DNA from: Candidatus Bathyarchaeota archaeon
GTDB lineage: Archaea > Thermoproteota > Bathyarchaeia > TCS64
Assembly (NCBI GenBank): GCA_018396695.1
Contig: JAGTQU010000002.1
Coordinates: forward strand, 41,007 to 105,006
Length of the DNA: 64,000 nt
Reading direction: 5' to 3'
This document shows positions 1 to 64,000 of the stretch, piece by piece. Position 1 is the first letter of the stretch. Every line of letters starts with the position of its first letter. Below the pieces are notes generated by a model that was not told the DNA's origin, ran no database searches, and was given only the letters and a program-made list of their open reading frames with translations. Both the position numbers and the translations under genes were made by a program.

Positions 1-545
1 ATTCCATTCGTCTCTACTCAGCAGTTTAGAATCTATGGCTTCGGTCTTTGATATCTCCGTATCATGACCGATGTCTGCTTTGATTGTAGGTGTCAGAATA
101 ACCTCAGGCAACTCTTCAGCCATCAATAGACCACTTGGAAGCCTGACTCCGCTTATCACTCTAATACCCTCTTTATAAGCTCTCCACGCGGACCCATAGA
201 GATACGCTCTACACACCCATTCGATATCTATACGCTCCGCTTTGGATACACGTATCGTTCTATCATCAATTATCCCCAAGAAGTGATTAGGGAATATCCG
301 CTTCGTTTGTCTAAACCAGTATGCAGATAGCTTGTTTAGGCTTCTCCCTTTATGGGGGATAGGGGTTGGAAGGACGGTGTCGAAAGCCGAGACCCTATCA
401 GTTGTGACTATCAGCAACTCATCTCCCAAGCTGTAGACATCCCTCACCTTACCTCGACGGATTAGTTTATGGTTTAGATCCGATTCCACAAGAACTTCTA
501 CTGTTCCATCCCCTAGAGGATCAGAGACCGAATAAGACTTCAGTT
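1..545 (-). CDS. purC: SAICAR synthase (phosphoribosylaminoimidazole-succinocarboxamide synthase), 3' end cut by window edge
   Basis: Reverse-strand translation gives ...IRRGKVRDVYSLGDELLIVTTDRVSAFDTVLPTPIPHKG..., typical PurC N-terminus; start codon not certain. Confidence 0.85.
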
Positions 546-696
546 CGCAGCCCTCCTGAAATTAGTATAACAATCCCTACAACTCTTATATAATTTATTA
601 TATATTTTTAAATCATTTTTCATCAATATTAACATAAATATGCAATATTGAGTATGGCCTCTTCTAAAAGATATTAAAAACTGAGAGGATCATTTA

Positions 697-2001
697 TTGA
701 TGATCTTGAAGAAGGTCATTGTTGTCGGAGCTGGACCAGCCGGCATCTTCGCAGCTTATGAGTTGGCTGATAAGTTTCAAGTCATCGTACTGGAAGCTGA
801 AGACTATGTTGGTGGAGCCGGGCTACACTCCGACGGAAAACTAAACTATAACCCATTTATTGGAGGAAACTTGACAGAGTTTGTGACTGAAGACCAGGCT
901 TGGAGTCTAATCTTCAAGATTAGGGAGGTGTTTAGAGAGCTCGGAGTCGAATCTTCGTTTCACGAAGAAGAGCAAAAGAGGCTTGAGGCTCACGCAGTCA
1001 AGTCCGGTCTCAAATTTGTAAAGATCATTCAGAGCCATATAGGTTCTGACCATCTCCCCAGGGTTATGGAGGGTTTAAAAGAAAAATTAGAGAGAAAAGG
1101 TGTTGAAATCCATCTCAATACTAAGGCTACTAGAATATTGGTTGAGGATGATAAGGCTTTTTCAGTTCAAACAAACCAAGGAGAATTTGAAGCCGATTTC
1201 TTCATTCTCGCCCCCGGTAGAGCTGCTTCAAACTGGCTCATCGAGGAGATGAGAAGAACCGGCAACGGGATGAGCTTTAATCCTATTGACATTGGCGTCC
1301 GGATCGAGGTTTTAAACGAAGTCATGGAGGAGATCACCTACAAATTCAAGTGCTGGGATCCGAAATTTCACATCTATACTCCAAGCTATGATGATTTCGT
1401 TAGGACCTTCTGCACATGCCCTCGAGGATTCGTTGTGAGAGAGGCTTACGGAGAAGGACTCTTCGGAGTCAACGGCCATTCAATGAGAGATACTGGAAGT
1501 CCGAACGTAAACTTTGCTCTCTTAACAAAGATAAGCCTCACTGAGCCATTAGAAAACACGACGGAGTATGGGAGGAGAATAGCTCAGCTCTCTAACACTA
1601 TTGGAGGTGGAAAACCAATCCTGCAGCGGTTAGGCGATCTACGCGCCCATAGGCGCTCGACATGGGAGCGGATTAAGAGAAGCTATGTGGAGCCCACTCT
1701 CAGAGATGTTACTCCAGGCGACATCTCCATGGCATATCCTAGCAGGATTGTTAAGAATGTTTTAGAAAGTCTTGAGATTTTGGATAGGGTGATACCTGGA
1801 GTAAACTCGGAGTCGACATTAATCTATGCGCCTGAGATAAAGTTCTATGCGATGCACATTCAGACGGATAATCATTTGAGGACGAGAATATCTAACCTTT
1901 ATGTTGCAGGTGATGGCGCCGGCATCTCAAGAGGGATAGTCGGTGCAGCTGCGACTGGTATCATAGCAGCGAGAGGCATCATATCTCAAGAGCTTGTCTA
2001 G
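697..2001 (+). CDS. FAD-dependent dehydrogenase, COG2509-like
   Basis: N-terminal GAGPAGIFAAYELA dinucleotide-binding motif, GGGKPILQRLGDLRAHRRS, C-terminal YVAGDGAGISRGIVGAAATG. Confidence 0.85.
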   Translation: MMILKKVIVVGAGPAGIFAAYELADKFQVIVLEAEDYVGGAGLHSDGKLNYNPFIGGNLTEFVTEDQAWSLIFKIREVFRELGVESSFHEEEQKRLEAHAVKSGLKFVKIIQSHIGSDHLPRVMEGLKEKLERKGVEIHLNTKATRILVEDDKAFSVQTNQGEFEADFFILAPGRAASNWLIEEMRRTGNGMSFNPIDIGVRIEVLNEVMEEITYKFKCWDPKFHIYTPSYDDFVRTFCTCPRGFVVREAYGEGLFGVNGHSMRDTGSPNVNFALLTKISLTEPLENTTEYGRRIAQLSNTIGGGKPILQRLGDLRAHRRSTWERIKRSYVEPTLRDVTPGDISMAYPSRIVKNVLESLEILDRVIPGVNSESTLIYAPEIKFYAMHIQTDNHLRTRISNLYVAGDGAGISRGIVGAAATGIIAARGIISQELV

Positions 2002-2039
2002 AAGGGTTAGGCTTAAACATATCATCTTTCTATGAAGAG

Positions 2040-2642
2040 ATGGCTTTGGTTTCAAGCAAGATGAAGAGAAGGTTAGAAGAGCTCCTCACTCCCGGGGTCA
2101 GGAGACTATCCTATCTAAGGTTCTCCCCCAACCTGTTAACCTCGCTTGGATTAGTCTCCTCTATAGCGGGGGGTTGGTTCTATGTAAACTGGGAGATGAA
2201 TGATTCGGCTTTGATGATCGCTGGCTTATTGGTTCTCCTCTCCGGATTCCTCGACGCAGTTGATGGAATATATGCCAGGATAAGCGGCAAAACCTCGGTT
2301 TTCGGCGGCTTGTTCGACTCAGTCACAGACAGGTATTCAGACGCTATACTTCTGTCAGCTGTGATCTGGGCGAAGCTTTGCGATCCAGTTTGGGGATTAA
2401 CCGCCCTCACCGGATCCCTAATGGTCAGTTACACGAGGGCGCGGGCTGAAGCATCCGGCGTTAATATGGCGTCTATTGGAGTTGCGGAGAGGGCGGAGAG
2501 GATGATTATTCTAGCATTAGCGACCATGCTTTCATACTTCGTAATAGAGTCTATCGAGTGGGGAGTAATATTAATTGGAGTTTTATCTCATGTTACTGTT
2601 CTTCAAAGAGTCATCTACTTTCACGGTAAGGCTGGTAAATGA
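2040..2642 (+). CDS. CDP-alcohol phosphatidyltransferase (archaetidylinositol phosphate synthase-like)
   Basis: DAVDGIYARISGKTSVFGGLFDSVTDRYSD matches DG(x2)AR(x8)G(x3)D(x3)D; multi-TM. Confidence 0.85.
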   Translation: MALVSSKMKRRLEELLTPGVRRLSYLRFSPNLLTSLGLVSSIAGGWFYVNWEMNDSALMIAGLLVLLSGFLDAVDGIYARISGKTSVFGGLFDSVTDRYSDAILLSAVIWAKLCDPVWGLTALTGSLMVSYTRARAEASGVNMASIGVAERAERMIILALATMLSYFVIESIEWGVILIGVLSHVTVLQRVIYFHGKAGK

Positions 2643-2650
2643 AGAGACGG

Positions 2651-2944
2651 TTAAGTCCTCCTCCGGACTGGCCTGCTAGCTCTCTCCTCTTTTCCTCTAA
2701 CCTTCACAACGCCCCTGTGAACGGCGCAACTGATGCACAAATACTTGACTACCCTCTCACGAGATATTCGTGCGCCTTGCTGCTGCAGCTCTTTCAACAG
2801 TCTAGAGTCGACTAGAGAGGTCCACCTAGTTTGTTTCTTAGCCTTATCTCTTGGAACCAGTGATCCGCAGTAACTGCATTGCACCATCGCTGAATGGCCT
2901 TTATCTCCTTTTGATCTACCCCGACTAATCCTTTTCTTCGGCAT
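2651..2944 (-). CDS. 30S ribosomal protein S26e
   Basis: MPKKRISRGRSKG..., zinc CxxC pairs, ...YLCISCAVHRGVVKVRGKEER. Confidence 0.9.
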   Translation of the reverse strand: MPKKRISRGRSKGDKGHSAMVQCSYCGSLVPRDKAKKQTRWTSLVDSRLLKELQQQGARISRERVVKYLCISCAVHRGVVKVRGKEERASRPVRRRT

Positions 2945-3091
2945 TACAGACTCCTCATTTAGGATCGACGATACTTATATATGCTATGCGATCCATGCTC
3001 TTCTAGTTAAATAATTGGTTTTTTATCGAAGAGATTATCTATAATGCTCAAGCGAAAGATATCTTTTAAAATAACCTATAATGATGAGATT

Positions 3092-3721
3092 TTATTCCTT
3101 AAGCTTAAAATCGTCGAGCATTTTTTCGATGAGGTTATAGTAGATGGCGTATGCTACTTTTTTATATCCAGCATTCGAAAGATGCACACCATCACTTGAG
3201 AAACTCTCCCTAAGCCTTCCCGTATCGTCTGCGAGGCTAGAATAGAGGTCAACGATTTTAATCCCTTCATTTCGGCAATGTTCCATGATCATGGCGTTTA
3301 GTTCTCTTATTTTAGGAAGAATCTCGTCGTAGCCTAAAACGGGGGCTAGAGTGCAAGCTATAGGCTCTATCTTTGTCTCCTTCGATTTTACGTAGATCTT
3401 CATGAGGTTGCTGAATACAGTGCTGGGAGTCTTCATCGTGAAGAGGTCGTTTATTCCACCCCATATGATCACGTAATCAGGGTTTTTTGGCATCACATGG
3501 ACTTCAAATCTCTCAAGCATCGTCTGAGTTGTGTCTCCGAGCAATCCCGCATTAATGAACGAGAATTCGACGGAGCTTAGCTTCCTTCTTTGAAGCTCAT
3601 TTTCTACAATGTCTTCTAAGAGGCTTGTGTAGGGGAACTCCTCGGATCCTGGAAGGAAAGGAGAAGGGGCTTGAAAACCTACTGTTAAACTATCGCCTAA
3701 AGCTACGAATCTGATCTTCAT
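3092..3721 (-). CDS. GDSL/SGNH-family lipase/esterase
   Basis: FVALGDSLTVG block, GGINDL, DGVHLSNAGY catalytic D/H block. Confidence 0.9.
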   Translation of the reverse strand: MKIRFVALGDSLTVGFQAPSPFLPGSEEFPYTSLLEDIVENELQRRKLSSVEFSFINAGLLGDTTQTMLERFEVHVMPKNPDYVIIWGGINDLFTMKTPSTVFSNLMKIYVKSKETKIEPIACTLAPVLGYDEILPKIRELNAMIMEHCRNEGIKIVDLYSSLADDTGRLRESFSSDGVHLSNAGYKKVAYAIYYNLIEKMLDDFKLKE

Positions 3722-3879
3722 TTCTTTTCATAATTCTATTGTTTGAAGGCAGTTTTATGCTCTTTGCTCCCGACAAAGATACACTATATTTTACTCTTCT
3801 TCATGAATAGAATTTCTAATACAAAATCTTGATGTTGAGTCGATTGAAGTCAACTTAAAAATTTATGAACTTTTCTATC

Positions 3880-4296
3880 TTATATCATCATCGAGATTTT
3901 TGAGTCTTCTGCGACGTCAAGAAAGGTTGCAGCACCTGCGAAAGTATCAACTTCAGGTATGAGGTCGTTCTTTGTGATGCCAAACATCTCCATGGTGGGT
4001 GTGCAAGCATAGATCTTTAGTTTACCAGACTCCTTTAATCTTCTCAGCATCTCGTAAGGCGCCGGATACTTCATCTGTTTCAACTTCTCTTTAAGCTGAT
4101 TCTCTAAATGTTTATAGTCTGAGGGTAAACCTGATTTGTCCATCTCGCCTTTTTTAAGCAGAGTAAGCCCCCAGAAGGTGAAGTACATATGCACTTCAAA
4201 ATCCATTGAGATTGCAGCTGACGAGAGGATCAAAACACTAAGAAGTTTATCAATCGTACCACTATACACAATCAAAGCCATTTTCTTATTTGTCAT
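3880..4296 (-). CDS. DsrE/DsrF-like family protein
   Basis: Overall pattern MALIVYSGTIDKLLSVLILSSAAISMDFEVHMYFTFWGLTLL...YACTPTMEMFGI. Confidence 0.8.
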   Translation of the reverse strand: MTNKKMALIVYSGTIDKLLSVLILSSAAISMDFEVHMYFTFWGLTLLKKGEMDKSGLPSDYKHLENQLKEKLKQMKYPAPYEMLRRLKESGKLKIYACTPTMEMFGITKNDLIPEVDTFAGAATFLDVAEDSKISMMI

Positions 4297-4462
4297 AAAA
4301 GTCTCCTAAGATAATGTTTAAAACAACTCCAATATATTTTGAATGCTAAGAATCATCGTCCCGTAAGCCTATTCTAATTTAAAAACAGATTATGCTGAGA
4401 ATTGATTTTATGGGCATTTCTCAAATTGGATTCTCGATCAGCATTTTCGATGCGATCTCATA

Positions 4463-5080
4463 CTATTCCTTTTTCTCCAGTATTTCGAGAGCAGCAGCTT
4501 TAGCCCCAAGCTCAGCCTCTAGAAGACTGTCGGCAGTGCCTATTATTATCACATCTCCCTCTTCCGGCGATAATCTTTCAATCAATCGTTGACTAATCCT
4601 TTCAGGAAATTCGATCTCTAAACTCGGAATATGGAAACACCCTTCTTTAAAAATCAAAGTCGTAGCTCCTTTAGCGCCAGCGATGAGCGCCGTATCGCGT
4701 TGCTCAACCCCGCTTTTAATCCCTGAAGCCAACCCCTTAACTAGAACTGCATAGTTAAATCGACCTACAGTTATGATAGTCTCCTCCAACTCAGTAGCCC
4801 TTAGAGATTCATGGAGGTCTCCAAGTAATTTTTCCCCCAGGCTGGTGAGGAACATCCCGCCCCTTGAGGATTCTAGAACCCCTTCCTCCTTCAAACGCTT
4901 TACAAGAGTTCTGACTGTGCCTTCGCCTAAGCCAAGCTCTTTTGAAAGCATTTTTCTCCCTATTCCTGAAAGTGAACCGATTATCTCGATCGCCTTAAGA
5001 ACATGGGCTTCACTGTACGCCGGAGCTAAACCTGAAGCTGTTGATCTGGACAATCGCTTCAGCGTGGCATATGAATCCAT
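4463..5080 (-). CDS. winged-helix regulator with C-terminal DUF2111/DUF4443-like domain
   Basis: N-terminal wHTH (IGRKMLSKELGLGEGTVRTLVKRLKEEGVLE); C-terminal DVIIIGTADSLLEAELGAKAAALEILE. Confidence 0.65.
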   Translation of the reverse strand: MDSYATLKRLSRSTASGLAPAYSEAHVLKAIEIIGSLSGIGRKMLSKELGLGEGTVRTLVKRLKEEGVLESSRGGMFLTSLGEKLLGDLHESLRATELEETIITVGRFNYAVLVKGLASGIKSGVEQRDTALIAGAKGATTLIFKEGCFHIPSLEIEFPERISQRLIERLSPEEGDVIIIGTADSLLEAELGAKAAALEILEKKE

Positions 5081-5137
5081 ATCGGAACCCTAAATGAAAA
5101 TAGTGTCAAGACAATATTTGTTTTATCAATAGGAACC

Positions 5138-5602
5138 CTAAAACTCTACATATGTCCAGCTGATTATGTCTCCGTTGTGGAGCATCCATTTATCACATGC
5201 GACCGGACCGAATACCCAGTCACCTTTCTCTCTGTCAAAGTAGCTCCAAGACCAGAAATGGTTCGAATCACCCTTCAGACCGTTGATGCTGAGTATGAAG
5301 GCTCCGAAGTCGCCTATCGAGTATTCAACTTTAACTATTCTCGTGGTTGCAGTTAGCAAGCTTGAATTCGTTGGGATCATTGTGCCATTATGCCAAACTA
5401 TTGTTCCATTACCGTAATCTATCTTCACGTCGATTATAGTTGTGAGATCTTTAAGGTCTCTCATCAACCCCTCATAGTTTGCTTTAGCGGATTCAGCTTG
5501 AGTGTAATAGAATATTGAAGCGTAAAAGCCTGTGATAGTTGTGCAGACGAAGAATGCTGCCATCCACATCCAAAACTGTTTCCCTAGGTTCAAACTAATC
5601 AC
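5138..5602 (-). CDS. TM-anchored DUF4430-like extracellular protein
   Basis: N-terminal TM helix, C-terminal FGAFILSINGLKGDSNHFWSWSYFDREKGDWVFGP DUF4430-like block; overlaps next gene by 4 nt. Confidence 0.65.
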   Translation of the reverse strand: MISLNLGKQFWMWMAAFFVCTTITGFYASIFYYTQAESAKANYEGLMRDLKDLTTIIDVKIDYGNGTIVWHNGTMIPTNSSLLTATTRIVKVEYSIGDFGAFILSINGLKGDSNHFWSWSYFDREKGDWVFGPVACDKWMLHNGDIISWTYVEF

Positions 5603-6180
5603 GCTTGACCGTAGAATCGTTTAATTAAATATGTTAGAGGGGCGGCTCCCACGAAGAAGAATGTCGCGTTTGAGGCTTCGTGAATGATCGAGAAGGGGAC
5701 ACCCATCACGAGCCCCATATAGAGGGGTATACCAACAGTCAAAGCAGATATAACGTTCGTGAACTGATCGTAGATGAAAGTCAATAAAAACCCTAAGATC
5801 GCGAATTTTGTTCCCGCCGTCAAGTATCCTGAGCCTAATTTTGAAGGATCGTAAAAATTAGACTTTTTTAAAACCCCTCCGGCTAAACCGTAGATGCTCT
5901 CTCCGATGCATGTCGCAATCAAGATTGGTAGAGAAAATCCATAAGGGTTTAAGGTTCCATATATGAGCCATGTTAAGACGCCCACGACAACTCCGACGAT
6001 TGATCCTAAAGATAGTCCAAGCGTGAAGATGATTAGATCCATAAATTTCACGTTTACAAGCCCAAGCATCAGATAGTTTGTTGAGAGGCATGTTGCAGTC
6101 ATGACGACTATGATGCTCACTTGGCGGGTTGAGAGCTGAAGGTGGAGATTCAAAGGAGCCACATTGGATGGATTATCCAT
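5599..6180 (-). CDS. ECF-transporter S-component-like membrane protein
   Basis: Multiple TM helices with GxxxGxxVGVL; coupled to a DUF4430-like protein. Confidence 0.65.
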   Translation of the reverse strand: MDNPSNVAPLNLHLQLSTRQVSIIVVMTATCLSTNYLMLGLVNVKFMDLIIFTLGLSLGSIVGVVVGVLTWLIYGTLNPYGFSLPILIATCIGESIYGLAGGVLKKSNFYDPSKLGSGYLTAGTKFAILGFLLTFIYDQFTNVISALTVGIPLYMGLVMGVPFSIIHEASNATFFFVGAAPLTYLIKRFYGQA

Positions 6181-6209
6181 CCAATATATAAAACTATTCT
6201 TGACCTAAA

Positions 6210-6671
6210 ATGCGATCTCGAAAAACTCTTAGTCTACAATATTCAAGATCCACAGCGAGGCATCATCGAGAGATGATAGAATACTTCGATGCTCCAGACG
6301 TGAAGAAAAGATTAGAGGAGATCGTTCAACTATTACTATTTGATCATGTTTGTATTGATTCCCTTTACTGTATTCGGAGCAGAGGGTCGAGAGCTATGAG
6401 AACCATTGCGCGCATACATGGGCTAAACCGTATCTGGCAGAAGGCGATGGGGATCGAGCCGATGTATATAATAGAAGTGATATCAGAGAGGTTCGACCGC
6501 TTGGATGAGACTGAGCAGGATAAGACGCTCATACATGAACTTCTACACATACCTAAAGGATTCAAAGGAGGGTTTAGGTCGCATAAGAGGTATGTAAATA
6601 AGGGGACGGTTGAAACTTGGTATATACGGCTGCAGAATAGGCGGAGGGAGAGCCGTCCCGATAAGTCTTAG
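6210..6671 (+). CDS. putative metallopeptidase
   Basis: HELLHIP (HExxH-type) zinc motif with downstream FRSHKRYV. Confidence 0.65.
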   Translation: MRSRKTLSLQYSRSTARHHREMIEYFDAPDVKKRLEEIVQLLLFDHVCIDSLYCIRSRGSRAMRTIARIHGLNRIWQKAMGIEPMYIIEVISERFDRLDETEQDKTLIHELLHIPKGFKGGFRSHKRYVNKGTVETWYIRLQNRRRESRPDKS

Positions 6672-6798
6672 ACTCGACATAATATCACACTAACAACAGG
6701 ATAACGAACAATCTGAAATATTTTATCATGCTACGATTTTAAAGAAGTGGTATTCGAAAAAGTCATTAGTTAAATATTCAAAGCCGGAAGAGAGATTT

Positions 6799-7488
6799 AT
6801 GATTCACGCGGTTCTCCTCGATTATGATGGAACCCTACATGATACTGATACAGCGATGAAAAGAAGCCTTGACGGTATTCTAGGATTAGATGGAGAAGAA
6901 TTATACAGGATTTACCTATACGATGTTCACCGCTCCTTAATTCATACAAAACATTTAGACAGGCATGATGACATCATGTTTCATTGTCAACTACTTTTCC
7001 AGGTCCTTAACAAGCCATATGACCCTAAGATTGCGGAGCTAATCTGCAGAAAATTAGAGCAGGCGGGTAGAGATTTTTCAAACATGAAATTTTTCGAAGA
7101 CGCTGCTCCTGCTTTGAAGATGATGAAAGAGAAAGGGATCGAAATCTACTTGTCTACAGGAAAATATGCGGAAGAGAAGGCTAAAACATTTGAAAAATAC
7201 GCGATGGAAACATTCTTCAGAGGAGTATTCAGCGAATCAAAGAACGGGTTTTTGAAGACTGAAGTAAGATACTATGTAGAATCTCTGAAAACGATTGGAA
7301 GAAAACCTGAAGAAGTTGCAAGCATTGGAGATACCATCCTCAGCGACATTAAACCAGCGAAACAGGCAGGCATAAAAACGATATGGGTGAACAGAAGAGG
7401 AGAACCAATACCCCAGGAGCCTGACTCCATGCCGGATAACATAGCCTCAAACCTTATGGAAGCAACCAACATCATCTTTAAAGTTTAA
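6799..7488 (+). CDS. HAD-superfamily hydrolase
   Basis: LLDYDGTLHDTD, STGKYAEEK, SIGDTILSDIKPAKQAGIKTIWV. Confidence 0.9.
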   Translation: MIHAVLLDYDGTLHDTDTAMKRSLDGILGLDGEELYRIYLYDVHRSLIHTKHLDRHDDIMFHCQLLFQVLNKPYDPKIAELICRKLEQAGRDFSNMKFFEDAAPALKMMKEKGIEIYLSTGKYAEEKAKTFEKYAMETFFRGVFSESKNGFLKTEVRYYVESLKTIGRKPEEVASIGDTILSDIKPAKQAGIKTIWVNRRGEPIPQEPDSMPDNIASNLMEATNIIFKV

Positions 7489-7517
7489 AAATATATTTCT
7501 TCTCTATTTCTGTTTAA

Positions 7518-8015
7518 ATGTCGTGCATTGAGAAGATCTTAGAGAGGAGATCTGTTAGAAAATATAAAAAAGATCCAGTATCTAAAGAGGTTTTCAACAA
7601 GATTCTCGAGGCTGGAAGGCGAGCCCCCTCGGCTGCTAACAGGCAACCATGGCATTTCATAGTAGTCACTGATGAGGAGGTTAAGAGAAAGTTAGCTTCA
7701 GGTCGATTCAACTCTTTCATTAAGGATTCCGCCTTTACAATAGTGGGCGTTTCAATGCCTTACGATTCTGTATCAGAAAGGTGGGGAGTCATCGACACGA
7801 CGATGGCTATGCAGAACATGGTTCTGGCTGCAGAGGTTCAAGGAGTTGGATCGTGCTGGATAGGTGATTTCAGAGAGGATGAGGTGAAAAATTTACTGGG
7901 AATACCTGAAAAGGGCAAAATAGTAGCTTTAATCTCTATGGGGATACCTGATGAGAAGCCTTCGGAAAAACGGAAGAAAAACTTGGGAGAAATTGTCCAT
8001 TTCAACCATTGGTAA
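7518..8015 (+). CDS. nitroreductase family protein
   Basis: ERRSVRKYKKDPV, GRRAPSAANRQPWHFIVV, GVGSCWIG. Confidence 0.92.
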   Translation: MSCIEKILERRSVRKYKKDPVSKEVFNKILEAGRRAPSAANRQPWHFIVVTDEEVKRKLASGRFNSFIKDSAFTIVGVSMPYDSVSERWGVIDTTMAMQNMVLAAEVQGVGSCWIGDFREDEVKNLLGIPEKGKIVALISMGIPDEKPSEKRKKNLGEIVHFNHW

Positions 8016-8019
8016 GCGT

Positions 8020-8502
8020 CTAAATTTTCCTCAGAGTCCATTTCTCTTTCGTATAACCAGTCTTGTCCGACGGCTGTTCTAAGAGAAGGTCTTGTATATC
8101 TGCTCGAAGATTACACATCTCTTTGAGGGCTGCGAACATGAGATTCGTCATGAAATGGCTTGGACTGTCCCCTTGATTAGTAAGCCGGATGGAAGACTTG
8201 ATCACAGATACGCCGAACATTTCGATGATAACCTCATCCTTCGACACCTTTGTCAACTGGATTTTTGCCAGGTACCCCATATCTTCAAGAAAATCTGCAA
8301 CTGTTTTTAGAACTTCAAACGGTTCAGAGCTTTTGAAGTTTATGATCTTCCTCAACTCTTGGAACCCTATCTCTCCAACCCTGCGGAAGAAGGCGGCTGC
8401 CGCTTCTCTCCCATACATCTCAGAGTAGGCTTTACATATGTTATAGTTTACGAAGTCCAAGAACTCAGGCTTAATCATTTTCACAGGTATTTCCTTCGAC
8501 AA
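8020..8502 (-). CDS. conserved hypothetical protein (weak resemblance to V4R/hydrocarbon-binding domain)
   Basis: Intact ORF with good codon structure; family assignment weak. Confidence 0.5.
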   Translation of the reverse strand: MSKEIPVKMIKPEFLDFVNYNICKAYSEMYGREAAAAFFRRVGEIGFQELRKIINFKSSEPFEVLKTVADFLEDMGYLAKIQLTKVSKDEVIIEMFGVSVIKSSIRLTNQGDSPSHFMTNLMFAALKEMCNLRADIQDLLLEQPSDKTGYTKEKWTLRKI

Positions 8503-8628
8503 TTCATCGCACCTAAATTAACATAATAATTAGAAGATTTAATAATTGCTTACTAGAACCTTCTCACCTTTAATGGCTAAAGAACATATTGTGAAGGCTT
8601 CTAAGTGAAAATTTTTATCATTTAATCT

Positions 8629-9303
8629 ATGTTTAAAATGGTGGAGTCTAAATTGGAAGTTTCTAAAGGAGTCTGGACAGTGGAACTGTCTGAAGTGGAC
8701 GGTCTGCCGAATGAGGCTTATCTTCTAGACTGTTCTGAAGGAGCAGTCATAATAGATACAGGTTACACAGCTGAGGATCTGAAAAGTATCGGAGACCAGC
8801 TTAAGGCTATAGGGAGAGAATGGAAAGAGGTAAAGCTGATACTCATCACGCATGAGCATGGAGATCATATAGAAAACCTACCGAAACTGAAGGAGCTGAC
8901 AGGCGCTCAGGTTATGGCTGGCGAGGGAGACGTTCGTGGGATAGAAATCCAGACAGGCGTCAAAGTAGATAGAGGTCTTAGACACGGCGACTACATCAAC
9001 ATGTGCGGAGGCATTGAGGCGATTCATATTCCAGGACACTCTGTCGGAAATATGTCATTCTACCTACAGAAGCCTAGAATCGTAATCGTCGGAGATACCA
9101 TATTCCAGGACGAGCAGGAGAACCTCATTCCGCCCCCAGAAAAATATAGTTTAGATGCGGAAACTGCGAAAAACGAGATAAAGAGGCTGCTCTTCTACGA
9201 TTTCGACATCTTGCTGTTAGCTCATGGGAAGAATCTCTTAAAAGGTGCAAAGAACAGAATCAGGGTTTTCTGCGAGGAGTTAGAGGCTCAGCGCCTAAGC
9301 TAG
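8629..9303 (+). CDS. MBL-fold metallo-hydrolase
   Basis: LILITHEHGDHIENL (HxHxDH), HIPGHSVGNMSFYL, GDTIFQ. Confidence 0.92.
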   Translation: MFKMVESKLEVSKGVWTVELSEVDGLPNEAYLLDCSEGAVIIDTGYTAEDLKSIGDQLKAIGREWKEVKLILITHEHGDHIENLPKLKELTGAQVMAGEGDVRGIEIQTGVKVDRGLRHGDYINMCGGIEAIHIPGHSVGNMSFYLQKPRIVIVGDTIFQDEQENLIPPPEKYSLDAETAKNEIKRLLFYDFDILLLAHGKNLLKGAKNRIRVFCEELEAQRLS

Positions 9304-9588
9304 CCTCCCTATAACAGTCTTCAAAACCTTGCCCGTCTCAACCCCTAGAGACTTAGCCTTGCTTGTGGCGCCCTTGACCTCAGCATTCAACATATCGTCG
9401 AATGATTTCACCCCGCTTACAAACGCTGCTACCGTGTTAAGCCTCTCAGCTACTTCCAGATTCAGGTATCCACACATGACGAAGCCTTTACCACCTATCA
9501 AGGCTAGAAGGGGAGGAGCATCAGGTAGATCCGCCTTCAACCCGAGAAATATGTTTCCATCAACTTTAACTCTATCTACTTCAAGCAT
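9295..9588 (-). CDS. DUF1805 protein (YunC-like)
   Basis: KADLPDAPPLLALIGGKGFVMCGYLNLEVAERLNTVAAFVSGVKSFDDML. Confidence 0.85.
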   Translation of the reverse strand: MLEVDRVKVDGNIFLGLKADLPDAPPLLALIGGKGFVMCGYLNLEVAERLNTVAAFVSGVKSFDDMLNAEVKGATSKAKSLGVETGKVLKTVIGRLA

Positions 9589-9775
9589 ATGGATCCCATG
9601 AATAAAACGTTGGAAGCTGATTTAACCCCTTCGACGAGACGTTCTCAACCTGGCTTGAAACAAATTTCATCGACTTATAAATGTTATAGACATGCACAGC
9701 AGCATCTCATTGAGAACCGATTTTTCAACTATTCCGCCAAAGAAGCTTTTACTATAAGTTTTTGAATGAAGTAAA

Positions 9776-10450
9776 GTGATGAAGAAGATGGCTAAGTATC
9801 CCATCTCGCATAACGGTAAGAAAAAACTGGGAGAGTTTTTCAGAGACATATTAAGTTTTCACATACCCGCTTCGAAAGAAAAGATCCTTCTTGATCCCAC
9901 ATGTGGAAGAAGATATCTTTGGGAAGAGTATACTAAACCCGATTTAAGCGGTAATACGCGGCTTGAAGAATACGGCAAAGTAATTTTTTCAGACGTTAAG
10001 GATTATGGTCAAGAAATAGTGTCAGATGTAAGATCATTAAAATTTAACCAACAATTTGACGGGATAATCTACGACCCACCCTACTTCTTCGGATACTCTG
10101 GCTCAGATGATCCCCGGAGAGAAGACTATGGAGACTATGTTCAAACTTACGATGACCTTTTAGAGTTTATGGAGATAGCGAATGAGAGATTTCCTTCTTG
10201 GCTTAAAGACCACGGAAAATTAATTGTCAAATGTGCAGACCAATACCATACGAAGGAGAGGAGGTTCTACCCTCATCACTATACGTGGATAGATAAGCTA
10301 ACAAACTTTGAATTAATCGACATGTTCATCTTTATTCACCATAGAATGTCCCCGACAGCATTCCAAGTGAAAGATAGACCTTGTTCGGTAATCATGCACA
10401 CCTACTTCCTTGTCTTTAAAAAGGCTAAAAACATGATTCGAAACTTTTGA
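9776..10450 (+). CDS. DPPY-type SAM-dependent methyltransferase (DNA adenine/cytosine-N4 type), solitary
   Basis: DPTCGRRYLW and FDGIIYDPPYFFGYSGSDDPR motifs. Confidence 0.75.
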   Translation: MMKKMAKYPISHNGKKKLGEFFRDILSFHIPASKEKILLDPTCGRRYLWEEYTKPDLSGNTRLEEYGKVIFSDVKDYGQEIVSDVRSLKFNQQFDGIIYDPPYFFGYSGSDDPRREDYGDYVQTYDDLLEFMEIANERFPSWLKDHGKLIVKCADQYHTKERRFYPHHYTWIDKLTNFELIDMFIFIHHRMSPTAFQVKDRPCSVIMHTYFLVFKKAKNMIRNF

Positions 10451-10549
10451 CAATAATTTCTAACCTTTTAGAAGGTTGAACACGCAGATCAACATAATAA
10501 ATATTTAGATAGCGATGGAACGAAGCTCGAGCTCTCAAGATTCAATAAA

Positions 10550-11308
10550 CTACCTATTTGGAATAGTCTTTTTAGGTTTGAGCTCCGCATCGATTATGAT
10601 ATATCTTCCACTATCCCTCTCCCATAATCTTCTAGCCTTCCTCACCTCAATCCTGCTACTGAACCATGGAGCATCCAGAACGATCGTTTCCATCTCTCCG
10701 CCATCGCCGCAGATGTCGACACCATATTTCAAGTTTAGCTCTCTGAGTTCCTTTAAAGCTGTTGCGTCTATAAACCTCCCGAGCCAGCTCTCGTCTAATC
10801 CTCTAGCAGCGACAGCAGTTATCATTATGACCATATCTGATGCGATCATCTCTCCTAGAAGCTTCTCCCCTTCCATCCCCCATAAAGGGGTGATGTGCTC
10901 AATGTTGAGACTACTACATATACTGTCAATCCTCTTTTTTTGATACGAGGAGGAGATTGCCCCTGAGACAATACCTTCAACGCCAAGCGATGAGATAGCC
11001 TTTCTTAAATCTTCAAGTTCTTCGTCTCTATTACCTGAGGTTTTAAATATGGTCTGCGGAATGCCTACCGCCTCAGCCACCATGCCAGCGATATCTATAT
11101 TCGCCGTGTGAAACATCCAGCTGTCAGGGTTCTCAGATAACATCGTCAACAAGTGTTTGACCTTTCCCGACCTCTTTTGGACTAGGTGAGTCGCATACGT
11201 ACTATCCTTCCCACCTGTGAACAGCGATGCTAAGCCCAATCTGAAAAACCTATCCTGAATATTCAAGTCCTCTTGATTAATCTTTTTTAGGTTAAAGGTG
11301 TCTTCCAT
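10550..11308 (-). CDS. dph6: diphthine--ammonia ligase family (ATP-pyrophosphatase)
   Basis: LFTGGKDSTYATHL PP-loop, EGIVSGAISSSYQKKRIDSIC, TPLWGM. Confidence 0.88.
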   Translation of the reverse strand: MEDTFNLKKINQEDLNIQDRFFRLGLASLFTGGKDSTYATHLVQKRSGKVKHLLTMLSENPDSWMFHTANIDIAGMVAEAVGIPQTIFKTSGNRDEELEDLRKAISSLGVEGIVSGAISSSYQKKRIDSICSSLNIEHITPLWGMEGEKLLGEMIASDMVIMITAVAARGLDESWLGRFIDATALKELRELNLKYGVDICGDGGEMETIVLDAPWFSSRIEVRKARRLWERDSGRYIIIDAELKPKKTIPNR

Positions 11309-11476
11309 AGATTAGGCAAAAGAAAACGTGGAAGAGTAATCTATTCTTTTTCTGTTTGCAGGCTCCTAGCATCAGCATCTAAGCTGAAACAACTTGAACC
11401 ATTACTCCAATTTAAAATGAATGAAAGATGTTCGAAGGATGGAAAATATTCTTAATAACATTGAGACTAGGATTAT

Positions 11477-13168
11477 ATGGTGAGGTTTCTGACTTATATT
11501 TTTCAGAGACGACTTTCCAGACCCGTTCGAGAGAGCTGCATTGTAAAGAACGGTGTCGTAGCCTCTAAGCATCCCCTCATCGGTAAAACTGGTGTAGACA
11601 TCATGAGAAAAGGTGGGAACGCCATCGATGCTGCCGTCGCCTCAGCATTCGTTGACTGCGTCGTTGAGCCAGCCATGAATGGAATAGGAGGGGAAGGAGT
11701 TATGGCAATTCACACGGCAAAAGGCGAAAACATCATCATAGACTACGTAGGGAGGCCATCTAAAAACTGTACACCGGACATGTACGAATTAATTGAAGAG
11801 GCCGAACCAGGGTGGATGGGATGGAGGAGGACTAGGAACGATGAGAATATTGTGGGCTACAAAGCCGCCGTCGTTCCTGGAACAGTAGCAGGGCTTTCTA
11901 AGGCGCTTGAACTCTATGGAACAATGGAGCTGAAGGAGGTGCTCGAGCCTGCGATCAAGATCGCTGAGGAAGGCTTCATCGTAGGCTGGTGGACTGTCTC
12001 TCACATAATAAGTGGTATGGAAACTTTTTCAAGATTTCCCCATTGGAGGAAACTCTTTCTAGTTGATGGATTATATCCTCCGAGACCATACAATCACCGG
12101 TTAAGACGTTCGCCGAGCCTGCTCGTAAACAAAGATCTTGCGAGGACCCTCCGGCTGATCTCTGAAGCGGGTCCTGAAGCATTCTATAAAGGTGAGGTAG
12201 CTGAAGCGATAGCTAATGATATGCTCGAGAATGGAGGCTTGATAACCCTCGAGGATCTACGGATCTACGAACCACTGGTTCTGAAACCTACTCCTGGAAC
12301 CTATAGAGGGTTAGAGGTTGTTTACGATCCGAGTCATGCAGGTCTGACACTCATAGAGATGCTCAATATTCTTGAAGGCTTTGACCTCTCATCCTACGGC
12401 TTTGGTTCCTTTAAACACCTGCACCTGCTCGCCGAGGCTATTGGTTTAGCCTTCTCGGATAGGTTCGAGTTTATGGGAGACCCTGAGTTCATAGAAGTGC
12501 CACAAAAAACCTTAGCTTCAAAAAAATATGCCGAAGAAAGGAGGAAAGAGATTAGTTTCGAAAGAGCAGCCGAGATTCATCCAGGGGATCCGTGGCATTC
12601 GGAGGAGTGTACCACTGTCCTCGCCATTGCTGACTCTCAGGGGAATTCTGTAGTCGTCAATCAGACGCTTGTGAATATTTTTGGCTGCGGAGTAGTCGTC
12701 CCAGGAACAGGGATCGTCTTGAATAATGCGATGTATGGATTAAACCCTGAACCAGGACACGCTAACTCGATTAACGGAAGGAAGAGAAGAATCCAGAACG
12801 TCTGTCCAATTATATTGTTGAAGGAGGGGGCTCCTTACCTCTCTGTCGGAGCCCCTGGGGGGAGAGCAATCCAGCCTTCGATAGTTCAGACGATCGTCAA
12901 TGTGGTCGATTTCGGGATGGATATCCAATCCGCCATCGATTCTCCAAGGATTGTAAGAGAGACAGATGAAGTGTTAATCGATAACCGCTTCTCGAAAGAG
13001 GTTTACGAGAAGCTTCTGAGTATTGGTCATAGGGGATTCTACATAGATAACGAGATTGGAAACTGGGGCAGACCTGTAGGGATCGTCAGCGACTTTGAGA
13101 AAGGTCTCCTTTATGGAGGTTGTGATTGTAGCTTCCTCGGATTCGAGGCTGAAGCTGTAGGATTCTAA
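11477..13168 (+). CDS. gamma-glutamyltransferase family protein
   Basis: GGNAIDAAVASAFVDCVVEPAMNGIGGEG, catalytic region ECTTVLAIADSQGN, GAPGGRAIQPSIVQ; no obvious signal peptide. Confidence 0.9.
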   Translation: MVRFLTYIFQRRLSRPVRESCIVKNGVVASKHPLIGKTGVDIMRKGGNAIDAAVASAFVDCVVEPAMNGIGGEGVMAIHTAKGENIIIDYVGRPSKNCTPDMYELIEEAEPGWMGWRRTRNDENIVGYKAAVVPGTVAGLSKALELYGTMELKEVLEPAIKIAEEGFIVGWWTVSHIISGMETFSRFPHWRKLFLVDGLYPPRPYNHRLRRSPSLLVNKDLARTLRLISEAGPEAFYKGEVAEAIANDMLENGGLITLEDLRIYEPLVLKPTPGTYRGLEVVYDPSHAGLTLIEMLNILEGFDLSSYGFGSFKHLHLLAEAIGLAFSDRFEFMGDPEFIEVPQKTLASKKYAEERRKEISFERAAEIHPGDPWHSEECTTVLAIADSQGNSVVVNQTLVNIFGCGVVVPGTGIVLNNAMYGLNPEPGHANSINGRKRRIQNVCPIILLKEGAPYLSVGAPGGRAIQPSIVQTIVNVVDFGMDIQSAIDSPRIVRETDEVLIDNRFSKEVYEKLLSIGHRGFYIDNEIGNWGRPVGIVSDFEKGLLYGGCDCSFLGFEAEAVGF

Positions 13169-13293
13169 ACCTTCTCTAATTTTTTCTAATTTCCTCTTCT
13201 TCAACATCTGAATATTCTTCTTGGAAGTAAATTTTGGAAAAGTGCAGTATTTGATAGGGTTAGAAGTTCGGAGTAATCTTATTTGAAACGGGA

Positions 13294-14400
13294 TTATCTA
13301 TTCCCTATTAGCCTCTTTGCTTTTTCAATTATATCTAGGTCTTCACTTCTTCTACTTTTGAACCGTAATACGAATAAAGATATGCTGAGAATACCTAGTC
13401 CTATTATTGCATAAATATACAGGTTTTCTGAATCTCGCAGCTGTTTTATCTCTAATTCTTTATAATAGATCTCATCAAGGTAACTAAGCTTTATATCTTC
13501 TATATCTGCAGCCAACGTTTTATATTTGCTGAATTGAACTAGCTTTAATGTTAAGGAGTTCAGCAAGATCTCTTCTGGTCTATGCCGCCAGTTTTCTATT
13601 TTATTCGAAACTGAGATATAATCCCCTTTTTCAAAAAGATCCTTTATTTCATAATAATCTTTCAAGATATTTGCATAATCTATGTCTAATGTTTCTCCTG
13701 TCTTATTCTCTATATCCCCTTTATACCTAAGAAATGATTCAACCGATTCTCCTATCTCACTTATTTTATTACTTATGTATTGAATCTTTTCATCACTCAC
13801 TATATAGTAGTAATCTGTTTCAAACTCGAAAAGCTCTGGTCCCGCGAAGTAAGTCCTGTTCTCAAATGAACCATTTTGGATGCTGTAAACTTCGCCATAG
13901 ACCTTTATGTTTAATGAGAGCCTAAGCCATTCATCTAAAGCCGCGTCTTTCATGTCGTAAGTCTGATTACAATGGTAGATGAAATGTGGTTCAACCTGCT
14001 CTCCAATCTCCGGAAGTTTGACGGTGGATGACTGCTCCGATTCCCTTAACTTAGCCCCGTATATCATCTTATTTGTTCCGTATCTGATGACCCCTTCCTT
14101 ACTTAAGATAAATCTAGTTTTAATTATGAGATTGCCTGAGAAAAAAATTTCAGGTGCTAAAAAAAGTTCGTCACTCCTTAATGTAAGATTATTGTTAGCG
14201 ATAGAGAGTTGAAAAGTATAGTTCTCTCCAGTATTCAACTGGTTATACAGGAATTCAGGAGTGACCTTAAACCCAATTTTTAACGACTCTTCGGAAGCTG
14301 AAGCTGAGTTGATAAGCATAGGCATTAAAAGTAGTATTAGTAGTATCTGTCCATTCAGGAACCTCTGAGTTTTACTTAAATTTTGACAGCATCTAAACAC
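13294..14400 (-). CDS. hypothetical secreted/membrane-anchored protein
   Basis: Signal-like N-terminus FLNGQILLILLLMPMLINSASASE and C-terminal TM. GTG at 14400 after GGAGGTT SD is preferred over the track start at 14424. Confidence 0.65.
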   Translation of the reverse strand: MFRCCQNLSKTQRFLNGQILLILLLMPMLINSASASEESLKIGFKVTPEFLYNQLNTGENYTFQLSIANNNLTLRSDELFLAPEIFFSGNLIIKTRFILSKEGVIRYGTNKMIYGAKLRESEQSSTVKLPEIGEQVEPHFIYHCNQTYDMKDAALDEWLRLSLNIKVYGEVYSIQNGSFENRTYFAGPELFEFETDYYYIVSDEKIQYISNKISEIGESVESFLRYKGDIENKTGETLDIDYANILKDYYEIKDLFEKGDYISVSNKIENWRHRPEEILLNSLTLKLVQFSKYKTLAADIEDIKLSYLDEIYYKELEIKQLRDSENLYIYAIIGLGILSISLFVLRFKSRRSEDLDIIEKAKRLIGNR

Positions 14401-14488
14401 GTCAACAACCTCCCTACACTCCAATGGAGTTGGCTAAGAGAGGCCCTAGGGTCAACTCCTAGCCTTACGCAATCTCTTAATCGAGGAG

Positions 14489-14821
14489 TCAACTTATCTT
14501 CTTGAGGATATCAGCTATCTCGTCTATGGCTAAGAGTTCTTTTTGAACCTTCTCCAGTTCGTCTTGAAGACCCCTCTTTCTTTCCTCAAGCTTCGGGAGA
14601 ATCTGATCAATCTCCAAAATTTTCTCTTTAATTTTTTCAATGTTTTCTTCTAGGTCTTCTCTCCTCTCGTTCAATTTTGGCAGTATTTCATAAAACTCCT
14701 TAAGCTTATCCTTTAAGTTATTCAGAATCTCTGAAGGAGAGACACTTTGTGGAGTGGCTTTCTTCTCTACCTCATCTTCCTCTTCGAAGTCCCCGATCCT
14801 GAAGATTTTTTTGATCTCCAT
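14489..14821 (-). CDS. coiled-coil protein
   Basis: Long heptad-like E/K/L-rich segment; same-strand neighbour of 13294-14400. Confidence 0.6.
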   Translation of the reverse strand: MEIKKIFRIGDFEEEDEVEKKATPQSVSPSEILNNLKDKLKEFYEILPKLNERREDLEENIEKIKEKILEIDQILPKLEERKRGLQDELEKVQKELLAIDEIADILKKIS

Positions 14822-15006
14822 ACAATCCCTGAAAGTAAGGAAAAATTATATTAAAAATATTATGAACCTAAAATCTATTACAATATTAATGTTTGAAATC
14901 TTTATCAAGATAATTCCTTTAAAAACTACACTCTAAATATACATCTTATTAAACCCCTTCATTTATATTCCTTCAAAAAAAGTTTTTCATATTGTTCTTT
15001 TCAATA

Positions 15007-15493
15007 TTACTCTTTTAAGACGCCTGAGGATTGGATCGCCTTAACTATGAAGTATCCGAAGAAGGCTATAGCGACGATGCTGCTTAAAGTGATGCTGGCT
15101 ATCATCGATCCCCAGACGGGGGGCTGATGGGAAAATCTGGGGGTGGAAAATATATCCAAAGGTACCCGTCAACTACGATGCCTACTAGGAGAGCGCCTAA
15201 TAGACAAGCAATGAATAGACGCCTCCTAAAATAGTAAATAGTTGCCGCGGATATGAGATTAGCTAGAGGCTCTAGAATAACATCTAAAGGACCCAGCCAG
15301 TAGTAGGCGTTGCTTATCAATGCTCCTAGGAGACGCTGAAGACTGCTGGCCAACCAAAGACGGCTGATAAAGGGATCAGGCAATCTGCGATCCTTAACTG
15401 GATCAGTCTGTAAGATATCGGCGCGAAAACGATTACAAGCGCAGCGTATAATGCGCTAATCACAGATAATAGGCTAGTCTGTCTAACTTTCAT
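15007..15493 (-). pseudogene. QueT-like (COG4708) ECF transporter S-component, split by two frameshifts
   Basis: Three reading-frame segments join as MKVRQTSLLSVISALYAALVIVFAPISYRLIQLRIADCLIPLSAVFGWPAVFSVS / LLGALISNAYYWLGPLDVILEPLANLISAATIYYFRRRLFIACLLGALLVGIVVDGYLWIYFPPPDFPIS / PPVWGSMIASITLSSIVAIAFFGYFIVKAIQSSGVLKE; shifts near 15338 and at the C6 run 15118-15123. Confidence 0.8.
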
Positions 15494-15558
15494 ACTCACC
15501 TCACACATCCGGGGTTTCTACAGCGGAACGGTCGGAGGTGGCCCCGCCCACCCGCTTT
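15494..15558 (-). promoter_or_regulatory. candidate structured 5' leader (SD-sequestering switch) of the queT-like gene
   Basis: TATA-like TTAATATAAA at 15581-15590 (minus); leader has AGCGG/CCGCU, CGGGG/CCCCG and CACCUC/GAGGUG(SD) complementarities plus competing GGUGG/CCACC. Confidence 0.45.
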
Positions 15559-15818
15559 AATGAAGCTTATTAAAGAGATCTTTATATTAATTTCCTCTCA
15601 GATCTTGCTTTGAAAACATCGTGTTGTTGAAGGCCTTGGCATATAAGGAATAGCTTAAAACGGTTTCTCTAAACCTTTTTTAAAGTCGGCGTGTCTAAAA
15701 CGGGGTTGAACATCTTAATGGCTTCCAAATCATAGTAGTTGGATTTTGGACCCGGATCGTTCAAATACTCCTTATCGAGTTCTATTTTTATTCTAATTTT
15801 AATGGGGAGGCGGGGACC

Positions 15819-16652
15819 ATGCAGGTTATAAAGGATTTCCATGTTCATGAACACCACTCGGGGGATGCGCCTGGAGCAACCGTTACCGATTACTGTAGGG
15901 TAGCTGAGGAGAGGGGTTTCGACGAGATATGCTTCACGACCCATTTTATCATCGCAGGTAAAGATGCTAATAATGGTCTCCACCCTAGTCTAATATCCGA
16001 GTATATTGATGAGATCGAGTCAGCTCAAGCCTCAACCAGTGTTAAGCTTAGAATAGGATTGGAGGTTGATTATTTTCCTGAAGCGGAAGCTCTCCTCTCC
16101 TCCATTCTCGATGAGTATCCTCTAGATTTTGTTCTAGGGAGCCTCCACTATATAAGGGGCTTCGATATAGGGGATAGGGCAGGCTCCGTCGCTTTCTTTG
16201 GAGGCAGAAAAATTCAGGAATGTCTCGAAACATATTACGAAGGATGGCGGGAAGCGGTAGAGAGCGGGCTCTTCGACGTGATGGCTCACCCCGACTATTT
16301 TAGGAAATACTTGAATCTTAGCAGACCTGGGCCTCTAAGCTTCAGCGAATACGGGTCGACTGTTTACGAAGCAATAGACGCTCTGAAAGCCTATAAGGTA
16401 GGGTTTGAGGTTAACCCCTCAGGCTATAGGCATGGAATTGGCGACTGTTATCCTATCCTTGGGTTCCTGAGAGAATTGAAGAGTGAGGGGATCGATATAA
16501 TAACCATAGGCTCGGACTGCCACTCCTATACTAAGCTTGGTGAAAGATTAGAGGAGGCAGTGAAAAGAGTTAGAGAGGTTGGCTACTCTAATATAAGTGT
16601 CTTCGAAGACAGGCGGAGGCGGGGCATAGAACTCGAGAAAATCGTGAAATGA
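15819..16652 (+). CDS. PHP-domain phosphoesterase (histidinol-phosphatase-like)
   Basis: DFHVHEHHSGDA, EVDYFPE, GSLHYIRG, AHPDYF, GSDCHSYTKLG. Confidence 0.9.
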   Translation: MQVIKDFHVHEHHSGDAPGATVTDYCRVAEERGFDEICFTTHFIIAGKDANNGLHPSLISEYIDEIESAQASTSVKLRIGLEVDYFPEAEALLSSILDEYPLDFVLGSLHYIRGFDIGDRAGSVAFFGGRKIQECLETYYEGWREAVESGLFDVMAHPDYFRKYLNLSRPGPLSFSEYGSTVYEAIDALKAYKVGFEVNPSGYRHGIGDCYPILGFLRELKSEGIDIITIGSDCHSYTKLGERLEEAVKRVREVGYSNISVFEDRRRRGIELEKIVK

Positions 16653-16724
16653 GATTTAAGACTCGAAACTTCTCGATAATATTAAGAAAACTGGAAGCAT
16701 AATACCAGACAGGAGTGTTGATCA

Positions 16725-18053
16725 ATGGATGAAAGAATTGAATCAACCTTCTCATATATAGACTCTCATCGAGAAGACACGGTGAAGTATCTCCAAAAGC
16801 TTGTTAGAATAGACACTCAAGTTCCGCCTGGACTAAATTATGATAAAATATGCGAACTAATGGAGTCAAAGTTTTCTGAGTATGGTTGCAGTGTAAGTTT
16901 ACATGAAGCGACTGAGGATTATCTGAAGAGCTCAGGAGCGGACTTCTTACGGTTAGAAGGAGCTAGATGCAATATTGTAGCCCGATATGGGGGCTTAGTT
17001 AAGCATCCAGCCCTCCACATAAGCGCCCACATCGATACAGCAGCCATCCAAAAGGAGGGGTGGACAGTTGACCCACTAGGTGGGCTCCATACTAAGGATA
17101 ACAAATACGGCCGAAGCATCTATGACAAGGGAGGAGGATACGTATGGGGAAGGGGAAGCTGCGACGATAAAGGCTCGATCACTGCGATGACCTATGCGTT
17201 GGAAGCTCTCCATGAGACGGGCGTGAAGCTGAAGGGGAGCCTGATACTGACCGGAAACTGTGACGAGGAGATCGGCGGGATAGCTGGCTTAGGGTTTCTG
17301 TTTAAGGAAGGCATAGTAAAGGCGGATTATGGAATCCAACTCGACGGTAGCATAAATAGTATAGGATTAGCGGCGCAAGGGAGAGCAAGATTTCTTATCC
17401 GAACCCGTGGAAAATCATACCATGGCCAGATGCCTATCCTCGGCGTCAACGCTATAGAAAAAATGTCCAAGATTAATGTAGCTTTAACAGATTACTGGAA
17501 GAACGTTTTATTAAAGAGACAGATACCAGTTCCTGGAATAGAACTCCCCAAGGAGTTGAGGAGCATAGGCATAGACAAGCTCACTGCCATGTTGAATATA
17601 GGCACAATTAAGGGTGGAGTGCAGGGGGCTACCGTCCCAGACTTGTGTGAGGAAGAAGTGCTCCGCGGGATGGTCCCAGGGGAGTCTTTCGAAGAAGTTA
17701 GGAGAGAGTTAGTCTCGGTTATCGAAGACGTAAAAGCCAGCGATCCCGGCATTCGTTACGATGTTGACCTGATTAATGCTAGGGAAGGTTATGTAGTCTC
17801 CTACGATGACCCATACATCCAGAAAGCTAAGAGGATTGTGGGAGAGGTTCTTGGGCGAGAGGTGCCGTTTACAGGTAGCCTTGCAAGCACAGACATGAAC
17901 TACCAGGTGAATGAAGGAAAGATGCCCTGTTTCAGCATAGGCGTAGGTGAACCATTCTCAAACGTGCATAAGCCCGACGAGTCTGTCTCAGTCGACGCTA
18001 TAGCTCAAGGCGCTAAGATAATAGCCTCAATGATAATCCACATATTAAGTTGA
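16725..18053 (+). CDS. M20 family metallopeptidase (ArgE/DapE-like)
   Basis: ISAHIDTAA, WGRGSCDDKGS, GNCDEEIGG, GVGEPFSNVHKPDESV. Confidence 0.9.
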   Translation: MDERIESTFSYIDSHREDTVKYLQKLVRIDTQVPPGLNYDKICELMESKFSEYGCSVSLHEATEDYLKSSGADFLRLEGARCNIVARYGGLVKHPALHISAHIDTAAIQKEGWTVDPLGGLHTKDNKYGRSIYDKGGGYVWGRGSCDDKGSITAMTYALEALHETGVKLKGSLILTGNCDEEIGGIAGLGFLFKEGIVKADYGIQLDGSINSIGLAAQGRARFLIRTRGKSYHGQMPILGVNAIEKMSKINVALTDYWKNVLLKRQIPVPGIELPKELRSIGIDKLTAMLNIGTIKGGVQGATVPDLCEEEVLRGMVPGESFEEVRRELVSVIEDVKASDPGIRYDVDLINAREGYVVSYDDPYIQKAKRIVGEVLGREVPFTGSLASTDMNYQVNEGKMPCFSIGVGEPFSNVHKPDESVSVDAIAQGAKIIASMIIHILS

Positions 18054-18060
18054 CAGATTC

Positions 18061-19281
18061 TTATGGGGGAGGTCTCTCCCCTAAAATTACTTGAACATCG
18101 ATTATGCTATTGCTTCTAAGGATCTTCATGTTTACGGAGTCTCCCGGCTTCTTATACCTCTCCATGTATACTATCAAGTCGTAGAGGTTTTTCACCACAT
18201 TGTTCTCCACGCCTAGAATGACATCCCCGCCTATTCTGACTGTGGTACCCTCTATTGCAACATCCATCGTCCCGCCTCTCAGCCCAGCTTTTTCTGCAGG
18301 TCCACCTGGGACGACTGTGGTTATTAAGGCTCCTTTAGTTTTCTTATCTAGACCCATAGCTTCAGCTATCGCAGGTGTTAAGTCCATCCCCTGGATCCCG
18401 AGGTAAGGATGGCTATAAGATCCCTTACTTATTAGTGATGGAACCTCCCTTGCAATAGTGTTTGAGGGAATCGCGAAGCCTATCCCTGAGAATTGACGCG
18501 TCTCACTTATGATCGCGGTATTCATCCCGACAACCTCTCCTTTAAGGTTTAGAAGAGGCCCTCCACTATTCCCAGGGTTGATAGCTGCATCCGTCTGGAT
18601 GACGTCTACTATCGCATATCCTGCTGGAGCCTCCATCTGCCTTCCTAGAGCGCTTACAATGCCAAGGGTCATGGTGCTCGCGAGGCCGTAAGGGTTCCCT
18701 ATGGCTACGACTGTTTCACCGACGACGAGCTCTGAAGAGTCTCCAAGTCTTAAGGGATAGAGTATAGACGGGTCTACGTCGACGTCGACGACTGCAAGAT
18801 CGGAATACGGATCTCTTCCAACAAGCTTCGCTTGAACCGTCGTCCCATCTATGAATGTAACTTCGATCTTCAGTGAGTTTTCGACTACATGGTTATTAGT
18901 TATGATCCTGCCCTCAGTATCGTAGACGAAGCCTGAGCCTTGGCCGCTACCTGTTAAAGTAGTCACTTTGATGAGAACTACGGACCTCCGAGTAGCATTA
19001 TAGACTTGGGTTTGGAGGAGGCTCTCTGAATTGTTGCCAAGCCTCAGCAGCTTCAACTCTTCCTTAAGCGATGATAACTCGAAATTTGTGCTAGAATGCT
19101 GGAACTTTAATAGCTCCATCTCTCTATCTAACCTAGAGACTTGAAGATTGAAATCGATGGTGAAAAAAACGATTGCGGTTATGTTAGCCACTAAGAGCAA
19201 GGCTACTACTATAGCGAGTTTATCCCTCTTAGGTTTTCTTACCTCTACGTTATATGTTTCAGACTCTTCAGCATCCAACAT
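18061..19281 (-). CDS. HtrA/DegP-like trypsin + PDZ serine protease, TM-anchored
   Basis: N-terminal TM, SGSGFVYDTEGRIITNNHVV, YSDLAVVDVD, AAINPGNSGGPLLN, PDZ region. Confidence 0.93.
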   Translation of the reverse strand: MLDAEESETYNVEVRKPKRDKLAIVVALLLVANITAIVFFTIDFNLQVSRLDREMELLKFQHSSTNFELSSLKEELKLLRLGNNSESLLQTQVYNATRRSVVLIKVTTLTGSGQGSGFVYDTEGRIITNNHVVENSLKIEVTFIDGTTVQAKLVGRDPYSDLAVVDVDVDPSILYPLRLGDSSELVVGETVVAIGNPYGLASTMTLGIVSALGRQMEAPAGYAIVDVIQTDAAINPGNSGGPLLNLKGEVVGMNTAIISETRQFSGIGFAIPSNTIAREVPSLISKGSYSHPYLGIQGMDLTPAIAEAMGLDKKTKGALITTVVPGGPAEKAGLRGGTMDVAIEGTTVRIGGDVILGVENNVVKNLYDLIVYMERYKKPGDSVNMKILRSNSIIDVQVILGERPPP

Positions 19282-19514
19282 TCATCACTGAAGAATAGAA
19301 TTCTGTTTCCCAAAAATAAGTTATTCGAAACATTTGCATAAACATGTTTCTCTGTTAAGAGGATTGGTAAACCATGAGGCTTCAGCAGGATACTTGAGTA
19401 TTAGAAAAGCTCTAAAGTATCTCCTAATAAGAAGTTAATATCGCGCTTCAAACTATTTCTTCAGAATATAGATACTCGGCAGATCATAGCATTAGAAACT
19501 GTTATTATCAATTC

Positions 19515-19952
19515 GTGATGCTAATTCTAATCTTGGTAATAACCGTGAAAAGTGATCAGTCCTTTAAAGTTGGAGGGTTCCTAGGTGCGGTTCTCCTGGC
19601 ATGTGGGTTAACATGGTTATGGGATTTCATCTCCTCGATATATTTTCCAGGCATTGCTGCTTGGAATCTCACCCTTATCTCATTGTTTTTCTACGTTGAA
19701 TCTTCGCTCATTGGATCCTACTCCCTGACCCGCCACATTATTGAGGGGCATATTAGAGCAGGTGTCCGAGTAGGTTTAGCTGCTTGGGCTCTCAACTTAG
19801 CGTTTAGGCTAATTCTCTTTGATCTTGCTGAAGCTTTATGGGGTTTGATAATCTACTTTGTAGGGTTCCTACTTGGAGGGGTTCTAGGAGGTTTTCTAGG
19901 TAAACGACTTGGACAAACCAGCTGGATCCAGCGTAAGGCTACTAACCCTTAA
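19515..19952 (+). CDS. hypothetical multi-TM membrane protein
   Basis: Four hydrophobic segments, glycine-rich C-terminal TM. Confidence 0.6.
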   Translation: MMLILILVITVKSDQSFKVGGFLGAVLLACGLTWLWDFISSIYFPGIAAWNLTLISLFFYVESSLIGSYSLTRHIIEGHIRAGVRVGLAAWALNLAFRLILFDLAEALWGLIIYFVGFLLGGVLGGFLGKRLGQTSWIQRKATNP

Positions 19953-20123
19953 ATCATAGTTATCGAAGAAGAGAATCTTTCGCTTAAAGTAGACGGGTAT
20001 ACTAGGCCATTAGAAGAACTAGACTGTTCAACCAAATCCTAGGTTATAATCTGTTTACCATTAAGATTTCATAAAAGTTATAAACAGTATATACTATATT
20101 TGTTTGGAAAAATCGGTGATTCT

Positions 20124-20900
20124 ATGCTAATCTCTGGGAGAATTTTTGCACTCGGAATGCTGATCGCTATATGGATATTCGTTCTTGTTTCCATGGAACA
20201 GGCGAAGAAGAAGATCCCGACCTTCCGAAAGATGGCGGGGCTCGACGCTATTCCAGAGATGGTTGGCAGGGCAGCGGAGATGAATAAACCCATCCACTTT
20301 ACCACAGGACTAGGAGATCTAACTTCGACGGTTGCTCCACAGCTTGTTGCTGGACTATCCGTCCTCGGATACGTATCAGAACTAGCTGCTAAAGCAGGTG
20401 CGAAAGTCATCTACTCTGTATATCAGGCTCAGGTGATGCCCATAGCAACAGAGATCATGAAAGACGCTTATGTTAGGGCTGGAAAGCCTGAAGAGTTCGA
20501 TGTTGAGACACAGATCAGGTATCTTTCAGGGGAGCAGTTCGCTTATGCTTCGGCTGTTCAAGGCATAGCTGAGAGAGAGCGCCCAGCCGCAAATATCATG
20601 ATAGGCCCATTCTACGCTGAGTCGATGCTCTTCTCCGAGACTTTCTTCAGAATAGGGGCAATCCAGCTTGCTGGAACTGCGAGAGGATACCAGATCCCCT
20701 TCTTCGCAGTAGTGTGCGATTATCTGCTTATAGCTGAAGAGATCTACGCTGCTGGAGCATATTTATCTAAGGATCCCATTCAGGTCGGTAGCATAAGAGG
20801 GCAAGATGTAGGTAAAATGATAGCGATAATACTGATAGTCCTAGGAGTAATAGCTCTAGCAGCCGGAAGTAAAATAGTACTCGACCTTTTGAAAGCGTAG
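20124..20900 (+). CDS. membrane protein, DUF6754-like
   Basis: TM at both ends; HFTTGLGDLTSTVAPQLVAGLSVLGYVSELAAKAGAKVIYSVYQAQVMPIATEIM. ATG 20124 after GGTGAT preferred over TTG 20100. Confidence 0.65.
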   Translation: MLISGRIFALGMLIAIWIFVLVSMEQAKKKIPTFRKMAGLDAIPEMVGRAAEMNKPIHFTTGLGDLTSTVAPQLVAGLSVLGYVSELAAKAGAKVIYSVYQAQVMPIATEIMKDAYVRAGKPEEFDVETQIRYLSGEQFAYASAVQGIAERERPAANIMIGPFYAESMLFSETFFRIGAIQLAGTARGYQIPFFAVVCDYLLIAEEIYAAGAYLSKDPIQVGSIRGQDVGKMIAIILIVLGVIALAAGSKIVLDLLKA

Positions 20901-21587
20901 GTGGTTGATGTGTCGCTTCTTATTCGAAGGCAGATTCCAATAGCCTTGGTCTTCATAACGGCTCTACTGATTATGATGGACTATTTTCTGAAACTCCCAC
21001 CCCTAGATGCGAGGGGAGTTAGCTGGACTAGCCCGGTAGTCAAGGATCTTCAGAATTGGGGGGTCATTTTAACTGCTTTCGCCCTCGGCTTCGGCGCCGT
21101 CAACTTGTTTATTCTCCACTCCCGCCACATTTCTCGTCGAACCGTGAAACAGTGGCCTTTCAGCGTCTGGCTGCTTTTGATGATAATCTTATTCACGGTT
21201 GTAGGAGTCTCCTACGGAGCCACTTCGCCAGAATATTCTTGGCTTTATAATTCATCCTATTTCGCATTAAGCGCCACAGTATACTCTTCTCTAGGATTCT
21301 ATATGACGTCAGGCATATACCGAGCCCTGAGAGCAAGGAACGTGGACGCAGTAATACTTCTAGTCACTGGAGGGATAGCATTGTTGAAAAATGCTCCAGC
21401 AGTAGCTGTTAATGCTCCTTTTGTTGTGAGCATTGATTCATGGCTTAATGCTATTCCAACGACTTCAGCTATGCGTGGGATTATGATAAGTGCTGCGTTA
21501 GGTGCTATCGCACTAGGTATTCGAACGATGACGGGAAAGGAGACTGGTTTCCTCGGGAGGCTGACCGAGGCTGAGAAGGGGGGTTAA
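20901..21587 (+). CDS. multi-TM membrane protein, operon gene 2
   Basis: GTG start abuts preceding stop; several TM helices. Confidence 0.65.
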   Translation: MVDVSLLIRRQIPIALVFITALLIMMDYFLKLPPLDARGVSWTSPVVKDLQNWGVILTAFALGFGAVNLFILHSRHISRRTVKQWPFSVWLLLMIILFTVVGVSYGATSPEYSWLYNSSYFALSATVYSSLGFYMTSGIYRALRARNVDAVILLVTGGIALLKNAPAVAVNAPFVVSIDSWLNAIPTTSAMRGIMISAALGAIALGIRTMTGKETGFLGRLTEAEKGG

Positions 21588-21589
21588 AA

Positions 21590-22429
21590 ATGAGGGAAAA
21601 GAGAGGGTTCTGGAGTAGGCTTGAAGATATTCCGAGGGAAGTGCTTTACGGCTTACTCTTGATTGCTTTCATAATACCCATGATCAAGCCCATCGGCTTC
21701 CCTGTTCCCGTGTCTCCTGAAACCCAAAAATGGTATGATACCATAGATAAGCTTCCTGCTGGCTCCGTAATCATGATCGACTTCGGATACTCTGGAGGAG
21801 GAGAACCCGAGCTAGGACCGATGGCCGTAGCGGTTTATCACCACATCTTCAAAAGAGGAGGTCTAAAAGCTATAGCTATGTCTACATCGATAGAAGGTCC
21901 GTTATTGTGGGATAAAGCTATGGCGGAAGTGAACCCCTCGCAATATGGTGCCCAATATGGTGTAGATTATATTCACATCGGTTATATTGCAGGAACTGAG
22001 ACGGCTATGGCGGCGGTTGGTAAAGACTTGAGGGCGACCACATCTACGGACTACAAGGGTAATCCCCTCGACCAGTATCCGATTATGGAAGGGATCAAAG
22101 ACGCCAGCAGCTTCGACCTCCTCATAGTCTTTACGACAGGAGGGGACCAGTCTGAGGGGTGGGTGCGGCAGTGGGTAACACCCTACAAGACGCCTTATCT
22201 ATGTTCCGTCCTTGCCATGATGAAGCCTACGATGCTGCCATACCAGAAGGCTGGACAGATAATCGCGCTCACCTCCGGGGCACAAGCTGGCGAGATGGAG
22301 TACCTTGTGAAAGTTCCTGCCAGGGGTATAAAGTCTGCGGATGTGATGACCTTGACGCACCTCCTCATTGTCGTATACGTAATTGTTGGAAACATCGCCT
22401 ATTACGGTAAGAAATATTCGGGAGGATGA
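21590..22429 (+). CDS. TM-anchored protein with soluble alpha/beta-type domain, operon gene 3
   Basis: N- and C-terminal TM; DKLPAGSVIMIDFGYSGGGEPELGPMAVAVYHHIFKRGGLKAIAMST. Confidence 0.65.
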   Translation: MREKRGFWSRLEDIPREVLYGLLLIAFIIPMIKPIGFPVPVSPETQKWYDTIDKLPAGSVIMIDFGYSGGGEPELGPMAVAVYHHIFKRGGLKAIAMSTSIEGPLLWDKAMAEVNPSQYGAQYGVDYIHIGYIAGTETAMAAVGKDLRATTSTDYKGNPLDQYPIMEGIKDASSFDLLIVFTTGGDQSEGWVRQWVTPYKTPYLCSVLAMMKPTMLPYQKAGQIIALTSGAQAGEMEYLVKVPARGIKSADVMTLTHLLIVVYVIVGNIAYYGKKYSGG

Positions 22430-22435
22430 TTCAGT

Positions 22436-23149
22436 ATGGATTTAGGATCCGTAATTCAGATATGGCTTGCAGCGCTGTTCACTGTTTGGATATATAGTAT
22501 TGCGTTCAGGGATAACGTCTTCTTCAAGTTCGCTGAGCATACTTTCGTCGGAGCTGCTGCTGGTCACAATATAGTCTATGCCGTCGATAATATCCGTCGA
22601 TATGGTTGGACGCCTTTCACCCAAGGCGCCACACTATACCTCGTCGTGTTCCTGCTCGGCTTAATCCTCTACACCCGGTATCATAGTAAATATTTCTGGC
22701 TGAGCAGATTCCCGCTAGCAATAATGGTCGGCATAGGCATCGGTCTTTCGATGAGGGCTACAGTCACTGCAGAGTTCATAGCCCAGATCATATCAACCGC
22801 TTCACTGCAGCTAGTCGGAGTAGATGCGTGGACAGCATTTAGCAACCTAATATTCATCATAATAGTCGTCTCAGTCGTATACTTCTTCGTCTTCACTTTC
22901 CCTGGATTGCACGGTGGAGGCAGAGCTGTAATACCGAAGATAGCGCGCTACGGTATGATGGCCGCATTCGGCTACGCCTTTGCGAATACTGTCCTCTCAA
23001 GATTTCAAATGATCTTCGGTAGGCTAGACTTCCTCATGTCAAGCTGGCTGCCACTGCCCGGCGCCATGATGGTGTTGCCGATTGTTCTCATACTATTAAT
23101 CTATGCTATGATACCTGCTGAAAAGAGGCCTTGGCCGAAATCTAGCTGA
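22436..23149 (+). CDS. multi-TM membrane protein, operon gene 4
   Basis: 6-nt gap after gene 3; about six TM helices. Confidence 0.65.
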   Translation: MDLGSVIQIWLAALFTVWIYSIAFRDNVFFKFAEHTFVGAAAGHNIVYAVDNIRRYGWTPFTQGATLYLVVFLLGLILYTRYHSKYFWLSRFPLAIMVGIGIGLSMRATVTAEFIAQIISTASLQLVGVDAWTAFSNLIFIIIVVSVVYFFVFTFPGLHGGGRAVIPKIARYGMMAAFGYAFANTVLSRFQMIFGRLDFLMSSWLPLPGAMMVLPIVLILLIYAMIPAEKRPWPKSS

Positions 23150-23449
23150 GAGAAAGGATCCTTTCTTTTTTCTCACATTTTAATAAATGGTTTATGTCGC
23201 CTTAATCAGATTAAAAAACTATTGTTATGACTCGTGATGAATTCTATGAAATTCGGTGTGAGATATTCTAGTTCTTTTAAATCTATAAACTCTTATGAAA
23301 TTAAGATACCAAGATTTTGTAAATAATAGAAGATAATTCTTCCTTAAATTATATTCTCAACTATCATTTCATTAATAATTATATTTAGTATTTTTATTCC
23401 GTTTTGATTTAAATAATCCTTTTTTAATGTTATTCATAGAGGTGGGTTG

Positions 23450-23572
23450 GTGGAAAAAAGTGATTATTATAGAAAGTGGTTCCTATCGAAATTCCGAGAA
23501 ATGGGGGTTGAGCCGATACCAATAGAAAAGCCGACAATCATTATCCCTAAAAAGGAAAAGCATAATGCCTAA
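23450..23572 (+). CDS. small protein, 40 aa (not in the supplied ORF track)
   Basis: GTG start preceded by GAGGTG SD (23439-23444); reads (M)EKSDYYRKWFLSKFREMGVEPIPIEKPTIIIPKKEKHNA*. Confidence 0.45.
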   Translation: MEKSDYYRKWFLSKFREMGVEPIPIEKPTIIIPKKEKHNA

Positions 23573-23830
23573 AATAACAGAATTACGATTTTTACATTAT
23601 TTTATAAATTTATAAAAGGGTAATAAAAGTATTCAACAATCTTGATATTAGAATCTCTTTGAATCCATTTTTGACTAATAAAAACTAATAATTTAAGGCA
23701 CTATCTAAGACCGAGACCTCTATAAAATCTCTTCCTTGAGAATATGTTCATTGTACAATCGAACAAAGAGTGATGTCAGCGATGAAGGTAGGTTAAAGCT
23801 TTCAAGAAAGTATAAATACTGCTCAAGAGT

Positions 23831-24235
23831 CTAGAAACATCTTAAAGATTCCATATTGATGCAGAGTTTACATCCTTCAGCCGAGATTTTAGGGTCAAGA
23901 GTCTTATGAAACTCGCAGAGTAATCCTTTGGATCGTGCCGTTCTACATATCTCGCAGAAACTTTGGATGAACCTTTCATGCAGTAGATTGCCCTTAGATA
24001 TAGATTCAGCCAGATTCTCTATTAGCTCTAGGATTTCGGGATCGTCTAAGTTTAGGGCTTTTCCCCTCATCTTTTTCTCGTATAGGCTTATAGCTGGCTG
24101 GCTTATTCCCAAGCGTTTAGCTGCTTCCGTTTGTCTGAGATTATATTTGCTCGTGAGCTTTTTAGCTATCACAGCTCTCACAGGAGGTAACAGGCATTTC
24201 ACTGCTATCTCACATGGGATTGTCATCTGCTTCAT
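23831..24235 (-). CDS. XRE-type HTH regulator with cysteine-rich C-terminus (COG2522-like)
   Basis: NLRQTEAAKRLGISQPAISLYEKK HTH; FCEICRTARSKGLLCEFH...GCKLC cysteines. Confidence 0.75.
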   Translation of the reverse strand: MKQMTIPCEIAVKCLLPPVRAVIAKKLTSKYNLRQTEAAKRLGISQPAISLYEKKMRGKALNLDDPEILELIENLAESISKGNLLHERFIQSFCEICRTARSKGLLCEFHKTLDPKISAEGCKLCINMESLRCF

Positions 24236-24273
24236 CCCCTGTTAATATTGATTAGAAAAAGATAAATATAAAT

Positions 24274-24289
24274 TATTACTATTGTAATA
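24274..24289. promoter_or_regulatory. inverted repeat TATTAC-TATT-GTAATA, candidate operator
   Basis: 6-bp perfect arms in the divergent region between the XRE regulator and the flavodiiron gene. Confidence 0.4.
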
Positions 24290-24306
24290 TTTGAAAGGAA
24301 TTGGAG

Positions 24307-25491
24307 ATGAATTGGCGTAACGTAAATAAACTCTCAGAAGGCGTCTACTGGGTCGGAGCCAGAGACTGGAATCGTAGACTTTTTGACGCATTGATTCCTT
24401 TACCTAAGGGGACGAGCTACAACGCCTATTTGGTGGTCGGGGAAGAAAAGAAGGCTTTAATCGACACAGTAAATCCAGGCTTTGAGACGGAGTTAGAAGA
24501 GAAGATTCGCAAGATTATGGATCCAGCTGAGATCGACTACCTTGTGATGAACCATGCCGAGCCTGACCACGCTGGAGCGATACCGTTCGTCACGGGGCTC
24601 AGCGATAAAGCGAGGCTCGTAGCAACTGAAAAAGGCGTCAAGATGTCCCAAGTCTTCTATAATGTTCCTGGAGAGAAGGCGAAGGCGGTTAGAGATGGTG
24701 AAACGATAGACTTAGGCGGGAAAACCCTCCGGTTCATCGAGGCGCCTATGCTCCACTGGCCTGAAACTATGTTCACATACCTAGAGGAGGATGGGATCCT
24801 GTTCCCCTGCGACTTTTTCGGCTCCCATTTAGCGAAAGCCACTTACGATGACGAAGTTGAGGATCTGCTCGTCGATGCCCAGAGGTACTGGGGAGAGATC
24901 ATGATGCCCTTCAGCGGCATGGCTAAGAGGTCTCTAGACAAGATTAAGGATCTAAAGATTAACATGATTGCGCCGAGCCATGGCCCGATTTATAGGAGCC
25001 CGCAGCGTATTCGAAACGCTTACAGTAAGTGGGCTAATGGGGAGACTAAGCAGAAAGCGATCATCATTTACGTGAGCATGTGGAAGAGTACTGAAAAGAT
25101 GGTTCAAGTCATGTCTGACACATTATCCTCAGAAGGCATTGAAATAGCCTTATACAACCTAGCTTCAAGCGATCTAGGAGACTTAGCTAAAGACTTGGTG
25201 GATTCTAGAGCCATCGTTTTGGGAGCGCCCACAGTCCTAGGTGGGGCGCATCCCCTCGCCGTTTACGCTACTTACTTGGTAAAGGCCTTAAAGCCTCCTC
25301 TCAAGTACGCAGCTGTATTAAGCTCCTACGGATGGGGTGGAGTGGTCTCTAGACAAGTTCAAGAAACTCTAGGATCGTCGAAGATTGAGATCATCGGAGC
25401 GTTGGAGGTTAATGGACCGCCGAAGGAGGGGGACATTAGTAGAATAGTTGAGCTTGGGAGAGCTCTAGCAGGAAAGATCAAGGCGGGGTGA
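24307..25491 (+). CDS. flavodiiron protein / FprA-type A flavoprotein
   Basis: MNHAEPDHAGAIP diiron ligands, HWPETMFTYL, SHGPIY, C-terminal flavodoxin-like domain. Confidence 0.93.
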   Translation: MNWRNVNKLSEGVYWVGARDWNRRLFDALIPLPKGTSYNAYLVVGEEKKALIDTVNPGFETELEEKIRKIMDPAEIDYLVMNHAEPDHAGAIPFVTGLSDKARLVATEKGVKMSQVFYNVPGEKAKAVRDGETIDLGGKTLRFIEAPMLHWPETMFTYLEEDGILFPCDFFGSHLAKATYDDEVEDLLVDAQRYWGEIMMPFSGMAKRSLDKIKDLKINMIAPSHGPIYRSPQRIRNAYSKWANGETKQKAIIIYVSMWKSTEKMVQVMSDTLSSEGIEIALYNLASSDLGDLAKDLVDSRAIVLGAPTVLGGAHPLAVYATYLVKALKPPLKYAAVLSSYGWGGVVSRQVQETLGSSKIEIIGALEVNGPPKEGDISRIVELGRALAGKIKAG

Positions 25492-25499
25492 ACTAATCT

Positions 25500-26714
25500 A
25501 TGGAGGAAAGGAAGAAGATATTGAAAGAGATCATCAAACAGTTACATGAGGGTGCTCCTCCTCAACAGGTTAAGGAGAGGTTCAACCATTTTCTAGGGAG
25601 CGTTAGCTCGGAAGAGATCGCTAAAATTGAGGATGAGCTTGTGAAGGAAGGTATCACTCGAGAAGAAATCCAACGCCTATGCGATATCCATCTTTCGGTC
25701 TTCAAGGAACAGTTTGAAAAGCAGAAGCCTCAAGCATCCTTAGATCATCCGATCGGCATCCTTCTTGAAGAGCATAGGATCATGCTTCAACTTGCAGAGA
25801 GAATTGAATCTATTTTAAAAAAGCTTAACCTAACTGAGGAGATGAAGGATATTGAAGAAGAGGTTCATGGATTGGAGCATATAGCGAGAGACTTCACAGA
25901 CTCGGAGAAGCATTACCTGCGCGAGGAGAATGTCCTCTTCCCAGTGATAGAGAGGCATGGGATAACTGAGCCTCCGGCTGTCATGTGGATGGAACATGAC
26001 AAGATCAGGGAGAAAAAGAAAATCTTCAGCAAGCTTGTAAACGAATATGACATGATAGGTTTTCGAGATTTCAAAAGTAGGCTTAGCGAAGTCTCAACAA
26101 CTCTAACTGAACTTCTTAGAAGCCACTTCTTCAAGGAGAATAATATCCTCTTCCCGACAGCTTTGAAGGTTGTCACCGCTGAAGAATGGAGAAACATAAG
26201 GAGAGAGTTCGATGAGATCGGGTACTGTTGTTTCACTCCTCCAATCCCTAAGGCTTCTCCAGTAGCTGCTGAGGCCCCAATTGAAGAAGCTTCAAAGGGG
26301 GATGATGTGCTGGAATTTGAGACAGACTTCCTATCGAAAGCTGAGATTGAAGCCATTCTGGACACTATCCCTATAGATGTAACATTCGTCGGTGCTGATG
26401 ACACGGTGAAATACTTCAATAAAAGTGAAGAGAGAATATTCGTCAGGACTAAGTCAGTTATAGGGAGAAAGGTTGAATTATGTCACCCTCAGAAGAGTGT
26501 CCACATAGTTAAGAGGATTCTTGAAGCTTTTAAGAAGGGGGAGAAAGATAAAGCTGAGTTCTGGATAACGGTTAAAGATCGCCTTATATATATCAGATAC
26601 TTCGCCGTCAGAGATGAAAATGGAAGATATCTTGGCACATTAGAGGTCACACAAGATTTAACGGATCTGAGAAGGATTGAAGGCGAAAAAAGACTATTAG
26701 ACTGGAAAGATTAA
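25500..26714 (+). CDS. DUF438 + hemerythrin-like + PAS domain protein
   Basis: DHPIGILLEEHRIML, HYLREENVLFPVIERHG, WMEHDKIR hemerythrin ligands; C-terminal RIFVRTKSVIGRKVELCHPQKSVHIV PAS. Confidence 0.9.
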   Translation: MEERKKILKEIIKQLHEGAPPQQVKERFNHFLGSVSSEEIAKIEDELVKEGITREEIQRLCDIHLSVFKEQFEKQKPQASLDHPIGILLEEHRIMLQLAERIESILKKLNLTEEMKDIEEEVHGLEHIARDFTDSEKHYLREENVLFPVIERHGITEPPAVMWMEHDKIREKKKIFSKLVNEYDMIGFRDFKSRLSEVSTTLTELLRSHFFKENNILFPTALKVVTAEEWRNIRREFDEIGYCCFTPPIPKASPVAAEAPIEEASKGDDVLEFETDFLSKAEIEAILDTIPIDVTFVGADDTVKYFNKSEERIFVRTKSVIGRKVELCHPQKSVHIVKRILEAFKKGEKDKAEFWITVKDRLIYIRYFAVRDENGRYLGTLEVTQDLTDLRRIEGEKRLLDWKD

Positions 26715-26882
26715 CCATCAACCAATATTCCAAATTATGCCCCTTTCCATTTTTTCATAAACTTATCGTCAAAGGTGTAAAAATATTCCATCCTGCTTTA
26801 ATCGTTTGATACATATTTTAAGTAGATAAAGGATTAAAGCTGAATTGTTCCAGTTCTTTCAACTCATCTAATTCGCTAATCT

Positions 26883-27326
26883 ATGGGGTCCGCCGGTTTG
26901 GATGATGAAAAATTGGTTAGCCAGTTGAAGGGAAACACCCTCAGGGCTTATTGGGCTCTCCTAGAATCTGAAAATGGTGTGATAGGCGTACGTGAGCTCC
27001 AGAGGCGCCTCCACTTCTCGAGCCCAAACCTGGCATTATACCACTTGAACAAGCTTGAGGAGTTAGGGCTAGCCTTGAATGATAGAGGCGACTATAGACT
27101 TGTGAGAGAAGTCAAGATAGGGGTGTTCAAGGAGTTCGTTAAGCTAGGCACATTAAGACTTCCTAGGCTTTTCCTTTATTCAACCATGTTTACAGGGTTA
27201 TTCCTCTTTTTCTTAACCCAGTTCAAGGCGGTGAACTTTTACAGCATATATGCGCTCATAACTAGCATTCTAGTAGTGGCGATTCTCTGGTTTGAGACCT
27301 TTAGGACTTGGAAACTGAAGCCTTAG
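26883..27326 (+). CDS. winged-helix protein with C-terminal TM segments
   Basis: GVRELQRRLHFSSPNLALYHLNKLEELGL then two hydrophobic segments. Confidence 0.7.
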   Translation: MGSAGLDDEKLVSQLKGNTLRAYWALLESENGVIGVRELQRRLHFSSPNLALYHLNKLEELGLALNDRGDYRLVREVKIGVFKEFVKLGTLRLPRLFLYSTMFTGLFLFFLTQFKAVNFYSIYALITSILVVAILWFETFRTWKLKP

Positions 27327-27344
27327 GTTTAACCGTTCAACGAC

Positions 27345-27992
27345 TTGTACAATCTGTTCAATTGCATTTCATTAAGTATCACTGCTAATAATCGTTATCA
27401 GATAGATCAGAGGAGCTTGGAACAGATGGCATATGGTGTAAGAAAAGTCTTGGTCTTCGGTGTGATAGGGATATTAGCGGCGCTAATCGTATCCTCATCC
27501 CTGTTCATCCTTCCAAACCTGATCACAAACGTATATGGTAAGACAGGCACGCTATCGGTCAAAGTTACAGATGCTCCAGTACCTGACTTGAGGCATTTGA
27601 ACCTGACGATCACCTCTCTAGAGATTTTGAATGCTTCAGATGGATGGGTGTCGATCCCTATAAAAGGCGATTCAGTATACTTCGACCTCTTGGCGCTAGT
27701 AAACGTAACGAGAGACCTCGCAGAGAGCGAGATACCGGTAGGAAATTACTCGAAGATCAGGATGGAGATATCAAAAGCAAACGCTACCCTTGGTGACGGA
27801 TCAACGATCGATCTTAGAGTACCTCCAGGTCACATCGATATACACGTAAAATTTGAGATTAAAGCAGGGAAAACAACAGTCTTGCTCATCGACATCACAG
27901 CAGATAGGGTTAAGATAGCCAATGAGGGGATGTCAGGCAAGACTCCGAACTTGAACCCACAGTTTAAGACTATAGTGGCGCCGCCTCACTAA
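27345..27992 (+). CDS. DUF4382-like secreted protein
   Basis: N-terminal TM; GTLSVKVTDAPVPDLRHLNLTITSLEILNASDGWVSI. Confidence 0.75.
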   Translation: MYNLFNCISLSITANNRYQIDQRSLEQMAYGVRKVLVFGVIGILAALIVSSSLFILPNLITNVYGKTGTLSVKVTDAPVPDLRHLNLTITSLEILNASDGWVSIPIKGDSVYFDLLALVNVTRDLAESEIPVGNYSKIRMEISKANATLGDGSTIDLRVPPGHIDIHVKFEIKAGKTTVLLIDITADRVKIANEGMSGKTPNLNPQFKTIVAPPH

Positions 27993-28173
27993 ATCCTCTT
28001 ATTTTTAAATAGTAATTTTTAAAAACTATTTCTGTTCTTATAAGATAGCTGAAGTTGTGTAGAACACTTATTCCTTGTTAATCGTCCGATTAGTTTTTAA
28101 ATTCAGGGTATCCTTTAATATAATTCCATGAATTTTGCGTAACGTCAAGGACTGAATCTCAAATGGTGATGAG

Positions 28174-29499
28174 TTGACGAAGCCAAATGAAGAAATTCCA
28201 TTAAAAAGAGCATTGAACCTTATTCAGACAACATTTCTTGGAGTCGGCACAGCTATCTGCGGCACAATGTTTGCTGTAATGGGGAGAGCTGTGGAAACAG
28301 CTGGACCTAGCATAGTGATAACATTCTTGATTGGAGCCTTCTTCGCACTGCTCGGGGGGCTTTCATACGCTGAGCTTGGAGCAGCCGTACCAGGTGGTGC
28401 GGGGGGCGCAGTAAGCTTTGTTAGAAGAGCCTTCGGGGAGGGAATACTAACATTCATTGCAGGATGGTATGATTGGGTTGGAAGCATAACAGATTGCTCT
28501 TTAGGCGCAATAGTCTTTGCTTTCTCTATTAATTATTTCTTAAAATGGTTGGAGCCTTATACTTTAGCAGCTATAACATTGATTTTTTTCGCTTTAATAA
28601 ACTTTAAAGGAGTTGAATCAACAGGAAAAACCCAATTTATTCTTACCGGCGTTCTAATTTCATCCATCTCCCTTTATATCATCGGATCTTTCTTCAGTTT
28701 TGATCTGGGCAGATTTGAGCCTTTGTTCCCAAGGGGTCCTTTGTCAACGTTATTCATGATAAGCTATATTTTTCCAGCATATGCAGGGTATGAAACCATA
28801 ACACAGTTATCTGAAGAGGTGAGGATTGCCGGGAAAACAATACCGAAAGCTCTTTTTTTGTCCCTGATCATGATCACTATTCTTTTCACGGGAACAGCTA
28901 TAGCGACGATCGGCGGGGCCTCTCAGGAGGCATATGGATCTTCTGATACACCTTTGCAAGACGCTGCAAATTATTTCATGGGACCTATAGGAGTGATCGT
29001 TGTGACTTTTGGAAGTATTGTCGCAACCTTATCCACAATTAATGGCAGTATGGCAGGGGGAACAAGGATAGCTTACGCACTATCCAGAGGTAACCTGCTG
29101 CCGCCTGTTTTTAAAAAGGTCCATCCTAAATATAATTCTCCATATACATCATTAGCGCTTACTACTCTTTTAGCGATCATTTTCGTACTGACCAAATCTG
29201 TTGACTTTATAGTCTATGTGATTGCTCTAGGATATAATGTTACAGCAATCACTGTAGCCTTATCCTTAATCCGTTTAAGGAAAGCTGAACCTCAACTCTA
29301 TCGTTACTTCAAAGTTCCATTATATCCATATCCAACAATCTTATCTATCATCACTTCAGTCTTTATGATCCTGACTTTAAGCTTAGAGTCGCTTGCTCTA
29401 GGATTAGCCTTCGGGCTTCTGGGTGTTGTTTTATTTACACTCGCAAGAGAGTATAGTAAAAGACAAATGATAGGAAAAAAAATTGGAATCCTATCTTAA
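28174..29499 (+). CDS. APC-superfamily amino acid permease
   Basis: 12-TM-like pattern, GVGTAICGTMFAVMGRAVETAGPSIVITFLIGAFFALLGGLSYAELGAAVPGGAGGAV. Confidence 0.88.
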   Translation: MTKPNEEIPLKRALNLIQTTFLGVGTAICGTMFAVMGRAVETAGPSIVITFLIGAFFALLGGLSYAELGAAVPGGAGGAVSFVRRAFGEGILTFIAGWYDWVGSITDCSLGAIVFAFSINYFLKWLEPYTLAAITLIFFALINFKGVESTGKTQFILTGVLISSISLYIIGSFFSFDLGRFEPLFPRGPLSTLFMISYIFPAYAGYETITQLSEEVRIAGKTIPKALFLSLIMITILFTGTAIATIGGASQEAYGSSDTPLQDAANYFMGPIGVIVVTFGSIVATLSTINGSMAGGTRIAYALSRGNLLPPVFKKVHPKYNSPYTSLALTTLLAIIFVLTKSVDFIVYVIALGYNVTAITVALSLIRLRKAEPQLYRYFKVPLYPYPTILSIITSVFMILTLSLESLALGLAFGLLGVVLFTLAREYSKRQMIGKKIGILS

Positions 29500-29544
29500 T
29501 TTTTATTGCAATAAAACTTTTAATTAACTCATAGCCGATTTGAT

Positions 29545-30228
29545 TTGGGATATAATCTCTTGCGAGTATTGGTGGTTGGCGCTGGGCATATAGGAATGCC
29601 AATAATTTATCATCTTTCGGAGAAAGGACATCTAATAACAGTCATTGAAAAAGATGAAAAGAGATGCAAAGAAATAGCTGAACACTCAGATGCCGCAATT
29701 TTTAATGGGAACGGAATAGAAATAGAAATATGGAAGAAGATCGAGACAGACAAAATTGATGCTATGTTTATACTAACCAATGATGATGAAACTAACCTTC
29801 AGGTCTGCCAAATCGCTAAAAGTCAATTCGGAATACCTTTTGTAATCGCGAGAGCGCACCAGCCAGAAATCATAGAGACTCTTAAAAAGGCAGGTGTAGA
29901 TGTTGTAATCTGCCCCTCCCAAGAGACATATCGTCTCTTCTTGAACGCTCTGGAGACTCTCAATTCCGAAATTTTATATGAGAATGCGAGTGAAGACTTC
30001 AAGATTATAAAGCTTAGAATTCCAACCAATGGAAGCATAATAGGCAAAACCGTTGACCATTTAGGCGTCCCAGAAGACTGTAGAATAGTAGGAGTATTTC
30101 GAAATGGTCAGCTTATATACCCGACGAAGACTTTCATGTTTAAAGGGGGAGACAAGGTATTGATTTCAGGTTCTTTGAAATATGTTGAAGAGATCGCGGA
30201 AAAAATTAGACATGTTGAAGCAACCTAG
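29545..30228 (+). CDS. TrkA-N/TrkA-C (RCK) regulatory protein
   Basis: VLVVGAGHIGMPIIYHLSEKGHLITVIEKDEKR Rossmann motif; C-terminal TrkA-C block; TTG start. Confidence 0.88.
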   Translation: MGYNLLRVLVVGAGHIGMPIIYHLSEKGHLITVIEKDEKRCKEIAEHSDAAIFNGNGIEIEIWKKIETDKIDAMFILTNDDETNLQVCQIAKSQFGIPFVIARAHQPEIIETLKKAGVDVVICPSQETYRLFLNALETLNSEILYENASEDFKIIKLRIPTNGSIIGKTVDHLGVPEDCRIVGVFRNGQLIYPTKTFMFKGGDKVLISGSLKYVEEIAEKIRHVEAT

Positions 30229-30240
30229 GAGAACAAAGCA

Positions 30241-31029
30241 ATGAGTCCGAAAGCCCTAGAGACTTCATCAATCCTCCAAGCTGGTATCCAAATACCGTAC
30301 GATCTCTTTCTGAAATTAGCTATTCTCTTCACCATACTTATCGCAACCTGGATAGTCTCCAAAATATTTGGAAGTTTGATATCGAAAGCTTTGGGTAAGG
30401 TCAACCAGAAAGTTGCCCGACAGGCAAGGCGTATAGCTACATCTCTAATCTGGTTAATTGGGATCTTGACCGGCTTAGGTCAGCTCGGATTAGAGATGAC
30501 ACTAGTTTTTACAATCATAATAATCTCTACGGTAATATTCCTGTTATCTATCAGAGACCTACTGTTAAACCTAGGTTCTTATGAAGTTATTGACACCTAT
30601 GATCTTTTCAAGGTAGGAGACTGGATTCAAGTAGGCAGTTTTTTCGGAAGAGTAGTAAATATGAACTGGATGAACACGACTATTGTTACACCTGAAAACG
30701 AAATAATCTATATACCTAATTCGAAAATTATCGAAGACATAGTAGTAAATAAAACCGCTTCAGGAGAAATACGGATTTCGGTGCCAATTACCATAGATGA
30801 TGCTCTCCAAATTTCCGAAGTCGAGAAGATTTTACTAGAAGCTGCCGACGAAGTTAAAGAGGAGCTATCCCCAAACTCTAAGCCTGAAGTCCGTACTATC
30901 AGCGTAAAGAATAACGCGATCGAGCTAGGGCTTCTTCTAAAGATTAACAACCCTGCAAAATACTCGTTTATCGCCTCAGAGATTTTAAAGAGAGCTAAGA
31001 TTAGAATAGATGAAATAAAGAAAAAATAA
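30241..31029 (+). CDS. MscS-family mechanosensitive channel
   Basis: FKVGDWIQVGSFFGRVVNMNWMNTTIVTPENEIIYIPNSKI. Confidence 0.9.
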   Translation: MSPKALETSSILQAGIQIPYDLFLKLAILFTILIATWIVSKIFGSLISKALGKVNQKVARQARRIATSLIWLIGILTGLGQLGLEMTLVFTIIIISTVIFLLSIRDLLLNLGSYEVIDTYDLFKVGDWIQVGSFFGRVVNMNWMNTTIVTPENEIIYIPNSKIIEDIVVNKTASGEIRISVPITIDDALQISEVEKILLEAADEVKEELSPNSKPEVRTISVKNNAIELGLLLKINNPAKYSFIASEILKRAKIRIDEIKKK

Positions 31030-31239
31030 TGGTATTGTTCCTGAAAGCCTATATCCTTTGAATGTATCCAGATACGTTGCTTTAAACCTAAGTGTATTTT
31101 GAATTTTACTGAGTCGGCTCTGACAAGATTATGTTCATTTAGAAGCTTAATGTTATTCATTCGTAAAGCATACTTCAAAAACTGTAGGCAGTCATAGACC
31201 CCTCAATCTGAAAAATTAAAGAGCATCTTCCTATAAAGG

Positions 31240-32004
31240 CTAGAAGAGCAGAGATAAGCAGGTAATAGCTCCCTCACATTTTTCAAACTCACTCACTTCG
31301 ATAGGCCTCACCTCGAACCCTGCTCCATGGACCAGTTCGTGAGCATGAGGACATTTCCCAGGCATTAGCACGATGTCTCCAATCGCAAGCGTGTTCGCAG
31401 CATATGCTTCCTCTTTTGGAACTACGATCACCTTTAAATCCTCCAGCGCAGGATGCTTCGCATAGTCTTCAGTTGCTATTACGGTTCTCTTCCCAAGGTA
31501 GGTGATGTAGCTTTTCAGGTGAACGATTTTAGGATTCTCGATAACATCTACTCTAACATTCAACCATTCTCTAATCTGCTTCACTCCATCCATGTTGGTT
31601 CTCTCAGTCACTCCGCTTATGAGTCGATCCGGGAGATGAACCACATCTCCTCCCTCAACAGTAGCAGGATATTCCGCCTTTTTCACAGGCATGTAGGTTT
31701 TAAGAAACTCCATAACAGCCTCCTCTTCACCTCGGCGGCTATCCTTCGCCATCCGGCAGATGAGGGCTCTACCCTTATGGATGACTGCATTATCTTCTAC
31801 AAAGCATGAGTCGGGATGCATATCATCCCGAGGGAGAGTGATTACCTCGAGACCGAGTTCTCTCAGGGTTTGACAATACTCTTCGTGCTGCTTCCTTGCA
31901 AGGTTGAGATCTACGAGATGTCTGAGCGGGTGAGAGGAGATACAACTTCTATAACGATCCCCTGGCTGCCTGACTAAAGCATGTTTTGGGGCATTATCAC
32001 TCAT
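31240..32004 (-). CDS. amidinotransferase / dimethylargininase family
   Basis: DSCFVEDNAVI, EGGDVVHLPDRLISGVTERTN, C-terminal CEGAITCLSL. Confidence 0.88.
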   Translation of the reverse strand: MSDNAPKHALVRQPGDRYRSCISSHPLRHLVDLNLARKQHEEYCQTLRELGLEVITLPRDDMHPDSCFVEDNAVIHKGRALICRMAKDSRRGEEEAVMEFLKTYMPVKKAEYPATVEGGDVVHLPDRLISGVTERTNMDGVKQIREWLNVRVDVIENPKIVHLKSYITYLGKRTVIATEDYAKHPALEDLKVIVVPKEEAYAANTLAIGDIVLMPGKCPHAHELVHGAGFEVRPIEVSEFEKCEGAITCLSLLF

Positions 32005-32096
32005 CTAACTCATGTTTTTAGTATGAGACTTCAGTAAAAATGCTTTCGACTATTAAAAACTGATCCTAATTTTGTGAGGCTGTTAGCTCCAAAAAT

Positions 32097-33674
32097 TTAA
32101 TGCAATTTGAGGCTTCTCCTCTTCTGCGCGTTCTCAGCCTCCTCCTCAGCCTCCTTCAATAGTCGGTATATGTCAGGAGTCCGCCCACCATGCTTCGTCT
32201 CACGACCCGCCGTCCTAACCATGACTGGGACAGGGACAAATGGACCAACCAAGATGGCTTCACCCTGCTCTAAAGAGGGTAGATCCTCTAGAAGGTCTTC
32301 GGAGAAGGATTCGCTTGCAGCACGTATGGTCTGCTGGTCTGACTGGTTGACTATGCGGAGGATCGCCAAGTTGCTGCAATTACTTAAAACATCAGAGTCG
32401 ATCTTCCTCGGTCTCTGACTTATGATTATGAGGAATAAACCGAATTTCGCTCCCTCCGTCGCTATCCTCGCTATGATGTTCCTTGAGAACTTTCCACCCA
32501 TCTCGGCTGGTAAGGCGAATCTATGAGCCTCCTCGATGAAGATAAACAAGGGGGGTTTAGCCCAAGGCTCCTTCCTGAACTTTGCATCGAAGATTTTCTG
32601 GAGAATGACTCCGACGAAGACGTCTTGAACACGATCAGGCAACCCGCTTAGGAAGATATCTGACATATGCATCGGCTTGAAGAACTTGCTAACATCTAAA
32701 TCCTTATAAGTGAATACGCCTTCGTCACTGAGATCCTCGAGACGCATCTTGATAGTGGCTATTCTCTTCTCATCTTCTTTCCTATCAGGCTTCTCATCGT
32801 CGAGTTTAGCTACGATATCGTCTATTGTGTAGAGCCTTTTCTCTTTCGATAGGTCTTTGATGACCCTTCTCAGGATTATTCTTTGGATGTCGCCGTCAAT
32901 CCCAGCTAATGCGTAAAGCTCTCTTAGACTGCATGAGGAAACACTTAGGTTCAGAGGCTCCGTATTAGGTGATTCAAACCTCTCAGCGGCTTCAGGTTTA
33001 AACACGGTTATCTTATCATGGAAGAATTTGTGAAGGCGCCCTTCAAGATCCAGAGCCATGTTAGCATAGTCTCCGTGAGCGTCTATCGTCAGAATCGTTG
33101 CTCCTCTCTTGAGAAGTTCCTCCATGATCTTGCCTGCAAAGTAGCTCTTACCGTACCTGGTCATCGCTAGGATAGCGGTATGCCTATGCAACTCTCTCCC
33201 CGAAATGCTTATATCAACCCCCTCCCTGTGGAGAAGGCTTCCCACCTTCAGCGGAACATCCTCTACACTAATCTTGAAGAATTCGTTTAAGAGACTATCA
33301 GAGGCTCTCAGCACAGGTGTGCCTGGCATCGGAGGGGAGCGGGGATGTCGGATCTCTCGCTTCCCACCTTCTTCATGGATATATCCGAGAACCTTCGCGG
33401 AGGCTATTATCTGCATAAGCTCGTCGCTCACCCCTAGTGCCCTCTGCTTCCAAGACGCGCTTGGGGTACTTCTCTGGTCGTAGAAGGGGTGGCTTGATGC
33501 GAGGCGCTTGACCTGACCGAGGACTTCTACTTCCTTGACTAAGCCCTCTCGGAAGATTTCTTCAACAGATACTTGAACATATTCATAGTTGATTGGACGG
33601 TGTTCAGGACTGTAGATGCTAAACTCGAACGAGCCGGGAGTTGCCTGCCCTATAATCATCCCGTACTCGATCAT
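32097..33674 (-). CDS. herA: HerA-like bipolar DNA translocase
   Basis: HAS-barrel N-terminus, MTRYGKSYFAGKIMEELL Walker A, FIFIEEAHRFA Walker B. Confidence 0.9.
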   Translation of the reverse strand: MIEYGMIIGQATPGSFEFSIYSPEHRPINYEYVQVSVEEIFREGLVKEVEVLGQVKRLASSHPFYDQRSTPSASWKQRALGVSDELMQIIASAKVLGYIHEEGGKREIRHPRSPPMPGTPVLRASDSLLNEFFKISVEDVPLKVGSLLHREGVDISISGRELHRHTAILAMTRYGKSYFAGKIMEELLKRGATILTIDAHGDYANMALDLEGRLHKFFHDKITVFKPEAAERFESPNTEPLNLSVSSCSLRELYALAGIDGDIQRIILRRVIKDLSKEKRLYTIDDIVAKLDDEKPDRKEDEKRIATIKMRLEDLSDEGVFTYKDLDVSKFFKPMHMSDIFLSGLPDRVQDVFVGVILQKIFDAKFRKEPWAKPPLFIFIEEAHRFALPAEMGGKFSRNIIARIATEGAKFGLFLIIISQRPRKIDSDVLSNCSNLAILRIVNQSDQQTIRAASESFSEDLLEDLPSLEQGEAILVGPFVPVPVMVRTAGRETKHGGRTPDIYRLLKEAEEEAENAQKRRSLKLH

Positions 33675-34966
33675 AGTTCCACCTCTCTGAGTGCCCTCCT
33701 TCTTCTAGTGGTATCAAATCCAGCTTCTTTAAGCCTTTCAATCAAGTACGGCTCATATTTCGATTTATAGAGGTCTGTATCGAACCTTGCAATCTTGTCT
33801 GCGTTATGGAGGGGGATATTATACTCGACTTCGTTGCAGAACCAGTACCCTAGATGGTTAAGGATACGGATTAAGGCTTCAAGGCTCAACCCTTCATCGA
33901 CAAACCTACTCCTCTTCATACTCTTCCACTTTCCTTTGAATCCTAATATGGAGGCGGACAGGTCAACTCGAAGTGGACGTGCGTCTAAAGCAGGTTTGAA
34001 GTAGGTCATCGCCACCCCAGGAGTAGAGAAGAAGGCGTCCAAAGCTGAGATCACTCTCTCTGCTACTGATCCACCAACAACACGCTCGATTCGACGGTAA
34101 AAAGCCGGTATACTACCCCCCACATAATAGATTGAGGGTGCGAGGAGTAGAGGAGTGGAGAACCCTGTTTTAGATACTGAGTGCTCGATGAGTGCTGTGT
34201 CGCACAATGGAACGGTGTCAAGGAGCGGTTCAAGAGCCTCCTTATCTTCAGGAGTCCAGTCAACCATTTTCAACCTAAGATCATATGGAGACGAAGCCTC
34301 TTCGAGAAGAGAAACCTCCTTTTTTAAACCTGCTTTAATGGCAGCCTCCTTTAGAAGTTCCATGTGGAGATAGAAGACTGAAGAGTCTTTAGAGACTGCT
34401 GCTAATGGAAAAACCTCGGCTACGCTGACCTTGTAGAGTGAAGAAACTGCTTCGAAGAGTTCAGCCATCAAGGTTGAATGATGCTGATAATCGTGGATCG
34501 CGTAAGGAAAACGGGGAAAATACAGGGAGCCATCCATCAACACTAAAGGCTTCCCTCCCTCCTTCAGCACCTGTTCTGAAGCCTTTCTAGCAGCCTCATA
34601 CTCTGAGATCAAACGCACGTAGCTAGGGATACTGTAACGGTCCCTATCATCGAACACTTCTCCAGAGTAGATTTTAACCCGCTTCACCATCCCTTGACCC
34701 CTATCTCGAATATGGATCAGAGCGCACGCTCTACCAACGGCTATAAATCCTCCATAAGCGAACTCTGAGAATTGTACACCTCCATCCACAGAGATCAGGG
34801 TCACGTCATCTTCAGGAGGCTTAAAAACAAAGTCGATCCATTTCCCCGTGACTTCCCTCGACAGTTTAGGTGGAGGAGTCTCACTTTCCTGTCTCTTGAT
34901 ATTTCCAATAACCCGCTCAAGCTCTTCATAAAACTCTTCAAAGAAGAGGTCTCTAACCTGTGGCAA
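33671..34966 (-). CDS. nurA: NurA nuclease
   Basis: LISVDGGVQFSEFAYGGF, LMDGSLYFPRFPYA; overlaps herA by 4 nt. Confidence 0.88.
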   Translation of the reverse strand: MPQVRDLFFEEFYEELERVIGNIKRQESETPPPKLSREVTGKWIDFVFKPPEDDVTLISVDGGVQFSEFAYGGFIAVGRACALIHIRDRGQGMVKRVKIYSGEVFDDRDRYSIPSYVRLISEYEAARKASEQVLKEGGKPLVLMDGSLYFPRFPYAIHDYQHHSTLMAELFEAVSSLYKVSVAEVFPLAAVSKDSSVFYLHMELLKEAAIKAGLKKEVSLLEEASSPYDLRLKMVDWTPEDKEALEPLLDTVPLCDTALIEHSVSKTGFSTPLLLAPSIYYVGGSIPAFYRRIERVVGGSVAERVISALDAFFSTPGVAMTYFKPALDARPLRVDLSASILGFKGKWKSMKRSRFVDEGLSLEALIRILNHLGYWFCNEVEYNIPLHNADKIARFDTDLYKSKYEPYLIERLKEAGFDTTRRRRALREVEL

Positions 34967-35020
34967 GACTCATCTAAAAATTGATCAACGATTGTAGGCT
35001 TTTATACTCAATGGTTTAGA

Positions 35021-35342
35021 GCGCAGCGGAGGCTCCTCAAGGTCGCAGGCTAATCGACCTGCAGCTACGCTTAGCCCTCCTCGAGCCCGTTACACATGAG
35101 CGCTGAACGTCCAGATTTAGGTTGCTCCCTCCCGGGCCTGGCCAGGTTCACCTAGTGAATGCTCCTTCACCTCCCTACAGAGGTGAAGGCCACAACCGCC
35201 AGCCCCATGAGGCAGGCCTTCAACGGATTGCTGAGCGCCTTACAGCCCGCTTCACCAGCTCCCTTGAGGTTGCTGACCCCCTTTATAGCCCGTTAAGGGT
35301 GATAGGGCAGGGCTAGTTCCCCGGTCCTACCCTCCGCTGCAG
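35021..35342 (-). ncRNA. archaeal signal recognition particle (7S) RNA
   Basis: Minus strand carries helix-8 motif GGCCAGGCCCGGGAGGGAGCAACC (35120-35143) and terminal helix GCAGCGGAGG/CCTCCGCTGC (35331-35340 / 35023-35032). Confidence 0.93.
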
Positions 35343-35439
35343 TATCTCTTAATTGAGATTTCAGAATAAATGCGTTTCTGATAGAAAAATTAATATGCAG
35401 TTTGATCACCCTCAGAGAAATACAAATTTAGGAAGCTTT

Positions 35440-36699
35440 ATGATGAATCGGAGTGTTGAAAGCTCTCAACGTGGAAACTATTACATTCTGATTCTTGCAA
35501 TGATCTCTATGCAGGTCACCGTTTCTACCATATACATGGTTCTCCCAATCTTTTTCAAGAATCACGGTATCTCTGTGTCGAGTAATGGAGTCCTAATCTC
35601 GGCTGGAACGTTTGCAGGGATTTTCAGCTCCATAATCGCTGGAAGACTCTCAGATACGAGGGGAAGGAAGCCGGTTCTACTCTTCGGGGTAACCGTCTAT
35701 GCTCTAGTTTTCTTCCTCTTCGCCTTCTTAAATAAAGACTTCAATACGTTTTTCATACTACGTTTTATCGAAGGTTTCTCTTTCTATATGATCCCTGTAG
35801 CGATAACAGCTATCGCGGCTGACATTTTTCCAGCTGAGGACCGGGGGAAAGCGATGGCTTTGTATAGCATGGCTGGGGGAGTAGGACAGTTTTTTGGACC
35901 AATCGTCGCAGGCATCTTCATAGATGTAGCTGATTTTACGAGTTATTTCATATTCTGTGGAGTCTTTGTAGCCATCAGCGCCGGCGTCATATTCCTATTC
36001 GTTAAGGAGACCCTTCCAGCTAAGCCTAGTGGTGTGAAAGAAGAGAAGAGAAACAGATTAGACCTTAAGAGATTCGTATCAATGTTAAAAGGATTAGGAG
36101 TCTTCGTCGGGATATTCTTGACATCAATACTCTTCCAACGTCTAGGCTACACAATGGTTAATCCATTCTTATCCCTTTACCTCGAAGAGGAGCTTGGCTT
36201 GAACATGACAAGCATGAGCTTCTTCTTCGCTGTCCGTGCCCTTTGCACACTCATATTCTCTCCTTTAGCGGGAATATTAGCGGATAAGTATGGTCGGAAA
36301 CCGGTTTTTCTACTAGGCTCATTTAGTCTCGCAGGGACAATGATAGGTTATTGGCAGGTGAACTCGTACGAACTCGTCCTAGCTACGAGGGTAATGGAGT
36401 CCACTTCAAACGCGATACTAATGCCGACTATGAGGGCTTACATCGCTGATCTTATTCGCCCTGAGGTCAGAGGCTTCGGAATGGGTTTATACACGACGAT
36501 TATTGAAGAGAGCTCAACTCTGGGAGCTTTATTCGGAGGTGTGATAGCGGAGTCTTACGGCTTTGGAGCTATTTTCTTATCTGCAGCCATAACTAGCGTC
36601 ATTTCAGCATTCATAGTCTTATTGAAAGTCCCTGAGCCGAAGAAACTCTTTGGTAAAGTCGATGAAGAGGCTAAATCGAGATCAAGCCGAACCTCATGA
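35440..36699 (+). CDS. MFS transporter
   Basis: 12-TM pattern, GRLSDTRGRKPVLLFG and GILADKYGRKPVFLLG loops; internal Met preferred because the track start abuts the SRP RNA promoter. Confidence 0.9.
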   Translation: MMNRSVESSQRGNYYILILAMISMQVTVSTIYMVLPIFFKNHGISVSSNGVLISAGTFAGIFSSIIAGRLSDTRGRKPVLLFGVTVYALVFFLFAFLNKDFNTFFILRFIEGFSFYMIPVAITAIAADIFPAEDRGKAMALYSMAGGVGQFFGPIVAGIFIDVADFTSYFIFCGVFVAISAGVIFLFVKETLPAKPSGVKEEKRNRLDLKRFVSMLKGLGVFVGIFLTSILFQRLGYTMVNPFLSLYLEEELGLNMTSMSFFFAVRALCTLIFSPLAGILADKYGRKPVFLLGSFSLAGTMIGYWQVNSYELVLATRVMESTSNAILMPTMRAYIADLIRPEVRGFGMGLYTTIIEESSTLGALFGGVIAESYGFGAIFLSAAITSVISAFIVLLKVPEPKKLFGKVDEEAKSRSSRTS

Positions 36700-37534
36700 G
36701 GCTTAGAGCGATATTCGAGAGCAGGAGGGCTAGAAACCCATACATTGCGATCTTCTGGATCCAAGAACCTACTTTTTGCATGGGGCGGAGAAAGGCATTC
36801 AGCATCTGCCCCCCGTCGAGAGGATATATAGGCAGCATATTTACAAGAGCTAAATTAATCGAAAGATTTGTGAAAGTGAATCTCATCGGATCAATGAAAG
36901 CATATAAGTAGTCAGGGAGCACCCCTCTTAAAGGAATGCTCAGTAGAAGAGCTATCAACCCTGTTAGAAGGTTGATGAAGGACCCCGAAGCGAATACACG
37001 TAACTTTGACATTCTATCAGCCTCCTCGATGGATTTTTCATCAGGCTCGACAGCGCCCCCAAATGTGACTACTGCCAAGAGGATTGCAGAGGATTTTATC
37101 GGGATTCCTTCGATCACACACTGGATTCCGTGAGAAATCTCATGGAGCAGGATCGCGAGCCCTGCGGAGAGGAGGAACCCTGGTAGGCTGAATAACTTGA
37201 TAGTCAAGCCAGGAATCAGGGGGGTGACGGACAGAGCCTCCGTGGGGGAGAAAAAGAGGTTGTAAAGATTCTTTGCTAAGAGTAATGTAACTAACGCAGC
37301 TTCTCCGACAGCCATAGTTACGCTTATGTTGCCTATTATCCTCCAGAATTTTGGATTCAGGCGCCCGAGTTTCTCTAGAAAACTATTCAACCTAGTCGAT
37401 TTATATAACGCGTATAGTGGGTGGACTTCTAGCCCGAACCTCTGCAGCTTAAGCATATAAGAGGCTAAGACGAAGACCCCCCAGAGAACCAATAATGAAG
37501 CTAACGTTAAAAGGACATTACTCTCATTATTCAT
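36671..37534 (-). CDS. site-2 protease-type M50 metallopeptidase
   Basis: LLHEISHGIQ (HExxH) and LVNMLPIYPLDGGQML. Confidence 0.9.
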   Translation of the reverse strand: MNNESNVLLTLASLLVLWGVFVLASYMLKLQRFGLEVHPLYALYKSTRLNSFLEKLGRLNPKFWRIIGNISVTMAVGEAALVTLLLAKNLYNLFFSPTEALSVTPLIPGLTIKLFSLPGFLLSAGLAILLHEISHGIQCVIEGIPIKSSAILLAVVTFGGAVEPDEKSIEEADRMSKLRVFASGSFINLLTGLIALLLSIPLRGVLPDYLYAFIDPMRFTFTNLSINLALVNMLPIYPLDGGQMLNAFLRPMQKVGSWIQKIAMYGFLALLLSNIALSLMRFGLISI

Positions 37535-37698
37535 GCCTACCAGTTTGCATTACACTCCAAATATTTAAGCCCCCCTTTATTAACGTCAGCAGCCAGTTTA
37601 AAAAACCGAGATTTGATGTATCGGGTATTAACTTCAATCCTTCTTGATTTGAACGAAAATAATTTCAGTATAGCAATTGATAAGGATGGTGGAAAAAA

Positions 37699-38817
37699 CT
37701 ATGAAATCTCGCTGAATAATTTGATATTGATGTCTTGAGGCGCTTTAACGCCTTCAGCTATCCTGTCCCCGATTAGGAGCTTGACATTCTTCTCTCTAGC
37801 GGTTTCTAATAGCCGCCCAGTGATTATTCCATCGAATACTATAGCGTCAACACCTTCGCTCTCCCTCAGCCGGTCTACTAGTTCGCTCACCGGAACCCTA
37901 CCTACCTCGGCTCCATCCGGATTCAGCATCACAGCCTCTAGCGTACCCTTCAAGTTTGAAACGAGCTCACCGTACTTCTCAAAGTTGACGACCTCCGTAA
38001 CAGGCACTTTATGTGAGAGGGCTTCAGCAATCTCTTCTGCGTCCAACTCTTCAACTTCTTTACCTTTAGGAGCCCGAGCCACGTATGTTGGTTTAGCCAC
38101 TTGCAGCAGCTCCTTTAGGATGAGGTCTCCTCCCCTATCTCCATCGAGAAAAGCCGTCGTTGTCTTCTTTTTTGTAAACTCTATCACTGTTTTCGGTACT
38201 TTCACACCTTCTAAAGCGAGGATCCCAGTATACCCGTTCTTTAGTAGGTTTATCACATCAGCTCTCCCCTCAACCAGGATTACTTCATTAACCTTCGAAA
38301 TGTCAGGGGTTGCCGTGAGCCTTTCCTTCCCGTACTGGATCGGCTGAACCTTTTGATCCTCTAATGAGACTTCTTGGAGAACCTTCTCTATATCCTGCGT
38401 CTCTTTGACGACCCAAGATCGCATAAGCTCCTTAGCTCTTTGAACGATCTTTTCTCGTTTATCAATCCTTATATCTAGTATACGGTTAATCGTCACCTTG
38501 GCTTCGCATGGTCCTACTCGGTCAACCGTCTCCATCGCGGCTGCTATGATCGCGGTCTCAGCCCTGTCTAGGCTCGAAGGCACAGTTATCGTTCCGTAGG
38601 TTTTATCGGATTCGGATTTGAGTTCGATATCTATCCGACCAATCTTCCCCGACTTCTGCAGCTCCCTTAATTCGAAGTCTTTGGGGAAGAGTCCTTCGGT
38701 CTGGCCGAAGATCGCTCCTATGACATCGTGTTTCTCGACTACTCCTTCGATCTCGAAGCTTGCTTCAATAATGTATTTAGCTCCAAGCTGTTTTTCCTTC
38801 TGATTCACATCATTCAC
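37699..38817 (-). CDS. dnaG: archaeal DnaG-type primase
   Basis: AKYIIEASFEIEGVVEKHDVIGAIFGQTEGL; TOPRIM EGRADVINLLKNGYTGILALEGVKVP...FLDGDRGGDL. Confidence 0.95.
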   Translation of the reverse strand: MNDVNQKEKQLGAKYIIEASFEIEGVVEKHDVIGAIFGQTEGLFPKDFELRELQKSGKIGRIDIELKSESDKTYGTITVPSSLDRAETAIIAAAMETVDRVGPCEAKVTINRILDIRIDKREKIVQRAKELMRSWVVKETQDIEKVLQEVSLEDQKVQPIQYGKERLTATPDISKVNEVILVEGRADVINLLKNGYTGILALEGVKVPKTVIEFTKKKTTTAFLDGDRGGDLILKELLQVAKPTYVARAPKGKEVEELDAEEIAEALSHKVPVTEVVNFEKYGELVSNLKGTLEAVMLNPDGAEVGRVPVSELVDRLRESEGVDAIVFDGIITGRLLETAREKNVKLLIGDRIAEGVKAPQDINIKLFSEIS

Positions 38818-38831
38818 CTTCGTCTTTATTT

Positions 38832-38969
38832 GGTTTCACCCCTACCGCAGGCGAGCCTCATGATCCTTCTGAGGCTTACCTGGGGTTAGAACCAGACCCT
38901 AACGTAATTGCTGGGGAATGGTTCTCCTCGAGATCGAGTTGAACATTCGCCCTGCGGTGAGAGTGAAAG
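38832..38969 (-). ncRNA. candidate structured RNA in the 5' leader of dnaG
   Basis: Nested helices: TTTCAC/GTGAAA (38834-39, 38963-68), ACCGCAGG/CCTGCGGT (38844-51, 38951-58), enclosing AGCCTCA/TGAGGCT, AGAACCA/TGGTTCT and CTCG/CGAG. Confidence 0.5.
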
Positions 38970-39083
38970 AGTGTTTCTTTCTAAACACCCATCTAAGATT
39001 TATCATGTCATAATAAAAACCTTCCTTAATGGCATAGGATTTTTATTTAAAATAAGTGAAAGGGTATTATGAGGCATCTCTGA

Positions 39084-40091
39084 ATGGTTAGGGTAGGGAT
39101 CAATGGTTTTGGACGGATCGGGCGCCTTCTCTATAGGGCGATCCTTGAGTCGGATTACGACGTAGATGTGATCGCAGTTAATGACGTTACAACAAGTAAA
39201 AACCTCGCTCACTTACTAAAATATGATAGTGTCCATGGAAAGTTACTGAACGATGTAATGAATAAAGAAGGTAGTATCATAGTTGATGGAAAAGAGATTA
39301 AGGTGCTCAACGAGCTTGAGCCTTCAAAGCTGCCATGGAGAGATTTAATGGTAGATATAGTAGTCGAGTCTACAGGTCGTTTCACAGAGAGATCCAAGGC
39401 AGCTAAACATGTAGAAGCCGGAGCGAAGAAAGTGCTTCTATCCGCAGCTGGAAAGGATGTCGACGTAACCATAGTCCCTGGAATAAACCATGACAAGTAC
39501 GATCCAAACAAACATGAAATAGTCTCCCTAGCCTCATGTACGACGAACTGCCTAGCACCGATCGCAAAGATTCTGAACGATGAATTTGAGATAGAGTCAG
39601 GGTTAATGACTACCATACATGCTTACACTAATGACCAAAGACTTTTAGATCTTCAGCACAGTGATTTAAGGAGGGCTAGGGCTGCAGCCACAAACCTGAT
39701 AATAACAACTACCGGGGCAGCTTCAGCAATAGGTCTAGTATTACCTGAACTCGCGGGGAAGCTCAACGGGATAGCTGTGAGAGCTCCAGTCTCCAATGTC
39801 TCATTAACGGATCTCATAGTGACTGTTAAAAAGGCTACTACAGTTGAGCAAGTGAACTCAGTCTTTAAGAAAGCGTCTGAGGGCAAGTTGAAGGAGATTC
39901 TAGCATATACAGAGGAGCCCCTCGTCTCGTCTGACTTTATTCATGATCCCCATTCAGCGATAGTTGACGGCCTCTCAACGATGGTGGAAGGCAACCTGGT
40001 TAAGGTCATGGCTTGGTATGATAATGAATGGGGCTATAGTAATCGATTAGCTTGGATGCTTGAAAGGATGGGAAAACTAGGAGGTTTCTGA
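39084..40091 (+). CDS. gap: glyceraldehyde-3-phosphate dehydrogenase, class I (bacterial type)
   Basis: MVRVGINGFGRIGRLLYRA, ASCTTNCLAPIAKIL, VKVMAWYDNEWGYSNRL. Confidence 0.95.
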   Translation: MVRVGINGFGRIGRLLYRAILESDYDVDVIAVNDVTTSKNLAHLLKYDSVHGKLLNDVMNKEGSIIVDGKEIKVLNELEPSKLPWRDLMVDIVVESTGRFTERSKAAKHVEAGAKKVLLSAAGKDVDVTIVPGINHDKYDPNKHEIVSLASCTTNCLAPIAKILNDEFEIESGLMTTIHAYTNDQRLLDLQHSDLRRARAAATNLIITTTGAASAIGLVLPELAGKLNGIAVRAPVSNVSLTDLIVTVKKATTVEQVNSVFKKASEGKLKEILAYTEEPLVSSDFIHDPHSAIVDGLSTMVEGNLVKVMAWYDNEWGYSNRLAWMLERMGKLGGF

Positions 40092-40101
40092 AATCCCCTT
40101 T

Positions 40102-41193
40102 TTATCTCGTTACTTGTAGTTGACGCATTTTTTCTAGGTTTTTATGATGATGCCGGAAATACTCTCTTACAGGCTCGAGTATCTTAATCATCGCCTCGGC
40201 TACAGCCATCTTGAAATCGAGGGGGTGCAACTCTTCAGACCTATATAGTTCTTCAAGCTCAGCAAAATCTTCGATGGTAATATCGCCTCCATACTTTGAG
40301 GATCTTTCAACTTCTAAAACACCGAGGTGGGGGAAGACAACCATCTTCGCATGGTCGATTACAGGGTTACCCTCTATAAGTTTGGGAGGGCAGAAGGCGA
40401 GGCGATACTTCTCCCTTATCGTATCTGGATCATCGTTAACGTATACAGCCCCCTTCTCAACGCTTTTAGACATTTTCTTCTTAATACTTTGATCTATCGA
40501 AGCCTCCTCATCGAACGCGCCTTCAACAGTCTCGCCTTGAAGACCTGGAAGCAGAGGCGAATGTAGGCAGACTGGGGTTTTGAAGCCAAGCTTTGGAGCG
40601 ATCTCTCGAGCAAGCATGTGGACCTTCCGCTGGTCTAACCCGGCTCCAGCTACGTCTAGGTCCATCTGGAAGATGTCGCTAGCCTGCATTGCAGGGTATA
40701 GCATCCATGCAGCTTCGATGTCTCCGGCTTCGAAACTTCTCCCCATGATAGGCAACGCCCGTTGAATTCTTTTAACCGTTGAACCTTTCATGATTCTTAT
40801 AACCTTCTCCCAGTAATCAGAGCTGTTAACGAGGTCTGAAGCCCAAATATAACGAACCTTCCCTTCGGGGAGTCCGAGGGCTGTGAAACATTCTTTGAAA
40901 TATTCTCCTCCGATCCTTATGTTCTCCATGATGCCGCCGAGCTTATTATTGATCCAGCTATGCCAGTCTGCAAGGAAGATGATGAAATCGAATCCCGCCT
41001 CAACCCAGTCGAGCATCTTTTTTCCAACTATCAATCCCGTACCAGCATGCATGAGTCCCGAGGTTTCGAAGCCGACGTAACCTTTAGGATGGTCGACGAC
41101 CTCGAGCATTTGACGGAGTTCATCCGGAGTAATTATCTCTTCGAGGTTCCGCACACAGAGTTCGTAACGTCTCTCCAGATCCATTGGATCCAC
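40102..41193 (-). CDS. tyrS: tyrosyl-tRNA synthetase
   Basis: GYVGFETSGLMHAGTGLIVG, MQASDIFQMDLDVAGAGLDQRKVHMLARE, KKKMSKS. Confidence 0.85.
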   Translation of the reverse strand: MDPMDLERRYELCVRNLEEIITPDELRQMLEVVDHPKGYVGFETSGLMHAGTGLIVGKKMLDWVEAGFDFIIFLADWHSWINNKLGGIMENIRIGGEYFKECFTALGLPEGKVRYIWASDLVNSSDYWEKVIRIMKGSTVKRIQRALPIMGRSFEAGDIEAAWMLYPAMQASDIFQMDLDVAGAGLDQRKVHMLAREIAPKLGFKTPVCLHSPLLPGLQGETVEGAFDEEASIDQSIKKKMSKSVEKGAVYVNDDPDTIREKYRLAFCPPKLIEGNPVIDHAKMVVFPHLGVLEVERSSKYGGDITIEDFAELEELYRSEELHPLDFKMAVAEAMIKILEPVREYFRHHHKNLEKMRQLQVTR

Positions 41194-41253
41194 CTGAAAC
41201 CAGAATATTCAACACCCGCCAACTTTTTAAGGTTTAAGGACAGGAGGACATGC

Positions 41254-41508
41254 ACCTAAGGGGAAATATGAAGCAGGATGGATTCCTAAACTAAAGACGG
41301 GCGTCTCTGTCCCTCGCAACAAACCCTCAACTTCACAGACCGGGCTTCGCCCTCCTAAGTTGAGCTCTCTCAGGAGCGAGGATTCTGACGCCCGCCTACC
41401 CGCCTGTACCATGACTGGGTAACCCGCTCTTCACAGCTAAACCTCAGAGGAGTCCGTCTGCATGGCGCGTCGTCTTCAGCGGGCGTATATGTCTTCGTAA
41501 TCTTAGGT
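41254..41508 (+). ncRNA. orphan structured RNA candidate (strand tentative)
   Basis: Terminal helix ACCTAAG/CTTAGGT (41254-60, 41502-08); 97-nt hairpin 41298-41394 with CGGGCGTC/GACGCCCG, CCTCGC/GCGAGG, CTCAACTT/AAGTTGAG, GGGC/GCCC; upstream TATA-like CTTTTTAAG; 3' T-rich TTTTATTCCTTT. Confidence 0.55.
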
Positions 41509-41625
41509 TTTATTCCTTTCGAAACTTTCAAAGGATTCATAAACAGTAAAAACATTTAATTTTTTTCAGAAGAAACGAAGAGGTTTTATATTTAATCTGG
41601 AGTAGCTAAAGGGAAGCGTGGTAGC

Positions 41626-42792
41626 ATGTCTGTGGAAAGATTCGCGAGAAAAGAACTGCTCTCTCTAGGAGGTGGCTCAGCCACTAGAGTTATGATTGGG
41701 AAGATTCCAGGTTTAATCAATCTTGGCGCAGGGGACCCAGACTTCGACCAACCAAAGTTCATAGCGGACGCAGTCTATAAGGCGATGATGGAGGGTCACA
41801 CCCACTACGCGTTTGGGGGGGACCTCGAATTCAAGAAGGCTATCGCGGAATATTATGCAAAGTATGGTATAACAGTGGATCCAGAGACTCAGGTTACGAT
41901 CACCTCAGGTGGGTCGCAAGCCATATTCCAAGCCTTCGCCGCAGTCCTCAACCCAGGGGATGAGATAATTATTCTAGATCCTGCTTATCAGGGATACAAT
42001 CAGCCTGCAGCATACTTTGGAGCTAAGATAGTAAGGGCGAAAATGAAGAAGGATAAGTCAGGACTATTTAGACCAGAGATAAACAACATTAAGGCAGCTG
42101 TGACGAAGAATACTAAGGCTTTGATGATTTGCAACCCTGATAATCCGGCAGGCATCGTCTATACTAAAAAGGAGCTTGAAGAAATCTCCGCGTTAGCTGT
42201 TGAGAAAGACTTCGTCGTCTTCGACGACATGATATATACCGAGTTTATCTGGAGGGGAAGAAAATATGCGCCTATTTTCGATATGCCAGGAATGCAGGAG
42301 AGGACTATGGTTCTGTCAAGCTTCTCTAAGACCTTCGCTTGGACGGGGTGCAGAGCTGGATTCATAATCGCTGGACCCCAGCTTTCCGAATTGCTGAATC
42401 GGGTGCCTATAGGAATATGCTCTGTCCCAGTGGCTTTCCAGAAGGCTGGCATCGAGGCTCTGAAAAACGGATGGGGCTTTGTTGAAGAGATGAGGAAGGC
42501 GTACGAGGAGCGTATTGAATACTGTGTTAAACGTATGAATGAGATATCTGGAGTAAAGTGCCCGATGCCTGAAGGAGCCTTCTACCTGTTCCCCGATATC
42601 TCAGGGTTGGGGATACCTTCAGCAAAGTTCTGTGAGGGCATCTTCAAAGAGGAGAAGCTGAGAATAGTCCCAGGCACAAACTATGGTCCTAATGGGGAGG
42701 GGCATGTAAGACTAGCGCTGGTTGTCCCCCTAAAGACCTGTGAAGAAGTGATGGACAGATTCGAGAGATACGTGAAGAAACTTAAACCCTAA
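41626..42792 (+). CDS. class I/II PLP aminotransferase (aspartate aminotransferase-like)
   Basis: GDPDFDQPKF, TSGGSQAIFQAF, NPDNPAGIVY, SSFSKTFAWTGCRAGF. Confidence 0.93.
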   Translation: MSVERFARKELLSLGGGSATRVMIGKIPGLINLGAGDPDFDQPKFIADAVYKAMMEGHTHYAFGGDLEFKKAIAEYYAKYGITVDPETQVTITSGGSQAIFQAFAAVLNPGDEIIILDPAYQGYNQPAAYFGAKIVRAKMKKDKSGLFRPEINNIKAAVTKNTKALMICNPDNPAGIVYTKKELEEISALAVEKDFVVFDDMIYTEFIWRGRKYAPIFDMPGMQERTMVLSSFSKTFAWTGCRAGFIIAGPQLSELLNRVPIGICSVPVAFQKAGIEALKNGWGFVEEMRKAYEERIEYCVKRMNEISGVKCPMPEGAFYLFPDISGLGIPSAKFCEGIFKEEKLRIVPGTNYGPNGEGHVRLALVVPLKTCEEVMDRFERYVKKLKP

Positions 42793-42842
42793 TTTTTTTA
42801 ATTAGTGCAACGCTCTGAACCCCGTGATTTAAAAGAGCGGAT

Positions 42843-44072
42843 TCAGTTAGAAAGCCTATATAGTTTCTTCGCATTTTCGAAGAGGATGTGTTGAGCTATC
42901 TTTTTGGCTTCCTCTTCATCCAGCTCCTCAGCTTCAATCAAGTAATCAAGGACCTTTGAAAGGGATTTCTTGACGCGTCTAGAGGCTAACCAGTGAAACT
43001 CAGGAATATTGAACCCGTCTGAACCGTAGACGATCTTGTTTGTTGGAGCCATCTCGAAAAGGTTTAGAAGCTTCTCGACAGCGCCTATAGTAGCAAAAGG
43101 TATCATCTCAGATAGATCTAAAAAGACGTTCGGGTACGAGCTGACCAGGAACCCTGACTCCTCCGTGAAGGGGTACCCTCCATGAACTAGAACTATTCTT
43201 ACGTTCTTAACCGAATGGTCGTTTATGAACTCGTGGAGTAGTAAAGGATTCGACAAACTCAGATCCATAGGAGCGTCTCCGAATCCCGTATGGATTTGAA
43301 AAGGGATCCCGTAACTCCTACTCGCCTCTATACCTAAGTAGGCGAAGTAGTCGAAGACGGTTTTAACCAAGTCAGTCTTAGCTGATAAAACTTCTCTGAC
43401 GCTTCTCTTCTCGGATACGGCTAAGGCTAGCTTTGCGTAAGCCATCTCAGCTTCATTCTCGCTTCTCCGCTTAATGTTTAAGCCCGTGCGATACGCAATG
43501 ATCGTCTTCAAACTCGCAGCTCCATTCGATACCGCTTCATCTATTTGTTTATGGAAACCATCTACAGCCGAGTTGAATGAAAGCCGCGCCCTCATAAGGC
43601 TGTAAAGAACTCTTTCAATCCTAATGATCTCCCTCACCTTACATGGGACAATTTTCCTGAACTCTTCAATGCTTATCGAATATCCCGTACTCTCAATCGA
43701 AGGATAGCCCGTATCAACGAGCATCATATCGATCCTTGCGTCACTAAAAAGGAGCCTTATATACTCTATAGGATCTTGCTTATACTGTTTCTCCCTTTCT
43801 TTGATAATTTCTTCATCACATCCTTGAACTCCTAGAAGACGAGATAACTCCTTCATCATCTGTCGGTATAAGAAAGTGTTAACAACGTCTTGTTGCGGGA
43901 TCTCTACATCAGAGAGTTTAAGATAAGATGGAAAAGGCTTCGACTCCTTCGTGGGGAGGAAAGGATGACAGTGGTCATCGACGACTTTATAGTTAGATAA
44001 ATCGAGCATGAAACTATCCCTGAAACATAATAAACCATACGCCAAATAAAAAAGGGAAGTATGAAGCTTCAA
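42843..44072 (-). CDS. amidohydrolase-family protein
   Basis: VVDDHCHPFLP, FQIHTGFGDAP, LVHGGYP, YGSDGFNIPE. Confidence 0.85.
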   Translation of the reverse strand: MKLHTSLFYLAYGLLCFRDSFMLDLSNYKVVDDHCHPFLPTKESKPFPSYLKLSDVEIPQQDVVNTFLYRQMMKELSRLLGVQGCDEEIIKEREKQYKQDPIEYIRLLFSDARIDMMLVDTGYPSIESTGYSISIEEFRKIVPCKVREIIRIERVLYSLMRARLSFNSAVDGFHKQIDEAVSNGAASLKTIIAYRTGLNIKRRSENEAEMAYAKLALAVSEKRSVREVLSAKTDLVKTVFDYFAYLGIEASRSYGIPFQIHTGFGDAPMDLSLSNPLLLHEFINDHSVKNVRIVLVHGGYPFTEESGFLVSSYPNVFLDLSEMIPFATIGAVEKLLNLFEMAPTNKIVYGSDGFNIPEFHWLASRRVKKSLSKVLDYLIEAEELDEEEAKKIAQHILFENAKKLYRLSN

Positions 44073-44082
44073 AGATTTGGGG

Positions 44083-45528
44083 CTACTTTTTCTTCAAAGC
44101 CGCTTCATAAGCCGACCTTGCAACCTCAAGCGGAGGATTAACCTCTTCAGGTATCGGCGACTTGTAGACCCTATTCTTCATCCTCTGTTTAAACTCTTCC
44201 TGAGCCTTACTCAACAACTCTGGCTTAGTCATCAAGTCTAAACCTGCTCCGGCTATCGTCTTCGCTGCGAAGATCAAGGATTTGTGACCGATGCTCATTC
44301 CGCTGCAGGCAGTTGCTTGCCAAGAGTGGCCTGGAGCTCCAAGTATGAACGTGGCTGTACCGAACTCCATCGTCGGAGTCTTCCAGCTTACATCTGATAC
44401 ATCCGTCGATCCCGCCATCACCATTCCTTCATCCCAGGGATCAATCACCTCTTGGACGATGTCGACGTCGAGATACTTCTCCCAGTCTGGAAAATTCAAT
44501 TTCCTTAAAACATCCCTCTTCTGCTCTTTGGGAACAGTCTCCGCGATCTTTCTAGCAAACTCCATCTCTTCGCTAGTGTATTGAATAACGCCTATCTCCC
44601 TCATGTTCGCGGTCACAATCTCGCTTAGAGTTTTATTCGGAAGCAGATTGTAGCATCCTCCAAGAAACTCAACCTTATGCGTCGTCTCAGCCATCAAGTC
44701 GGCTCCTTCAGCGATCTTCAGAACCCAATTGTATATCTGCTCAACCTGATCCCTTTCAGGGGCTCTAACATAGAACCAGCTCCTCGCGTAGTCTGGAACA
44801 ACGTTCGGCTGCCCTCCACCAGCCTCGATGACGTAGTGGATACGAGCCTTCTCGATTATATGTTCACGCATGTAGTTTACGCCAATATTCATCAACTCCA
44901 CGGCATCGAGAGCGCTCCGCCCCTGCTCAGGAGAGCCAGCCGCGTGCGAAGACTTCCCATAGAAATGGAATTTAACGGAGTTGACGGCGTTACTACTCGA
45001 AAGTCTAGCAGTGTTTATCTGGCTCGGATGGTGGCTTAGACACGCGTCAACGCCTTCGAAGAGCCCTGCCCGAACCATGAAGACTTTGCCATCATAGTTC
45101 TCTTCCGCAGGAGTTCCGAAGAACTTTACCGTCCCTTTGATCCCTACCCTCTCCATCGTCTCCTTAATAGCGATAGCCCCAGCCACCCCTGACGTCCCAT
45201 GTATGTTATGCCCACAACCGTGTCCAGGAGCCCCTTCAATGACAGGCGTCTTGTACGGGACAGGCTCCTGAGAGAGACCAGGTAGCGCATCATATTCTCC
45301 CATCACTCCTATCATAGGACGCCCTTCCCCCCAACTTGCCACGAAGGCTGTAGGCATCCCTGCGACACCCCTCTCAACCTTAAATCCATGCTTCTCCAGC
45401 TCGTCCGCAAGGAGCTTCGAGGACTTGTACTCCATCAAACCGAGCTCAGCGTAACCCCATATCTTGTCGCTGATCTCGATTATCCTATCCCGGTTCTCGT
45501 CAATCCATCTCCACGCTGATTCCTTCAT
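44083..45528 (-). CDS. M20 amidohydrolase, AbgB-like (aminobenzoyl-glutamate utilization protein B family)
   Basis: IGVMGEYDALPGLSQ, GAPGHGCGHNIHGTSGVAGAIA, GTPAEENYDGK. Confidence 0.9.
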   Translation of the reverse strand: MKESAWRWIDENRDRIIEISDKIWGYAELGLMEYKSSKLLADELEKHGFKVERGVAGMPTAFVASWGEGRPMIGVMGEYDALPGLSQEPVPYKTPVIEGAPGHGCGHNIHGTSGVAGAIAIKETMERVGIKGTVKFFGTPAEENYDGKVFMVRAGLFEGVDACLSHHPSQINTARLSSSNAVNSVKFHFYGKSSHAAGSPEQGRSALDAVELMNIGVNYMREHIIEKARIHYVIEAGGGQPNVVPDYARSWFYVRAPERDQVEQIYNWVLKIAEGADLMAETTHKVEFLGGCYNLLPNKTLSEIVTANMREIGVIQYTSEEMEFARKIAETVPKEQKRDVLRKLNFPDWEKYLDVDIVQEVIDPWDEGMVMAGSTDVSDVSWKTPTMEFGTATFILGAPGHSWQATACSGMSIGHKSLIFAAKTIAGAGLDLMTKPELLSKAQEEFKQRMKNRVYKSPIPEEVNPPLEVARSAYEAALKKK

Positions 45529-45648
45529 CCTACAACCCTATTATTTAGATGAAATAATCTACGTAAAAAATATGGGGAAGATTATCGCTTAGAAGAAGAT
45601 TTAACTCTTCTAAAAAAGAGGGCGTTAGAAAAGAGTTGCTAAAAAAGT

Positions 45649-46815
45649 TTATGAGAATATTTTCTTGAAGCGATCGACTATAATCTTCTCATCTCCATCG
45701 TCAAGATTGAGAGTATTTATTATGAAGCTGTTCCCAGTCCCCCAGTATCTAACCCAGATCTCAGGATTTTCTTTTCTCAACGCGGAAACGATGCCTCTTA
45801 CCTTCTCTTCAGAGAAATCATCGAAGCTAAGCTGAAGCCCTATAGTGTGGTACCCCGATCCTTTACCAGATTGAGGAACATAGTTTAAACGCACGTTACG
45901 TAAGCCGCTGATACCTCGTAGACTATCCTCAATGTAGTGGACTTTCTCCCAAGCAGGTTTAAACCTCTCAGTTTCGTGATCAAGGGTCATCCATAGTCTA
46001 AGCGCCACCACTAAACCCACTATCTCTTGCCTATCGAGCTTATATCCACGTCCAATGCTTCTCCAAAAGCCAGGCATCTCCGAAGGCCCTGACTCGGCTC
46101 CGACGAAGCTGTGCAGACCAACAGCCTCGACGAGATCTTTTCTTCCTAAGACGAAGCCTGTGGATTGAGGCCCCCCAACATACTTACCTCCATAAGCAAC
46201 GAGGTCGCAGCCCATTTTGGTAAACCGTTTCAGCCCTTCAAGAGGCCATGTCTGGCCGGCGGCATCAACTATGATAGGGATACCGTGATCATGCCCAACC
46301 TTAACAACTTCTTCAAGAGGCGCAACTTCGCTCCTAGGGGACATCAAAGCGGCATGGTGGATGGCTGCCGTCTTCTCGTTTATAGCCTTTTCAATCAGAT
46401 CCGCTGTGCACCCCCACCTCTCATCCCCGACCGGGATGAGCCTGCCTCCTGGAACCTCCATACTTCTGTCATAGACGAGAAGACGGTTGCACCTCTGGAT
46501 TATGATCTCATTCTTCATGCCTGAAGTGTCTGGAAGCCTCCTCATCTTCTCGGGATCCTTACCTGCTATGCAGGCTGCTGCGCTTAAAACTAGACCGGCG
46601 AAAGCGCCAGAGGTTGGAAAAGCAGCCTCTGCACCTGTCAAATCGCTTATTATCTCACCTGCTCTTATGTGGAGCCCCCACATATCGCAGTAGTAGCTGT
46701 TAGCCTCATCCATCGCCCTCTTGACTTCTTCTTTGAGTTTGGATCCACCCAGCCTCGTCTATGCGAAGGCTGCGTTGATTACTCTTCTTACTCCAAGCTC
46801 ATCATAAATGTTCAT
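45649..46815 (-). CDS. SelA-like PLP-dependent enzyme with in-frame TAG at 46759-46761
   Basis: MNIYDELGVRRVINAAFA*TRLGGSKLKEEVKRAMDEANSYYCDMW... ; ATG at 46815 is in frame with ORF start 46713; YGGKYVGGPQSTGFVLG PLP-lysine region. Confidence 0.75.
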
Positions 46816-46890
46816 CAGAATCTATCAGCTTAAGATCGATAAAAGGTTTAGTGAAATGAAATTTTTTATTCGGTTAATCTAAAAGTGTTA

Positions 46891-48246
46891 TTATCCCCAA
46901 GCACTCATCTCTCCCAGCACAGAGTCTGAAACCCTTCCTTCAACGACGTCGATGATTGATTCCTCAATGATGTCTAAAGCCTTTTCGAGGTCTTCTGGGC
47001 TAATATTCAGCGGGGGGGCTATGCGCAGAACATTGCCGAATCTTCCGAAAGAAATCATGATTAGCCCCCTCTCCCATGCTCTATAGCAGGTTTTCATAGC
47101 TTCCTGCCGTGCGGGAGTCTTCTTCGCATCCTTCACGAGATCGATGCCTATAAGCAACCCCTTACCCCGAATATCCCCGATGATCTCTAAACGCTCCTTC
47201 ATCTCTTCAAATCTCCGCATAACCCTCTTACCAGTCTCTTCAGCCTTCTCTGGGAGACGCTCCTTTTCAACCACATTGATCGTCGCTAAAGAGGCTGCGC
47301 ATACTATAGGGTTAGCCTCAGCCGTGAAAAGGTGCGCTGGAGCAATCCACTCCTCCATTAACTCGCTTTTAGAAATGAGTGCCCCCATGGGAAGCCCTGA
47401 GGCTATTGCTTTCGCAACGATCAGAACATCAGGCTCTATCCCGTAATGCTCGATCGCGAACATTTTTCCAGAGCGTCCAAACCCTGTCTGAACCTCTTCA
47501 TCTACGTATAGGATGCCGTTCTCCTCACATAGCCTCTTGATTTCGCGTAAAAACTCTCTTGGGGGAATTATAACCCCTGCATCCCCTTGGATGGGTTCTA
47601 GTACGAAAGCCGCAACCTCTTCAGCTGGAATCAGGATCTTAAAGAGGCTCTCTATGAACCCTATGCAGTGGAGTCCACACTCGGGATACTCTAAACCAAA
47701 ATAGCAACGGTAACAATCAGCGTATGGAACGTGGTAAACTTCAGGGAGGAGCGGTCCAAGCCTCTTCTTCAAGCCTAGTGCTGAAGCAGTCAGAGTCAAC
47801 GCCCCATACGTCGTCCCATGATAGGATCCGAGGAATGAGATTATCTTCTGCCTGCCTGTTGCCGACCTCGCTAACTTGATGGCTCCATCATTTGCGTCTG
47901 ACCCCGATAGGCTGTACGCGACTCTCTTCCTGAAGCTTCCCGGAGTTAGGCTCGCAAGCTTCTCAGCAAGGAGGACAGGAAGCTCGTAGAAGGAGTAGCC
48001 TAGGGTATTGTGGATGAATTTCTCAGATTGCTCCCTGATGGCTTTAACGATCTCAGGATGACAGTGCCCTATGTTGTTGACTGCGGCACCCGTCAAGAAG
48101 TCTATGTACTCGTTCCCGTCTAGATCCCATACCTTAGAACCCTCACCTTTCTCAATGACGAAAGGGTAGTAAGCCATCCTACACGCCTGAGAGATGATCC
48201 GCCTATCCCTCTCTACAACCTCTCTGCATCTTCTTGAAGACTTCAT
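46891..48246 (-). CDS. class III aminotransferase
   Basis: GAAVNNIGHCHPEIV, SGSDANDGAIKLAR, LYVDEEVQTGFGRSGKMFA, IVAKAIASGLPMGALI. Confidence 0.93.
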   Translation of the reverse strand: MKSSRRCREVVERDRRIISQACRMAYYPFVIEKGEGSKVWDLDGNEYIDFLTGAAVNNIGHCHPEIVKAIREQSEKFIHNTLGYSFYELPVLLAEKLASLTPGSFRKRVAYSLSGSDANDGAIKLARSATGRQKIISFLGSYHGTTYGALTLTASALGLKKRLGPLLPEVYHVPYADCYRCYFGLEYPECGLHCIGFIESLFKILIPAEEVAAFVLEPIQGDAGVIIPPREFLREIKRLCEENGILYVDEEVQTGFGRSGKMFAIEHYGIEPDVLIVAKAIASGLPMGALISKSELMEEWIAPAHLFTAEANPIVCAASLATINVVEKERLPEKAEETGKRVMRRFEEMKERLEIIGDIRGKGLLIGIDLVKDAKKTPARQEAMKTCYRAWERGLIMISFGRFGNVLRIAPPLNISPEDLEKALDIIEESIIDVVEGRVSDSVLGEMSAWG

Positions 48247-48340
48247 GGTTTAGAAGTTAGAGGCACGAGCATAAAGAAATTTTTATGAAAACGGCTGAAA
48301 ACGGGGATTAGAACCATTGATTTGAGCTGACGGTGAGGTT

Positions 48341-50212
48341 TCAGACGGCTTGGAAAAAGCTTGGCGGGAGGACCTCTTCCCCAGTTTCAAGTTTAAGGCT
48401 CATCAACTCCTCCCTCTGCTTCTTCATAATGCTCCAGAACTCTTCTGGCATCTCCTCGTCTTTGAAGAAGTTCTCCATTCTTTCAATCTTCTCAAGCTGC
48501 TTCGTCAACCTGACGCTGAACTGGATCTCATAGTCCTTTTCAGAATATTCTCTGCCTAGAACCTCTCTGAAGAGGGTTTCCAGATCATTGAAGAGGGGGA
48601 GACATCCTATCGGCGTCTTTACGGCATCGTATTCTCCGCGAATCCTCCCTTCAGCCCATAGGATCCAGACTTTCTTATCCAACTTACTATTCGTGTATCT
48701 CCCCTCATGCTTTAGGAAATAGTTCATGGCATATACTCTAGGCTTATGCTTGAGCCTTCGACCGAAGCTGAAATGGTTGCTTATATACAACCCAAGGGGG
48801 ACTACAACGAAGTCTATGTTCGCCATCGGGTCACATCTTCTGACGCCTGTTTTTCCAATAGTCGCAGTAGTAGTTTCCGATTCGAGGGCCGCTCCTAAAT
48901 AGACGCCATGTTCCCAGCTGAGGGCTTCGGCGATAGGTACGTTTGTATCGCTATCTCTGCCTCCGTATAGGATTCCCTCGACTACTACCCCTTCAGGGTC
49001 GTTATATTTCGGATCCACATTCTCAAGCTCGCTTAGGCGCATCGTGTACCTTGCGTTTCCATGAGCGAAAGGTATTTCTTTCCCCTCACTATCCCGCTTC
49101 TCCTTCCACCACTCTCCGCTGAAGTTTACACCCTTCTCAGGAATGTCATCTCTGCCCATCCCAAGCCAGTAGGGGATACCATCTGCGACTAGTACGTTGC
49201 TGAATATTAGTTCGCGAGGAGTCGTCAAAGCCTTGTAGATCAGTGGATCGTCAATAGGATTAACGTCCTGAATTATTCCGAAGATTCCTTGCTCTATGTT
49301 GACCGCTCTAGCGTACCCTTCGTCATCTATCCTCAGGTAGGCGATGTCGTCTCCAACTATGCTCTGTCCAGGTATCATAGCTGTGCTAGTCTTGCCGCAA
49401 GCTGAGGGGAAAGCCCCTGTGAAATAGGTAACCCTATTCTTTCCTGGAGGATGAGCCCCCATTATTAGCATATGCTCAGCCAGCCAGTCCTCGTGGTTGG
49501 CTTTGTGGATGGCTAAACGTAGAGCAAGTTTCTTAAGCCCAACGCTATTCCCAGCGTATTGGTTATTCACGGAGTAGACTTTACCATCGACTACGTCAAT
49601 GTATATCCTCCTTAAATGGACGTTCTTCGTGACCCTGTTTTCATTCAACTCCCCTGCCGAGTGTATGAAAGTGAAGAACTCCTTCGACCCCTTTAACCGT
49701 TTAAACTGGCTATACCCTTGCCTGTAAAGTATGTCCTCGCTGTGCGCAACGTACGGGGAATCAGTTATCTGCATAGCGCATAGGCTGAATCTGCTATTCG
49801 TTGGTCCAAGGCTGTAAAACTTCACTAAACATTCTTTCCCACCCATCGCACCATCCAGTAAAGTCAAAATCTCTTTCAGACCATCGTCTCTATCTATTGT
49901 GTTTATCCTCTTGCTTAGACGCATGTTTTTCGTTGTGAGAACCTTTGTTGCACCTACATCACGTGCCAGATCATAGTAGCCGTCGAAGTGTACTGTTTGT
50001 CCCCTTATTTTGAGCGTGGTTTCCTCGCCGCTTTTCAATGCGAGGTCCCTAACATAACGAATATCCTCTTCGCCCTCTCCTAGAACAGTAACCTTGGCTG
50101 GCTTACACAGTTTCGTGAAATATTCGATTTGTTCTATAACATGGATGTTTTCGAGTGCCTCAAGTTTGGTTCTGCTCAAAGAGTCTAGAAGATCGGAAAA
50201 CTTGTCACTCAA
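48341..50212 (-). CDS. pckG: phosphoenolpyruvate carboxykinase (GTP-type)
   Basis: FTGAFPSACGKTSTAMI P-loop, NIEQGIFGIIQDVN, VVEGILYGGRDSDTNVP. Confidence 0.93.
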   Translation of the reverse strand: MSDKFSDLLDSLSRTKLEALENIHVIEQIEYFTKLCKPAKVTVLGEGEEDIRYVRDLALKSGEETTLKIRGQTVHFDGYYDLARDVGATKVLTTKNMRLSKRINTIDRDDGLKEILTLLDGAMGGKECLVKFYSLGPTNSRFSLCAMQITDSPYVAHSEDILYRQGYSQFKRLKGSKEFFTFIHSAGELNENRVTKNVHLRRIYIDVVDGKVYSVNNQYAGNSVGLKKLALRLAIHKANHEDWLAEHMLIMGAHPPGKNRVTYFTGAFPSACGKTSTAMIPGQSIVGDDIAYLRIDDEGYARAVNIEQGIFGIIQDVNPIDDPLIYKALTTPRELIFSNVLVADGIPYWLGMGRDDIPEKGVNFSGEWWKEKRDSEGKEIPFAHGNARYTMRLSELENVDPKYNDPEGVVVEGILYGGRDSDTNVPIAEALSWEHGVYLGAALESETTTATIGKTGVRRCDPMANIDFVVVPLGLYISNHFSFGRRLKHKPRVYAMNYFLKHEGRYTNSKLDKKVWILWAEGRIRGEYDAVKTPIGCLPLFNDLETLFREVLGREYSEKDYEIQFSVRLTKQLEKIERMENFFKDEEMPEEFWSIMKKQREELMSLKLETGEEVLPPSFFQAV

Positions 50213-50347
50213 TTCTGATAAAAATACTATTACTCTCTAATAATTTTGGCGATTAAAGGCGTTTAATAAACAAGAAATCTTCTCTAGCTCACTAAAGGGT
50301 TAGGATCCGAAAAAAGGAAATAGAAGCCACTTCAACCCTAAATAGGG

Positions 50348-51100
50348 TTGTTCGACTTGGATACGATAAAGATAGAAGAAATGACTTGGCCAATGGTCAA
50401 GAAAGCAATTGAAAAAGGTTATAAAACAGTTATCGTCCCTGTCGGATCAATTGAACAGCATGGGCCTCACTTACCAACGGGAACTGACACATTTGCCGGA
50501 GATGTTTTCGGCATTCGGGTTGCTGAGAGGCTTGGGAAAGCCTTGGTTGCACCTACGATCAGGCCAGGCTGTAGTGAACACCATATGGATTTCCCCGGAA
50601 CTATTACGATATCTCCTGAGACGCTCATCCGTGTTCTACTCGATGTATGTGAAGCCCTTGACAGACATGGTTTCGAGAACATCATCTTAATTCCAACGCA
50701 TGGCGGAAACTTTGCTCCAGTCATCACGGCAACCCAGATAATAGCTCCGAGGCTTAAGGCTAACCTCATAGCCCTCGCAGATCTAGGTGGGCTCATTTCA
50801 AAGATGAATGGCGCGATGGCGGAGTTCGGAGTCTCAGCAGAAGAGGCTGGAAGCCATTCAGGAGCCGCTGAGACATCGCTTATGATGGCCTATAAACCAG
50901 ATCTTGTTAGAGGAGAGGAGATGACAACCGGATATATGGGTCCTTTAACCTCTAAATATGTTCGAGCAGGCTTCAAAGCAGTGACCCCTACCGGAGTCTT
51001 CGGAGATGCGACTAAGGCGTCTCGAAAGGCTGGAGAGAGGATCATCGAGCTTGTAACAGAAATGTACGTTGAGAATATTAAAAGAGAGCTTGAAAGCTGA
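50348..51100 (+). CDS. creatininase-family protein
   Basis: VIVPVGSIEQHGPHLPTGTDTF, PTHGGNFAPV, AGSHSGAAETSLMM. Confidence 0.92.
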   Translation: MFDLDTIKIEEMTWPMVKKAIEKGYKTVIVPVGSIEQHGPHLPTGTDTFAGDVFGIRVAERLGKALVAPTIRPGCSEHHMDFPGTITISPETLIRVLLDVCEALDRHGFENIILIPTHGGNFAPVITATQIIAPRLKANLIALADLGGLISKMNGAMAEFGVSAEEAGSHSGAAETSLMMAYKPDLVRGEEMTTGYMGPLTSKYVRAGFKAVTPTGVFGDATKASRKAGERIIELVTEMYVENIKRELES

Positions 51101-51334
51101 GGAGGATATTCCGAAAAGACCCTTCATTTTTTCATGTGATTATGCTTAAGCATCTTCTAGTCACTAAGACGTTGCCTCGATAAAAACAGGAAAGGCTTTT
51201 AGAATTTACACCATTCCCCCTGAGAATGCTTGAGGGAAAGTTGTTCTTAGTCTAGAATTTGGAGATATTATTATGGCGAACAAGTATCTTGAATATTTTA
51301 AATACCTAAATATCTAGATTAGTGAAGAGGCGGA

Positions 51335-51790
51335 TTGATCCAAAAAGATGTTAAGAAGCCGAATTTAAACGATTATATGGCGGGTGCTCTTCTATCCAAC
51401 GGAATCATCTGGATGTGGGCTATGGCTGTTAACATTCTCCAACCATTCATGCCAACGGAAGATGGTTTTATTCTAGGTTCAGTAACTTTCATAGTGTTCA
51501 TAGGAGCTGGAATCATAGCCTCCTATCTCGTCATTAAGCGTTCAAGCTCCGACTATCTGAAGGTTTTGCTGAAGCTGGTTGCCTCTGAGATCATCTTTTC
51601 AATAATATTCATATTATCTTTTGTAAACCCTTCAGTAGAACTTATAACGGTGTTGTTCTTTAGCTTCGTAGTCGGGGGTTTAGTTGGCCTATATCTCGCT
51701 GCGAGACCAAAGTTGATTAATAAGCCTACTGGAAAGGTAGCTAACCAAAGCATAAATACCGAACCGCATTCAAAGAATTCCTTAAATTGA
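51335..51790 (+). CDS. hypothetical four-TM membrane protein
   Basis: Intact ORF (TTG start), overlaps next CDS by 4 nt. Confidence 0.6.
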   Translation: MIQKDVKKPNLNDYMAGALLSNGIIWMWAMAVNILQPFMPTEDGFILGSVTFIVFIGAGIIASYLVIKRSSSDYLKVLLKLVASEIIFSIIFILSFVNPSVELITVLFFSFVVGGLVGLYLAARPKLINKPTGKVANQSINTEPHSKNSLN

Positions 51791-52182
51791 ATGAATACAC
51801 TACTAGGAGATGGGAGAAACCCCTTTTGTTCAGGAATATGGAAGTCACGCCTGAAGAAGAAGAGGAGCTGATTAGGAAGGTAGCCATGATAATACATAAG
51901 AATGGTTTAGAAGCAGCAGCAATCCTAATGATAGAGACGGTTAAACCTCTATCATACATAGGAGGTCAGATGGGGCGCCTATTCATATCGCCTTTCCTCC
52001 CCGCGTTTGGAGACAAGATTGAGGTTGGGGGAGAGAAGCTCATCACAGTATTCGAGAAGAGGGAGAATGTTGAGAAGCTTCTTAGTATGATTGAGGAGAT
52101 GGCTAAGGCGGATAGCACGAAAGTTGAGAAGCCAAGCGAAACTAAAAAGAGAAGCCTTTGGAGGCGATTAATTCCTTTTTAG
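51787..52182 (+). CDS. conserved hypothetical protein
   Basis: Intact ORF with EVTPEEEEELIRKVAMIIHKNGLEAAAILMIETVKPLSYIGGQ; translationally coupled to upstream ORF. Confidence 0.6.
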   Translation: MNEYTTRRWEKPLLFRNMEVTPEEEEELIRKVAMIIHKNGLEAAAILMIETVKPLSYIGGQMGRLFISPFLPAFGDKIEVGGEKLITVFEKRENVEKLLSMIEEMAKADSTKVEKPSETKKRSLWRRLIPF

Positions 52183-52249
52183 CAAGCCCAAAACTGATTC
52201 AAAATTAGAAAAATTTAACTTTCATCAACGTTGTCGATTCTACTGAATC

Positions 52250-54088
52250 TTGATGACCGCGTTGAAGAAGCCGAAAGATGAGATGCAGTATATCCTCGCA
52301 ACTGACGTAGGAAGCACCACGACTAAGGCTCGTTTCTTCTGCAGGAAGAATGGAGAGTGGAGGTTTCTAATAGCTGGAGAGGCTCCAACAACGGTTGAAG
52401 CTCCATACGAGGATGTGACTCTAGGAGTGAGAAACGCTGTTAGAGAGGTTGAAGAATTAACCGGGCACAAAATACTCTCCCCAGACGGAAGCGGTATAAT
52501 AGTGCCATATGATGGAAAGGCAGGGGTCGACCTCTACTGCACCACGAGCAGCGCGGGTGGCGGGCTCCAGATGATGGTTGCAGGTTTGATCAAGACGATG
52601 ACGGCTGAGAGCGCTAACAGGGCGGCTCTAGGAGCTGGCGCCATAGTAATGGATATAATCTCCCGCGATGATGAACGTCAACCGTTCCAGAAGATCCGTA
52701 GAATAAGAAGCCTTAGACCGGATATGATCTTGGTCGCTGGAGGGACTGATGGCGGGGCCACAGCACACGTCGTTGAGATAATTGAGCTCATTAAGGCGGC
52801 GGAGCCGAAGCCGAGACTTGGAGTCGGGTACCAACTCCCCATAATCTACGCTGGGAACAAAGAGATTAGGAAACAAGTCGACGAGATGATGGGGAAAGAC
52901 TTCGCCCTCACAATCGTCGATAATATTAGACCGTCACTCGAGGTGGAGAACACGGAACCAGCTAGGAGGGCGGTCCACGAGTTATTCATGGAGCATGTGA
53001 TGAGCCACGCCCCTGGCTACACGAAGCTGATGAAGTGGACCGACGTAGATATCATGCCTACACCTGCAGGAGAAGGGTTAGCCATGCAGCTTATAGCTAG
53101 CACCTTCAAGAAGAATGTCCTAGGAGTAGGTCTCGGAGGAGCGACGACGAACGTATATTCCATCGTCGACGGGAGATTCGTCAGAAGCGTCAGCGCAAAC
53201 CTCGGGATGAGCTACAGTGTCACGAACGTTATGAAGGAGGCAGGGGTTAGCAACATTATGAGATGGCTCCCCTTCCGATTAGAGGAAGAAGAGGTTACGA
53301 GTAGACTGTCAAACAAGATGATCAGACCTACAACAATACCCCAGACTATTGAAGACTTGATCGTCGAGCATTCTGTCGCAAGGGAGGCGTTACGCTTAGG
53401 CCTCAATCATCATAAGTCGATTGCAACCAGGTTAAAGGGTATTCAAGTCCAGCGAACTATTTCAGACATGTTCGAACAGGAACTTGAAGAGACCTATATT
53501 AAAATGATGATCATCGACATCATAGCAGGGACCGGAGGGCTCCTCAGCCACGCTCCTAGGAGGGTTCAAAGCATGTTGATCCTTATAGACGCTTTTCAGC
53601 CTGAGGGTGTAACAAGAATGTTCCAAGATAGTGTCTTCATGATGCCTCATCTAGGAGTCCTTTCAACGGTTTACAGAGAGGCTGCCTGGAACATATTCGA
53701 TAAGGATTGTCTAGTTAGACTCGGCACAGTGATAGCCCCAGCAGGCATCATCAATCCAGGGGAAACAGCGATGACGGTGGAGTTGAATATGCCCGACGGA
53801 TCCAAAATAAAGGAGAGCATAGGTTTTGGAGAAATTAAACGTATAGCGTTATCAGAGAATACAGAGATTGAAGCAGTGATCTCGCCTCATAGAGGTCTAG
53901 ACGTAGGCGCCGGATCAGGGCACCAAGTTGAGAAGCCTGTGATGGGGGGAGAAGTCGGGTTAATCCTGGATGCAAGAGGAAGACCGCTCCAGATCCCTCA
54001 GGAAGAGGCGGAGAAGAAGGCTCTACTTCTCAAATGGTTTAAAGCGTTGGATCTATATCCTCCGGATAAGCTTGAGGAGCTTGTGTGA
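52250..54088 (+). CDS. GlmL/MutL-like ASKHA-fold protein (glutamate mutase accessory family)
   Basis: YILATDVGSTTTKARFF, CTTSSAGGGLQMMVAGLIKTMTAESANRAALGAGAIV, LVAGGTDGG. Confidence 0.85.
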   Translation: MMTALKKPKDEMQYILATDVGSTTTKARFFCRKNGEWRFLIAGEAPTTVEAPYEDVTLGVRNAVREVEELTGHKILSPDGSGIIVPYDGKAGVDLYCTTSSAGGGLQMMVAGLIKTMTAESANRAALGAGAIVMDIISRDDERQPFQKIRRIRSLRPDMILVAGGTDGGATAHVVEIIELIKAAEPKPRLGVGYQLPIIYAGNKEIRKQVDEMMGKDFALTIVDNIRPSLEVENTEPARRAVHELFMEHVMSHAPGYTKLMKWTDVDIMPTPAGEGLAMQLIASTFKKNVLGVGLGGATTNVYSIVDGRFVRSVSANLGMSYSVTNVMKEAGVSNIMRWLPFRLEEEEVTSRLSNKMIRPTTIPQTIEDLIVEHSVAREALRLGLNHHKSIATRLKGIQVQRTISDMFEQELEETYIKMMIIDIIAGTGGLLSHAPRRVQSMLILIDAFQPEGVTRMFQDSVFMMPHLGVLSTVYREAAWNIFDKDCLVRLGTVIAPAGIINPGETAMTVELNMPDGSKIKESIGFGEIKRIALSENTEIEAVISPHRGLDVGAGSGHQVEKPVMGGEVGLILDARGRPLQIPQEEAEKKALLLKWFKALDLYPPDKLEELV

Positions 54089-54090
54089 CA

Positions 54091-55250
54091 TGAAGAAGAA
54101 AAGCGTAGAAGCTGAGAAAGTTTCAAAGGAAGCCCATGCGTATACTCCGGGGCTTAAAGTAAAGAGGAGCATGACCATCAATAAGACGAGGAGGCTGCCA
54201 ATCCCTGGTGAAGTCTTCGTGAAAGTCGGGGATACCGTAGACTACAATACGATTGTTGCTAGGGCGCAGATTCGAGGAGACCCAGAGATAGTGAAGGCGG
54301 CGATAATGCTGGGGGTTGAGGCTGAAGACCTTCCAAGATACGTGAAAAAGAAGATCGATGAGAGAGTCTCGAAGGGGGAGGTTATAGCTGCGTACAACGC
54401 GCTGTTTGGACTTATAAAGAAACAAGTCGTATCACCCGTAGATGGTACTATAGAGAGCATCTCCAACGTTACAGGCCAAATCATAGTCAGAGGGCTCCCT
54501 ATGCCAGTCGATGTGGAGGCTTACATACCTGGAAAAGTCATCGAGGTTATGCCAAATGAGGGGGCTGTAATATCCACTAATTCGGCATTTATCCAAGGCA
54601 TCTTCGGGATAGGCGGAGAGACTCATGGGAGACTTAGAATAGCTGTTGAGAATCCTCAGGAAACGCTGAGTGAAGACCTGATAACCTCTGAAGATAAGGG
54701 AAAGGTTCTGATCGGGGGGAGCTTAGTTACATACGAGGCTTTGAAGAAGGCGGTAGAGATGGGAGTATCATGCATTGTGGCAGGAGGAATCCGGTATAGA
54801 GACATCACGAAGTTTATGGGGACGGAGATAGGGGTAGCGATAACGGGTGAAGAAGAGGTCGGGCTAACCTTGATAATTACAGAGGGCTTCGGCAAGATGA
54901 ATATGTCTCAGCACACATTTGACCTTCTGAAAAAGTTTGAAGGATATATGGCTTCAGTTAACGGCGCAACTCAGATAAGGGCAGGTGTCCTCAGGCCTGA
55001 GATAATAATCCCCCACTCAGAAGCCTCTAAGCAGTCTGATGAGGATGAGCTTGCGATGGGTATGCAGCCCGGAACTCCAGTTCGAATAATAAGGCAACCG
55101 TACTTCGGGGCGATTGGAAAGGTATTCAGACTTCCGGTCGAGCTTCAGAAACTTGAGTCAGAGTCGCTGGTTAGGGTCGTTGAAGTAAAGCTAGAGAACG
55201 GCGAGATCGTGACGGTGCCTAGGGCTAACGTTGAAATAATCGAGGAGTAG
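54091..55250 (+). CDS. conserved hypothetical protein, biotinyl/lipoyl-like segments and KOW-like C-terminus
   Basis: Starts ATGAAGAAGAAAAGC 2 nt after the GlmL-like stop; ORF-track start 53970 overlaps the upstream CDS and is rejected. Confidence 0.7.
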
Positions 55251-55315
55251 CATACTCCATACTTTAAACCCATAAACTAGATTTTTAATCAACAAAAAAA
55301 TGGAATTTAAAAAAA

Positions 55316-55672
55316 TCACTTTGTCGTAATCGTATATTTAACGCCGAGCGGGGAGAGAGCTTCGTCAATCTTGGCGATGAGGTTATTAATATCGCTTTGC
55401 GTTGGATTCTTAAACCATTCAAAGAAGAAGTCATATTCTCCCAGAATCATCCCAGACTTGCTGATTATCTTATCGCATCGCTCTTCAGAGATTTTAGCCA
55501 CCCCTATCTGCGAGAAATATTCCATTACTCCTGTATTCGTGTTGAATTCTGGTCCCCCAAAAGCGATGGTAGTATCCATTATGCATACTTCAGGCATGTC
55601 AACCGATATCTTCTCAAGAGCCCTTATCGCCTTCAAAAGGGGTGGTCCATAGATCTTTACAAAACTCCTCAT
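55316..55672 (-). CDS. conserved hypothetical protein
   Basis: Intact ORF MRSFVKIYGPPLLKAIRALEKISVDMPEVCIMDTTIAFGGPEF. Confidence 0.55.
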   Translation of the reverse strand: MRSFVKIYGPPLLKAIRALEKISVDMPEVCIMDTTIAFGGPEFNTNTGVMEYFSQIGVAKISEERCDKIISKSGMILGEYDFFFEWFKNPTQSDINNLIAKIDEALSPLGVKYTITTK

Positions 55673-55853
55673 ATATATCCCAAAATAGATTCTCTACACG
55701 TTCTTATTTTAATATTTATCTAAAAATGATAACTTGAAAAAGGACTAATTACCTTTATTACACCTTTTAACGGTCGTTAATAGAAGCATATCTATCTTCC
55801 GAATAGGATTATTTAACAGCTTAAGATTGTTTATAAGATGTTCTTTTTAGGGG

Positions 55854-56603
55854 TTAGACCCCAATACAAGGAGCTAGATAGTAAACGAGCCTTCCTTGAG
55901 GGAGCTCGAAACTCATCTTTATTGGCATATCTGTTGAAAGCTCTAGTTGAGCGACTTCGCTTGAGACACTCGCCGTATTAACTATATCCTGCAGATAGCT
56001 CAAAGTGAAAGTAGCGTTGGAGTCCTCCTCAGACTTCAACTCTATGATATCATCCGCTCCCTTCTCCCAGAGGCTCGATGCGCTTCCCATGTCACCTGCT
56101 GCACTGATTTTGACCCCGCTGTTGGTTATCTCGAGTTTCACATGTTCGCTTACAAGGGAGGCGTCCCTTATCGCCTTCCTAAGGCTTTGTGTGAGCATAC
56201 GGGCGCGGGATTTGAAAAATATGTTCGGGGACGGAACCTCCTCATCGACCGGCTCTAGGACAGGCATTAGAAACCTCCTTGTATGACCTCCCCTCTTGCA
56301 TTGGATTAAAAGCATGTTTTCTTTATCGAGTTTTATCTCTAGTTGCTCATCCTTCTCAACCCTGTCAAGAAATTTGAGTAGCTCATTAATGTTCAGAGTC
56401 AGCTTAGTCTCTTCGTCTAACAGGTATCTTTTGAAAAACTCTTTAGGTAGCTCAAAGTCCACCATCGCGACGTGGCTGGGATCCATTGCAACGAGCTTGA
56501 TCTGAGACTCATCGACCAAGAAATTACCTCTCTCAACGATTACCGAGAGTGCTTTAACCAGGTTGCGGAAAGATTCGATGCTTGAAACCTCAAAATCAAA
56601 CAA
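55854..56603 (-). CDS. pcn: DNA polymerase sliding clamp (PCNA)
   Basis: FRNLVKALSVIVERGNFLVDESQIKLVAMDPSHVAMVDFELP; C-terminal KMSFELPQGRLVYYLAPCI. Confidence 0.95.
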   Translation of the reverse strand: MFDFEVSSIESFRNLVKALSVIVERGNFLVDESQIKLVAMDPSHVAMVDFELPKEFFKRYLLDEETKLTLNINELLKFLDRVEKDEQLEIKLDKENMLLIQCKRGGHTRRFLMPVLEPVDEEVPSPNIFFKSRARMLTQSLRKAIRDASLVSEHVKLEITNSGVKISAAGDMGSASSLWEKGADDIIELKSEEDSNATFTLSYLQDIVNTASVSSEVAQLELSTDMPIKMSFELPQGRLVYYLAPCIGV

Positions 56604-56667
56604 AGATAATCCTCCGATATACAGATGCGTGTTAACTAAATATCTTTAGCGCTAAAAAGCTGTTTGG

Positions 56668-56988
56668 TCAGCTGTACTCGCGCCAAGTATAATCGCATTT
56701 GGTGCACCGATAGAACTGGGTTGAGCTTTCGTCTATCCCCCTTGTCTGAACCATCCACCAATACGCCATGCTGTTACCGCACATAGGGCATTTGATCTTG
56801 ACTTGAGGAGTCGTCCTCAAGTTCAGCTCCTTTTTGCCTATTATTACAACCTTATCTTTTTCAGCCCCATGTTTCGAGTATATTACATCTTTCTCTATCA
56901 TTTCCTCGGTACCGCATTTCGGGCAGACTAATGCTTGTTTCTCTCGATCTATGGTTAGAATAGATCCGCATCGAGAGCAGAACTTCAT
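56668..56988 (-). CDS. transcription factor S (TFIIS/RpoM-like)
   Basis: MKFCSRCGSIL... zinc ribbon; C-terminal QTRGIDESSTQFYRCTKCDYTWREY with acidic DE; Met at 56988 preferred. Confidence 0.92.
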   Translation of the reverse strand: MKFCSRCGSILTIDREKQALVCPKCGTEEMIEKDVIYSKHGAEKDKVVIIGKKELNLRTTPQVKIKCPMCGNSMAYWWMVQTRGIDESSTQFYRCTKCDYTWREYS

Positions 56989-57044
56989 CAAAAGTAACCT
57001 CGCGTTTTTAATCTGACTGCGGATCCTCCTTTTAAAGGTTTTGT

Positions 57045-57578
57045 CTACTCGCAACAAGCTAGAGAATCAAGTATGAGGTTAGCGACTCTGAGACATTCAG
57101 GTAACGCTTCATCGAGCCGGGAGGCCATTTTAATAACCCTTTCAGCTGTGCGAGGTTTTAAACCGAGGGATGTAATGTTTAAGATTGTCTCTTCTTTTTT
57201 AATCTGGAAGTGAGTTGCGCCCTCCCATAGGAGTGGGGGGTTGATGTTAAAAGATAAAATTAACACAGGCTTTTTAACGGATTGTGCAAGTCTTAAAGGG
57301 TCTAGAGACTCTGCCTCATAAGAGATTGGATGCTCCAATATTATAATCCGAACTTGTTCGTAATGGGGAGAAGATAGAATCATATTGACAACATCTGGGA
57401 TTAGATCAGTCCCTTTAGTTATGCTTTTCATTACGCCGTCTAGTAGAGAGTTTCCACGAAACACAACTCCAACAATGTTGAACCCTTCCCCCAGGATCCT
57501 CTTTCTTATGGCTATTCCAAGAGTCCTGACTTCTCTTTTCACCTGTCTTATAGGGGGGGATATGATTTCTTTCATCAA
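57045..57578 (-). CDS. DUF99 family protein
   Basis: VRTLGIAI...FNIVGVVFRGNSLLDGVM...SLGLKPRTAERVIKMAS. Confidence 0.75.
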   Translation of the reverse strand: MMKEIISPPIRQVKREVRTLGIAIRKRILGEGFNIVGVVFRGNSLLDGVMKSITKGTDLIPDVVNMILSSPHYEQVRIIILEHPISYEAESLDPLRLAQSVKKPVLILSFNINPPLLWEGATHFQIKKEETILNITSLGLKPRTAERVIKMASRLDEALPECLRVANLILDSLACCE

Positions 57579-57886
57579 CTTGCCTGTTTCTCACGGTTTA
57601 TCTCTGTAAATAAAATCTGTTTCTCAAAGTCCGAAAGAAACTCATTAAGCATGATCTTTGCATTTTCTGCAGCCTCTACTAGAGCTTCCTCAGGGGATTT
57701 CCCATCGTTAGTCACGACCGTTAAGATTGATTTATTCATGAGAGGGTGGGGTTTTGAATATCCAGCCATCTTAACATATTTCAGTCTCAGAAGAGAGCTT
57801 TGAAGAAGGTTGAGAAGAGTATGCCCCTCATCTCCAACTTCCATCATTATACGATCCTGATCGCGTTTAACTATGTTAAGCTTCAA
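57575..57886 (-). CDS. rpoL: DNA-directed RNA polymerase subunit L
   Basis: GDEGHTLLNLLQSSLL...YSKPHPLMNKSILTV. Confidence 0.93.
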   Translation of the reverse strand: MKLNIVKRDQDRIMMEVGDEGHTLLNLLQSSLLRLKYVKMAGYSKPHPLMNKSILTVVTNDGKSPEEALVEAAENAKIMLNEFLSDFEKQILFTEINREKQAS

Positions 57887-58449
57887 TTCAGTTCCTCCGC
57901 ACCGTATGATGTGGATATCTTTCTACGCTCAACACGCCCGCACCTTGGACATGCTAACCTGTTTCTATGATTCTCGAGGAACATTCCACATTTAGAACAG
58001 TAAGCATATACCACTCCATAATCTGAACTGTCAATAGATAGTTGAAGAATCCTATTTTTAGTATTGATGATCTTAGCCTTCACGATATCTCCGTTTCTAA
58101 CCTCCATTAACATATTTCTGTTGCCATCTAAGCTTTGGATTATACCAGTGTAGGGAGAGGGGAGCAACTTACCATCGAGTATGAATACATCGACCATTGC
58201 ATCGTGTCTCATGACCGATCCTACTTCTCCATAGACCTCCATTCCCTCCCTAGGAAGCAGCAGGCTACGGTTTATCTTTGAGACAGCTAACTCCCTCTTC
58301 GACGGATCATATCTAATCGTCCCGAGCTCAGCCGACCTAATCACTCCGTTCTTCTGATACAATCCTGAGCCTGGAAAGAACTCTTCGACTACCCCTAACC
58401 TTTCGCCAGGGAAGACGATTCCTCCTTGAATTTTGGCTTGCTTCGACAT
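57883..58449 (-). CDS. exosome subunit Csl4
   Basis: VFPGERLGVVEEFFPGSGLYQKNGVIRSAELG, S1 region, CxxC zinc ribbon. Confidence 0.93.
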   Translation of the reverse strand: MSKQAKIQGGIVFPGERLGVVEEFFPGSGLYQKNGVIRSAELGTIRYDPSKRELAVSKINRSLLLPREGMEVYGEVGSVMRHDAMVDVFILDGKLLPSPYTGIIQSLDGNRNMLMEVRNGDIVKAKIINTKNRILQLSIDSSDYGVVYAYCSKCGMFLENHRNRLACPRCGRVERRKISTSYGAEELN

Positions 58450-58576
58450 TTTCTTCGTTCCTCTTGATGTGTGTTGAGCCTTTCGAAGATTTGATTACAT
58501 CAGAAGCCCTTAAACCTTCCCCTCAAAAGAGGCTTACTCTTAAACAAGACTTGAAGATTGGCGTTTCCTCAAGAGC

Positions 58577-59206
58577 TCAGGATCGAATAATCCTGAGCAT
58601 ATCTACAGCCACCATCTTGCTAGGTTTTCTATGAAACTCGAAGAGACGAGGGATCTTGATTCTACTGCTCAAGACCACGGAGACTTCAAAACCTCTCCTT
58701 CTAACGTATTCGATTATGAAGTCTCTTGAACTGCTTTTATGTATAGAGTAGATTACTCTCGAGAGAGTCATTGAAACGGATAAGAATCGAACGTCCATGT
58801 GTCTCTTCTTAGTTCCGAAAGAGGGGTTCATTATCACTGTATCGAATACTCCGCGAATTGCGCTGATGTCGCCGATGATCCAATAGATGTTATCTGTATG
58901 GATAACCTCTTTAGCGTTATTTACGGCGGTTCTAACGGCGTCTGGGTCGATATCGATCCCGACAACGCTTTGAGCGCCTAGAATCTTGGCGCCTATACCT
59001 AACCTTCCAGATCCGCATCCTAGATCAATGATCGACTTACCCTGAACATCGTCGAAAATGAATGAGGCAGTGAACAACAGCTCGGCGGCGATGTCAGCAG
59101 GCGTCGTATATTGTTCGAGTTCAACCTTAGGAGATAAGTGGGGCTTCATTTTTTCAAGCATTTTTTCGATCTCTATCCTTGGAGGGATTCTTTCCAACCC
59201 TCCCAC
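58577..59206 (-). CDS. METTL5-like N6-adenine RNA methyltransferase
   Basis: LEQYTTPADIAAELLF, IIDLGCGSGRLGIGA, MNPSFGTKKRHMD. Confidence 0.88.
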   Translation of the reverse strand: MGGLERIPPRIEIEKMLEKMKPHLSPKVELEQYTTPADIAAELLFTASFIFDDVQGKSIIDLGCGSGRLGIGAKILGAQSVVGIDIDPDAVRTAVNNAKEVIHTDNIYWIIGDISAIRGVFDTVIMNPSFGTKKRHMDVRFLSVSMTLSRVIYSIHKSSSRDFIIEYVRRRGFEVSVVLSSRIKIPRLFEFHRKPSKMVAVDMLRIIRS

Positions 59207-60174
59207 CAGCCTTTCAATCCAAGCATAATAAGGGCTTCATCCCAGTTTATGATAGGTTTAGGGAGAGGAATATCTCCGTCTAAGACGATTCTGGGGCAAG
59301 CAGTATTAACGAAGGCTTCAAACTCTGAGAAGTTCATGAGATTCTCAACCTGAACCTCATCCAAGCATATGGTAACAGCTTCCTTTCCCGCTGATTTAAG
59401 CGTCTCTCTTAGCTGTTCGGCTATCTTCATTTTAAGCTGACCGGGTTTAATGCTGACTATGACGCCGAAGAGGCTTGCCTTTCTAGCAGCCTCTATCGCA
59501 GCCATCCTTCGCATGGCAAACCTATTCAACTCCGATTCTCCGATCGTGTAGACGGTTAGGGTGTACGGGTCAGCAGCCACTACAGGTTTTCGAGTAGCAT
59601 ATGCGAGACCGAGGGGGTGAAAGCGTCCGCCGCCGATGAAGAGGAATCCATCAACTTTTGCAGCCACATCGATAGAGGAACTGTAGTCGCACCCTAAAAC
59701 CTGGCCTTTTTCATGAGCCTTCTTACCTTCACCTCCAACGACGACAGAGTATCCCTTTTTCTTTAAACAGTTAGCAGCTTCCTCGAGCTGATGAGAGTGT
59801 TGGATGGTCGTCGCCAATCCTATCCTCCCCCATCCTTTTAAGAAAGGGGAGGCGGAGTCTATGAGCTTATCCACCTCGAAATTGACCCTGGCGTTGATGT
59901 AGATCAAGGGTATCTTTTCATCCAAGACCATTTTATCATGCCCATAATGGATTATCAAGTCAGCGTTAACAGCCTCTCCCTGATGAAAGGCTAGGTCGCA
60001 TCCACCATAACATGATCCTCCGTGTAGAAAGTACTCGGCGTCGGTCCTCTCACTTAAAGACTTGATAATTTCGAAGGCTCTTGGTCTCAATCCGTCAGGA
60101 AGCTGCAGGAGGACTCTTCTAGAGCCTCTTTTTCTAACCTCTTCCGAGACACGTTCTATCTCTAAATCATACAA
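59173..60174 (-). CDS. dph2: diphthamide biosynthesis Dph2 (radical 3-amino-3-carboxypropyl transferase)
   Basis: LLQLPDGLRP, HGGSCYGGCDLAF, VLGCDYS, NTACPRIVLDG (Fe-S cysteines). Confidence 0.93.
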   Translation of the reverse strand: MYDLEIERVSEEVRKRGSRRVLLQLPDGLRPRAFEIIKSLSERTDAEYFLHGGSCYGGCDLAFHQGEAVNADLIIHYGHDKMVLDEKIPLIYINARVNFEVDKLIDSASPFLKGWGRIGLATTIQHSHQLEEAANCLKKKGYSVVVGGEGKKAHEKGQVLGCDYSSSIDVAAKVDGFLFIGGGRFHPLGLAYATRKPVVAADPYTLTVYTIGESELNRFAMRRMAAIEAARKASLFGVIVSIKPGQLKMKIAEQLRETLKSAGKEAVTICLDEVQVENLMNFSEFEAFVNTACPRIVLDGDIPLPKPIINWDEALIMLGLKGWWEGWKESLQG

Positions 60175-60231
60175 GTCAAACCTGTAGAAGGATCTATTAT
60201 TGCATGTTTTTATCTATTAGGTTCTATGCCT

Positions 60232-60729
60232 CTAATTATTCGGTCTCACAACTATCCTACTTTTTACCGGAAACTTTGCCGCAGCCCTCTCAAGAGCCTC
60301 TTTCGCTACCTCTATGCCGTTCTCAGTAACCTCTGCACGGATGATGGGCTCACCTCGCATAACTCTTGCAGCTGTGCCTACAGGTTTACCATAAGCCTTC
60401 TTCATACCTTCTTGGAACCTGTCCGCTTGAGCTACGTTCACCCTCTTATGTTCCCTGAGTACCACGTGCGGATACGGGATCACCTTCATCGCATACCCTT
60501 CTCGCCCCAGCTTCAATTCTAACAACCTGTTAGCGGCAATCCTGGCTGACTCGAGAGCATTGTGTCGAATCTGGGCGTTCTCTAAGTTTATCAGCTCAAC
60601 CGTGTAAGGGTAATCGCGGCTGGTGTCCCCCATGGTAAACTTGGTTATTTTGGATCCTGGAACTCCGCCCATGAAGGTTCTCCTAGTATATGGCATCCCT
60701 TTAATATCTTTAAAGTTACGTGCCTTCAA
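60232..60729 (-). CDS. ribosomal protein L10e (uL16)
   Basis: MKARNFKDIKGMPYTRRTFMGGVPGSKI, HNALESARIAANR, GMKKAYGKPVGTAARV. Confidence 0.95.
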   Translation of the reverse strand: MKARNFKDIKGMPYTRRTFMGGVPGSKITKFTMGDTSRDYPYTVELINLENAQIRHNALESARIAANRLLELKLGREGYAMKVIPYPHVVLREHKRVNVAQADRFQEGMKKAYGKPVGTAARVMRGEPIIRAEVTENGIEVAKEALERAAAKFPVKSRIVVRPNN

Positions 60730-60774
60730 TGTTTATCCACCATCAATCATGAGAGGACTCTTAAAAATTTGGTG

Positions 60775-61353
60775 CTAGATCGGTCTCGTGAAGAGCTGAT
60801 ATTTCTCGCTGCTCGAGAGTTCGTCGAGAACCCTTCGCGCAAGCATTTTCACAGGATCTGAAATATTAACTCGTTGCTGAAGGTCTTCGAAGCTAGTGAA
60901 TGGTTTTTTCTCCCTCTGCTCCAATATCTGCCACATGAGCTTTTTACCGATCCCTGGGATGAGTTCAAGGGAATGCATCCTAGGGGTGACGGGTTGAGAA
61001 GTATTGAAAAAGTTGATGAATGGCTTCTCATTTGACGTGATTATCGTTTCAACTACTGTAGGGAGCTCGGACTTGGCGGTGGAAGTGAGGTCATTATATG
61101 TGATCCTGCCGATGATGTGATAGATCTTCGATCTGCCAGACTTTCCAATGTAGATTCGTTCACGGATCTTGAAGGTCGCGTTTCTAATTGGCTCAGCCTC
61201 CAAAAGCGTAAAGAAACTCTCTCCAACCAGCTGGATAATATTTCGAGCATGGTACGTAGGATGAGCTATACCAGGTCTTCCGTGCGGGAGATCATCGAGG
61301 ACGTATGCATACTCTTCATACCTCTTGTTTGCATATGTGTCTTGCCGAATCAA
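60775..61353 (-). CDS. DUF655 protein (HhH-containing)
   Basis: YAYVLDDLPHGRPGI, MHSLELIPGIGKKLMWQILEQREKKPFTSFEDL. Confidence 0.9.
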   Translation of the reverse strand: MIRQDTYANKRYEEYAYVLDDLPHGRPGIAHPTYHARNIIQLVGESFFTLLEAEPIRNATFKIRERIYIGKSGRSKIYHIIGRITYNDLTSTAKSELPTVVETIITSNEKPFINFFNTSQPVTPRMHSLELIPGIGKKLMWQILEQREKKPFTSFEDLQQRVNISDPVKMLARRVLDELSSSEKYQLFTRPI

Positions 61354-61535
61354 ATCTAAAGCCTCCAGCTAATCAACCCTGTTTTTATCGTATATGAGCA
61401 ATAAGCCACACCGTAAAACTCTTTTTCAATTATTAAACGTAATAAGGTGTTATTATCTTTTATTAAATTTTAGCATATCTACTTTCGATGGTTGAAACTG
61501 GTTTTACTAAAGAGTTAATGGAGTCGATGGGATCG

Positions 61536-61859
61536 CTACTTAGGCGCGTATTTTGCCACTATTTTCATTATCTTGTTTAAATCCTCTTCAGAAATAATCT
61601 TCTGCCTCCCTAAAAATACTCTCAATTCTTCCAAGGTAGATGGGAGACAGTTTACGATTTGAACGGCTACGCTTTTCTCCAGCATATTGTCTTGAGTGAG
61701 TTCTTCAACCATTTTGATGGAGTTGTCATATTCTAGCTTCGAGAATTTTGAAACATAGTCTAGGACCCTTCTTTGGAGAGGGTCGAGGTTTTCTTCCTTA
61801 GCCTCAAGTATTCTCTTAACTTCAGCTAACGTAATATCCTTTTTTTCAAGTACTGACAT
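61536..61859 (-). CDS. rpoF: DNA-directed RNA polymerase subunit F (Rpb4)
   Basis: ITLAEVKRILEAKEENLDPLQRRVLDYVSKFSKL...IVNCLPSTLEELRVFL. Confidence 0.9.
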   Translation of the reverse strand: MSVLEKKDITLAEVKRILEAKEENLDPLQRRVLDYVSKFSKLEYDNSIKMVEELTQDNMLEKSVAVQIVNCLPSTLEELRVFLGRQKIISEEDLNKIMKIVAKYAPK

Positions 61860-61870
61860 ATATGATTCTC

Positions 61871-62170
61871 CTAAAACTTCATAAGATGTTCAGGGAGGGC
61901 GATTATCTTTTTAACGATCTTTGTTTGAGGGATCTCTATGACGTAGGCTCTACCCCTTCTGGCGATTACTGTTCCTACCTTGCCTTGATACCTTTTATGC
62001 GGCATCCCTTTGTGAATCCCTGAATCTATTTTAATAACAACTTTCTCTCCGATCTCGTACTGAGCAAGTATTCTACTAAGCCCCAATTTACCTTTCTCCC
62101 TAACCGACTTCGTTAGGGCGCTTCGACTCTTCCTGCGAGGCCCACTTGATTTACCCATATCATGTATCAC
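61871..62170 (-). CDS. ribosomal protein L21e
   Basis: GPRRKSRSALTKSVREKGKLGLSRILAQYEIGEKVVIKIDSGIHKGMPHKRYQGKVG. Confidence 0.95.
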   Translation of the reverse strand: MIHDMGKSSGPRRKSRSALTKSVREKGKLGLSRILAQYEIGEKVVIKIDSGIHKGMPHKRYQGKVGTVIARRGRAYVIEIPQTKIVKKIIALPEHLMKF

Positions 62171-63492
62171 CCGAATCTGAGGGGGAGGTGCTTCATAAAC
62201 CCTCTCTTCCCCTTCAACTGTTTAAACATTCTCTTCATGTCGTTAAACTGTTTTATAAGTTCTCTCACCTCACGCTCCTCCGTTCCAGACCCGCGGGCTA
62301 TGCGTTTAATTCTGCTTGCATTCAGAATCTTTGGATCCTCCCTCTCACTTGGAGTCATCGACTGTATGATGAAGCGCCACTTATCAAGCCTCTCCTTTGC
62401 GACGTCGAACTGTTCCTTCGGCAGTTGGTATCCGAGACCCGGAACCATGGAGATTATCTTTTCTAAGGGGCCCATGCTCCTCATAGCCTCGAACTGCTGA
62501 TACATGTCGGCAAGTGTGAACTTTCCTGATAGTATCGCTCTGACATTCTTCTCTGTGACAGGAACCTCAGCCTCCTTAACCTTCCTGACTAACCCCTCAA
62601 CGTCTCCCATGCCTAAGAGCTGCCCGATGAAGCGGCTTGGAACGAAGGGCTCAAGGTCTTCGATCTTCTCTCCTGTTCCAATGAACTTTATCTTCGCTCC
62701 AATAGAGGCTACAGAAGAGAGAGCCCCTCCACCCCTTGCGGAACCGTCTAGTTTTGCGACTATTATCGAACCTATGCTCGTAGCTTTGTTAAAGGCTTCC
62801 GCCTGGATGGCAGCCTGCTGACCTATTGTACCATCTAGGACTAGGATTATCTCCGTCGGCTTGATAGCTTCAGCTATCTTCTGCATCTCTAATATCAGTG
62901 ACTTCTCCTCCTTATGCCTTCCAGAGGTGTCCACTATCACTACATCATAATTCTTGAATCTCTCCACTCCACGCTTCGCGACTTTGACAGCGTTCTTCTC
63001 TTGCAACTCGCCGTAGAAATCTACCTTGATGGAGTCTGCAAGCTGTTGAAGCTGCTCATAGGCTCCCGCTCTGAAAGTATCGGCGCAGACAAGCCCCGTT
63101 TTCAAACCCCTCTTCTGGAAGTATCTCGCAAGCTTAGCTCCAGTAGTGGTCTTTCCAGATCCCTGGATCCCTACGAGCATGAGGATATTTTGTGCCCCAG
63201 GATTGATCTCGAGAGATTCAGGTTTCTCCCCTAAAAACTTCGTCAACTCCTCGTAGACAACCTTGACGATATGCTCTCTCCGGCTTATTCCAGGAGGCAG
63301 CTTCTCATCCAGAGCTCTTTTCTCAATATTCTTTGATAGCTCTAAGACAAGTTGAACATTCACATCAGCTTGCAGCAGCGCTCTCTGAAAATCTCTGATC
63401 AGCTCTTTAACGATCTCTCTATCAACTACTGGTGCCCTAATAACCCTTTTTAAGGCTTCGTACAGGGATGAGCCGAGACTCTCTAAGACCAT
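62167..63492 (-). CDS. srp54: signal recognition particle protein SRP54
   Basis: VGIQGSGKTTTGAKLARYFQKRGLKTGLVCADTFRAGAYEQL, DTSGRHK, C-terminal M domain. Confidence 0.97.
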   Translation of the reverse strand: MVLESLGSSLYEALKRVIRAPVVDREIVKELIRDFQRALLQADVNVQLVLELSKNIEKRALDEKLPPGISRREHIVKVVYEELTKFLGEKPESLEINPGAQNILMLVGIQGSGKTTTGAKLARYFQKRGLKTGLVCADTFRAGAYEQLQQLADSIKVDFYGELQEKNAVKVAKRGVERFKNYDVVIVDTSGRHKEEKSLILEMQKIAEAIKPTEIILVLDGTIGQQAAIQAEAFNKATSIGSIIVAKLDGSARGGGALSSVASIGAKIKFIGTGEKIEDLEPFVPSRFIGQLLGMGDVEGLVRKVKEAEVPVTEKNVRAILSGKFTLADMYQQFEAMRSMGPLEKIISMVPGLGYQLPKEQFDVAKERLDKWRFIIQSMTPSEREDPKILNASRIKRIARGSGTEEREVRELIKQFNDMKRMFKQLKGKRGFMKHLPLRFG

Positions 63493-63670
63493 CTTCGCAC
63501 TTACCGAAGCTTATTTAATATAGGAGATATACCTAGCTTGTAAATATTGTTTAGTTTCTGGAAAGCTAGGTTCATAAAAACTTTCCTAATTTTTAAAAAT
63601 GAGCCTACTCAGCCGAGACCCGAAGAATAATACGGGGAATGAAGTTTTCGTATTGAAGCCCTTTATCTGA

Positions 63671-64000
63671 TTAGCATTCCACTTTCTCTAATGCGGCGGC
63701 TATGATGAGGGGAAAGATGATGGTTACATCACCAATGATTGAGGAAGTTTTTCTCCCTTTAATCTTCCTCCAGCTGATGGCCTCGCTCAACGGCGCTCCG
63801 CTGAGGCTTCCGTCATCCTCTCTAGCTGAGCTTATCTGTATGGCTGCATCGAGACCATCCCTGAGGGTATTCATGTAAAGCGTGTGATGCTTCGGAGTCC
63901 CTCCTCCAAGAATTATGGCTCCAGCCTTTTTAGCATCATACACTTTCCCAGAGAAGAGATCGAAATCCTTCAGCGGATCTATTACAAGTCTGCTACGCTT
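63671..64000 (-). CDS. dys: deoxyhypusine synthase, 5' end beyond window
   Basis: ...YDAKKAGAIILGGGTPKHHTLYMNTLRDGLDAAIQISSAREDDGSLSGAPLSEAISWRKI; open to the window edge. Confidence 0.92.
   Translation of the reverse strand, partial: KRSRLVIDPLKDFDLFSGKVYDAKKAGAIILGGGTPKHHTLYMNTLRDGLDAAIQISSAREDDGSLSGAPLSEAISWRKIKGRKTSSIIGDVTIIFPLIIAAALEKVEC

Follow-up and report, generated by a model that had tools for sequence, protein, structure and literature searches.

A conserved pseudoknotted leader before queT, queC and queE genes in archaea is a likely riboswitch for a 7-deazaguanine, most probably preQ0

The leader RNA described here, identified upstream of a queT gene in a Candidatus Bathyarchaeota archaeon, likely represents a new class of archaeal translational riboswitch of the OFF type that senses a 7-deazaguanine, most likely preQ0. 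The conservation of the leader, the covariation of its helices P1 and P3, the position of its promoter and its gene associations are shown by computation. Binding of a ligand by the RNA, the identity of that ligand, the direction of switching and the role of helix P2 are inferred, and no binding data are at hand. The leader meets three general criteria for a riboswitch: it is a conserved, structured 5′ UTR that covaries in distantly related species, it precedes several unrelated genes of one pathway (queT, queC and queE), and its expression platform lies inside the conserved structure (P3 includes the Shine-Dalgarno sequence, SD, and covaries). A first-pass annotation made from sequence alone had proposed that a riboswitch sequestering the SD, either an archaeal analogue or a new class, lies upstream of a QueT-like gene, and this proposal is supported, with ligand binding remaining an inference.

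The window analyzed is a stretch of 64,000 nucleotides (contig JAGTQU010000002.1, positions 41,007 to 105,006), and all coordinates below are numbered within it. The leader lies on the minus strand, where three pairings had been described as interleaved in the order a-b-c-a′-b′-c′; this arrangement held, and all of its coordinates check. The elements are as follows.

15583-15595, minus strand: predicted archaeal promoter, with a BRE-like GGAAA (15591-15595) and a TATA box TTAATATA (15583-15590)
15497-15556, minus strand: whole conserved leader RNA from P1 to the SD, the candidate riboswitch (62.3 bits, E 2e-16 against covariance model R1)
15552-15556, minus strand: P1 5′ strand AGCGG, with compensatory changes at the outer pair (G-C, A-U, C-G, U-A) and the inner pair (G-C, C-G)
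15522-15526, minus strand: P1 3′ strand CCGCU, with the same compensatory changes
15542-15546 and 15510-15514, minus strand: P2 as first drawn, CGGGG with CCCCG, complementarity confirmed
15543-15546, minus strand: candidate P2 5′ strand CGGG, compatible but unproven (first pair U-G, C-G or U-A, no double change)
15510-15513, minus strand: candidate P2 3′ strand CCCG, whose rival partner is the CCG at 15529-15531
15535-15540, minus strand: P3 5′ strand CACCUC (anti-SD), which covaries with the SD strand, five of six pairs changing on both sides
15497-15502, minus strand: P3 3′ strand GAGGUG, the SD, 3 nt 5′ of the ATG, which covaries with the anti-SD
15527-15531, minus strand: CCGUU preceding the P1 3′ strand, within the conserved core (column conservation)
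15515-15521, minus strand: linker from P1 to CCCC, ending in an AAA that is invariant in 139 of 139 leaders
15491-15493, minus strand: queT start codon ATG
15007-15493, minus strand: queT copy, probably a pseudogene, with frameshifts near 15326-15344 and near a C6 run at ~15108-15116

The promoter is predicted from sequence. Across 137 leaders, upstream conservation peaks at an A-rich segment (-38 to -35 relative to P1) followed by a T/A-rich segment (-34 to -28), which is the pattern expected of a BRE/TATA pair in archaeal promoters, and this signal lies ~31 nt 5′ of P1. The usual spacing of archaeal promoters puts the start site a few nucleotides 5′ of P1. From the promoter position and this spacing we infer a transcription start at ~15557-15562, just 5′ of P1. 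A start downstream of 15540, which the first-pass annotation had named as an observation that would refute it, is unlikely because the BRE/TATA position implies a start just 5′ of P1.

Covariation, which had been put forward as the evidence the proposal needed, is present for P1 and P3; P2 remains without proof. In a structure-blind MAFFT alignment of 35 leaders, 93.7% of the cells in the three helices are paired and seven pairs are changed on both sides. None of 500 shuffles was as good as the real alignment, and pairing falls to 48–63% when the partners are slid by 1-3 columns. When each leader's own strands were compared with strands swapped between genomes (139 leaders; the control ignores relatedness), P1 exceeded the swapped pairs by 16.8 sd and P3 by 8.8 sd. 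Among the 139 unique leaders, the four states of the outer P1 pair and the two of the inner pair are all found, and both pairs rank among the top three APC-corrected covarying column pairs. P3 is kept across divergent sequences, such as UUUCCGA/UCGGAAA, GCUCCGU/ACGGAGC, GCCCCC/GGGGGC and UCUCCC/GGGAGA, alongside CACCUC/GAGGUG in the window. On a QueT tree, the outer P1 pair changes state at least 20 times; a sign test for independent compensations is underpowered since only six contrasts are well supported and independent. The tree was used loosely, as some proteins were taken in the wrong frame and form long branches.

P2 is 87% paired without a double change, its 5′ strand is missing in a few leaders, and a rival CCG/CGG pairing fits about as well, so that the choice between the two is undecided. 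P2 as first drawn thus has weak support, and all that can be said is that it may exist and is compatible with the data. The local anti-SD hairpin that had been suggested to free the SD (GGUGG/CCACC) can form in many leaders; without covariation, it is unsupported. Unpaired positions that are invariant or nearly so comprise the GU after P1, the CCG and U before the P1 3′ strand, and the AAA and CCC after it, and they likely mark the core. All 139 leaders have a U immediately 5′ of the P1 3′ strand. Shuffled sequence folds with about the same energy as the window leader (z = -0.12); a single-sequence MFE z-score is uninformative here, as pseudoknots cannot be scored by MFE.

The leader is widespread. 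QueT (PF06177) genes were searched in 61 genomes, related ones among them, and most of those found carry the same leader upstream (consensus GGCGGGUGAGUGGGGCCUCCCACCCGUUCCGCCUUAAAAACCCCGGAGUAGGGAGG) with the start codon close behind. A search with covariance model R1, built with P1 only, detected it in 187 of 257 genomes and 83 of 109 genera of the class Bathyarchaeia, usually once per genome; at the loci examined, true matches scored ≥41 bits and noise ≤14 bits. Among 398 searched genomes of the phylum Thermoproteota, the leader also turns up in families that do not belong to the class; it is present in other Thermoproteota classes and sparse in Asgard archaea, occurring in 5 of 196 genomes from the phylum to which the Asgard locus belongs. 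Scanning GTDB genomes with a DNA pattern gave at least 80 readable loci, from Bathyarchaeota, Methanomethylicota, Nitrososphaerota/Thaumarchaeota, Candidatus Njordarchaeum and the Asgard group. The sole pattern match in a named bacterial species, Catenulispora, was rejected as chance, since the covariance model finds nothing in that genome. The leader also stands before a QueT gene in a record described simply as "bacterium", which is possibly an archaeon under the wrong label. Not every queT gene in the class has a leader. As a separate observation, one sister genus (loci L014, L018 and L019) lacks the leader, and immediately 5′ of its queT there is instead a tRNA-like sequence (GGGTTCAAATCCC... 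arm). Two MAGs from the same FK2 sample (L188 and L346) carry an identical leader-queE-queC sequence, possibly through cross-binning or because they are very close relatives.

The genes behind the leader concern the supply of a single compound. The predicted importer of queuosine precursors, queT, is under preQ1 riboswitches in some bacteria, and archaea use preQ0 for archaeosine (PMC5372724). Among 141 different proteins encoded downstream, 130 match QueT. The first gene after the leader in Bathyarchaeota DYS_6 is queC (PF06508, E=7e-63), with a QueT-like gene behind it. Four Thaumarchaeota/Nitrososphaerota genomes have a radical SAM gene in this position, for which QueE models are the best NCBIfam hits, below their curated cut-offs. 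Two further assignments were made by reading the sequence: a QueC-type gene after the leader and a QueE-type gene in L188, and, in an operon where the leader and a QueE-type gene come first, a glutamine amidotransferase fused to a QueC-like domain (L198:5243-6694), which may be an archaeosine enzyme of the Gat-QueC type. Of the three leaders in one Nitrososphaerota genome, one stands before queT accompanied by a QueC-like gene, another before a QueE-like gene and the third before queE-queC. For at least 49 of 77 QueC genes in the class (E<1e-30), a leader is found no more than 2.6 kb upstream on the same strand, and in most of these cases the gap would accommodate one queT gene. QueE and QueC synthesize preQ0, and queT, queC and queE all concern its supply. 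A leader linked to both the synthesis and the import of one compound is the prediction of a feedback riboswitch, and we consider this reading likely. At four Thaumarchaeota loci (L158:249-983, L212:5807-6541, L241:4942-5676 and L251:6901-7632), the leader precedes a membrane protein of unknown family, 57–71% identical within the set, with no Pfam or NCBIfam match. Profile comparison gave no firm tie of this protein to QueT; it is possible that it is another importer of preQ0-type compounds.

The gene behind the leader in the window is itself probably not functional. The first-pass annotation had implied a working QueT-like gene, and this part is not supported. The gene consists of two PF06177 pieces in different frames, with a third piece found by translation, and glycines conserved in relatives are replaced at five places. 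It is likely a decaying pseudogene, because of the two frameshifts and the lost conserved glycines. Assembly error as the sole cause seems the poorer explanation, though not an excluded one, because the conserved glycines are lost as well. The window leader is intact despite the broken gene behind it. The genome has a second leader, at L001:1406-1470, in an intact leader-queT-queC operon on contig C38, which is likely the functional leader-gene pair. The same genome encodes a tRNA-guanine transglycosylase (TGT), a member of the enzyme family using preQ0 in archaea. Elsewhere in the window, an archaeal signal recognition particle RNA gene is found at 35027-35336 on the minus strand (RF01857, 161.7 bits).

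The leader had been judged unlike the known preQ1 classes, and this held. No Rfam 15 family matches it at gathering thresholds, and at E≤10 the window gave only chance matches, all on other stretches. Membership in preQ1-I (RF00522), preQ1-II (RF01054) or preQ1-III (RF02680) was rejected for want of a covariance-model match at either cut-off. The leader resembles preQ1-II (the COG4708/queT motif) in its position before queT, a pseudoknot helix P3 that occludes the SD, translational control and a 60-nt scale. However, preQ1-II folds as an HLout pseudoknot of four helices, P1-P4, and occurs only in Bacillota (PMC11625349), whereas the leader differs in helix order, core sequence and its archaeal host. 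The likeness, namely queT and SD occlusion by a pseudoknot helix, reflects shared function, not homology. With preQ1-I the leader shares control of the queuosine pathway and, if P2 is real, an H-type P1/P2 topology in which a linker containing A leads into the second strand of the pseudoknot; of these elements P1 covaries, P2 is compatible only and the AAA is invariant. In contrast to the leader, preQ1-I is ~34 nt long with UC or AC before the P1 3′ strand, including the specificity C (PMC11625349); the leader has U-U or C-U there, a loop of 18-30 nt and a third interleaved helix that holds the SD. PreQ1-III also precedes queT and has an anti-SD/SD helix as an extra pseudoknot, but it is ~100 nt long with five helices and is found in Ruminococcaceae and metagenomes (PMC11625349). 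A 2024 review of preQ1 switches lists three classes and does not mention archaea (PMC11625349). We found no earlier description of the leader in the literature searched, which omits most subscription papers and all preprints, and priority is uncertain.

In the mechanism we propose, transcription would start just 5′ of P1 and the ~60-nt 5′ UTR would fold into an interleaved pseudoknot, in which P1 closes a loop and the pyrimidine strand of that loop forms P3 with the SD. The pseudoknot would surround a core made of the invariant nucleotides GU, CCG-U, AAA and CCC, in which P2 may also take part. At high levels, a 7-deazaguanine, for which preQ0 (7-cyano-7-deazaguanine) is the most likely candidate, would bind this core, stabilize the knot and hide the SD, so that the importer gene queT and the synthesis genes queC and queE are translated less. 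At low levels of the ligand, the SD would be freed. In the window this putative switch would sit on the decaying queT copy, with the operon on C38 as the functional pair.

Several points count against a riboswitch: P2 and the SD-freeing alternative fold are without covariation support, a few leaders precede the unknown membrane protein, some queT genes in the class are leaderless and the window's own gene is broken. Among the rival explanations, an RNA-binding protein could sense preQ0 or archaeosine status, stabilize P3 and block the SD without the RNA binding any metabolite. Such a regulator would show the same gene associations and SD pairing, and ligand-binding data are lacking. We regard it as unlikely given that a core of this kind, compact, long, conserved and with unpaired bases that stay invariant in many phylogenetically distant hosts, is typical of aptamers and that the motif is alike in Bathyarchaeia, Methanomethylicota and Asgard archaea, which would need one conserved regulator protein. 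It is also unlikely that these genes are incidentally under a riboswitch for some other ligand, for instance preQ1, queuine, guanine or a different purine. The cargo of archaeal QueT is not known, and bacterial relatives respond to preQ1 (PMC11625349); against this, queE and queC, whose product is preQ0, stand behind the leader, and preQ0 serves archaeosine in archaea (PMC5372724). It is very doubtful that the leader senses tRNA modification status rather than free preQ0, through TGT or ArcS-type enzymes that, for example, bind the leader or modify a G in it. The genes belong to the archaeosine pathway and TGT is in the same genome, but an ARAGORN scan of the window returned nothing resembling a tRNA, and covariation supports a pseudoknot rather than a tRNA arm. 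Neither a protein regulator nor TGT-based sensing can be excluded, and both remain possible. Functionless chance pairing in a GC-rich leader, for which only the unremarkable folding energy of the window leader speaks, is all but excluded by the P1/P3 covariation and the conservation across the phylum.

The preferred reading thus remains a riboswitch for a 7-deazaguanine. A bolder version, towards which we lean by a small margin, is that the leader constitutes a fourth class of riboswitch for 7-deazaguanines, independent in its evolution and, as far as we could find, the first in archaea, recognizing preQ0 through a triply interleaved pseudoknot that includes the SD, with a queT/queC/queE regulon across Bathyarchaeia, Methanomethylicota, Nitrososphaerota and some Asgard archaea. 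Archaea have few known riboswitches. If correct, a phylum-wide archaeal switch for preQ0 supply would show that RNA has solved the same recognition problem independently once more, and its ~60-nt RNA would be well suited to structural work. It would also help to assign the cargo of archaeal QueT proteins and would show how archaea balance the synthesis of preQ0 against its import for archaeosine tRNA modification.
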